Part shown: positions 1 to 32,765 of the stretch, in pieces | Position numbering within the stretch: position 1 is the stretch's first letter | Layout of the letters: every line of letters starts with the position of its first letter | Assembly: GCA_944363815.1 (NCBI GenBank) | Contig: CALVVI010000003.1 | Span: 1-32,765, forward strand | Length of the DNA stretch: 32,765 bases | Direction: 5' to 3' | DNA from: an uncultured Bacilli bacterium | Lineage (GTDB): Bacteria; Bacillota_I; Bacilli_A; RF39; UBA660 | The notes under the pieces: generated by a model | Told to the model about the DNA's origin: nothing | What the model saw: the letters and a program-made list of their open reading frames with translations, nothing else | The model's database searches: none | Translations under genes and position numbers: made by a program

Positions 1-10
1 AGATGATGTA

Positions 11-41
11 TAAGGTAATGCAATATTTTGCAGATACCTTA
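11..41. other. Imperfect stem-loop upstream of the DGR target gene
   Basis: TAAGGTA at 11-17 pairs with TACCTTA at 35-41. Nested inside, TGCAA at 19-23 pairs with TTGCA at 28-32. No T-run follows, so it is not a clear terminator. A second small C/G-rich inverted repeat (CCCG at 48-51, CGGG at 62-65) lies just after it. Function unknown; it could be the tail of a structure belonging to an upstream gene outside the window. Confidence 0.4.
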
Positions 42-87
42 TCAAGCCCCGTTGCTTGCGGCGGGTTGTAGTTGACAAAATTTTACA

Positions 88-116
88 TTGCTAAATTTTA
101 TTAAATGTTTTATACT
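88..116 (+). promoter_or_regulatory. Sigma-A-like promoter of the DGR target gene
   Basis: TTGCTA at 88-93 and TATACT at 111-116 are separated by 17 bp. Transcription would start near 123 and leave a short leader carrying the AAGGAAGG ribosome-binding site at 129-136. A better -35 match, TTGACA at 72-77, has no properly spaced -10. Confidence 0.6.
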
Positions 117-147
117 TAACTTAGAGTAAAGGAAGGATTTGAAAATT

Positions 148-1632
148 ATGGAAGTAAAAAATGAGAAAAAAGTATTATGGTTATCATTTCTTGGAGTTTT
201 AACTTTTATAGCAGTAGTAGTGGGAGCAACATATGCTTACTTCCAAGCTCAAGGTGGAGGTAGTGCTAATACTAATGTTAATGTCCAAACTGCCACAACA
301 GATAACTTATCATTTCAAGTGGGAGAGTCTATAAGGTTAACAGCAAATCAAGAAGATTTTGGAAGCGGTGCAGGAAATAAAAGTGGTAGTACTACAGCAA
401 GTGCAACGCTTACAGCAAACAATGCAACTAATAATGCTACAAGGAATTATTATGTATATTTAGATATTACAAGTAATAATTTTGAATATACAACAGTTGA
501 TGACCAAGCAGAATTATTATTAAAAATAACTGATCCAGATGGAACAGAAGTAACGAATATATCTGGTTTAACAAGAAAAACAAGTGGAGGAGTAACAGGA
601 TTTGATATAACAACATCTACAGGACTCATCACAATAGCAGATAATTATGAAATAACATCAACAGGTACAGTAACCCAAGAATGGCAAATAGAAGTAATAT
701 TTGCAAACTTAGATAGTGATCAAAATGCTAATACCGGAAAGTCATTTAGTGCAACATTAATGATACAAGAAGAGGCATATGAATATACATTAGCAGATGT
801 ATGTCCAGATGGAGGGAATTTAGCAAGTTGTATAGCAGATTTAAATACACTAGCAGGAGATGGTGCTGGTAATTTATACTATCACGATGGTATAGGAAGT
901 TATACAAATGCCGATCAAGAAGCGGGTGATTATTCTTATAGATATAGTGGAGCCGATCCAAATAACTATGTATGTTTTGGAGCAACAGGAGCAGATTGTC
1001 AAGATGAAGATAACCAATATCGAATAATCGGGGTATTTAATAATCAAGTCAAACTAATCAAAGCAACAAGTTATGGAAACTATGCATGGGATGCAGATAG
1101 TGTAAATACATGGGATGAAAGTACAAAACCAGATATATATACCACATTAAATGAAACATACTATAATACATTAGGAAATGAATGGCAAAATCTAATAGCA
1201 GAGTCAACTTGGCAAGTCGGAGGAATGGCATTGAGTAGGACAAATACAGCAAAACAATATTATGATGTAGAAGTAGGAACAGGCCAAAGTGGGTATGAAG
1301 AAACAATGAAAATAGGCTTAATGTATGTATCAGATTATGGATATGGGGCAAGTCCAGAAAAATGGACAACAGCGTTATATGCAAACAATTACAGAACACA
1401 TAATTGGCTATATTTAAGTTCATTTGAATGGTTAATTTCCCGTACTACGGCCCGTACTACGGGCGGTACCGATTCTGCGTTCAGCGTGGTTTCCGGCTTC
1501 ATTGGTAGCGTGCTTAGCGGCATTGTGGGCAATTCGTATGTTGTTCGCCCGTCCTTTAGTCTGACATCCACAGCTACAATTTCCAGTGGTACAGGAACAA
1601 GTTCTGATCCATTTGTGTTAAATCTTGGCTAA
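148..1632 (+). CDS. DGR target protein: membrane-anchored surface protein with C-terminal variable lectin-like domain
   Basis: A 494-residue protein likely displayed on the cell surface, where it would bind ligands through a diversified C-terminal domain. The start is ATG 148, which suits the AAGGAAGG site at 129-136; an upstream TTG at 139 is too close to it. Residues about 9-32 form one hydrophobic segment (VLWLSFLGVLTFIAVVVGA) followed by ATYAYF, as in TasA/camelysin-like exported proteins. Residues about 40-215 look like a beta-rich ectodomain. From about residue 245 a YRIIGVFNNQVKLI-type module leads to WLYLSSFEWLIS, and the VR covers about residues 429-467. The protein closes with VVRPSFSL and a TSSDPFVLNL tail, the arrangement usual for DGR-diversified C-type-lectin-fold (FGE-like) domains in gut Firmicutes. 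The ligand is unknown. VR codons are far richer in G and C than the rest of the gene. A broken paralogue without the VR domain lies at 19478-20502. Confidence 0.88.
   Translation: MEVKNEKKVLWLSFLGVLTFIAVVVGATYAYFQAQGGGSANTNVNVQTATTDNLSFQVGESIRLTANQEDFGSGAGNKSGSTTASATLTANNATNNATRNYYVYLDITSNNFEYTTVDDQAELLLKITDPDGTEVTNISGLTRKTSGGVTGFDITTSTGLITIADNYEITSTGTVTQEWQIEVIFANLDSDQNANTGKSFSATLMIQEEAYEYTLADVCPDGGNLASCIADLNTLAGDGAGNLYYHDGIGSYTNADQEAGDYSYRYSGADPNNYVCFGATGADCQDEDNQYRIIGVFNNQVKLIKATSYGNYAWDADSVNTWDESTKPDIYTTLNETYYNTLGNEWQNLIAESTWQVGGMALSRTNTAKQYYDVEVGTGQSGYEETMKIGLMYVSDYGYGASPEKWTTALYANNYRTHNWLYLSSFEWLISRTTARTTGGTDSAFSVVSGFIGSVLSGIVGNSYVVRPSFSLTSTATISSGTGTSSDPFVLNLG
1434..1549 (+). repeat. 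DGR variable repeat (VR)
   Basis: This 116-nt segment matches the 104-nt TR at 1828-1931, sharing AATTTCCCGTA at the 5' end and GTTCGCC at the 3' end. By hand alignment about 22 differences lie at template adenines and 6 at other bases, which is the signature of adenine-directed mutagenic retrohoming. The VR is longer by 12 nt because CGTACTACGGCC (1441-1452) is repeated as CGTACTACGGGC (1453-1464). It is in frame within the target gene's C-terminal domain. Confidence 0.93.
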
Positions 1633-1638
1633 GCAAAT

Positions 1639-1671
1639 GCTTGTCTACGCGCCGTACGGTGCGAGGCAAGC
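1639..1671 (+). other. Hairpin just downstream of the DGR target gene
   Basis: GCTTG at 1639-1643 pairs with CAAGC at 1667-1671. Inside, CGCGCC (1648-1653) pairs with GGTGCG (1658-1663) around a GTAC loop, with one G-T pair. It starts 7 bp after the stop codon and about 90 bp after the VR. In the Bordetella phage DGR a hairpin beside the VR is needed for homing; whether this one acts that way is unknown. It might instead end the target transcript, although only a short T-run follows at 1681-1685. Confidence 0.5.
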
Positions 1672-1738
1672 GGGGCATACTTTTTGCTATGAGTGATAAA
1701 GGTTGATAAAATAGATTGATGAAAATTAAAAGCCGTGT

Positions 1739-1756
1739 CTGCACCGTAAGGTGCAG
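1739..1756 (+). other. GNRA-type hairpin upstream of the template repeat
   Basis: CTGCACC (1739-1745) and GGTGCAG (1750-1756) form a perfect 7-bp stem closed by a GTAA (GNRA-class) tetraloop. It lies about 70 nt before the TR. Its surroundings (TGTCTGC before, GTGTGGCAT after) resemble those of the hairpin at 1639-1671, so the two may be diverged copies. If the TR is carried on a structured RNA, this would belong to it. Confidence 0.55.
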
Positions 1757-1827
1757 GTGTGGCATCGCGAAAAATAAATGTCAAATTAAAAAAATTTTGC
1801 TTATTTTTATAGGGTAATCTTGTGATA

Positions 1828-1931
1828 AATTTCCCGTAATACGGACAATACCGATAATGCGTTTATTGTGAATTCCAACAACGGTGGTAACGTGAATAAC
1901 GACAATGTGAACAATACGAATGCTGTTCGCC
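1828..1931 (+). repeat. DGR template repeat (TR)
   Basis: Invariant donor for the VR at 1434-1549, on the same strand as the target gene and upstream of the RT. It is dominated by AAT and AAC codons when read in the VR frame, so adenine mutagenesis would reach many amino acids there. The VR-frame reading runs into TAA soon after the end. It sits in the 458-bp non-coding stretch 1633-2090, which otherwise holds only hairpins. It differs from the VR at six non-adenine positions. Confidence 0.92.
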
Positions 1932-2033
1932 AGAGTCCTTAACAGTTCTAGAGTTATAAGATTAAGGTTTTATGAAGGATGAGGTTAAGGACAAAGATTA
2001 TCCTTGGGAAACCCCTAAATAAGAAATATAGAT

Positions 2034-2055
2034 GGAAGTGTATACGTACACTTCC
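2034..2055 (+). other. Perfect 9-bp hairpin before the DGR accessory genes
   Basis: GGAAGTGTA (2034-2042) and TACACTTCC (2047-2055) enclose a TACG tetraloop. It lies about 100 nt past the TR and 35 nt before the first accessory gene. No T-run follows, so it is more likely a structure in the TR-containing RNA or a processing or attenuation site than a simple terminator. Confidence 0.6.
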
Positions 2056-2090
2056 TATATACTATATTAATTTAAGAAAGGATAAGCAAA

Positions 2091-2447
2091 ATGAAGAAAT
2101 ATTTAAAATTATATAAAAATGGTAAATTTTATAATGCCTTTGGTGATGATGGAATAATTATCCATTATTTACTTGGCTATAAATATCTAGAATATAAAAA
2201 TTCAGTAGGATTTCCTGTAAGTGCTTATAACAAAGTTATAGGTAGATTACGTAAAATGGAAATTCCTTTTTTAATATATGATAAAGATGTATTAATGGAA
2301 AAAGAAGATGGAATAAGTAAGAAATATAATGAAGTATTAAAGATAGCTTTAAGTAAGTATGATATGGAAAAAAGAGTAAATAGGATAATTGATAAAGTAA
2401 ATAACTGTTCTATTGAAGAACTAGAGGATAAGTTTATAAATGAATGA
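2091..2447 (+). CDS. DGR accessory protein, MutS-like (MSL type)
   Basis: A small 118-residue protein whose N-terminal two thirds resemble the mismatch-recognising domain I of MutS. LKLYKNGKFYNAFGDDGIII corresponds to the MutS pattern of a short helix, a G-x-FY core and an acidic turn; GFPVSAYNKVIGRLRKM and PFLIYDKD follow, as in MutS domain I. It lacks the ATPase and clamp domains, so it cannot be a MutS. MutS-like small proteins are a described accessory class in surveys of DGRs. It opens the accessory operon behind an AAAGGAT ribosome-binding site and overlaps the avd gene by 8 bp. A role in handling mismatched TR/VR cDNA intermediates is inference. Confidence 0.75.
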   Translation: MKKYLKLYKNGKFYNAFGDDGIIIHYLLGYKYLEYKNSVGFPVSAYNKVIGRLRKMEIPFLIYDKDVLMEKEDGISKKYNEVLKIALSKYDMEKRVNRIIDKVNNCSIEELEDKFINE

Positions 2448-2778
2448 TAAGTTTTTAATAATAAAGTATCTTAAGAAATTTATTATTAGTATAGAAGCTA
2501 TTATAATGACTTTTCCCAAGAAAGATATAATAAGTAGGAATATGATATATAATGACTTATTAGAAGTATTAGAACTTATAATAATGGCTAATTATGAAGT
2601 AAACAAAGATGTTAAACATAATTATCAAATTAAAGCAATTGCTAAAATAAATAAGATAGATTTTTATTTAGAAAGAGCATATAAATTAAAGTATATTAGT
2701 GAAAAACAAGTAATAAATAAAAGTAATGAATTACTTAAAATTAATAAGATGTTATATAAGTGGTGTAGTAATGGATAA
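2440..2778 (+). CDS. avd: DGR accessory variability determinant (Avd-like)
   Basis: A 112-residue lysine-rich, almost wholly helical protein of the Avd / four-helix-bundle family (related to 23S rRNA intervening-sequence proteins). In the Bordetella phage system Avd forms a pentamer that binds the RT and TR RNA and is essential for cDNA synthesis. The C-terminal half carries the family pattern KIDFYLERAYKLKYISEKQV followed by a helix ending in a tryptophan (MLYKW). It overlaps the MSL gene by 8 bp and the RT gene by 8 bp, so the three proteins are probably translationally coupled. Identification rests on family pattern, length and position between MSL and RT. Confidence 0.82.
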   Translation: MNDKFLIIKYLKKFIISIEAIIMTFPKKDIISRNMIYNDLLEVLELIIMANYEVNKDVKHNYQIKAIAKINKIDFYLERAYKLKYISEKQVINKSNELLKINKMLYKWCSNG

Positions 2779-3832
2779 TATAACTATTAGTAATTTATTA
2801 AGTATTTATGATAAAGAAATAAGTAAGAATGTTAAGAATAAGAGAAAATTATATAATTTTGATGTAAATAAAATGCAAAATATTAGTAATATTAAAAGAA
2901 TGTTAGAAAGTGACAATGTTGGACACGATAAATATAATATATTTTTAATATATGAACCTAAGTGTCGATTAGTAATGTCATTAAGTATTAGAGATAAAAT
3001 AATTAATCATTATGTAACTAGGTATATATTAGAAAATAAATTAACTAAGTATTTAGATGATAGAAATGTTGCAACTAGAAAGAATATGGGAACTGATTAT
3101 GGAATTAGGTTAGTTAAGAAATATTTGATTAAGTTAAAAAGTAAATGTAAGAAGTTTTATATACTTAAACTTGATATAAGTAAGTATTTTTATAATATTG
3201 ATCATAAGGTATTATTAAGTATGTTAGCTGATAAATTAGATAGTAGAGAATATGAATTGATTAAAAGTATTATAGATAGTACTAATAGAGAGTATATTAA
3301 TGTAATAATAAATAATATTAAAGGTAGTAGAGATATACCATTATATGAATATGGTAAAGGTATTCCAATAGGTAATATGACTAGTCAGTTTTTAGCGATA
3401 TATTATTTAAGTAAGTTAGATTACTATATAATACATAATTTACATTTGAAGTATTATGTGAGGTATATGGATGACTTTGTAATAATGAGTGAAGATAAAA
3501 AGTATTTGGAAGAATGTAAGAGGGTAATTATTGATAAATTAAAAATAGAATATAAGTTAGATATTAATAAGAATAAAAGTAATATAGTTAGTTCTAAAGG
3601 TGGATTTAACTTTTTAGGATATGTATTTAAAGTAATAGATGATAAATTGATTATCACGCTTAGAAAATGTAATAGGGAGAAAATTAAGAAGAAGGTTAAG
3701 GAAGTAAGTTATTTAGTAAATAATAATAAACTAAGTTATTATAAAGCATTTTGTACTATTATGAATTATAAATATGGATTTAAGTATGCAAATAATCTTA
3801 AAGTAAGTAGGATAATAAGTAAGTATTTATGA
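2771..3832 (+). CDS. DGR reverse transcriptase
   Basis: A 353-residue RT that would copy TR RNA into adenine-mutated cDNA for homing into the VR. The start is ATG 2771, inside the end of avd; in-frame starts further upstream lie entirely within avd and are unlikely. Visible RT motifs: LDISKYF (about 134-140, first catalytic Asp at 135), GIPIGNMTSQ (about 197-206) and YMDD (about 232-235, the catalytic pair). The GNMTSQ form of motif 4, in place of QGxxxSP, is characteristic of DGR RTs and separates this from retron and group II intron enzymes. There is no maturase or endonuclease extension, as expected for a DGR RT. The gene ends in TGA, overlapped by the next start (ATGA). Confidence 0.95.
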   Translation: MDNITISNLLSIYDKEISKNVKNKRKLYNFDVNKMQNISNIKRMLESDNVGHDKYNIFLIYEPKCRLVMSLSIRDKIINHYVTRYILENKLTKYLDDRNVATRKNMGTDYGIRLVKKYLIKLKSKCKKFYILKLDISKYFYNIDHKVLLSMLADKLDSREYELIKSIIDSTNREYINVIINNIKGSRDIPLYEYGKGIPIGNMTSQFLAIYYLSKLDYYIIHNLHLKYYVRYMDDFVIMSEDKKYLEECKRVIIDKLKIEYKLDINKNKSNIVSSKGGFNFLGYVFKVIDDKLIITLRKCNREKIKKKVKEVSYLVNNNKLSYYKAFCTIMNYKYGFKYANNLKVSRIISKYL

Positions 3833-4056
3833 AGAATAAGTATTGGTTTTTTAAAAGAATTTATAAGGATTATGTAATAGTATTTGATAATAATATTAGT
3901 TATGGGATAGATAAAGATTTAATAAAATATATTAAATGTAAGGATATTAATTGTGTTATAGTGGATAGGGAATGTAATATTAAAGTAATTGAGTGTAGTA
4001 ATAATAATTATTATAAGTATGTAATAAGGGAAAGTGTGATAAAAATACTTGAATAA
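3829..4056 (+). CDS. Small unrecognised ORF at the end of the DGR operon
   Basis: A 75-residue basic protein starting at an ATGA overlap with the RT stop, which suggests translational coupling. I do not recognise the family. The sequence is rich in Lys, Tyr, Asn and Ile, has no signal peptide or membrane segment, and contains two cysteine-containing beta-like stretches (KYIKCKDINCVIVDRECN). Codon use matches the RT. It may be a further DGR accessory, or a short ORF kept only by low coding constraint. Its 3' end overlaps the predicted promoter of the antisense RNA at 4085. Confidence 0.55.
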   Translation: MKNKYWFFKRIYKDYVIVFDNNISYGIDKDLIKYIKCKDINCVIVDRECNIKVIECSNNNYYKYVIRESVIKILE

Positions 4057-4077
4057 ATTTATGTAATTTGGTATATT
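4049..4077 (+). promoter_or_regulatory. Promoter of candidate antitoxin RNA
   Basis: TTGAAT at 4049-4054 and TATATT at 4072-4077 with 17-bp spacing. The predicted start is near 4084-4086, giving an RNA that ends at the terminator at 4126-4149. Confidence 0.6.
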
Positions 4078-4084
4078 ATATATG

Positions 4085-4149
4085 TAAGTGTTACCCATAG
4101 TGGTGGGTAGCATCTACTTTGGTGTAGACGCTATTTTAGCGTCTTTTTT
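4085..4149 (+). ncRNA. Candidate antisense antitoxin RNA (about 65 nt)
   Basis: Bounded by the promoter at 4049-4077 and an intrinsic terminator at 4126-4149, with no ORF. It is antisense to the 3' end and downstream region of the small hydrophobic ORF at 4136-4216 on the other strand. Its first ~35 nt are nearly identical to the predicted 5' end of the toxin mRNA, because of the inverted repeat 4090-4121 / 4282-4309. It could therefore compete with the toxin mRNA's own 5'-3' pairing. Size and convergent layout resemble RNA II of the Fst/par system. No expression evidence is available from sequence alone. Confidence 0.5.
4126..4149 (+). terminator. Intrinsic terminator of the antisense RNA / DGR operon
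   Basis: AGACGCTA (4126-4133) and TAGCGTCT (4137-4144) form an 8-bp stem with a TTT loop, followed by a T-run to 4149. The T-run exists only on the plus strand. Confidence 0.8.
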
Positions 4150-4216
4150 CCTTTATATCAGCTATTAAACTGAGTATAATAATTATCATTACTAAATAAA
4201 ATTCATTATCGTTCAT
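4136..4216 (-). CDS. Candidate type I toxin peptide (26 residues)
   Basis: A short ORF beginning MNDNEFYLVMII. It has one hydrophobic stretch of about a dozen residues (LVMIIIILSLIA) and a charged end (DIKEKRR), the build of Fst/TxpA/holin-like membrane toxins. A very strong ribosome-binding site (GGGGAGTGAGG) ends 2 nt before the ATG at 4216. A -35/-10 pair (4318-4346) lies upstream, giving a leader of about 96 nt, unusually long for such a short ORF but typical for regulated toxin mRNAs. A 65-nt RNA is predicted on the opposite strand. I cannot assign it to a named family. Confidence 0.6.
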   Translation of the reverse strand: MNDNEFYLVMIIIILSLIADIKEKRR

Positions 4217-4317
4217 GACCTCACTCCCCTTTCACCCTGATCTCCCAAGGTACCCCCTGAGAAAAAGAATTACTCAAAAAGCAAAGTAGACGCTCCCACT
4301 ATGGGTAACGGTTAATT

Positions 4318-4346
4318 ATTCTAAAGTTAAAATATTAAAAATACAA
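4318..4346 (-). promoter_or_regulatory. Promoter of candidate toxin mRNA
   Basis: On the minus strand TTGTAT (4341-4346) and TAGAAT (4318-4323) with 17-bp spacing. The predicted start at about 4312 places the inverted-repeat arm (GTTACCC...) exactly at the RNA 5' end. Confidence 0.65.
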
Positions 4347-4375
4347 GAAAAATCGTACGACAAAATTCGGCATCA

Positions 4376-4404
4376 TGGACAATTAGAAAAATAACTGATA
4401 TGAT
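4376..4404 (+). promoter_or_regulatory. Promoter of the dGTPase / M16 operon
   Basis: TGGACA (4376-4381) and TATGAT (4399-4404) with 17-bp spacing. The leader would be about 10 nt and carry GGTGGTGG before ATG 4421. An 8-bp palindrome, TCGTACGA, lies upstream at 4353-4360. Confidence 0.55.
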
Positions 4405-4420
4405 TATGGTGGTGGTAATT

Positions 4421-5566
4421 ATGAATGAAAATATGCTTAATCATAATAAATATTTAAGTAAGTATGCAACACTTGATAGTGATGCGATATATTTGCGTGA
4501 TGTAATGAATGATTTTAGAACGCCTTTTTTTAGAGATATAGATAGGATTATATACACACTAGCTTTTACGAGATATAGCGATAAAACCCAAGTATTTTCT
4601 TTTAAGAGTAATGATCACTTAACGAAGAGAATGATTCATGTGCAATATGTCAGTAAGATTGCCAGAACTATCGGAAGAGCGCTTGCTTTAAATGAAGACT
4701 TGATTGAGGCAAGTGCGCTTGGTCATGATTTGGGACATACTCCTTTTGGGCATGTCGGAGAAGAAATTTTAAATAAGATAAGTTTAGATTGTGGTGAAGG
4801 ATATTTTAATCATAATATTCATAGTGTAAGACTTTTAATGTATATCGAAAACTATGGTAAGGGTAAAGATATAACTTTACAAACACTTGATGCTATCATG
4901 TGCCATAATGGAGAACTTCCGCAATCGGAATATCATCCTGTAAAAAAGACGAAAGAAGAATTTTTAAAAGAGTATAAACTAAGTTATAAAGATAAAACTA
5001 TAATAAAAAAACTTAGACCAATGACTTTAGAGGGCTGTGTAGTAAGAATTAGTGATTTGATAGCTTATTTAGGAAGAGATATTGAAGATGCAATGCGTCT
5101 TAATATAGTAAGTTTTAAAGATATTCCTGATAGTATAAAGAAATACTTGGGTAATAATAATCGGGATATAGTAAATTCTTTAATAAATGATGTAATAGAA
5201 AATAGTTTAGATAAGAGTTATATTAAAGTAAGTGATGAAGTATATAATGCAATTGTTGATTTAAAAGATTTTAATTATAAAAATATATATGCTAAGGCTT
5301 ATACAAAAGAAGAAAGAATAAGTTTAGAAAGAATGCTTAATACATTATTTAATTGTTATATGAATGATTTAAAATATAATAATAAAGATTCTAATATTAT
5401 TAAATCATATTTAAGTAATATGAGTGATGAATATAAAAATAGTAATAGTCATGAACGAATAGTAATTGATTATATCGCAGGGATGACGGATGATTATTGC
5501 CGAAGCGAGTATAATAAATATGTAAAACTTGGTAATACTATTAATGAGGTGCAAAATGATTTATAA
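4421..5566 (+). CDS. Deoxyguanosinetriphosphate triphosphohydrolase-like HD protein
   Basis: A 381-residue protein of the dGTPase-like HD superfamily, which cuts dNTPs to nucleoside and triphosphate and so affects dNTP pools. ATG 4421 is chosen because GGTGGTGG precedes it; the in-frame ATG at 4400 overlaps the -10. The metal ligands are visible: H73 in the LTKRMIHVQYVSKIAR segment and the HD pair at 102-103 within GHDLGHTPFGH. A further conserved Asp lies in the ISDLIAYLGRDIEDA region. It is first in an operon with two M16-like genes, overlapping the next by 11 bp. Whether it prefers dGTP cannot be read from the sequence. Confidence 0.88.
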   Translation: MNENMLNHNKYLSKYATLDSDAIYLRDVMNDFRTPFFRDIDRIIYTLAFTRYSDKTQVFSFKSNDHLTKRMIHVQYVSKIARTIGRALALNEDLIEASALGHDLGHTPFGHVGEEILNKISLDCGEGYFNHNIHSVRLLMYIENYGKGKDITLQTLDAIMCHNGELPQSEYHPVKKTKEEFLKEYKLSYKDKTIIKKLRPMTLEGCVVRISDLIAYLGRDIEDAMRLNIVSFKDIPDSIKKYLGNNNRDIVNSLINDVIENSLDKSYIKVSDEVYNAIVDLKDFNYKNIYAKAYTKEERISLERMLNTLFNCYMNDLKYNNKDSNIIKSYLSNMSDEYKNSNSHERIVIDYIAGMTDDYCRSEYNKYVKLGNTINEVQNDL

Positions 5567-6827
5567 AACATATAAATGTAATTCTTTTAACGTCCATACG
5601 ATTAAGACTGATAAATTTAAAACAAGTCATATGGAAATAGTTTTTCGAAAAAGTGTTGTAAAAGAAGAATTGGGAGCTTATTCATTTTTATTAGATATGT
5701 TATCAGAGACTAGTAAAAATTATCCCAAAAGGCAAGACTTGATAGTAAAACTTGAAGAATTATATAAAACCAGTATTTATGGACTTACTACTAAGACTGG
5801 AAATCTTTTAAATGCTTCACTTATTGTTGATTTTATTAATCCGGATTTGATTGAAGAGGAAAATTACTTAGAAAATGTATTAAAATTGCCTTTCGAGTTA
5901 TTACAACATCCAAATGTTGTAAATGAAGAATTTGATTTAAAACAATTTAATATAATTAAAGAAAGAATAAAAAGGGAAATAAATAGTATTAAAGATAATT
6001 CGTTTAAGTTGGCAATTGGTAATGCTTTTAAAGTGATGGATGAAAGTAGCCCTACAAGTTATTCAATTTTAGGAACTATTGAACAGTTAGATAAAATTAC
6101 ACCGGCATCTTTATATAAAACTTATAAGAATTTATTTAAAAAATGTGTTTGTGATATATATATTATTGGTAATTTAGATATGGATGAGGTAGTGAGTTTA
6201 ATTAAGAAATATTTTAAACATCGTTATATAAACAATGATATTTTTAATTTGGATGTCGATAATCATTTTAGAAAAAAAGAAATTATAAAGACAGAAAAGT
6301 CTGAAAATATTCAAGCTAATATGGTAGTAATATATAATATTGATGCTTTAAGTGAAGAAGAGAAGCATGTAACTTTTCAAGTATTTAATTATATTTTTGG
6401 TAATGGGGGACTTACTAGTAAATTATATAAACAAATTAGGGAAGAAAATAGTTTATGTTATAGTATTAATAGTCTTTATATGAAATATGATAAATTGTTA
6501 GTTATTCATGTTTCGCTTGATAATAAAAATACTAAAAAAGCTGTTTCTTTAATTAAAAAATGTTTAAAAGATATGATTAGTGGGGACTTTAGTTTAGAAG
6601 AGCTGGAAGATGCTAAAATGAATTTAATTATGGCATTAGATTTAGCTAATGATAATAATGTAGCTATCTTAAATAATTATGTATTTAATTATTTGGATAA
6701 TTTACCAGAGATAGATAAAAGGAAAGAAATGTTAAAGCAAGTTAGTAAAGAAGATGTTATAAGGGTCGCTAAAAAACTTAAAATTAATACTGTTTATGTT
6801 TTAGAAGGTGGTGGAGAAAATGCGTGA
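5556..6827 (+). CDS. M16 peptidase-like protein lacking the zinc motif (YmfF-like)
   Basis: A 423-residue M16/insulinase-fold protein. ATG 5556 is preferred over the in-frame start at 5529 because GAGGTG precedes it. At the place where active members have HxxEH it reads LGAYSFLLDMLSET, so it has no zinc site and is presumably the non-catalytic partner of the next gene's product. YmfF/YmfH of Bacillus subtilis form the same inactive/active pair. The second M16 lobe is recognisable in the C-terminal half (GNGGLTSKLYKQIREENSLCY). It overlaps the dGTPase gene upstream and ymfH-like gene downstream by 8 bp, so the two subunits are likely made together. Confidence 0.85.
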   Translation: MIYKTYKCNSFNVHTIKTDKFKTSHMEIVFRKSVVKEELGAYSFLLDMLSETSKNYPKRQDLIVKLEELYKTSIYGLTTKTGNLLNASLIVDFINPDLIEEENYLENVLKLPFELLQHPNVVNEEFDLKQFNIIKERIKREINSIKDNSFKLAIGNAFKVMDESSPTSYSILGTIEQLDKITPASLYKTYKNLFKKCVCDIYIIGNLDMDEVVSLIKKYFKHRYINNDIFNLDVDNHFRKKEIIKTEKSENIQANMVVIYNIDALSEEEKHVTFQVFNYIFGNGGLTSKLYKQIREENSLCYSINSLYMKYDKLLVIHVSLDNKNTKKAVSLIKKCLKDMISGDFSLEELEDAKMNLIMALDLANDNNVAILNNYVFNYLDNLPEIDKRKEMLKQVSKEDVIRVAKKLKINTVYVLEGGGENA

Positions 6828-8103
6828 GTTAGTACTAGAAGGATTAAATGAGAATATTTATGAATATACCACCAAAACTGGATTAAAAGTATATATGTGG
6901 GTTAATGAAAAAGTAAATAGTTGTTTTATGAGTTTGTCGGTTAAATATGGTTCTTTGCATACTAAATTTAAAGTGGGGGGAAAAGTTTATGAAACTCCAA
7001 ATGGTGTAGCTCACTTTTTAGAACATATTAAATTTAATTTGCAAGATGGCGTAACCGCTCATGATGAATTTTATAAAATTGGGGGAGATTCTAACGCATT
7101 TACAACATTTAAATATACATCTTATGTAGTTTTTGCAACGCAAAAGAAGGAAGAAAATTTAAATTTGTTATTGGATTTCGTCTATAATCCCTATTTTACT
7201 AAAAAAATGATTGCTAAAGAAAAGGGAATTATTATTGAAGAGGCCAATATGAGTAATGATGACCCTTATTCAAAGATTTTTTATGATAACTTAAAAAATG
7301 TTTTACAAAAAAGTAATTATCGCAATCTAATTACTGGGGAAGTTGAAGATATAAAAAATATTAGTTTGGAAGATGTGAAAAATGCTTATAATACTTTTTA
7401 TCATCCGGAAAATATGTTTTTAGTTATTACTGGAAACTTTAATCCTTATGAAATGGCTAAAGTTGTGGAAGATAATTTAACTAAAAAGAGTTTTGTTAAA
7501 TATAAAGATCCAGAAATTATAAAAATAAGTGAACCAAAAAAAGTAACAAATGATTATTTAGAAGAAGAGATGAATATAACTTATCCAAAAGTTAAATACT
7601 CTTTAAAAATACCTGTTAATAAATTTAAAAATATTAATGTCTTAGATTTAAAAATGGCCATAAACTTACTGATGAATATCAATTTTGGAGCAACTAGTGA
7701 TTTTAGATCTGATTTATTATTAAAAGGGCTTATTTCTAGTATGGGATATAGTGTGGATATTTATGAAGAGTATGTAGTTATTACATTAACTTATAGCACT
7801 AATTATTATGAAGAGATAATTAAATTAACAAAAGAAAAATTAGATAATTTAGATGTGAATGATAATGATGTTGTAAGAAAGAGAAATGCAACTGTAGCAA
7901 CATTGATTCTTGATTATGAAGATGTTGAACAAGTAAATTTAAAAATACAGGATGATATAATAAATGAAGGAAAAATAATTGTTGATATGAAAAGGCGGGT
8001 AGCAAATATTAATAAAGAGGTACTTAGCAATCTATTAAAATATATTGGAAATGATAATGTGGCAATAACTGTATTTAAGCCAAAAGAAAACCAAGAAAGT
8101 TAA
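6820..8103 (+). CDS. Zinc M16 family peptidase (YmfH-like)
   Basis: A 427-residue M16 peptidase and the probable active subunit of the pair. ATG 6820 follows GGTGGTGGAG at good spacing. The inverted zinc motif HFLEH is at residues 65-69, and the third ligand is a glutamate at 140-141 (IIIEEANMSNDDPYS), about 75 residues later as in the family. The C-terminal lobe carries a degenerate R/Y region (GATSDFRSDLLLKGLISSMGYSVD). Substrates are unknown; family members degrade peptides in the cytoplasm. The stop codon lies inside a bidirectional terminator shared with rpsD. Confidence 0.9.
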   Translation: MRELVLEGLNENIYEYTTKTGLKVYMWVNEKVNSCFMSLSVKYGSLHTKFKVGGKVYETPNGVAHFLEHIKFNLQDGVTAHDEFYKIGGDSNAFTTFKYTSYVVFATQKKEENLNLLLDFVYNPYFTKKMIAKEKGIIIEEANMSNDDPYSKIFYDNLKNVLQKSNYRNLITGEVEDIKNISLEDVKNAYNTFYHPENMFLVITGNFNPYEMAKVVEDNLTKKSFVKYKDPEIIKISEPKKVTNDYLEEEMNITYPKVKYSLKIPVNKFKNINVLDLKMAINLLMNINFGATSDFRSDLLLKGLISSMGYSVDIYEEYVVITLTYSTNYYEEIIKLTKEKLDNLDVNDNDVVRKRNATVATLILDYEDVEQVNLKIQDDIINEGKIIVDMKRRVANINKEVLSNLLKYIGNDNVAITVFKPKENQES

Positions 8104-8118
8104 ATTTTTCTTGGTTTT
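8087..8118. terminator. Bidirectional terminator between ymfH-like gene and rpsD
   Basis: AAAACCAAGAAA (8087-8098) and TTTCTTGGTTTT (8107-8118) form a 12-bp stem whose A- and T-rich outer ends serve as U-tracts in either direction. The plus-strand gene's stop codon lies in the loop. Confidence 0.85.
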
Positions 8119-8122
8119 AATA

Positions 8123-8725
8123 TTATCTGTTATAGAATTCAACAATAAGTTGTTCATTAACTTCAGGATTAAGTTCACTTCTTTCTGGTGTTCTTAAGTA
8201 TTTACCAGTTAAGTTTTTCTTATCCATTTCTAAGAATGCTGGAACAGTTCTATTTTGTTCAAGTGAATCAATAATAGCAGGATGATTCTTAGAGTTTTCT
8301 TTAATAGAAATGATATCTCCAACTTTAATAGTGTAAGAAGGAATATCAACCTTTTTGCCATTTACTAAAATATGGCCATGGTTTACTATTTGACGAGCAC
8401 TTCTTCTTGTTCTAGCCATTCCTAAACGGTATACCATGTTATCAAGTCTTGATTCAAGTAACATAAGTAAATTTTCCCCAGCAATACCTTTCATCTTAGA
8501 AGCTTTTTCAAAAGTATGTCTAAATTGTTTTTCGTTTAAACCATATAAAGTTCTAACTTTTTGTTTTTCTTGCATTTGGATGCCGTATTCACTAAGTTTC
8601 TTACGACGACTTTGACCATGTTGCCCTGGAGCATATGGTCTTTTAGCTAAATCTTTACCATTTTCTAGTGTTGAAAAACCTAATCTTCTAGACTTTTTAT
8701 AAGCTGGTCCTGTGTATCTTGCCAT
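8123..8725 (-). CDS. rpsD: 30S ribosomal protein S4
   Basis: A 200-residue primary 16S rRNA-binding protein that nucleates small-subunit assembly and, in Firmicutes, represses its own translation. It starts [18 protein letters not shown], and an S4 RNA-binding domain lies at about 90-155 ([32 protein letters not shown]). Full length for the family. AAGGAG precedes the ATG at 8725. It is a single-gene unit with its own promoter and a structured leader. No zinc-finger cysteines are present in the N-terminus, so it is a C-minus (zinc-free) paralogue. Confidence 0.98.
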
Positions 8726-8740
8726 AATTTCTCCTTTCTT

Positions 8741-8883
8741 TATATTTGCAGAAGGTTTATTCGTTATATCAAAGTTATAGGGAGTTTAAATTAATTTTTC
8801 TAGGGCAGTCCTAGATACTTTATTCCGAAGATTCCGGTTTAAACACATTATAATTTGATATAACACTGCCATAAAACTTGTGC
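8741..8883 (-). promoter_or_regulatory. S4-type autoregulatory leader of rpsD
   Basis: The 5' UTR between the predicted start (about 8883) and the ribosome-binding site is rich in structure. On the RNA, GTTATATCAAA pairs with TTTGATATAAC (11 bp) across the domain. GGCAGT near the 5' end can pair with ACTGCC in the CTAGG...CCTAG hairpin, forming a pseudoknot. A CCG/CGG mini-hairpin lies between them. Firmicutes rpsD leaders are known to use a pseudoknot bound by S4; the match to that consensus is by eye. Confidence 0.75.
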
Positions 8884-8889
8884 GAATAT

Positions 8890-8919
8890 ATTATATAATA
8901 AGTGTATGATTAATGTCAA
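8890..8919 (-). promoter_or_regulatory. rpsD promoter
   Basis: On the minus strand a perfect TTGACA (8914-8919) and a perfect TATAAT (8890-8895) with 18-bp spacing, in keeping with strong constitutive expression. Confidence 0.8.
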
Positions 8920-8937
8920 ATAATTTTGGGATAATTA

Positions 8938-8946
8938 TGATATAAT
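8938..8946 (+). promoter_or_regulatory. Extended -10 promoter of the HD hydrolase gene
   Basis: TGATATAAT is an extended -10 (TGn plus consensus TATAAT). No convincing -35 is present. Transcription from about 8952 gives a very short leader containing GGAGGG at 8953-8958. Confidence 0.55.
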
Positions 8947-8963
8947 GGAGTCGGAGGGTACAA

Positions 8964-9608
8964 ATGAATAAAGATTTACAAAAATATTTAGAAAATGTCA
9001 TTATGCCTAAAAATGATTTGAATGATGCTGCTCATAATAGAGAACATGTAAATTATGTAAGAAGGCGTAGTAAAAAATTTGCTAGTAATATAGAAGGATT
9101 AAATTTGGATATGGTTGATACAATAGCAGTTTATCATGATGTTGGGCATAGTATAGATGCGAAAAATCACGAAATGGTTTCCGCGATTATTTTGGCAAGT
9201 GATGAAAATTTGCGAGACTATTTTAATGAAAAAGAAATTGTAGTGATGGCTCAGGCTGTCGAAGATCATCGAGCAAGTAAGAATAATGAGCCTAGAAGTA
9301 TATATGGACGCATTGTTTCATCTGCAGATAGAAATACTTCTGTGGATCAACTTTTAAGAAGAACATATGCTTACCGTCTTAAACATATGCCAAATGCCAG
9401 TGTTGATGAAATTATTATAGAATCTTGGAAACATGCGGTCAATAAGTTCGGGCGCGAAGGATATGCTATAGAGAAAATGTATTTTTTAGATGATGAATAT
9501 GAACAATTTTTAAAAGATGTGCAAGAATTAACTGATAATCCTATCGAATTTAGAAAAAGATATATTAGTGTTAATGAAATTAATTTAGGAAGATTAAGAA
9601 AAAAATAA
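8964..9608 (+). CDS. HD-domain phosphohydrolase
   Basis: A 214-residue metal-dependent hydrolase of the YedJ/HDIG-like HD family. Ligands are visible in AHNREHVNYV (about 23-32), YHDVGHSID (HD pair near residue 58) and VEDHRAS (near 105); a late Asp lies in SSADRNTS. GGAGGG precedes ATG 8964. It is monocistronic, transcribed divergently from rpsD, and shares a terminator with glmS. The substrate is unknown; nucleotides or related phosphoesters are typical of the superfamily. Confidence 0.88.
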   Translation: MNKDLQKYLENVIMPKNDLNDAAHNREHVNYVRRRSKKFASNIEGLNLDMVDTIAVYHDVGHSIDAKNHEMVSAIILASDENLRDYFNEKEIVVMAQAVEDHRASKNNEPRSIYGRIVSSADRNTSVDQLLRRTYAYRLKHMPNASVDEIIIESWKHAVNKFGREGYAIEKMYFLDDEYEQFLKDVQELTDNPIEFRKRYISVNEINLGRLRKK

Positions 9609-9626
9609 AGAGCCTTTTGGCTCTTT
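9607..9626. terminator. Bidirectional terminator between HD gene and glmS
   Basis: AAAGAGCC (9607-9614), TTTT loop, GGCTCTTT (9619-9626). Both flanking genes end within or beside the stem. Confidence 0.85.
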
Positions 9627-11430
9627 ATTCAACTGTTACTGATTTAGCTAGATTCCTTGGTTTATCAATATCACATTTATTATTTTTAGCTACTTTGTAA
9701 GCGAGTAATTGAAGAGGGATTATTGTTAAAATGCTTTCTAGTAAAGGGTGAATTTTAGTAATTTTAATAAATTCATCATAAAAATCTTCTTTTGGCTCTT
9801 CATTACTTACATAAATTACATAAGCTCCCCGAGCTTTTACTTCTTTAATATTACTGATTGTTTTTTCAATTAGATTTTTATCAGTAGCAATAGCAATAAC
9901 AGGAGTATTTTTTTCAATTAGAGAAATAGTTCCATGTTTTAATTCTCCAGCTTGATAAGCAACGCTATTGATATAAGATATTTCTTTTAATTTTAAACTT
10001 CCTTCCATTGATAGAGCATAATCAATACCACGTCCGATAAAAAATATTTGTTTATTTTGATATATTTTATCTGCAATGTTAAAGTATGATTCATAATTAG
10101 CAATTGTATCTTTAATTAATTTAGGCATTTTTTCTAAATCAGTAAATATTTTAGCTAATTCATCTTCTTTGATGCATTTATTTTGATATCCTAAATAAAT
10201 AGCCAGTAAACTAAATATAGCTAATTGAGCAAGGTATGCTTTAGTTGTGGCAACAGCTATTTCGCAGCCAGCTTTAATATATATAACATGCTCAGCTTCT
10301 CTAGCAATACTACTACCAATAACGTTAACAATAGCCATAGTAGTTATGCCATCTTCTTTGGCTTTGCGTAAAGCCGCCAGAGTATCAGCGGTTTCACCGG
10401 ATTGAGATACTAATATGACTAAGGTATTTTTATCATAAAAACATTTTTTATAGCGATATTCACTGGCTACTTCAACATTTACTGGAGTGTTTGCATATTC
10501 TTCAATTAGACTTTTGCCAACCAAGCCAGTGTGATAAGCAGAACCGCAGGCAACAATGTCTATTTTGGAAAATTTTTTTAGAAAAGAGAAATTTTTTTCT
10601 AAAGAATCGATAGTTCCATCAAAATAGAAATTAATAGTATCACTAAATACTTTATCTTGTTCATGGATTTCTTTTAGCATAAAGTGTTCGTAACCGTTTT
10701 TAGCAGCAGCAGCAAAAGTTCCTGCAAATGTATTAATCTTTTTATTTATAACTTGTAAGTCTTTGTCATAAACAGTTATTTTATCAGATTCAATTTTGGC
10801 AATTTCATAATCATCTAATAAAATATATTTATTAGTAAATTCTAATATTGCAGGGACATCTGAGGCAATAAAATTGCCATATGCAGCAGATGCAACAATT
10901 AATGGGCTAGTATTGCGCATGGCATAAAGAGTTGATGTATCATCACTACAAAGGATGCCAAAAGCATATGATCCTCGAAATTTTTGACTAGCAATATGTA
11001 GTGTTTTTAAAATATCTTTTTCTTCTTTGTATATATCATCAAAAGTAGCACAAGCAACTTCAGTATCGGTTGCTGATTTGAACTTATATCCTTTATTAAT
11101 TAATTCATTTTTTAATTCACTATAGTTTTCAATAATACCATTATGAACAATGGTAAATTTACCTACAGTATGAGGGTGAGCGTTTGTTTTATTTGCTTCT
11201 CCGTGTGTTGCCCATCTGGTATGACCGATACCATTATAAGCATCTTCATTAAAATTTAAAAGTTTTTTTAGATTGGCAATTTTCCCTTCTTCTTTAATTG
11301 TTTCGATTTTTCCATCTTTAAAATAGGCAATACCAGCGGAATCGTAACCGCGATATTCCAATGCTTCTAAGCCATGAATGATTTTAGGTATACATTTATC
11401 ACGACCTATAAAGCCAATTATTCCACACAT
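9625..11430 (-). CDS. glmS: Glutamine--fructose-6-phosphate aminotransferase
   Basis: A 601-residue enzyme that makes glucosamine-6-phosphate from fructose-6-phosphate and glutamine, the first committed step to peptidoglycan amino sugars. The true start is ATG 11430, giving MCGIIGFIG with Cys at position 2 as the processed N-terminal nucleophile; the longer reading from 11448 would bury it. GGAGG precedes the ATG. The glutaminase domain is about 1-220 (GHTRWATHG, HPHTVGKFTIVHNGIIENY). Two SIS sugar-isomerase domains follow (VACGSAYHTG, LVSQSGETADT, AVATTKAYLAQ). The end has DKPRNLAKSVTVE, the classical GlmS C-terminus. Regulated by the ribozyme upstream. Confidence 0.98.
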   Translation of the reverse strand: MCGIIGFIGRDKCIPKIIHGLEALEYRGYDSAGIAYFKDGKIETIKEEGKIANLKKLLNFNEDAYNGIGHTRWATHGEANKTNAHPHTVGKFTIVHNGIIENYSELKNELINKGYKFKSATDTEVACATFDDIYKEEKDILKTLHIASQKFRGSYAFGILCSDDTSTLYAMRNTSPLIVASAAYGNFIASDVPAILEFTNKYILLDDYEIAKIESDKITVYDKDLQVINKKINTFAGTFAAAAKNGYEHFMLKEIHEQDKVFSDTINFYFDGTIDSLEKNFSFLKKFSKIDIVACGSAYHTGLVGKSLIEEYANTPVNVEVASEYRYKKCFYDKNTLVILVSQSGETADTLAALRKAKEDGITTMAIVNVIGSSIAREAEHVIYIKAGCEIAVATTKAYLAQLAIFSLLAIYLGYQNKCIKEDELAKIFTDLEKMPKLIKDTIANYESYFNIADKIYQNKQIFFIGRGIDYALSMEGSLKLKEISYINSVAYQAGELKHGTISLIEKNTPVIAIATDKNLIEKTISNIKEVKARGAYVIYVSNEEPKEDFYDEFIKITKIHPLLESILTIIPLQLLAYKVAKNNKCDIDKPRNLAKSVTVE

Positions 11431-11494
11431 AAAATTTCCTCCATACAAAAAATTTGTATGTGATATATCTTTTGTTACAATTTTGATTTTGTTT

Positions 11495-11588
11495 TTTTAA
11501 TATATCTAACGACTATACTAATCCGTAACTACATCCGCCGAAAAATTCGATAATAGTTATCCTCGTCACCTTTTATTAGGTCTGGCGC
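11495..11588 (-). ncRNA. glmS self-cleaving ribozyme riboswitch
   Basis: On the minus strand the leader reads A|GCGCCAG at 11589/11588, the conserved cleavage site, followed by GACGAGG and then ATCGA...TCGGCGGATG. These are the hallmark core blocks in the correct order. The ribozyme cuts its own mRNA when glucosamine-6-phosphate binds, lowering glmS expression. A further stem (AACTA with TAGTT) flanks the core. The 3' boundary is approximate. Peripheral P3/P4 looks A+T-rich and diverged. Confidence 0.92.
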
Positions 11589-11631
11589 TAACAAATAAAT
11601 TTTTCCTCCTTTTATTTTATTTGTTTTTATC

Positions 11632-11661
11632 ATTATATTATATTTTTTTTAGTTTTGTCAA
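11632..11661 (-). promoter_or_regulatory. glmS promoter
   Basis: Minus-strand TTGACA (11656-11661) with TATAAT at 11632-11637 (18-bp spacing). A second TATAAT at 11637-11642 is too close. It lies back to back with the divergent promoter at 11666-11694. Confidence 0.7.
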
Positions 11662-11665
11662 AATA

Positions 11666-11694
11666 TTGTAATTTGAATATAAAAGTAATATAAT
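11666..11694 (+). promoter_or_regulatory. Promoter of the DUF308 gene
   Basis: TTGTAA (11666-11671) and TATAAT (11689-11694), spacing 17 bp. The predicted start near 11701 falls past the ATG at 11699, which supports ATG 11714 as the translation start. Confidence 0.65.
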
Positions 11695-11713
11695 TTAAAT
11701 GGTGAATTTATTG

Positions 11714-12259
11714 ATGAAGAAAAAAGAAAAAGTTACAAAAGTAGAGGTTATTAGCCCTAAAACTAACAATTCGGATAATTTGAGTAAAACTTTGATATTA
11801 GGCTTAGTTGGTTTAGTTTTGTTACTTATTCCAGGTACTTTAAATAAATTAATAGGTATTTTTATTGGGGCTTCCCTGTTAATTGTAGGAATAATTCAAA
11901 TTATTAAATATACTAAAGATAAAGAAAATAATAATTTGATTATGATATCTGGAATACTTTATAGTGTATTAGGGATAATAATTATAATATATCCTTATTC
12001 GATTATTAATTTAGTAACTATATGTTTAGGAGTATATTTGTTAATTAATGGCTTATTAAAGATTAAAGTAGCAATTAATTTAAAAAATATTACTAATAAA
12101 TGGATTGGGACTTTGGTAATGGGAATTGTAACTATTATTTTAGGTATTCTTTTAATATTTAATCCTTTTGCAGGTATAACTATTACGAAGCTTGCTGGGG
12201 CATTTTTAGTAATTGTAGCTATATTTGATTTGGTTGATACTTATGTAATTCAAAAGTAG
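11714..12259 (+). CDS. DUF308 / HdeD-type membrane protein
   Basis: A 181-residue integral membrane protein of the DUF308 short-repeat family. After a Lys-rich N-terminus it has about six membrane segments arranged as repeated pairs with the pattern G-ILYSVLGIIIIIYPY, LGVYLLINGLLKIK, GIVTIILGILLIFNPF and GAFLVIVAIFDLVD. ATG 11714 is preferred because the -10 ends at 11694 and GGTGA lies at a suitable distance. It forms its own transcription unit ending at a hairpin. Function is unknown in most species; HdeD itself relates to acid resistance, which cannot be transferred here. Confidence 0.85.
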   Translation: MKKKEKVTKVEVISPKTNNSDNLSKTLILGLVGLVLLLIPGTLNKLIGIFIGASLLIVGIIQIIKYTKDKENNNLIMISGILYSVLGIIIIIYPYSIINLVTICLGVYLLINGLLKIKVAINLKNITNKWIGTLVMGIVTIILGILLIFNPFAGITITKLAGAFLVIVAIFDLVDTYVIQK

Positions 12260-12277
12260 ATGCTTTAAGCATCTTTT
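12258..12277 (+). terminator. Terminator after the DUF308 gene
   Basis: AGATGC (12258-12263), TTTAA loop, GCATCT (12269-12274) and a short T-run to 12277; it overlaps the stop codon. Confidence 0.7.
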
Positions 12278-12292
12278 AAAATGCAAAAAAAC

Positions 12293-12321
12293 TTGCATGA
12301 TATACTATTTTTGGGTATAAT
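12293..12321 (+). promoter_or_regulatory. ftsA-ftsZ promoter
   Basis: TTGCAT (12293-12298) and TATAAT (12316-12321), 17-bp spacing, 29 bp before ftsA. Confidence 0.75.
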
Positions 12322-12350
12322 TATTTTAAAGAAAATAGGAAGTGTAATAG

Positions 12351-13592
12351 ATGCGCAAAATAATTGCTAGTTTGGATATAGGTAATCATACTATTAAACT
12401 TGTAGTTGGAGAAATAGTTCGGGGAAAACTAAATATTTTGGCGTGTGTTGATACTCCAGCTCGAGGAATAAAAAAAGGTTTTGTAATTAATCCTGAAAGC
12501 GCTATTTTAGCCTTGGAAGAAGTTTTTAAAAAAGGCGAGGAACAAATTGGCTTACCTATTAAAAAAGTAATTGTTAGTGTACCTAGTAATGGTATTGAAT
12601 GTTTTTTAAGTGAGGGGTATACATCAATAAATAATGAAAGTGGTATTGTTACTAGTAATGATATAGTTAGATCTATGCAAGCAGCTGTTTATAATAAAAT
12701 TATGGATAATCGGGAGTTAGTGAGTATTTTACCAACAAAGTTTTTAATAAATGATAATGAAGTTACAACTAATCCTCTTTCTATGCATGCTGATAAATTA
12801 AATGTTAAAGCTGTAGTGGTAACAGTTCCTAAGAAAAATGTGACACCAATTATAAAGAGTTTGGAAAAAATTGGGGTGGAAGTTGTTGATATTACAATTG
12901 GTGCTTTAGGAGATTATTATGAATTTAAAACTAATAAAAATATTAATGAAGTTGGGGCGGTTATTAATATTGGAGCATCGAAAACTACAGTATCTATTTT
13001 TAATAAAGGGATAATTACGAATAGTGAAGTAATTGATATGGGGGGAGATAATATCGATTATGACTTGGGATACGTTTATAAAATTAATAGAAAAGAGTCT
13101 TTGTTAATAAAAGAAACAATTGCTCTTGCTGATAAAAATATTGCTCAAGCTAATGAAGCAGTGATTGTTGAAGATAAAAATGGTGATAAGATAAAAATCA
13201 ATCAATATAGTGCAAGTGAAATAGTAATGAGCAGGCTTGAAGAAATACTAAATTTAGCAAAAAAACAAATAAATCTCTTAACAAAAAAGCAAATTAGTTA
13301 TATAATTGTTACAGGGGGAGTAACAGAAACTGCAGAATTTAAAAATATAGTCGATTATGTTTTTAAAAATGCAAGTATTGGCGAAGTTAGAGAAATAGGT
13401 GCTAGACATAATAAATATGCTACCTCTGTAGGTCTTATTAAATATTATGATAGTAGACTTAGACTTCGAAATAGAGATTTTTCAATATTTAGTGTTGAAG
13501 AACAAGAAGAATTAAGTGGAATACATAAAAAAGTAAATATTTCCGAAAATTCAATTTTAGGAAAGTTGTTTGGTTACTTTTTTGATAATTAA
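12351..13592 (+). CDS. ftsA: Cell division protein FtsA
   Basis: A 413-residue actin-like ATPase that tethers FtsZ to the membrane. The N-terminal phosphate-1 motif is [15 protein letters not shown] (about 7-21). A second motif, [16 protein letters not shown], lies near 203-218, followed by [13 protein letters not shown], and [13 protein letters not shown] near 325. The last residues ([13 protein letters not shown]) form a short amphipathic helix, the usual membrane-targeting sequence. AGGAAG precedes the start, and ftsZ follows after 11 bp. A 1C subdomain sits at about 85-165, as in other FtsA proteins. Confidence 0.97.
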
Positions 13593-13603
13593 GGAGAATG
13601 TTT

Positions 13604-14662
13604 ATGAATGGATTACAGATGGATCAAATTGCTAAAATAAAAGTAGTTGGTGTCGGCGGCGGTGGATGTAATGCCGTAAATCGAATGATTGAAGAAGGGG
13701 TAAAGAGCGTTGAATTTTATGTTGTCAATACTGATTTACAAGTTCTAAATAGTTCTTTATGTCCAAATAAAATCCAAATAGGTAAAAATATTACTGGTGG
13801 TCGAGGAGCTGGGGCTAATCCAGAGGTTGGTAGAGCTGCAGCTTTAGAAAGTAAGACTGAGTTAGAAGAAGCTTTACAAGGAGCAGATATGGTTTTTGTT
13901 GCATGTGGCCTTGGTGGTGGTACTGGTACTGGTGCAGCTCCAATTATTGCAGAAATTGCTCAAGAAATGGGATCGCTTACTGTTGGAATTGTGACAAAAC
14001 CATTTAGATTTGAAGGAAAAAGAAGAATGGAAAATGCATTGGTGGGCTTAGAAGAATTAAGACAACATGTTGATTCATTAATCATTATTCCAAATGATCG
14101 CTTAAGAGAAATAATTGATAAAACGACAAGCTTTGATGATGCATTTAAAGAAGTAGATAATGTTTTACACCGTGGGGTACAATCAATATCTGACTTAATT
14201 GCAGTAACTGGGGTAATCAACCTAGACTTTGCAGATGTTAAGACAGTTATGGAAAAAAGTGGTACAGCAATCATTGGTATTGGTTGCAATGCTGGAGAAA
14301 ATAGAGCGATTGAAGCCGCACGTCAAGCGGTTGCTAATAGTTTACTTGAAGCAACAATTGAAGGAGCAACAAATGCAATTGTCAATGTAACTGGTGGTAA
14401 AAATCTTACCTTGTTTGAAATAGAAGATGCTGTTGAAACAGTTAGAGAAGCAGCAAATTCAGATATAAATATTATATTTGGGGCAATAAAGAATGAAAAC
14501 TTAACTGATGAAGTTATTGTTACAGTTATTGCTACCGGATTTGATGAAGAAACTGGGGAAGAAGCTTTATTTAGTGATGAACTTCCTAAAAGAAGAAGTA
14601 AACCACAAGAAGTAGATGATGAATATGAGATTCCACCATTCTTGAGAAGTGATAATTTTTAG
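13604..14662 (+). CDS. ftsZ: Cell division protein FtsZ
   Basis: A 352-residue tubulin-like GTPase that forms the division ring. ATG 13604 lies 7 nt from AAGGAG; the alternative ATG 13598 is only 1 nt away. [13 protein letters not shown] opens the GTPase domain, the tubulin signature is [12 protein letters not shown] (about residues 105-116), and NDRL plus the synergy-loop region ([14 protein letters not shown]) follow. The C-terminal peptide EYEIPPFLR is the conserved contact for FtsA and other partners. It is followed at once by a terminator, so the ftsA-ftsZ unit does not run into the nuclease array. Confidence 0.98.
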
Positions 14663-14688
14663 GTTCTAGTTAATCTAGAACTTTTTTT
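14663..14688 (+). terminator. Terminator after ftsZ
   Basis: GTTCTAG (14663-14669), TTAAT loop, CTAGAAC (14675-14681) and seven T. The 165 bp that follow hold only A/T-rich DNA and the promoter of the next operon. Confidence 0.88.
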
Positions 14689-14798
14689 GTGCCATAAAAT
14701 TTTGTTAATTTAAAAAATTATTGATAGTACTTGTGATTTTTTGTAATTTTTGAAGATTTTTTTGCAAAAAAACAAAGGAAATTTTAAAAAATACTGAT

Positions 14799-14827
14799 TT
14801 GCGTTAATTAAAATGTTTTGCTATTAT
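14799..14827 (+). promoter_or_regulatory. Promoter of the nuclease array
   Basis: TTGCGT (14799-14804) and TATTAT (14822-14827), 17-bp spacing, 27 bp before the first DUF1016 gene. A 16-bp T7/A7 palindrome around TGCA lies upstream near 14756-14771. Confidence 0.6.
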
Positions 14828-14853
14828 AGGATAAATTTATTACAAGGAGATTT

Positions 14854-15738
14854 ATGAATTATTATAATGAAATAAAAAACGAACTAATAAATAATGAAAT
14901 AACCAAAAAAGTAAAAGATTATAGTAAAAACAGAAGTGATTTAACTACATATTACAATGTTGGCAAGTTGCTTAGTGAAGCAGGTAAGCGTTATGGTGAA
15001 GGTATTATTAAACAGTACTCAATAAAATTAACAAATGAACTAGGAAAAGGTTATACAATTACTAGACTAAAATATATGAGACGATATTATGAAGTGTTGA
15101 CAAAAGGTCCGACATTGTCGGACCTTTTGAGTTATTCACATTATTGTGAATTGATTTGGTTTGAAGATTTTAATAAAATAGAATATTATATAAAAATAAC
15201 TATTGAACAAAATTTATCTGTTAGACAGCTTCGGGAACGAATAAAAAATAAAGAATATGAAAGATTAGATGATATTACTAAAGAAAAATTAATATCTAAA
15301 AAAGTAACTACAGTAGAAGATTTTATTAAAAATCCTATTGTTATTAAAAATAACAATAATAGAGAAATTATTTCTGAAAAAGTATTGCAAAAGCTTATAC
15401 TTGAAAATCTTCCATTTTTTTTAAAAGAATTAGGTAATGGTTTTACATTTGTTGAAAATGAATACAAGATAAAAATAGGTAATAGCTATAATTATGTTGA
15501 TTTTTTACTATTTAATTATGAATTTAATTGTTTTGTAGTAGTTGAACTTAAAGTAACTGAACTTAAAAAAGAACATATAGGTCAAATAGAAGTATATATG
15601 AATTATATAGATAAAAACTTAAGAAAAATAACTCAATATAAAACTATAGGAATTATTATATGTAAGAAGGATAATAAATTTATCACGGAATATTGTAGTG
15701 ATTCTAGAATACTTAGTAAAGAATACAAACTGGTTTAG
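14854..15738 (+). CDS. PD-(D/E)XK nuclease, DUF1016/YhcG family, copy 1
   Basis: A 294-residue protein. The N-terminal part (about 1-80) is the DUF1016 helical domain (TTYYNVGKLLSEAGKRYGEG), a putative DNA-binding region. The C-terminal PD-(D/E)XK nuclease has the expected catalytic order: an Asp in SYNYVDFLLF, E-x-K in VVVELKVTELKKEHIGQ and a Gln soon after. Copies 1-3 are near-identical at both ends but differ in the middle (about residues 70-125). At codons about 83-93 the DNA holds a perfect 29-nt palindrome. AAGGAG precedes ATG 14854. The members are untested for most species; a role in defence or recombination is plausible but unproven. Confidence 0.85.
   Translation: MNYYNEIKNELINNEITKKVKDYSKNRSDLTTYYNVGKLLSEAGKRYGEGIIKQYSIKLTNELGKGYTITRLKYMRRYYEVLTKGPTLSDLLSYSHYCELIWFEDFNKIEYYIKITIEQNLSVRQLRERIKNKEYERLDDITKEKLISKKVTTVEDFIKNPIVIKNNNNREIISEKVLQKLILENLPFFLKELGNGFTFVENEYKIKIGNSYNYVDFLLFNYEFNCFVVVELKVTELKKEHIGQIEVYMNYIDKNLRKITQYKTIGIIICKKDNKFITEYCSDSRILSKEYKLV
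15101..15129. repeat. In-gene palindrome of nuclease copy 1
   Basis: CAAAAGGTCCGACA (15101-15114), one central T, then TGTCGGACCTTTTG (15116-15129): 14 of 14 pairs. It is centred on the first base of codon 88, encoding GPTLSDLL. Confidence 0.95.
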
Positions 15739-15747
15739 GGGGTACAA

Positions 15748-16629
15748 ATGAATTATTATAAGGAAATCAAAAATGAACTAATAAATAATGAAATAACTAA
15801 AAGAGTTAAAGATTATAGTAAAAATAGAAGTGACCTTACTGCTTACTATAATGTTGGCAAGTTACTTAGTGAAGCTGGTAAACATTATGGTGAAGGTGTT
15901 ATTAAAGAATATTCTGAAAAGTTAATTAAAGAACTTGGAAAAAAATATTCTTATAGATCACTAAATTATATGTTAAGATTTTATAATTTTCAAAATTTGC
16001 AGTCAATAACTGCAAATTTGACATGGGGACATTGGATTGAATTACTTTCAATTAAAGATATCAATAAGATAAAGTATTATATTAAACAATGTGAAAACCT
16101 GTTGTTAACGACTAGACAATTGCGTGAACGAATAAAAAATAAAGAATATGAAAGGTTAGATGAAGTTACCAAAAGTAAATTAATAGATGATGTTTCTCCA
16201 ACAATTGTAGACTTAATCAAAAATCCCATTGTTATAAAGAATAACAATAATAAAGAAATGCTTTCAGAGAAAGTGTTGCAAAAGATTATATTAGAAGATT
16301 TAGATGATTTCTTAAAAGAATTAGGTGATTCATTTTGTTATATTGCTAATGAATACAAAATAAAAATTGGTAATAGCTATAATTACATCGATTTACTCCT
16401 TTATAATATTAAATTTAATTGCTATGTTGTAGTAGAACTAAAAGTAACTGAACTTAAAAAAGAACATATTGGTCAAATAGAAGTATATATGAATTATATA
16501 GATAAAAACTTAAAAGGTGTTATGCAAGATAAAACAATTGGAATTATTATATGTAAGAAAGATAATAAATTTATAATGGAATATTGTAGTGATAAAAGAA
16601 TTTTAAGCAAAGAATATCAACTTATATAG
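15748..16629 (+). CDS. PD-(D/E)XK nuclease, DUF1016/YhcG family, copy 2
   Basis: A 293-residue paralogue of the genes on either side, 9 bp after copy 1, with GGGGG as ribosome-binding site. The domain order is the same. The catalytic segment reads SYNYIDLLLY, VVVELKVTELKKEH, then IGQIEVYMNY. The central region differs strongly (FQNLQSITANLTWGHWIELLS), and just after it the usual NLSVRQLRERI is replaced by NLLLTTRQLRERI. The linker VSPTIVDLIKNP also differs from the other two copies. The mosaic of conserved ends and variable centre is like specificity-determining proteins, but a recognition role is inference. Confidence 0.85.
   Translation: MNYYKEIKNELINNEITKRVKDYSKNRSDLTAYYNVGKLLSEAGKHYGEGVIKEYSEKLIKELGKKYSYRSLNYMLRFYNFQNLQSITANLTWGHWIELLSIKDINKIKYYIKQCENLLLTTRQLRERIKNKEYERLDEVTKSKLIDDVSPTIVDLIKNPIVIKNNNNKEMLSEKVLQKIILEDLDDFLKELGDSFCYIANEYKIKIGNSYNYIDLLLYNIKFNCYVVVELKVTELKKEHIGQIEVYMNYIDKNLKGVMQDKTIGIIICKKDNKFIMEYCSDKRILSKEYQLI
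15993..16019. repeat. In-gene palindrome of nuclease copy 2
   Basis: AAATTTGCAGTCA (15993-16005), central A at 16006, then TAACTGCAAATTT (16007-16019): 12 of 13 pairs. It encodes LQSITANL and is centred at the same aligned codon as in the other copies, with different arm sequence. Confidence 0.93.
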
Positions 16630-16636
16630 GAGGATT

Positions 16637-17527
16637 ATGAATTATTATAACGAAATAAAAAATGAATTAATAAATAATGAAATAACTAAAAGAGTAAAAG
16701 ATTATAGTAAGAATAGAAGTGACTTAACTACTTATTATAATGTAGGTAAGTTACTTAGTGATGCTGGTAAACATTATGGTGAAGGCGTTATTAAAGAATA
16801 TTCTGAAAAGTTAATTAAAGAACTTGGAAAAAAATATAGTATAAGAGTTTTATACAAGATGCTGAAATTTTATAATTTTATAACGGATAAAAAATTGCCG
16901 ACAGTGTCGGCAAAATTGACTTGGAGTCATTTTGATGAATTATTAAAACTTAAAAATATTAATTCGATATATTATTATATGTTAATATCTGATCAACAAA
17001 ATTTATCAGTAAGACAACTTCGTGAACGAATTAAAAATAAGGAATATGAAAGATTAGATGATATTACTAAAGAAAAATTAATGTCTAAAAAAGTAACTAC
17101 AGTAGAAGATTTTATTAAAAATCCTATTGTTATAAAAAATTCCATTAATAAAGAAATAATTTCTGAAAAAGCATTGCAAAGAATTATTATGGAAGATTTA
17201 CCATCTTTTTTAAAAGAACTAGGTAATGGTTTTACATTTGTTGAAAATGAGTACAAAATAAGAATAGGTAATAGTTACAATTACATTGATTTATTACTTT
17301 ATAATATTAAATTGAATTGTTATGTAGTTGTAGAACTTAAAGTAACTGAACTTAAAAAAGAACATATTGGTCAAATAGAAGTATATATGAATTATATAGA
17401 TAAAAACTTAAAAGATATTATGCAAGATAAAACAATTGGAATTATCATATGTAAGAAAGATAATAAATTTATTATGGAATATTGTAGTGATAAAAGAATA
17501 TTAAATAAAGAATATAAATTTGTATAG
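16637..17527 (+). CDS. PD-(D/E)XK nuclease, DUF1016/YhcG family, copy 3
   Basis: A 296-residue third tandem paralogue, 7 bp after copy 2, with AGGAGG before the ATG. The ends are almost those of copies 1 and 2. The centre is KLPTVSAKLTWSHFDELLKL, the closest of the three to the usual DUF1016 text (P-T-x-S-A-x-L-x-W-S-H). Its C-terminal half is like copy 2 (LLLYNIKLNCYVVVELK), whereas the segment after the centre (NLSVRQLRERI, KKVTTVEDFIKNP) is like copy 1. It thus looks like a recombinant of the two. The nuclease residues are intact. Confidence 0.85.
   Translation: MNYYNEIKNELINNEITKRVKDYSKNRSDLTTYYNVGKLLSDAGKHYGEGVIKEYSEKLIKELGKKYSIRVLYKMLKFYNFITDKKLPTVSAKLTWSHFDELLKLKNINSIYYYMLISDQQNLSVRQLRERIKNKEYERLDDITKEKLMSKKVTTVEDFIKNPIVIKNSINKEIISEKALQRIIMEDLPSFLKELGNGFTFVENEYKIRIGNSYNYIDLLLYNIKLNCYVVVELKVTELKKEHIGQIEVYMNYIDKNLKDIMQDKTIGIIICKKDNKFIMEYCSDKRILNKEYKFV
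16895..16913. repeat. In-gene palindrome of nuclease copy 3
   Basis: TTGCCGACA (16895-16903), central G, then TGTCGGCAA (16905-16913): 9 of 9 pairs, with A+T pairs resuming two bases further out. Centred on the first base of the codon aligned with codon 88 of copy 1. Confidence 0.93.
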
Positions 17528-17559
17528 AAAAAACAGATTAAATGAATGGAGGTAATTTA

Positions 17560-18885
17560 ATGTTAGATGTTATTGAAGATATAAGAAATGAATTTAAAAT
17601 AAAATTAACTGATGATTTAGAAAAAGAAGTAATTGCTTTTTTAAATACTCAAGGAGGCAATATATTTATTGGAGTTGATGATACTGGTAATGTTGTTGGG
17701 CTTAATTTAGATGTAGATTTGTTACAAAGAACAATAAAGGATCGTATTAAAGATAATATTATGCCATCAACAATAGGTTTATATGATGTTGCAGTATTAG
17801 ATTATGAAGATAAAAAATATATTAAAATAATTGTTGCTAGGGGAGTAGAAAGACCATATTATTTAAAAGGGATGGGGATGACTCCAGAAAGTTGTTTTAT
17901 GCGTGTTGGTAGTGCAGTTCAAAGTATGCCATATGATATTATAAATAATACTTTTGTAAAAAGGGTTAGAAATTCATTAAAGAAAATAGAATCTCCAGAG
18001 CAGGATTTATCTTTTACGCAATTGAAAATATATTATGAAGAGAAAAAAATTATTGTTAATGATAATTTTTTGAGGCAGTTAGGTTTTTTCACAGATGATG
18101 GTTTATATAATATGAATGCATTTTTGCTTTCTGATAATAACAATATTCCCATTAGATTTGGAAAATATAGTGGGACACAAGCAATTGATTTGATAGAAAA
18201 TGAAGATTTCGGTTGTTGTTCTATTGTTAAGGCAACTAAAAGTATGTTAGAGAAACTAAAGATAGAAAATAAAATATATACTAAAGTAGGGTATCCACAG
18301 AGGAAAGAAATTGAAATGTTTGATTTTGATGCAGTTAGAGAAGCGGTCATTAATGCTATTGTTCATAATGATTGGGCGAATGGTTATGCTCCAAAAGTAG
18401 AAATGTTTAGTGATAGGTTAGCAGTATCATCAAATGGTGGTATACAAGATAATATAACTGAGGAAGATTTTTTAAAGGGATTTTCTTTGCCTAAAAATCC
18501 TGAGTTAATGAAAGTATTTAGAGATTTGGAATTAGTAGAACAAATGGGTACTGGAATTATTAGAATTCTTAAAAGTTATTCTAAGCAATCTTTTGAATTT
18601 TTCCCAAATTTTATAAGAGTCAGTTTTCCCTTTAAGAAAAACAAATTTGATGAATCAAAGAAAATGGAGTTTAAAGATAAAGTTAATTTATCTATTACGC
18701 AGCAAGCAATTGTTAAATTAATGAGTGATAATCCTAGAATTACTCAAAAAGAGTTAGCTAGACTTTTAGATATTACAGTTAGAGCAATACAAAAAAATAT
18801 AAAGTCCCTTATTGATTTAGGTGTAATTCAAAGATGGGGATCAGATAGAAAGGGAAAATGGAAAATCAATTCTAATAATTTATAG
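17560..18885 (+). CDS. AlbA_2-domain ATP-binding protein (RecG-related/Schlafen-type)
   Basis: A 441-residue protein. The start is ATG 17560, with GGAGG at correct spacing; the upstream ATG at 17542 overlaps that site. The N-terminal AlbA_2 domain reads EFKIKLTDDLEKEVIAFLNTQGG, then NIFIGVDDTGNVVGL (about 9-50). A GHKL-like ATP-binding part follows with REAVINAIVHNDW (near residues 263-275) and LVEQMGTGI. The C-terminal winged helix carries ITQKELARLLDITVRAIQK. Such proteins often act as transcription regulators or defence accessories; none is assigned here. It lies 32 bp after the nuclease array and could be its last cistron. Confidence 0.85.
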   Translation: MLDVIEDIRNEFKIKLTDDLEKEVIAFLNTQGGNIFIGVDDTGNVVGLNLDVDLLQRTIKDRIKDNIMPSTIGLYDVAVLDYEDKKYIKIIVARGVERPYYLKGMGMTPESCFMRVGSAVQSMPYDIINNTFVKRVRNSLKKIESPEQDLSFTQLKIYYEEKKIIVNDNFLRQLGFFTDDGLYNMNAFLLSDNNNIPIRFGKYSGTQAIDLIENEDFGCCSIVKATKSMLEKLKIENKIYTKVGYPQRKEIEMFDFDAVREAVINAIVHNDWANGYAPKVEMFSDRLAVSSNGGIQDNITEEDFLKGFSLPKNPELMKVFRDLELVEQMGTGIIRILKSYSKQSFEFFPNFIRVSFPFKKNKFDESKKMEFKDKVNLSITQQAIVKLMSDNPRITQKELARLLDITVRAIQKNIKSLIDLGVIQRWGSDRKGKWKINSNNL

Positions 18886-18902
18886 TATTAGAATTGATTT
18901 TC
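18861..18902 (+). terminator. Long hairpin overlapping the end of the AlbA_2 gene
   Basis: A perfect 17-bp stem: arms 18861-18877 and 18886-18902 (core ATCAATTCTAATA / TATTAGAATTGAT) with an 8-nt loop that contains the stop codon. The T-run is short (TTTT), so it may act as a terminator or mRNA stabiliser. Confidence 0.65.
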
Positions 18903-19051
18903 TACGAACTTTTCTACGAACTTTTCTACGAACTTTTCTACGAACTTTTCTACGAACTTTTCTACGAACTTTTCTACGAACTTTTCTACGAACTTTCTTA
19001 CGAACTTTTCTACGAACTTTCTTGCGAACTTTCTTACGAACTTTCTTACGA
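18901..19051. repeat. 12-bp minisatellite array
   Basis: Twelve tandem units of TCTACGAACTTT run from 18901 to 19044, plus a partial unit. The left eight are identical; units 9, 11 and 12 begin CTT, and unit 11 has TTGCGAA, so variation accumulates at the right end. Being a multiple of three, it stays open in several frames: FYEL on the plus strand and KFVE/KFVR on the minus strand. No reliable start or ribosome-binding site makes any of these a likely gene. The first unit is fused to the hairpin arm at 18861-18902. Confidence 0.95.
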
Positions 19052-19115
19052 CGTTTTGAAATTTGTTCTTGCTAATAAAAAAATTTCCCAAACAATGGTT
19101 GGAAAATTTAGTTGG

Positions 19116-19364
19116 TTATTTATCTTTTTCATCAAGTGGTTCAAACAAAACTCTTATATCTATTCCAAGTACTTTAGCAAATGTCCATATAGTACCAAGA
19201 CTAAATGTTTGTTTATAGTTAGGACTTTCTATATTCATAATAAATCCTTCACTATAGTTACACATCATAGCAAATTTAGTTATCGTTAGGTTCTTTAATT
19301 TACGCTGCTTCTTTAAATTTTGTCCAACAAGATAGTAGATATAGTTTTCATCATTTTTATTCAT
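19116..19364 (-). CDS. XRE-family HTH regulator (small)
   Basis: An 82-residue single-domain Cro/CI-type DNA-binding protein. The helix-turn-helix reads LTITKFAMMCNYSEGFIMNIE (about 25-45), followed by a LGTIWTFAKVLGIDIRVLFEPL dimer-type helix. GAGGT precedes the ATG at 19364. It is divergent from the broken DGR-target paralogue. A perfect palindrome at 19423-19437 lies between the two and is a natural operator candidate. Confidence 0.85.
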   Translation of the reverse strand: MNKNDENYIYYLVGQNLKKQRKLKNLTITKFAMMCNYSEGFIMNIESPNYKQTFSLGTIWTFAKVLGIDIRVLFEPLDEKDK

Positions 19365-19422
19365 AAAAATTAATACCTCATCTTCCTATTAACAATTTTC
19401 TCATTTAATAAGTGAATTAATT

Positions 19423-19452
19423 TCACCTATTAGGTGATATTTGTGCTATAAT
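19423..19452 (+). promoter_or_regulatory. Palindromic operator and -10 of the broken paralogue
   Basis: TCACCTA-T-TAGGTGA (19423-19437) is a perfect 15-bp palindrome lying over the -35 position of a TATAAT at 19447-19452. Another GTGA...TCAC pair precedes it at about 19412-19427. Binding by the adjacent XRE protein would repress the plus-strand promoter; this is inference. Confidence 0.6.
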
Positions 19453-19477
19453 AAAAATAAATAATAGGAGTGAGATA

Positions 19478-20502
19478 ATGAATTTAAAATTGAATGTCAA
19501 AAAGAGAAGAGCGGTAATTATAGTAAGCGCACTAGTTTTATTTATTGGTATGCCAATGTAACAGCAGATACAACAGATAACCTACGATTTAATGTAGATA
19601 AAGATATTTATTTAAATCCAACCCAATTTAATGTAGTTGAAGGTGGAGATAATTTATCAGATACAGCAGTAGGAACAGCAACCCTTCTTGCTAATTCAAC
19701 TACTAATAATTTTTCCACAACATATTATGTTTATTTTCAAATAAATTCTAATAATTATATTTATACAACAGAAGAACAAACACCAGAAATAATTTTAACT
19801 ATAACTAATCCAAATGGAGAAGAAGTAACAAGTGTAGATGGACTAGATTATATAGATTCAGGAGAAGTAACAGGATTTGATATAACAACCAAAACAGGAT
19901 TTTATAATATTGCAGAATTATATGAGATAACATCAGCATCAAGTATAAATGCAACAAAACAAGAATGGACATTTACAGTAACATTTATGAATTTAGATAC
20001 AAATCAAGCTGAAAATGGAGGAAAAACTTTAGAAGCAGAAATTATATTAAGTAGAGAAGAAAAGGTAACCCTTGCAAATTATATAATAGACAATGTATAT
20101 GTAGAAGATGGAGTAAACGGATTATATTACCATGATGGAGTTGGAACATATACAAATGCAGAATTAGAAGCTGAGGATAATGCATATCGATTTGCAGGTG
20201 GAGATTATGAAATAACTGATTCACATTTAGATACATATAGTCATATATATAATGAAATTGTTTTAGCAAATTGTGATAATGAATTACAATCAATTGGTAA
20301 TGTGGATTGCGATTCTGGTAATTTATATTTTACGTTAGCGTACGATTCGTCAAGAACTCAATATTCCACAATGGAAAGTGCATTAGAAAAGGCTATAGAG
20401 GAAGGATATATAACGAAAAATAACGTTAAAAATAATATTCTAATTTATCTGTTTGAACAGATAATTTCGCATTGCTTAAAAAAATTTAATCTATCGACTT
20501 AG
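19478..20502 (+). pseudogene. Broken paralogue of the DGR target protein
   Basis: With AGGAG before ATG 19478, the gene begins MNLKLNVKKRRAVIIVSALV, then shifts frame inside the membrane segment and stops at 19559-19561. The remainder continues in another frame as YWYANVTADTTDNLRFNV. It aligns with the DGR target through its ectodomain (TTYYVYFQINSNN, SGEVTGFDITTKTG, YEITSASS, VTFMNLDTNQAENGG, LYYHDGVGTYTNAE). After about 20230 the homology ends, the lectin-like C-terminus is missing and the frame closes at 20502. The lesion is a deletion of one (or one plus a multiple of three) bases in or near 19525-19545. No VR is present. An ATG at 19987 opens a fragment but has no good start site. Confidence 0.85.
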
Positions 20503-20527
20503 AACGACAAATTAGTCGTTCTTTTTT
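20502..20527 (+). terminator. Terminator before spoIIGA
   Basis: GAACGAC (20502-20508), AAATTA loop, GTCGTTC (20515-20521) and six T. Confidence 0.88.
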
Positions 20528-20530
20528 GTG

Positions 20531-20536
20531 TATAAT
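20531..20536 (+). promoter_or_regulatory. Possible -10 of the spoIIGA-sigE unit
   Basis: TATAAT at 20531-20536, just past the upstream terminator. No standard -35 is present. In Bacillus this operon is driven by Spo0A at an unusually spaced promoter; TTTGTCGTTC on the minus strand of the terminator partly resembles a 0A box (TGTCGAA), too weakly to claim. Confidence 0.4.
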
Positions 20537-20551
20537 CATATTGTGATTAAT

Positions 20552-21349
20552 ATGAAAATATATTTAGACTTAGTATTTATGCTTAATTTTATATATGATT
20601 TACTTTTGATGATGACTGTTGATATAACACTAAAAAGGCATACTAAGTTACGAAAGTTAATATTTAGTGCTATTCTCGGAGCATTATCCCTAGCTATTTT
20701 ATTCCTTCCATGTGGGGAAATAATATTATTTATTCTTAAGGTGGTTACTAGTGCTCTTATGATATTAATTGCTTTTGGATATAAAAACATTAAATATTTT
20801 TGTACTAATATGATTTATTTATACATGACTAGTGTAATACTCGGAGGATTCTTATATTTTTTAAATGTAGAATTTAGTTATAAAAGAGAAGGAATGGTTT
20901 TTTATTTTGATGGCATGAGTGTTAATTATATTTTACTTTTGATTATTGCACCAGTAATATTGTTTTTGTATGTAAGGGAACATAAAAGATTTAAGAGTAC
21001 ATATAATTATAATTATCGAGTAAGTATTGTTTTTAAAAATGGTAAATGTTTGGAATGTAATGGATTTTTGGATACTGGAAATAAATTAAAAGATCCAATA
21101 ACTAAAAAATATGTTGTACTTGTTAATAAAAAAGTATTAGTACCATATATAAATATAAGAAGTCCTATGTATGTAACTTATAAAACTGTTGGGTATCAAG
21201 GGTTAATTGAGTGTTTTAGTATTAGATATATTAAAGTAAATAATCAGATATTTAAAAATTATTTGGTGGGTATCATACCTGAGAAAATAAATTTAAATGG
21301 CAGTGATTGTTTACTTAATTATAAATTAATGGAGGATATAAATGTTTAG
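20552..21349 (+). CDS. spoIIGA: Sporulation sigma-E factor processing peptidase
   Basis: A 265-residue membrane aspartic protease that cuts the pro-sequence from sigma-E in the mother cell. The N-terminal half contains about five membrane segments (LDLVFMLNFIYDLLLMM, LGALSLAILFLP, VTSALMILIAFG, NMIYLYMTSVILGGFL, ILLLIIAPVILFLYV). The C-terminal half carries GFLDTGNKLKDP, with the catalytic DTG. Start choice is uncertain: ATG 20552 gives MKIYLDLVFMLNF, while GTG codons lie at 20528 and 20543; the predicted -10 allows only a few leader bases. It overlaps sigE by 8 bp. Confidence 0.93.
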   Translation: MKIYLDLVFMLNFIYDLLLMMTVDITLKRHTKLRKLIFSAILGALSLAILFLPCGEIILFILKVVTSALMILIAFGYKNIKYFCTNMIYLYMTSVILGGFLYFLNVEFSYKREGMVFYFDGMSVNYILLLIIAPVILFLYVREHKRFKSTYNYNYRVSIVFKNGKCLECNGFLDTGNKLKDPITKKYVVLVNKKVLVPYINIRSPMYVTYKTVGYQGLIECFSIRYIKVNNQIFKNYLVGIIPEKINLNGSDCLLNYKLMEDINV

Positions 21350-22022
21350 AAAATTAATTGAGTTTTTAAAAGCAAAGTATAATGAAGTCTTTTTTGTGGG
21401 GGCAACTGATAAATTGCCACCACCACTTAGTAAGGAAGAAGAATTAGCATATTTAATTAAAGCACAGCAAGGAGATACTGATTCTAGAAATAAGTTAATT
21501 GAGCATAATTTAAGATTAGTTGTTTTTTTAGCTAAAAAATATGAAAATACTACTTATGATATTGAAGATTTAGTAAGTATTGGGTCGATTGGTTTAATTA
21601 AAGGTATTAATACGTATAAAATTGATAAAAATATTAAGCTTGCTACTTATGCTTCTAGATGTATAAGTAATGAAATATTAATGTTTCTAAGAAAGAATAA
21701 AAGAAAGAGAAGTGAAGTATCACTAGAAGAAGCCTTAAATTATGATAGTGAAGGTAATGAACTACATTTAGAAGATATTTTAGGGACTGATGCCGAATTA
21801 GTTCCTAAAGAGTATGAAAAAAAGGTTGATAAAGAATTGTTGAGTAGAGAAATTGAAGCCCTTAGTCCAAGGGATAAAGAAATTATGACTTTAAGATATG
21901 GACTTAATAATACAGTGGAGTATACGCAAAAAGAAGTAGCAGAAATGTTAGGAATTAGTCAATCCTATATTTCAAGAATTGAAAAAAAAGTGGTAAGAAA
22001 ATTAAGTCAGGTTATGCATTAA
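21342..22022 (+). CDS. sigE: RNA polymerase sporulation sigma-E factor
   Basis: A 226-residue sigma-70-type factor active in the mother cell after SpoIIGA cleavage. The N-terminal ~25 residues (FRKLIEFLKAKYNEVFFVG) form the hydrophobic-basic pro-sequence. Region 2 is at about 55-125 (NLRLVVFLAKKYENT, DLVSIGSIGLIKGI, LATYASRCISNEILMFLR). Region 4 ends in YTQKEVAEMLGISQSYISRIEKK. GGAGG precedes ATG 21342, within the end of spoIIGA. It ends with a 4-bp tail-to-tail overlap with the XRE gene on the other strand. Confidence 0.97.
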   Translation: MFRKLIEFLKAKYNEVFFVGATDKLPPPLSKEEELAYLIKAQQGDTDSRNKLIEHNLRLVVFLAKKYENTTYDIEDLVSIGSIGLIKGINTYKIDKNIKLATYASRCISNEILMFLRKNKRKRSEVSLEEALNYDSEGNELHLEDILGTDAELVPKEYEKKVDKELLSREIEALSPRDKEIMTLRYGLNNTVEYTQKEVAEMLGISQSYISRIEKKVVRKLSQVMH

Positions 22023-22450
22023 TTTTTCTTACCAAGTAATTCGTCGATAGAGACATGATACTTTTTAGCAATAGCATATAAAAAGTCAGTTTTAATTAAG
22101 ACTTTTCCAGTTTCATAAGCAGAATAAGTTGAAGATGTTGTATTTAATGAGATAAAAATATCTTTTTGAACTAAGTTATGCATTTTGCGAAGAATCCGTA
22201 AATTTTTTCCAACAACTTTGGCATCTAAATCAATAACTCTATATTTACTAGTAGCGTTTGATAGTCCTGTTAAGTAGTCAATACTAACTTTATAATAATC
22301 ACTAAGCTTATTTAAACGTCTTAGAGGAATAGTATCTTTACCTGTTTCCCATCCGGCATAAGTAGATCTTTCAACATTTAAAATTTTGGCTATTTGTTTT
22401 TGGGTAAGATTATGTTCTTCCCGTATTTCTCGAAGTCTTTCAAATTTCAT
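22019..22450 (-). CDS. XRE-family regulator with two HTH domains
   Basis: A 143-residue protein with two related Cro/CI helix-turn-helix domains. The first is LTQKQIAKILNVERSTYAGWE (about 15-35); the second is LVQKDIFISLNTTSSTYSAYE (about 92-112). It is divergent from the unknown gene at 22555 and shares a 104-bp region full of inverted repeats. It sits between sigE and sigG, which are adjacent in Bacillus. GGTGAT precedes ATG 22450. A repressor of its own promoter and of the neighbour is the simplest reading. Confidence 0.85.
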   Translation of the reverse strand: MKFERLREIREEHNLTQKQIAKILNVERSTYAGWETGKDTIPLRRLNKLSDYYKVSIDYLTGLSNATSKYRVIDLDAKVVGKNLRILRKMHNLVQKDIFISLNTTSSTYSAYETGKVLIKTDFLYAIAKKYHVSIDELLGKKN

Positions 22451-22465
22451 GTAATCACCGAATTT

Positions 22466-22519
22466 ATTTTCTCATTAATATTATTATTTTCTAGAAAACG
22501 TGGGAAAATACGAGAAAAT
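22466..22519. promoter_or_regulatory. Operator cluster between XRE gene and 22555 gene
   Basis: ATTTTCTC (22466-22473) and GAGAAAAT (22512-22519) form a perfect inverted pair. Between them lies the perfect 12-bp palindrome TTTTCTAGAAAA (22487-22498) and another GGGAAAAT copy. The TGTTATTAT at 22521-22529 is an extended -10 for the plus-strand gene. Confidence 0.6.
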
Positions 22520-22554
22520 GTGTTATTATTAAATTAAGATAAGGGAATGATTTT

Positions 22555-23046
22555 ATGATTAAAATTACAGATAGTAAAGAAACAATAATTTTAACTAAGG
22601 AAGATATTTTGATAATTGATAATTACATTATAATTAAGCCTATTCATAAATATTGGGTAGTAAAATTATTTATTGTGGTTGAAAAAGGATTTTTAAAAGA
22701 GATTATTAAAGCTTATGATATCGAGGAAGAACCTTTAGATCGGTTTAAAAGTAAAACTAAATTATCTGATACTTTGGTGCTTAGTGAAGGTGATTTTAAA
22801 AGATTTAAGAAGTTATATGAAAATATGCATAATAAAATTGATTATCGGAAAAAAGCAATTATTAAAGCATATAGTGAATTATTAAGTTATGAATATTTTC
22901 AAGCAACTGTATTAGAAGATAATCCGGGAATTACAATGGAAGAATTATTTGAAGATTTAGGGGATAGTTATAATTATGAGAAGTGTAAAGAAGAGATAAT
23001 TGATTTAAGTAAAAAATATATTAAGGATAAGTATAATATAAAGTAG
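22555..23046 (+). CDS. Unrecognised protein between sigE and sigG
   Basis: A 163-residue soluble protein that I do not recognise. The first ~75 residues look beta-rich (ETIILTKEDILIIDNYIIIKP, YWVVKLFIVVEK). The rest is helical and charged (DFKRFKKLYENMHNKIDYRKKAIIKAYSELLS is one long helix by composition). There is no signal peptide or membrane segment. Weak AAGGGAA precedes ATG 22555. It is divergent from the double-HTH regulator and 53 bp before sigG, so it may be co-transcribed into sigG. Confidence 0.7.
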   Translation: MIKITDSKETIILTKEDILIIDNYIIIKPIHKYWVVKLFIVVEKGFLKEIIKAYDIEEEPLDRFKSKTKLSDTLVLSEGDFKRFKKLYENMHNKIDYRKKAIIKAYSELLSYEYFQATVLEDNPGITMEELFEDLGDSYNYEKCKEEIIDLSKKYIKDKYNIK

Positions 23047-23060
23047 GTTGTATAAAATTT

Positions 23061-23094
23061 ACTCCTTTTAGACAAAATATTGTTTGAAAGGAGT
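23061..23094 (+). promoter_or_regulatory. Hairpin hiding the sigG ribosome-binding site
   Basis: ACTCCTTT (23061-23068) pairs perfectly with AAAGGAGT (23087-23094), the Shine-Dalgarno sequence. ACAA (23072-23075) and TTGT (23080-23083) can extend the stem inside. The start codon follows at 23100. It would lower translation of sigG unless opened. A leader hairpin that limits sigG translation is known in Bacillus subtilis. Confidence 0.75.
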
Positions 23095-23099
23095 TTTAA

Positions 23100-23876
23100 A
23101 TGTCTAAATATAAAGTGGATATAACTGGTATTAATACAAGTGAAATAAAAGTGCTTACTAATGAAGAAATGACTGAATTATTTGTTTTATATCAGCAAGG
23201 TGATATTAGTGCGAAAGAAAAATTAATTAGCGGGAACTTAAAACTAGTGTTAAGTATTTTAAGGTCTTTTAATCGCAGTGATATTAATTTAGATGATTTG
23301 TTTCAGGTTGGAGTGATTGGACTTATTAAAGCAATAGATAATTTTGATCTTTCTTATGGACTTAAATTAAGTACTTATGCTGTACCTTTAATTATTGGTG
23401 AGATTAAAAGGTATATAAGGGATAATACAGCAATGCGGGTAAGTAGAAGTATTAAAGATTTGGCTTATCAAATTATTAAATTTAAAGATGCTTACATGGC
23501 TAAAAATGGAATAGAGCCAAAATATAGTGTAATTGCCACTGAACTTGGAATTGAAGAATATAAGATAGCTTTTGCATTAGATGCTTTAAAAGATCCAACT
23601 AGTATATTTGAACCAATTTATAATGATGGGGGAGATACAATTTACTTATTTGATCAAATTGCTGATAATAAAGATAAAAATAGTGATAAAGATATGTTAA
23701 TTTCATTAAGAAGAGCATTATTAAAAATTAAAGAAAGAGAAAAATCTATTTTGTTGGAAAGATTTATTGTTGGAAAAACTCAAATGGAAATTGCAAATGA
23801 ACTAGGTATAAGCCAAGCTCAAGTATCACGGATTGAAAAAAGTGCCATAGAAAATGTTCGGAAATTAATTAAGTAA
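23100..23876 (+). CDS. sigG: RNA polymerase sporulation sigma-G factor
   Basis: A 258-residue forespore late sigma factor of the SigF/SigG group. Region 2 lies at about 43-110 (LISGNLKLVLSILRSFN, DLFQVGVIGLIKAIDNFD, LSTYAVPLIIGEIKRYIRD). Region 3 follows (VSRSIKDLAYQIIKFKDAYMAKNG). Region 4 has QMEIANELGISQAQVSRIEK near residues 228-247. The N-terminal KVDITGINTSEIKVLTNEEM block is the one typical of SigG rather than SigF. Its ribosome-binding site is paired in a hairpin. Its position downstream of sigE supports the identity. Confidence 0.95.
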   Translation: MSKYKVDITGINTSEIKVLTNEEMTELFVLYQQGDISAKEKLISGNLKLVLSILRSFNRSDINLDDLFQVGVIGLIKAIDNFDLSYGLKLSTYAVPLIIGEIKRYIRDNTAMRVSRSIKDLAYQIIKFKDAYMAKNGIEPKYSVIATELGIEEYKIAFALDALKDPTSIFEPIYNDGGDTIYLFDQIADNKDKNSDKDMLISLRRALLKIKEREKSILLERFIVGKTQMEIANELGISQAQVSRIEKSAIENVRKLIK

Positions 23877-23904
23877 ATAAAACATATAATTAAGTGGTGA
23901 TTAT

Positions 23905-24126
23905 ATGTTTTTAAGTGAACTTCAAAATAAAGATATTATTAGTGTTAAAAGTGGAGCAAATTTAGGACGAATAGTTGATGTTGAAGTAAATGAAATGGGG
24001 CAAGTTATTGGTTTTGTGGCGGAAGAAAAAAAGTTTTTTCGAAAAGTACTAAAAAATAGTGAAATTACTTTTGGATTTAAAGATATTGCGAAGATTGGTG
24101 CAGATGTAATACTAGTAAATAAATGA
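23905..24126 (+). CDS. YlmC/YmxH-family PRC-barrel protein
   Basis: A 73-residue protein of the PRC-barrel YlmC/YmxH sporulation-linked family. The conserved blocks are LSELQNKDIISVKSGANLGRIVDVE and, near the end, FKDIAKIGADVILV. In Bacillus ylmC follows sigG by one gene, so the position fits. Its biochemical role is not established. It lies 28 bp after sigG, with AAGTGGTGA before the ATG, and precedes lspA by 21 bp. Confidence 0.88.
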   Translation: MFLSELQNKDIISVKSGANLGRIVDVEVNEMGQVIGFVAEEKKFFRKVLKNSEITFGFKDIAKIGADVILVNK

Positions 24127-24147
24127 GTTTTATGGTATATTATATTT

Positions 24148-24627
24148 ATGAGAAAAAAAAGTTTAATTGTTGCTGGTTTTATTTTGTTAATTGACCAAAT
24201 TGTTAAATATAGTATTGATAAAAAAATTCTTTTGGGAAAATTAAAGACAGTAATTCCTAATTTTTTTTATGTAAGTAAAGTTTATAATGATGGAGCAGCT
24301 TGGAGTATGTTAGCTGGGTCAACTATTTTTTTGGCAATTATGGCGATATTAGCTTTGGCTTTTTTACTGGCTTATCAAAGTAAATTTCTGGCTAATTGGC
24401 GAAATATGTTAGCTTTTGGTTTGGTATATGGTGGTCTTTTAGGCAATTTACTTGATCGAATTATTCATGGTTATGTGATAGATTATTTGAAATTAAACTT
24501 TGGTAGCTATAATTTTCCAATCTTTAATTTGGCGGATGTAGCTATAGTTAGTGGGGTTATATTAATAATTATTGCGATATTGAAAGGTGAAGATAGAAAT
24601 GGAAGTAGTAGTTCGCGAAAATGCTGA
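24148..24627 (+). CDS. lspA: Lipoprotein signal peptidase
   Basis: A 159-residue inner-membrane aspartic peptidase (signal peptidase II) that removes signal peptides from diacylated prolipoproteins. Four membrane segments are visible. The conserved blocks are DQIVKYSID, YNDGAAWSML, GGLLGNLLDRIIHGYVIDYL and FPIFNLADVAIVSG. The catalytic aspartates are in NLLDR and NLADV. Length is typical. Its C-terminal SSSSRKC region is out of line with the family only because the last codons overlap the next gene by 29 bp. Confidence 0.95.
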   Translation: MRKKSLIVAGFILLIDQIVKYSIDKKILLGKLKTVIPNFFYVSKVYNDGAAWSMLAGSTIFLAIMAILALAFLLAYQSKFLANWRNMLAFGLVYGGLLGNLLDRIIHGYVIDYLKLNFGSYNFPIFNLADVAIVSGVILIIIAILKGEDRNGSSSSRKC

Positions 24628-25492
24628 AGTAAGAATAGATAAATATTTAGCATCTGTAACTGATTATAGTAGAGAATTAATTGGTAAAATGCTAAATGAT
24701 GATTATATTTTGGTAAATCAAAAAAAGGTTAAGGGGAGTTATAAAGTAAAATGTGGGGATGTTATAGATATTAAAGATGGTTATGTTCAAGAACTTAATG
24801 TGTTACCTAAAAAAATGGAACTTGATATTGTTTATGAAGATGCTTATTTAATGGTTATCAATAAGCCTAGTGGTTTAGTTGTTCATCCTGGTAATGGAAA
24901 TTATGATAATACTTTAGTTAATGGGCTTATGTATTATACGCAAAGTTTAAGTGATGCTGGTGGTGAGTTTCGGCCAGGGATAGTTCATAGATTAGATAAA
25001 GATACAAGTGGTCTTATGTTAGTAGCTAAGGATAATAAGACACATGAACTTTTGGCGGATGATTTTAAAAATAAAAGAATCCATCGAGAATATATTGCAT
25101 TACTTGATGGAGTTTTACCAGAAAATTCTGCAATAATTGATGCTCCACTGGAAAGAAGTGTGGATAATTATCAAAAATTTGCTGTGCGAGCAACAGGTAA
25201 AAAAGCAATTACTCATTTGAGAGTTTTAAAAAAATATACAGATTACACTTTAGTAAAATTAGTGCTTGAAACGGGAAGAACGCATCAAATAAGAGTACAT
25301 ATGGCTTATATTGGGTATCCTGTTCATAATGATCCGGTTTATAATAATAAAAAAAGTGATGAATTTGGTCAGTTCTTACATTCTTATTATTTAAAATTTG
25401 AACATCCAATTACAAAAAATGTTTTGGAATTTACTTCTAATTTACCTCAAGAATTTCAAAGTTTTCTAGATACTTTGGATAAAAGTAATTAA
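24599..25492 (+). CDS. rluD: Ribosomal large-subunit pseudouridine synthase (RluD type)
   Basis: A 297-residue enzyme that converts 23S rRNA uridines to pseudouridine. ATG 24599 is 8 nt after AAAGGTGA; an upstream GTG at 24587 lies inside that site. The N-terminal S4 domain (about 10-70) reads RIDKYLASVTDYSRELIGKML, DYILVNQKKVKGSYKVKCGD. The catalytic domain carries NKPSGLVVHPGNGN and HRLDKDTSGLMLVAKD with the nucleophilic Asp in HRLDK. VLETGRTHQIRVHMAYIGYPVHNDPVY follows. Equivalent to Bacillus ylyB, which also follows lspA. Confidence 0.93.
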   Translation: MEVVVRENAEVRIDKYLASVTDYSRELIGKMLNDDYILVNQKKVKGSYKVKCGDVIDIKDGYVQELNVLPKKMELDIVYEDAYLMVINKPSGLVVHPGNGNYDNTLVNGLMYYTQSLSDAGGEFRPGIVHRLDKDTSGLMLVAKDNKTHELLADDFKNKRIHREYIALLDGVLPENSAIIDAPLERSVDNYQKFAVRATGKKAITHLRVLKKYTDYTLVKLVLETGRTHQIRVHMAYIGYPVHNDPVYNNKKSDEFGQFLHSYYLKFEHPITKNVLEFTSNLPQEFQSFLDTLDKSN

Positions 25493-25795
25493 AATGTATA
25501 CAAAGGTAAAACTGTTTAGTAGTAGGTAAGGAACTGAGGAAAGAGAGTAAAAGCCAAATAACGTTTTAAAGTCTTTTATTAAAAGAATGGCAAAAATAAG
25601 AAGAAAAAATATAGCTATTAAGCTAAATAAGAGATTAGAGAAATATCCCCAGAATATAGCTACAGCGATATTTAAAATATAATTAGTTAAAAGTAAAAAT
25701 AGAGTATTTTCATTTAAAATATTATATTTTACTATTTTAAAAATAGGGAATAAAAGTAAAGTGATTGCAGCAATGTAAAGTAGAAAATATAGCAA
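25466..25795 (-). CDS. Small polytopic membrane protein, unknown
   Basis: About 109 residues with roughly four membrane segments (LLYFLLYIAAITLLLFPIF, FLLLTNYILNIAVAIFWGYF, LLFSLIAIFFLLIFAILLI, LLLNSFTFVYILITFIQ). The family is not recognised. A GTG at 25804 or a TTG at 25795 must start it, since no ATG is in frame; the TTG is best spaced from GAGGTG, so 25795 is chosen. It overlaps the 3' end of rluD on the opposite strand by 27 bp and is divergent from the rhomboid gene. Confidence 0.65.
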   Translation of the reverse strand: MLYFLLYIAAITLLLFPIFKIVKYNILNENTLFLLLTNYILNIAVAIFWGYFSNLLFSLIAIFFLLIFAILLIKDFKTLFGFYSLSSVPYLLLNSFTFVYILITFIQSI

Positions 25796-25855
25796 GTTGC
25801 TCACCTCTTTACTAAATATATGTTTTATTGTAAAATAATAGAACGAGGTGGTTTA

Positions 25856-27016
25856 ATGACTTCTGTAATGATTCGTAAGAATGATCAAATAATGATGAGT
25901 TTAGTTCATTATTTTGTTACGAAAGAAAATTATTCTCCGATTCACGTCCAAGGGGTTAAAGATGAAATTTGGTTAGAAAATTTAAATGGTCCTTATCGGG
26001 TAATCCGGATTAGTTGTAATTCAATTATAAATGAAGAACAATATAATTTTGATATATTTAAAATGCAACATATTATTAAACAAATAAAAAGGAAAACATT
26101 ATCTTTAAAAATGAATGCCTTAAATATTTGCTTAGATATGAGTGATCGGGTGAAATATAATAATGCCGGAAATATTGCTACAATTAATGTTTCTTCATTA
26201 AATGAAATAAAGAAGAATCCTGCTTTACAGGAAATATTTCCTAATTTGAAAAACGAACTTATAGAAACAAAAGATGGTTTAGATTTAATTATAAATGTTA
26301 CTAATGATATAAATGCTAAGACAGAAAAAGAAAATAAGTTATTTGCTAAAGTATTTTCACCGAAAAAGATAGTTTTTACGAAAATAATTATTTTAGCTTG
26401 TATTGTTATGTATTTCGTTTTAGCTTTTAACAATAAAAATCCTCTTAATTTTAGTGCTATTTCCTTAGCTTATTTTGGAGGCAATAATTTGGCTTTAGTG
26501 CAAAGTGGAGAAGTATGGCGAGTTATTATAAGTGCTTTTTTACATGCAGGGTTAATTCATTTAGTAGTTAATATGTATTCTCTAGCTATTATTGGAACCC
26601 AAGTAGAAACTTTTATTGGAAAATGGAAGTTTTTAGGTATTTATTTAATTAGTGCTATTAGTGGTAATTTGTTATCATTAACTTTTAGTTCTGTCAATAT
26701 TATTTCTGTTGGGGCTAGTGGAGCTTTATTTGGTTTGATGGGAGCATTACTATATTTTGGATATCATTATCGTTTATATTTGAGTGAGGCTATAAGAAAC
26801 CAAATTGTACCAATAATATTAGTCAATTTGTTATTAGGATTTATGATAAGTGGTATTGACAATGTTGCTCATATCGGTGGCTTAATCGGTGGGTATTTAG
26901 CATCTATGGCTTTTGGTATTGAAAACAAAAGTACAAAAAAAGATATGATTAACGGTTGGATTGTCTTAATCCTTTATATAGCGTTTTTAAGTTATATAGT
27001 ATTTTTTGTAAAATAA
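25856..27016 (+). CDS. Rhomboid family intramembrane serine protease
   Basis: A 386-residue protein. GAGGTGG precedes ATG 25856, so the 12 in-frame codons upstream are rejected. The first ~165 residues form a soluble cytoplasmic domain of the YqgP-like kind. Six or seven membrane segments start at about 172. The catalytic serine is S288 in GASGALFG and the catalytic histidine is H339 in DNVAHIGGLIGG, with H230 and H235 in the HAGLIHLVVNMYSL segment. It is monocistronic and ends at a large hairpin. Substrates are unknown. Confidence 0.93.
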   Translation: MTSVMIRKNDQIMMSLVHYFVTKENYSPIHVQGVKDEIWLENLNGPYRVIRISCNSIINEEQYNFDIFKMQHIIKQIKRKTLSLKMNALNICLDMSDRVKYNNAGNIATINVSSLNEIKKNPALQEIFPNLKNELIETKDGLDLIINVTNDINAKTEKENKLFAKVFSPKKIVFTKIIILACIVMYFVLAFNNKNPLNFSAISLAYFGGNNLALVQSGEVWRVIISAFLHAGLIHLVVNMYSLAIIGTQVETFIGKWKFLGIYLISAISGNLLSLTFSSVNIISVGASGALFGLMGALLYFGYHYRLYLSEAIRNQIVPIILVNLLLGFMISGIDNVAHIGGLIGGYLASMAFGIENKSTKKDMINGWIVLILYIAFLSYIVFFVK

Positions 27017-27081
27017 AAAACTTGGTAGACAAACTGGTTTTCCGGAAACTTTCGGAAGAACCGACAAACTATCAAGTTTTT
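27016..27081. terminator. Large imperfect hairpin, likely bidirectional terminator
   Basis: AAAAACTTGGTAG (27016-27028) pairs with CTATCAAGTTTTT (27069-27081) with one G-T. Further in, GGTT (27036-27039) pairs with AACC (27059-27062) and TCCG (27041-27044) with CGGA (27053-27056). The loops between the stems both contain ACAAA. T-runs exist at both outer ends, so it can stop the rhomboid mRNA and the tRNA transcript. Confidence 0.75.
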
Positions 27082-27092
27082 AAATGCTTTAA

Positions 27093-27168
27093 TGGCGTCC
27101 CCGAATGGAATCGAACCATCACTCTAACCCTTAGGAGGGGCTTGTTTTATCCATTAAACTACGGGGAC
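27093..27168 (-). tRNA. tRNA-Arg (anticodon CCT)
   Basis: On the minus strand the acceptor arms GTCCCCG and CGGGGAC pair fully, with discriminator G and an encoded CCA (27093-27095). The D arm is GTTTAATGGATAAAAC. The anticodon stem AGCCC/GGGTT holds loop CTCCTAA, giving anticodon CCT for AGG. The T arm is GATGG-TTCGATT-CCATT. It lies 14 bp after the glycosyltransferase gene, which may share its transcript. Confidence 0.97.
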
Positions 27169-27182
27169 TTACCATTATCTTA

Positions 27183-28325
27183 TCACATCTTGCGATTATT
27201 TAAAAGTTTTTCTGTTAATTCTAATATCTTTTTAGTTGCTTCGTTTTTATCGTGTTTGCTAATGTTTTCATGCCATTTTTGAATTATTTTTTCATTTTTA
27301 ACAGTTTTTTTAACTACTCTTGCTAATCCCCAAGGACTAATTACTTTACAGCCATATTTTTTTTTAGTGATAAATTTGGCATTATATTTTTCTGGGCCAC
27401 CATTTCCAGGGATAAGTATTAAAGGAACTTTCATATCGATACATTCGGTTAAAGTAGCTCCTCCAGGCTTACTTATTACAATATTGCTAATATTTAAAAG
27501 ATTGTAAACGTTAACAAAACCTAGGATTTTTACATTGTTTATTTTTTTCTTTAAGCAATAGTTTCTAGCTTTTTCCTCTAATTTTTGATTTTTCCCGCTA
27601 ATAAATATTATGTTTATAGGCAAATCTTGTTTAATTAGGGCTTTTAAGTAATCAAAGCTAGCTAAAGACCCCATGGCTCCACCCCCGAAGAAAAGATAGG
27701 TTTTTTTCGATTGGTCGAGGCCATATTTAAAATAAGTTTCTTCTTTGCTAGCTAAATTTTCAACTTGTTTACGGTCAAATGGTAAACCAAATGAATATAT
27801 TTTTTCAGGGTTAATACCTTTTTTTACCATTTCATTTTTAACTATTTCATTGGCAACTATAAAAGCGTCTTGACTTTTATGATCTTTTCGCCAGTAACTA
27901 TGGGATACATAGTCGGTTATAACAGTCATAATTAAAGAATTAGTAAGACCGATTTTATTATAATAAGAAATGATATTGCCTCCAAAAAAATGGGTGGAAA
28001 TAGTTAAATCAGGATTAATTTTGACTATTTCGTTCCGCAATTTTTTATTATCAAATAATTTTTTAACTAATTTCATTTGACTTAGACTAGCCAGTTTATT
28101 ATCAGCTAAATCATATATAAAACTAAAGGTTTTATGAAAGCTGTGTTTAATAAAAATATCAAACATTTTAATACTAAATTTTCCTAAAATGTTTGAATAT
28201 TTAGCAACGTCTAATACTTCTACTTCAAAATTACCATTTTCTTTAAAATAATTATCTATTTTATCAGCTATAGATTTATGACCAGAGCCATATGGGGCAT
28301 AAATAATTAGAATTTTCTTCTTCAT
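27183..28325 (-). CDS. GT28 glycosyltransferase of the MGDG synthase / UgtP type
   Basis: A 380-residue glycosyltransferase that probably adds sugar to diacylglycerol to make a membrane glycolipid or lipoteichoic acid anchor. ATG 28325 follows GGAG at good spacing; a TTG upstream would overlap that site. The N-terminal MGDG_synth domain begins KILIIYAPYGSGHKSIADKI. The acceptor region has DLTISTHFFGG and VITDYVSHSYW. The C-terminal GT28 domain ends with VISKPGGATLTECIDMKVPLILIP, the nucleotide-sugar binding motif. MurG is excluded by the MGDG-type N-terminus. The exact sugar is not deducible. Confidence 0.88.
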   Translation of the reverse strand: MKKKILIIYAPYGSGHKSIADKIDNYFKENGNFEVEVLDVAKYSNILGKFSIKMFDIFIKHSFHKTFSFIYDLADNKLASLSQMKLVKKLFDNKKLRNEIVKINPDLTISTHFFGGNIISYYNKIGLTNSLIMTVITDYVSHSYWRKDHKSQDAFIVANEIVKNEMVKKGINPEKIYSFGLPFDRKQVENLASKEETYFKYGLDQSKKTYLFFGGGAMGSLASFDYLKALIKQDLPINIIFISGKNQKLEEKARNYCLKKKINNVKILGFVNVYNLLNISNIVISKPGGATLTECIDMKVPLILIPGNGGPEKYNAKFITKKKYGCKVISPWGLARVVKKTVKNEKIIQKWHENISKHDKNEATKKILELTEKLLNNRKM

Positions 28326-28377
28326 GAATATCTTCTCCAATTAAATTATACTACACTCTGAAAGCAAAATCTAGGCA

Positions 28378-28515
28378 CTAATCTTTTAAAGAATAGTTTG
28401 TACCTTGATTTTGACTATTTAAATAATTAAAGCGAGCATTTATTAATAAAACCATTCCTACAATAACTAAATAAAGAAATAAAACTCCACTATACTTTTT
28501 CAAAACATTTTTCAT
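28378..28515 (-). CDS. Small SOS-linked membrane protein, YneA-like by position
   Basis: A 45-residue protein with a basic start (MKNVLKKYSG), one membrane helix (VLFLYLVIVGMVLLINA) and a short polar tail. AGAGGTAG precedes ATG 28515. It is divergent from lexA and shares its LexA-box region. In Bacillus the gene in that place is yneA, an SOS cell-division inhibitor with a single N-terminal membrane helix. The LysM domain of YneA is absent, so any shared function is inference. It is 52 bp before the glycosyltransferase gene on the same strand. Confidence 0.7.
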   Translation of the reverse strand: MKNVLKKYSGVLFLYLVIVGMVLLINARFNYLNSQNQGTNYSLKD

Positions 28516-28541
28516 TTTAACTACCTCTTCTTTCTGAAAAT

Positions 28542-28570
28542 AATTTATCACGAATATTTGTTTGTGTCAA
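28542..28570 (-). promoter_or_regulatory. Promoter of the small membrane protein gene
   Basis: Minus-strand TTGACA (28565-28570) and TAAATT (28542-28547) with 17-bp spacing. The LexA-like box at 28552-28563 lies in the spacer. Confidence 0.7.
28552..28563. promoter_or_regulatory. LexA box candidate 1
   Basis: GAATATTTGTTT fits the Bacillus SOS box GAAC-N4-GTTC with C to T and C to T changes. It lies inside the divergent gene's promoter. Confidence 0.6.
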
Positions 28571-28580
28571 TGTAAAAATT

Positions 28581-28592
28581 AAACAAATGTTT
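28581..28592. promoter_or_regulatory. LexA box candidate 2
   Basis: AAACAAATGTTT fits GAAC-N4-GTTC with one change at each end and is nearly palindromic. It overlaps the -35 of lexA. Confidence 0.7.
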
Positions 28593-28619
28593 GACTTTTT
28601 ACATTGTTTATTGTAAAAT
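28591..28619 (+). promoter_or_regulatory. lexA promoter
   Basis: TTGACT (28591-28596) and TAAAAT (28614-28619) with 17-bp spacing, overlapped by LexA box 2. Confidence 0.75.
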
Positions 28620-28636
28620 GATTATGGAGGAATAAA

Positions 28637-29257
28637 ATGGAAAAAAAATTAACACCTAGACAACAAGAGATATTAACATATATAAAAAAATATAGTGCAA
28701 TGCATGGTTATCCACCAGCAATAAGAGAGATATGTGCAGGAGTGGGTTTAAGTAGTCCAGCAACAGTATTTGTGCATATAAAGAACTTGGAAAAAAATGG
28801 TTTTATTAAATCAACAAACAATAAGTTTCGGACTATTGAGCTTTTAGTCGATAATGAATATTTAGAAAAAAATGAGGATGTAATAAAGGTTCCGCTTTTA
28901 GGTAAAATTACTGCAGGTAATCCAATTACTGCAATTGAACAACCTGATGAATATTTTGATTTACCGGCATCATTAATGCCTAAAAGTGGAGAGGTATTTA
29001 CTCTTCATGTAAGTGGTGAATCAATGATTAACAAAGGGATTTATGATAACGATTATGTTATTGTAAAACGACAAAATGATGCTAAGAATGGGGATATAGT
29101 TGTTGCGATGACTGATGAAAATGAAGTAACATTAAAAACATTTTATAAGGAAAAAGATCATATTAGATTACAACCTGAAAATGATACTATGGAACCTTTA
29201 ATATTTCCAAATATAACGATATTGGGAAAAGCTGTTGGTTTGTACCGAAAAATATAA
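28637..29257 (+). CDS. lexA: LexA repressor
   Basis: A 206-residue SOS repressor with self-cleavage. The N-terminal winged helix is at about 1-70 (LTPRQQEILTYIKKYSAMHGYPPAIREI, LSSPATVFVHIKNLEKNGFI). The cleavage pair is A93-G94 in KITAGNP. The catalytic Ser is about S129 in VSGESM, and the Lys about K167 in EVTLKTF. GGAGG precedes the ATG. Box candidates over its own promoter point to autorepression, and it is divergent from a small membrane protein gene. Confidence 0.97.
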   Translation: MEKKLTPRQQEILTYIKKYSAMHGYPPAIREICAGVGLSSPATVFVHIKNLEKNGFIKSTNNKFRTIELLVDNEYLEKNEDVIKVPLLGKITAGNPITAIEQPDEYFDLPASLMPKSGEVFTLHVSGESMINKGIYDNDYVIVKRQNDAKNGDIVVAMTDENEVTLKTFYKEKDHIRLQPENDTMEPLIFPNITILGKAVGLYRKI

Positions 29258-29264
29258 TATTGTG

Positions 29265-29298
29265 AAACTAGTTACATTTAATTGTAGCTAGTTTTTTT
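29265..29298 (+). terminator. Terminator after lexA
   Basis: AAACTAG-T-TACA pairs with TGTA-G-CTAGTTT around a short A/T loop, followed by a run of seven T. Confidence 0.8.
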
Positions 29299-29330
29299 GT
29301 CAAGTTGTGTAAATCGTTGCTGTAAAATAG

Positions 29331-29360
29331 TTGACTAGAAAAAAAGACTTATTTTATAAT
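29331..29360 (+). promoter_or_regulatory. Promoter of the FIST-aldehyde dehydrogenase operon
   Basis: TTGACT (29331-29336) and TATAAT (29355-29360), spacing 18 bp. Transcription starts near 29367, just before a perfect inverted repeat. Confidence 0.7.
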
Positions 29361-29368
29361 TTAGTTAA

Positions 29369-29382
29369 GCTAGAAGTCTAGC
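29369..29382. promoter_or_regulatory. Palindrome at the operon start site
   Basis: GCTAGA-AG-TCTAGC, perfect 6-bp arms directly after the predicted transcription start. It is placed as a repressor operator; it could also be a 5' mRNA hairpin. Confidence 0.55.
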
Positions 29383-29413
29383 AATCTATATTAGATTTTA
29401 AGGAGGAAAAGAA

Positions 29414-30586
29414 ATGTTAAAAACCAAGGTTGGTTATAGTGAAAATGTCGATGCATTTTCTTCAGGTGTTGAAACAGCAACTATGGCAAATGTAGTAGAT
29501 AATCCCCAAGTTGGATTACTGTTTACTAGTTGTGTTCAAGACCAAAAAGAAATTATGAAAGGAGCAAAAAGTGTTTTAGGTGATGTGCCAATCATCGGAT
29601 GTACTTCATCAGCAGCACTTTGTACTCAAGATGGATATCTAAATAAAGAAACTGGATATTCAGGAATGATGTTATTCGGTGGAGATGTGGAAGTTGTTAC
29701 TGCTGGAAGTGCTAAAACTAATGAAGCACCTAGAGAAATAGGGGCACGTATTGCTAAAGAAGCTATTTCTAAACGAAAAGGTGAAGATAAAGAACCGGAT
29801 TTCTTCTTTATGAGTGCAAGTCCTGCAAATGAAGAAGAATATCTAAAAGGTATTCAAGATGTTATTGGAAATATTCCAGTATTTGGAGGTTCTGCTGCCG
29901 ATAATACAGTTGAAGGTAAATGGAGCTTACTTAATGATGGCGAAGCATTTGCAGACGGCTGTGTTATAGCAATATTCTATACTGATGGCAAGATGGCTAA
30001 TATTTATACTGGAGCATATCATGAAACAGATAACGCTGGTATCATTACAAAAGTTGAAGGAAGTAGAACTCTAGTTGAAATCGACCATGAACCAGCACTT
30101 AAAAAATATGCTGAATGGACAAATCAAAATGTGGAAGATTTAATGGGTGGAAATCTACTTACTGCAACAATTTGTGCACCACTTGGAGTAAAAGATCCGA
30201 TTGGAAAAGTTACAGCTGTTCGTCATCCAATGGCAGGAAATCCTGACTATTCCATGAATATTGGAGCAGACCTTGCTGTTAATACTGCTGTAATTCAACT
30301 TACAAATACACCAGAAGGAATTTTAAAAGCCAATGAAGAAACTATAGAAAAATTAAATAACTTAATGGGTGAAGATGTAAATTCTTATTTTCTAGTTCAT
30401 TGCGGAGGACGTCGTTTAGGTTTAGCACTTGCTAATATTGAAGATAAAATTTATCCAGAAGTTAAGAAGGCTATACCTAATAAAGAATTCTTGATGGTCT
30501 TTACATTCGGAGAATATGGCCAAGGAGATCACTCATCTAATACAGTTGGTGGATTATCACTTTCATATACTGGATTTGGTGAATAA
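29414..30586 (+). CDS. FIST-domain sensory protein
   Basis: A 390-residue protein with FIST_N (about 25-220) and FIST_C (about 225-370) domains, a fold thought to bind small ligands such as amino acids. Typical blocks are VGLLFTSCVQDQKEIMKG, VPIIGCTSSAALCTQDGY, FGGSAADNT, FADGCVIAIFYTDG and, near the C-terminus, FTFGEYGQ. It has no attached histidine kinase or GGDEF output domain and no membrane segment. AAGGAGG precedes the ATG. It is followed after 27 bp by an aldehyde dehydrogenase and an SDR enzyme, so it may sense a metabolite of that pathway; this is inference. Confidence 0.88.
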   Translation: MLKTKVGYSENVDAFSSGVETATMANVVDNPQVGLLFTSCVQDQKEIMKGAKSVLGDVPIIGCTSSAALCTQDGYLNKETGYSGMMLFGGDVEVVTAGSAKTNEAPREIGARIAKEAISKRKGEDKEPDFFFMSASPANEEEYLKGIQDVIGNIPVFGGSAADNTVEGKWSLLNDGEAFADGCVIAIFYTDGKMANIYTGAYHETDNAGIITKVEGSRTLVEIDHEPALKKYAEWTNQNVEDLMGGNLLTATICAPLGVKDPIGKVTAVRHPMAGNPDYSMNIGADLAVNTAVIQLTNTPEGILKANEETIEKLNNLMGEDVNSYFLVHCGGRRLGLALANIEDKIYPEVKKAIPNKEFLMVFTFGEYGQGDHSSNTVGGLSLSYTGFGE

Positions 30587-30613
30587 AGAAATAAAGAATA
30601 AAAAGGAGAGAAA

Positions 30614-32050
30614 ATGAAAAGTTTAATAGGAAGTAGTTGGAGAGATTCAAGCGATGGTAAAGTAATAAACGTTATGAATCCAGCCACTAATGAACTTGTA
30701 GATACTGTACCAAGTTTAACAAAAGAAGATGTTGAAGAAGCAATTAAATATGCTAAAAACAAGCAAAAAGAATGGGAAGCTTTATCAGTAGTTGCTAGAT
30801 GTGAAATACTAACAAAGTTCGCCGCATTAGTGGAACAAAACAAAGATGAACTTGCCAAACTTTTATCTGATGAAACTGGAAAACCAATTAAAGAAGCATA
30901 TAATGAAATTGCAAACATTCAAATTGGAGTTCCAGCTTATGTCGAAAAAGTTAAGCATGAATATGGGAATATTATCTATAGAGGAACAGAAAAGGGGCAA
31001 GAAAATACAATTCAATATACAATTCAACAACCTCTTGGAGTAGTAGTTGCGATTATTCCATTTAATTTCCCAAGTGATATTTTTATCAATAAAGTACCCC
31101 CAGCATTATTAATGGGAAATGCTGTTATTCTTAAACCTGCAAGCGCTAATCCACTTACTTTAACTAGATATGTGGAATTACTTGTTGAAGCAGGTGTTCC
31201 AGCAGGAATAATTTCTGTAGTACATGGATCTGGTTCTGTTGTTGGAACAACTCTTACAAGTAGTAAAATGGTAGATATGGTAAGTCTTACCGGTTCAACT
31301 GCTGCAGGAATCGATGCTGCTAAAAATTGTGCGGAACATTGTGCTCATAGTTCTTTAGAACTTGGTGGAAATGATGCATTTATTCTATGTGCTGATGGTG
31401 ATATCGATTTAGCAGTTGAAGAAACTGTTTGGGGAAGACTTTATAATACTGGTCAAGTATGTTGTGCTAGTAAGAGATTCTTAGTAGAAAACTCTGTTAA
31501 AGATGAATTTATCAATAAAATGGTCGCTAAAATTAAGACATTAAAGGTAGGTATGCCAAGTGAAATGGATACTGATATTGGATGTTTAATTAGTGAAGAA
31601 GCTGCTATCGAAGTAGAAAAACAAGTAAATAAGACGATTGAACAAGGAGCTAAGCTTGTCTGCGGTGGTAGAAGAAAAGGGGCTTTCTATGAACCAGCAA
31701 TTTTAGATAATGTAACTCGTGACATGGATGTTGCTAAAGATATGGAAATATTCGGTCCAGTTATTCCTGTAATTGGTTTTGATACAATCGAAGAAGCGGT
31801 AGAAATTGCTAATCAATCAATCTATGGCTTATCTGGTTCAATCATTACAAGAGATTTCAATAAAGCCATCAAGGTAAGTGAGGCCATGGAATGTGGAGGA
31901 TTTGTAATTAATGGTGCAAGTTTCTTCAGATCATTTGAACAACCTTTCGGTGGCTGGAAGTATTCTGGAATCGGTAATGAAGGAATCATGACAACTCTAA
32001 AAGAAATGTCTAGAACAAAAACTGTTATTTTAAAAAATGTTACAAAATAA
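30614..32050 (+). CDS. NAD(P)-dependent aldehyde dehydrogenase
   Basis: A 478-residue enzyme of the aldehyde dehydrogenase superfamily. The oxyanion Asn is N151 in PFNFPSD. The cofactor segment is VILKPASANPLT and SLTGSTAAG. The general base is E249 in LELGGNDAFI, and the nucleophile is C283 in NTGQVCCASKR. EIFGPVIPV and FVINGASFFRSFEQPFGGWKYSG follow as usual. Lactaldehyde, succinate-semialdehyde or glyceraldehyde-3-phosphate could be the substrate; the sequence does not decide. AAGGAG precedes the start. It is not of the acylating type. Confidence 0.93.
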   Translation: MKSLIGSSWRDSSDGKVINVMNPATNELVDTVPSLTKEDVEEAIKYAKNKQKEWEALSVVARCEILTKFAALVEQNKDELAKLLSDETGKPIKEAYNEIANIQIGVPAYVEKVKHEYGNIIYRGTEKGQENTIQYTIQQPLGVVVAIIPFNFPSDIFINKVPPALLMGNAVILKPASANPLTLTRYVELLVEAGVPAGIISVVHGSGSVVGTTLTSSKMVDMVSLTGSTAAGIDAAKNCAEHCAHSSLELGGNDAFILCADGDIDLAVEETVWGRLYNTGQVCCASKRFLVENSVKDEFINKMVAKIKTLKVGMPSEMDTDIGCLISEEAAIEVEKQVNKTIEQGAKLVCGGRRKGAFYEPAILDNVTRDMDVAKDMEIFGPVIPVIGFDTIEEAVEIANQSIYGLSGSIITRDFNKAIKVSEAMECGGFVINGASFFRSFEQPFGGWKYSGIGNEGIMTTLKEMSRTKTVILKNVTK

Positions 32051-32053
32051 TTT

Positions 32054-32079
32054 AAAGAGCAAGAGTGTTCTTGCTCTTT
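32054..32079 (+). terminator. Hairpin between aldehyde dehydrogenase and SDR genes
   Basis: AAAGAGCAAGA (32054-32064), GTGT loop, TCTTGCTCTTT (32069-32079): 11 perfect bp. The arm itself ends in TTT, and no longer T-run follows. It may cause partial termination or protect the upstream mRNA. Confidence 0.65.
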
Positions 32080-32100
32080 AATAAATTAAGGAGGGATTTT

Positions 32101-32765
32101 ATGTTTGATTATAAAGGAAGAGTAGTTGTTATGACTGGAGCATCATCCGGTCTAGGTATGCAAATGGCTAGAGGGTTTGCTCGCCAAGGGGCTAATCTAG
32201 TTTTGATGGCCAGAAGAATTGAAAGACTTGAAGAATTTGCCAGAGAATTGGAGGCAATGGGAGTTAGTGCATTACCAGTAAAATGTGATGTTACAAATGT
32301 TTCAGAAGTAAATGAGGCCGCAAAAATAGTTGAAGAAAAATTTGGCAAAGTAGATGTACTTGTCAATTGTGCAGGAAGTGCTAAAAATAACGGTGTACTT
32401 AATATGACTGATGAAGAATGGGCGTTTACAATTGATACAGATATGAATAGTGTATTTTATGTAACAAGAGCATTTGCCAATATTATGAAGAAGAATAATT
32501 ATGGTAGAATTATCAATATTGCTTCAATGTATGGAATGGTTGGTAATATGGCTATGGATACGGTTGCATATCATACTAGTAAAGGGGGAGTAATAAACTT
32601 TACTAGAGCAGTAGCTGCAGAGCTTGCTAAATATGGTATTACTTGTAATGCTATTTGTCCAGGATATTTTGATACAGAACTTACGCATGAAACACTTATA
32701 ACTGATTCGTTTACGCAATATATGAAGGCTACTGTGCCTGTTGGAAGATATGGCCATGAGGGAGA
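32101..32765 (+). CDS. SDR-family oxidoreductase (partial, runs off the window)
   Basis: The first 221 residues of a classical short-chain dehydrogenase/reductase. The nucleotide-binding motif is TGASSGLG (about 12-19), the NAG block is VNCAG, the catalytic Ser is in INIASMYG, and YHTSK carries the Tyr and Lys. The PG motif is NAICPGYFDTE. AAGGAGG precedes ATG 32101. The 3' end is outside the window. The gluconate 5-dehydrogenase / 3-oxoacyl-ACP reductase branch is likely. Read with the aldehyde dehydrogenase, it suggests oxidation or reduction of small sugar-derived substrates. Confidence 0.93.
   Translation, partial: MFDYKGRVVVMTGASSGLGMQMARGFARQGANLVLMARRIERLEEFARELEAMGVSALPVKCDVTNVSEVNEAAKIVEEKFGKVDVLVNCAGSAKNNGVLNMTDEEWAFTIDTDMNSVFYVTRAFANIMKKNNYGRIINIASMYGMVGNMAMDTVAYHTSKGGVINFTRAVAAELAKYGITCNAICPGYFDTELTHETLITDSFTQYMKATVPVGRYGHEG

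Follow-up and report, generated by a model that had tools for sequence, protein, structure and literature searches.

Palindromes that lie near or flank the gene for a DNA-acting enzyme are known from REP elements and their RAYT genes. In Rickettsia, palindromic elements are repeated selfish elements of ~100-150 nt that occupy many genes (PMC4316617), and in lambda the origin (ori-lambda) lies inside gene O, where 19-bp iterons serve replication initiation (PMC4488673). For ParB and Noc, crystal structures of the ParB-parS and Noc-NBS complexes place residue 201 at the inner base and the recognition-helix residue 173 at the outer base, and ParB G201 and R173 account for the differences in base-specific readout between the two proteins (PMC7383237). 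In the open-access literature that we searched, no earlier report of in-gene self-sites was found.

The window (the whole stretch of DNA that was analysed, 32,765 nucleotides from an uncultured Bacilli bacterium with a 1.1-Mb genome) holds three tandem DUF1016/YhcG nuclease genes, all three with both PF17761 (DUF1016_N) and PF06250 (YhcG_C) above the Pfam cut-off (Table 1). There were 11 DUF1016_N matches in the genome as a whole. In the alignment of the family, the PD-(D/E)XK residues E177, D218, and K235 were invariant and E233 was present in at least 90% of sequences, the motif being that given in PMC1189080. The HMM of PDC-S02, under which PADLOC lists the DUF1016 family as a candidate defence system of one gene, matched copy 1 (E 6.6e-61), copy 3 (E 4.4e-62), and E. 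coli YhcG (E 2.2e-131).

Other features of these neighbourhoods may be recorded here. Directly 3' of the three nucleases, at 17542-18885, lies a Schlafen AlbA_2/HATPase_c_4/HTH regulator that is possibly part of the same operon, and after this AlbA gene, at 18900-19050, comes an array of some twelve short tandem repeats (tacgaacttttc). A reverse-transcriptase-like ORF (YVRYMDDF; 2726-3832) stands downstream of a secreted-looking protein (139-1632) with a repeat-rich C-terminus (VVRPSFSL); the arrangement resembles a diversity-generating retroelement, and 19987-20502 encodes a shorter protein related to the target. At plasmid type I restriction-modification loci, a DUF1016 gene was located between hsdM and hsdS (L126 2920-3954; L132 2908-3957).

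Each of the three nuclease genes contains its own palindrome. The initial annotation had placed all three on the first base of the same aligned codon, with different arms, and the placement was confirmed together with the pairing listed in Table 1: the codon is that of residue 88 in copy 1, 87 in copy 2, and 90 in copy 3, and it stands six residues N-terminal to the W/Y of the [W/Y]-x-H motif. Among the nine DUF1016 copies of this genome with a readable codon, the window copies included, the arms were mutually different, and the majority were well paired at the codon, a few only in part.

Table 1. Coordinates of the three nuclease genes, their putative self-sites, and the helices predicted to read them (positions in the window; residue numbers refer to the encoded proteins)
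Feature	Position	Strand	Details
DUF1016/YhcG nuclease copy 1 (294 aa)	14854..15738	+	Pfam PF17761 1.3e-22, PF06250 2.8e-33
Recognition helix, copy 1 (residues 68-77, TITRLKYMRR)	15055..15084	+	T70/k7=T, K73/k8=G fit the code
Self-site of copy 1 (putative)	15101..15129	.	CAAAAGGTCCGACA-T-TGTCGGACCTTTTG, 14/14 pairs, centre 15115
ParB GHAR-like helix, copy 1 (LSYSHYCELI)	15127..15156	+	E99, equivalent to copy-3 E101, with k4=G; Spo0J alignment, k3/k4 coupling
DUF1016/YhcG nuclease copy 2 (293 aa)	15748..16629	+	Pfam PF17761 6.2e-22, PF06250 2e-35
Recognition helix, copy 2 (SYRSLNYMLR)	15949..15978	+	S68/k6=C, R70/k7=G, N73/k8=T, Y74/k5=A fit the code
Self-site of copy 2 (putative)	15993..16019	.	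AAATTTGCAGTCA-A-TAACTGCAAATTT, 12/13 pairs, centre 16006
ParB GHAR-like helix, copy 2 (TWGHWIELL)	16021..16047	+	Alignment, coupling
DUF1016/YhcG nuclease copy 3 (296 aa)	16637..17527	+	Pfam PF17761 2.4e-22, PF06250 2.4e-36
Recognition helix, copy 3 (SIRVLYKMLK)	16838..16867	+	S68/k6=C, R70/k7=G, Y73/k8=T, K74/k5=C fit the code
Self-site of copy 3 (putative)	16895..16913	.	TTGCCGACA-G-TGTCGGCAA, 9/9 pairs, centre 16904
ParB GHAR-like helix, copy 3 (TWSHFDELL)	16919..16945	+	Residues 97, 100, 101 couple to k3/k4

To see how widely the trait occurs, DUF1016 genes were gathered from the same phylum, 80 genome contigs, plasmids, phages, E. coli, and viral contigs, and 140 distinct loci (37-mers) were compared with 500 synonymous shuffles that kept both protein and codon usage. 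The palindrome excess at the aligned codon was large, with a mean pairing of 7.95 of 9 against 4.29 ± 0.10 in the shuffles (maximum 4.61), and at least 8 of 9 pairs in 108 of the 140 genes against 1.2 expected (shuffle maximum 5). At other offsets the same level of pairing was reached in just 13 of 13,440 cases, with nothing at neighbouring offsets. Divergent genes were drawn from viral contigs and from plasmids of several phyla, with E. coli yhcG included; in 61 of these 71 the best palindrome was again odd-centred and had the first codon base at its centre. The divergent set was limited to genes whose best in-gene palindrome had at least 7 of 8 pairs. The layout of the site consists of CA/TG at k1-k2, which gives a CA-N-TG centre, and of arm positions k3-k8 that are free yet symmetric. 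The earlier observation that both arms change together extends to the whole family, for which we counted 97 different k3-k8 arm cores in 189 genes. The in-gene palindrome is real and family-wide across phyla.

The arms also follow particular residues of the encoded protein. When protein columns were tested against the arms at given overall identity, a design that stops short of a full phylogenetic model, the ten most strongly coupled columns were 101, 70, 68, 129, 100, 119, 74, 125, 73, and 97 (copy-3 numbering). All ten fall in the recognition helix or in later helices of the same DNA-binding domain, the nuclease domain contributing no column, and in 213 control windows two at most of the top ten fell in that residue set. 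Coupling was near zero at residues such as 78-81 and 102-118, and the arm coupling is therefore not simple linkage. The palindrome had been described as lying in the one region where the three proteins diverge; this region does diverge, but so do the recognition helix and, beyond the palindrome, the helices that follow, in step with the arms.

By position, k3 goes with residues 125/97, k4 with 101/129, k5 with 74, k6 with 68, k7 with 70, and k8 with 73/76. Arg70 was accompanied by G at k7 in 53 of 54 Bacilli genes and 22 of 23 divergent genes, Thr70 by T at k7 in 38 of 41, and Lys or Arg at 125 by C at k3 in 20 of 21 Bacilli genes. Trained on Bacilli and applied to 50 divergent genes, the code scored +1.69 bits per site against -3.37 ± 0.44 for permuted pairings, none of 2000 being as good, and its prediction for the same genes was lost when the assignment of residues to bases was scrambled. 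These computations support the conclusions that the in-gene site evolves together with the residues by which the encoded protein reads DNA, and that the site acts at the level of DNA.

Because the nuclease domain dominated a fold search with the whole protein, the N-terminal domain was modelled on its own (AF2; pLDDT 90), which placed the recognition helix at residues 69-84. The 12 best structural matches of this model were all ParB/Noc proteins (Z 8.4-9.7; next match 4.9), among them the DNA complexes 4umk, 6y93, and 6t1f, with the structure tool's caution that helical folds may reach such Z through a common arrangement. Independently of the model, a profile search of the PDB matched Spo0J/ParB (6sdk, E 0.0028) over residues 57-132, with LSWSHY of DUF1016 aligned to the LSMGHG motif of Spo0J (LSMGHGRTLL). 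Judged from model and alignment, DUF1016_N is a ParB/Noc-like DNA-binding domain. The two have in common the fold, an HTH with a GHAR-type helix, a short palindromic site, and specificity residues in equivalent places, residue 97 corresponding to ParB G201 (PMC7383237), and the arm coupling shows the same inner/outer order as the ParB and Noc structures. They differ in that parS and NBS are 16-bp, even-centred sites and parS is nearly universal, whereas the DUF1016 site is odd-centred on CA-N-TG and its arms are hypervariable. DUF1016 is moreover fused to a PD-(D/E)XK nuclease, unlike ParB, and the copies have no Pfam ParBc match to an N-terminal ParB CTPase domain, DUF1016_N and the nuclease being the only domains found. 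We do not assign the DUF1016 protein to the ParB family, in spite of its modelled ParB-type fold and probable ParB-like action at DNA, because it has neither a Pfam ParBc domain nor a 16-bp even-centred site.

Based on these sequence comparisons and models, the palindrome is very probably the DNA-binding site of the protein that it helps to encode. The proposal of a self-target site in the initial annotation stands as far as a self-recognised DNA site is meant, given the covariation of the arms with DNA-reading residues and the family-wide excess. For the explanation as a whole, a ParB-like nuclease with an in-gene cognate site that has a role in cis, we estimate a probability of roughly 0.85. 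By analogy, lambda O with ori-lambda would be the nearest known arrangement, as a DNA-binding protein with repeated cognate sites in its own coding sequence (PMC4488673); the 19-bp replication iterons of lambda nevertheless differ from the one palindrome at a fixed codon of a nuclease gene, and the comparison is one of arrangement.

On this explanation, DUF1016/YhcG would be a sequence-specific DNA-binding nuclease made up of a ParB/Noc-like N-terminal domain and a PD-(D/E)XK domain. Two copies of the HTH domain would read the two half-sites, with their CA-N-TG centre and variable k3-k8; we infer dimer binding from the palindromic form of the site and from ParB, which itself binds as a dimer. 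The short loop between the recognition helix and the next helix presumably tolerates many sequences, so that a palindrome could be written there in the DNA, and a change in the specificity residues would bring a change of both arms along with it. Binding inside the gene would serve that gene in cis, most likely by restraining its own nuclease, with the bound site as a roadblock some 260 bp from the start of the gene and, in some cases, additional sites in the flanks. Gene and operator would then move together in horizontal transfer, and tandem paralogs would not cross-regulate one another. Autorepression by such a roadblock would fit the cis-only distribution of the sites and the need to restrain a nuclease. 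Most genes have the in-gene site alone and no promoter site, which counts against autoregulation, and we give even odds that it is the main role.

The distribution of further copies bears on this role. The initial annotation had suggested looking for the same arms elsewhere in the host, and for the three window sites none were found: the 17-bp core of copy 1 had no second match in the 1.1-Mb genome with up to two mismatches allowed, and the cores of copies 2 and 3 each matched only their own gene. Cognate sites in the flanks were mostly absent, with clear cases only in L087, L042, L130, and E. coli. In L087, three extra intergenic copies with the gene's own arms stand at 38-bp spacing just upstream of it, and the rest of that genome has none. 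In E. coli, yhcG contains one to three in-gene sites and one about 30 bp downstream, with CAGACANTGTCTG common to them; the K-12 gene has three in-frame tandem palindromes at 39-bp spacing that agree with CAGACANTGTCTG but for single changes beside the centre. Lying as they do in their own gene or directly beside it (window copies, L087, E. coli), the sites are therefore local to the gene. Second sites at another codon were seen in L178 (residue 67), L209 (residue 78), and L192 (residue 179), and arm identity was only modestly higher between two sites of one gene than between genes (0.50 against 0.40, P 0.08). In some palindromes, above all those of E. coli, arms of 12-17 extend the pairing well past the 8 bp accounted for by the coupled residues; this is more pairing than a simple dimer site requires and, like the modest difference in arm identity, counts against the reading as the protein's own binding site.

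Several of these loci vary in other respects. Among the E. coli yhcG alleles (L121 5828-6955, L140, L144), palindromic 39-bp units have been gained or lost in frame, with three in K-12 and one in 28RC1, and L144 has a divergent allele whose frame is broken around the recognition helix. Two yhcG-less E. coli strains have retained a single palindrome in the gltD-nanQ interval (L143 1001-1031; L211 701-728), which in L143 reads ATAAATTCGCCAGACAGTGTCTGGCGAATTTAT, has the same core as the yhcG sites, and may be a deletion scar or an independent element. In L192, the sites at residues 118 and 179 (CTCTCAGCA/TGCTGAGAG and CTCTCATCA/TGATGAGAG) differ at k3 only, both arms having changed.

The strongest alternative has the self-binding step in common with our explanation and differs in what the binding does: the protein would cut or nick its cognate sites, including those in its own gene or in incoming copies. 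Each variant would act only on its own copies, site and specificity staying in lockstep, with the result that the gene would limit itself, paralogs would undergo gene conversion, or related (sister) elements would be excluded. The conserved PD-(D/E)XK residues, the different sites in paralogs of one genome, the lone gltD-nanQ palindrome in strains without yhcG, and the PDC-S02 classification all agree with such cleavage, but a nuclease with an intact target in its own gene would destroy that gene unless its cutting were gated. Nor did the viral contigs show enrichment of sites outside DUF1016 genes (two arm types, small samples). Of the five viral contigs that matched the 19-bp pattern GTGCAGACANTGTCTGCAC, three did so within DUF1016 genes. 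The 17-bp pattern TGCCGACANTGTCGGCA matched 19 viral contigs, once close to a broken DUF1016 gene and never within one; the collection is big enough for matches to TGCCGACANTGTCGGCA to arise by chance or at terminators. We consider self-directed cleavage unlikely on balance.

A mobile or selfish palindromic element that inserts into DUF1016 genes and their flanks, as proposed earlier by comparison with Rickettsia, is improbable as a general explanation. The Rickettsia elements resemble these sites as palindromic DNA that leaves the reading frame unbroken, and the in-frame tandem copies of K-12, the 38-bp spacing upstream of L087, and the lone palindromes of the yhcG-less strains would all suit mobility. 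The DUF1016 sites, however, are 17-27 bp long rather than ~100-150 nt and repeated, belong to one gene family, have no shared element sequence, as the number of arm cores attests, and occupy the homologous codon in nearly all members across phyla instead of scattered insertion points. The REP/RAYT systems likewise place palindromes around a gene whose product acts on DNA, much as E. coli yhcG is flanked, but the DUF1016 enzyme is a PD-(D/E)XK nuclease, the sites are in the gene, and they are undispersed in the two genomes searched genome-wide: no further copies of the three sites in the window's genome, and in G245 four copies at one locus only. Insertion would also leave the code between arms and HTH residues unexplained.

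The remaining alternatives are very improbable. An mRNA hairpin limiting translation or mRNA stability, in which only pairing would matter and the arms would drift together, had been suggested initially, and an RNA helix would indeed be expected to leave arms that pair almost perfectly while their sequence is free to vary. A selected RNA helix is expected to tolerate G·U more than A·C, but the interior stem mismatches at k2-k8 were 14 G·T against 24 A·C, with no wobble excess, a result that is suggestive when taken alone. The arms moreover co-vary with HTH residues at least 20 codons away through a position-specific code that holds across phyla, intergenic copies exist (L087, E. coli), and there was no Rfam match; on the mismatch types and the HTH coupling we rejected the hairpin. 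Template-switch mutation at quasi-palindromes produces concerted arm change and could in principle have matched the arms without selection, but it would leave unexplained why one codon of one family is affected across phyla, and why the bases are coupled to residues in a manner that matches the ParB-DNA interface.

YhcG/DUF1016 proteins are among the last widespread uncharacterised nucleases, and the family, which includes E. coli yhcG, is a candidate defence gene. If the self-site reading is true, thousands of family members would reveal their DNA targets in their own gene sequences, with no experiment needed, and the ParB fold would gain a large natural collection of proteins paired with the DNA that they recognise, from which recognition codes might be learned. 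It would also show clearly how one binding site can evolve under an amino-acid code and an operator code at once. The palindrome would then be a portable cis operator or self-target, and a self-targeting, self-diversifying nuclease family would represent a new kind of genetic self-recognition.
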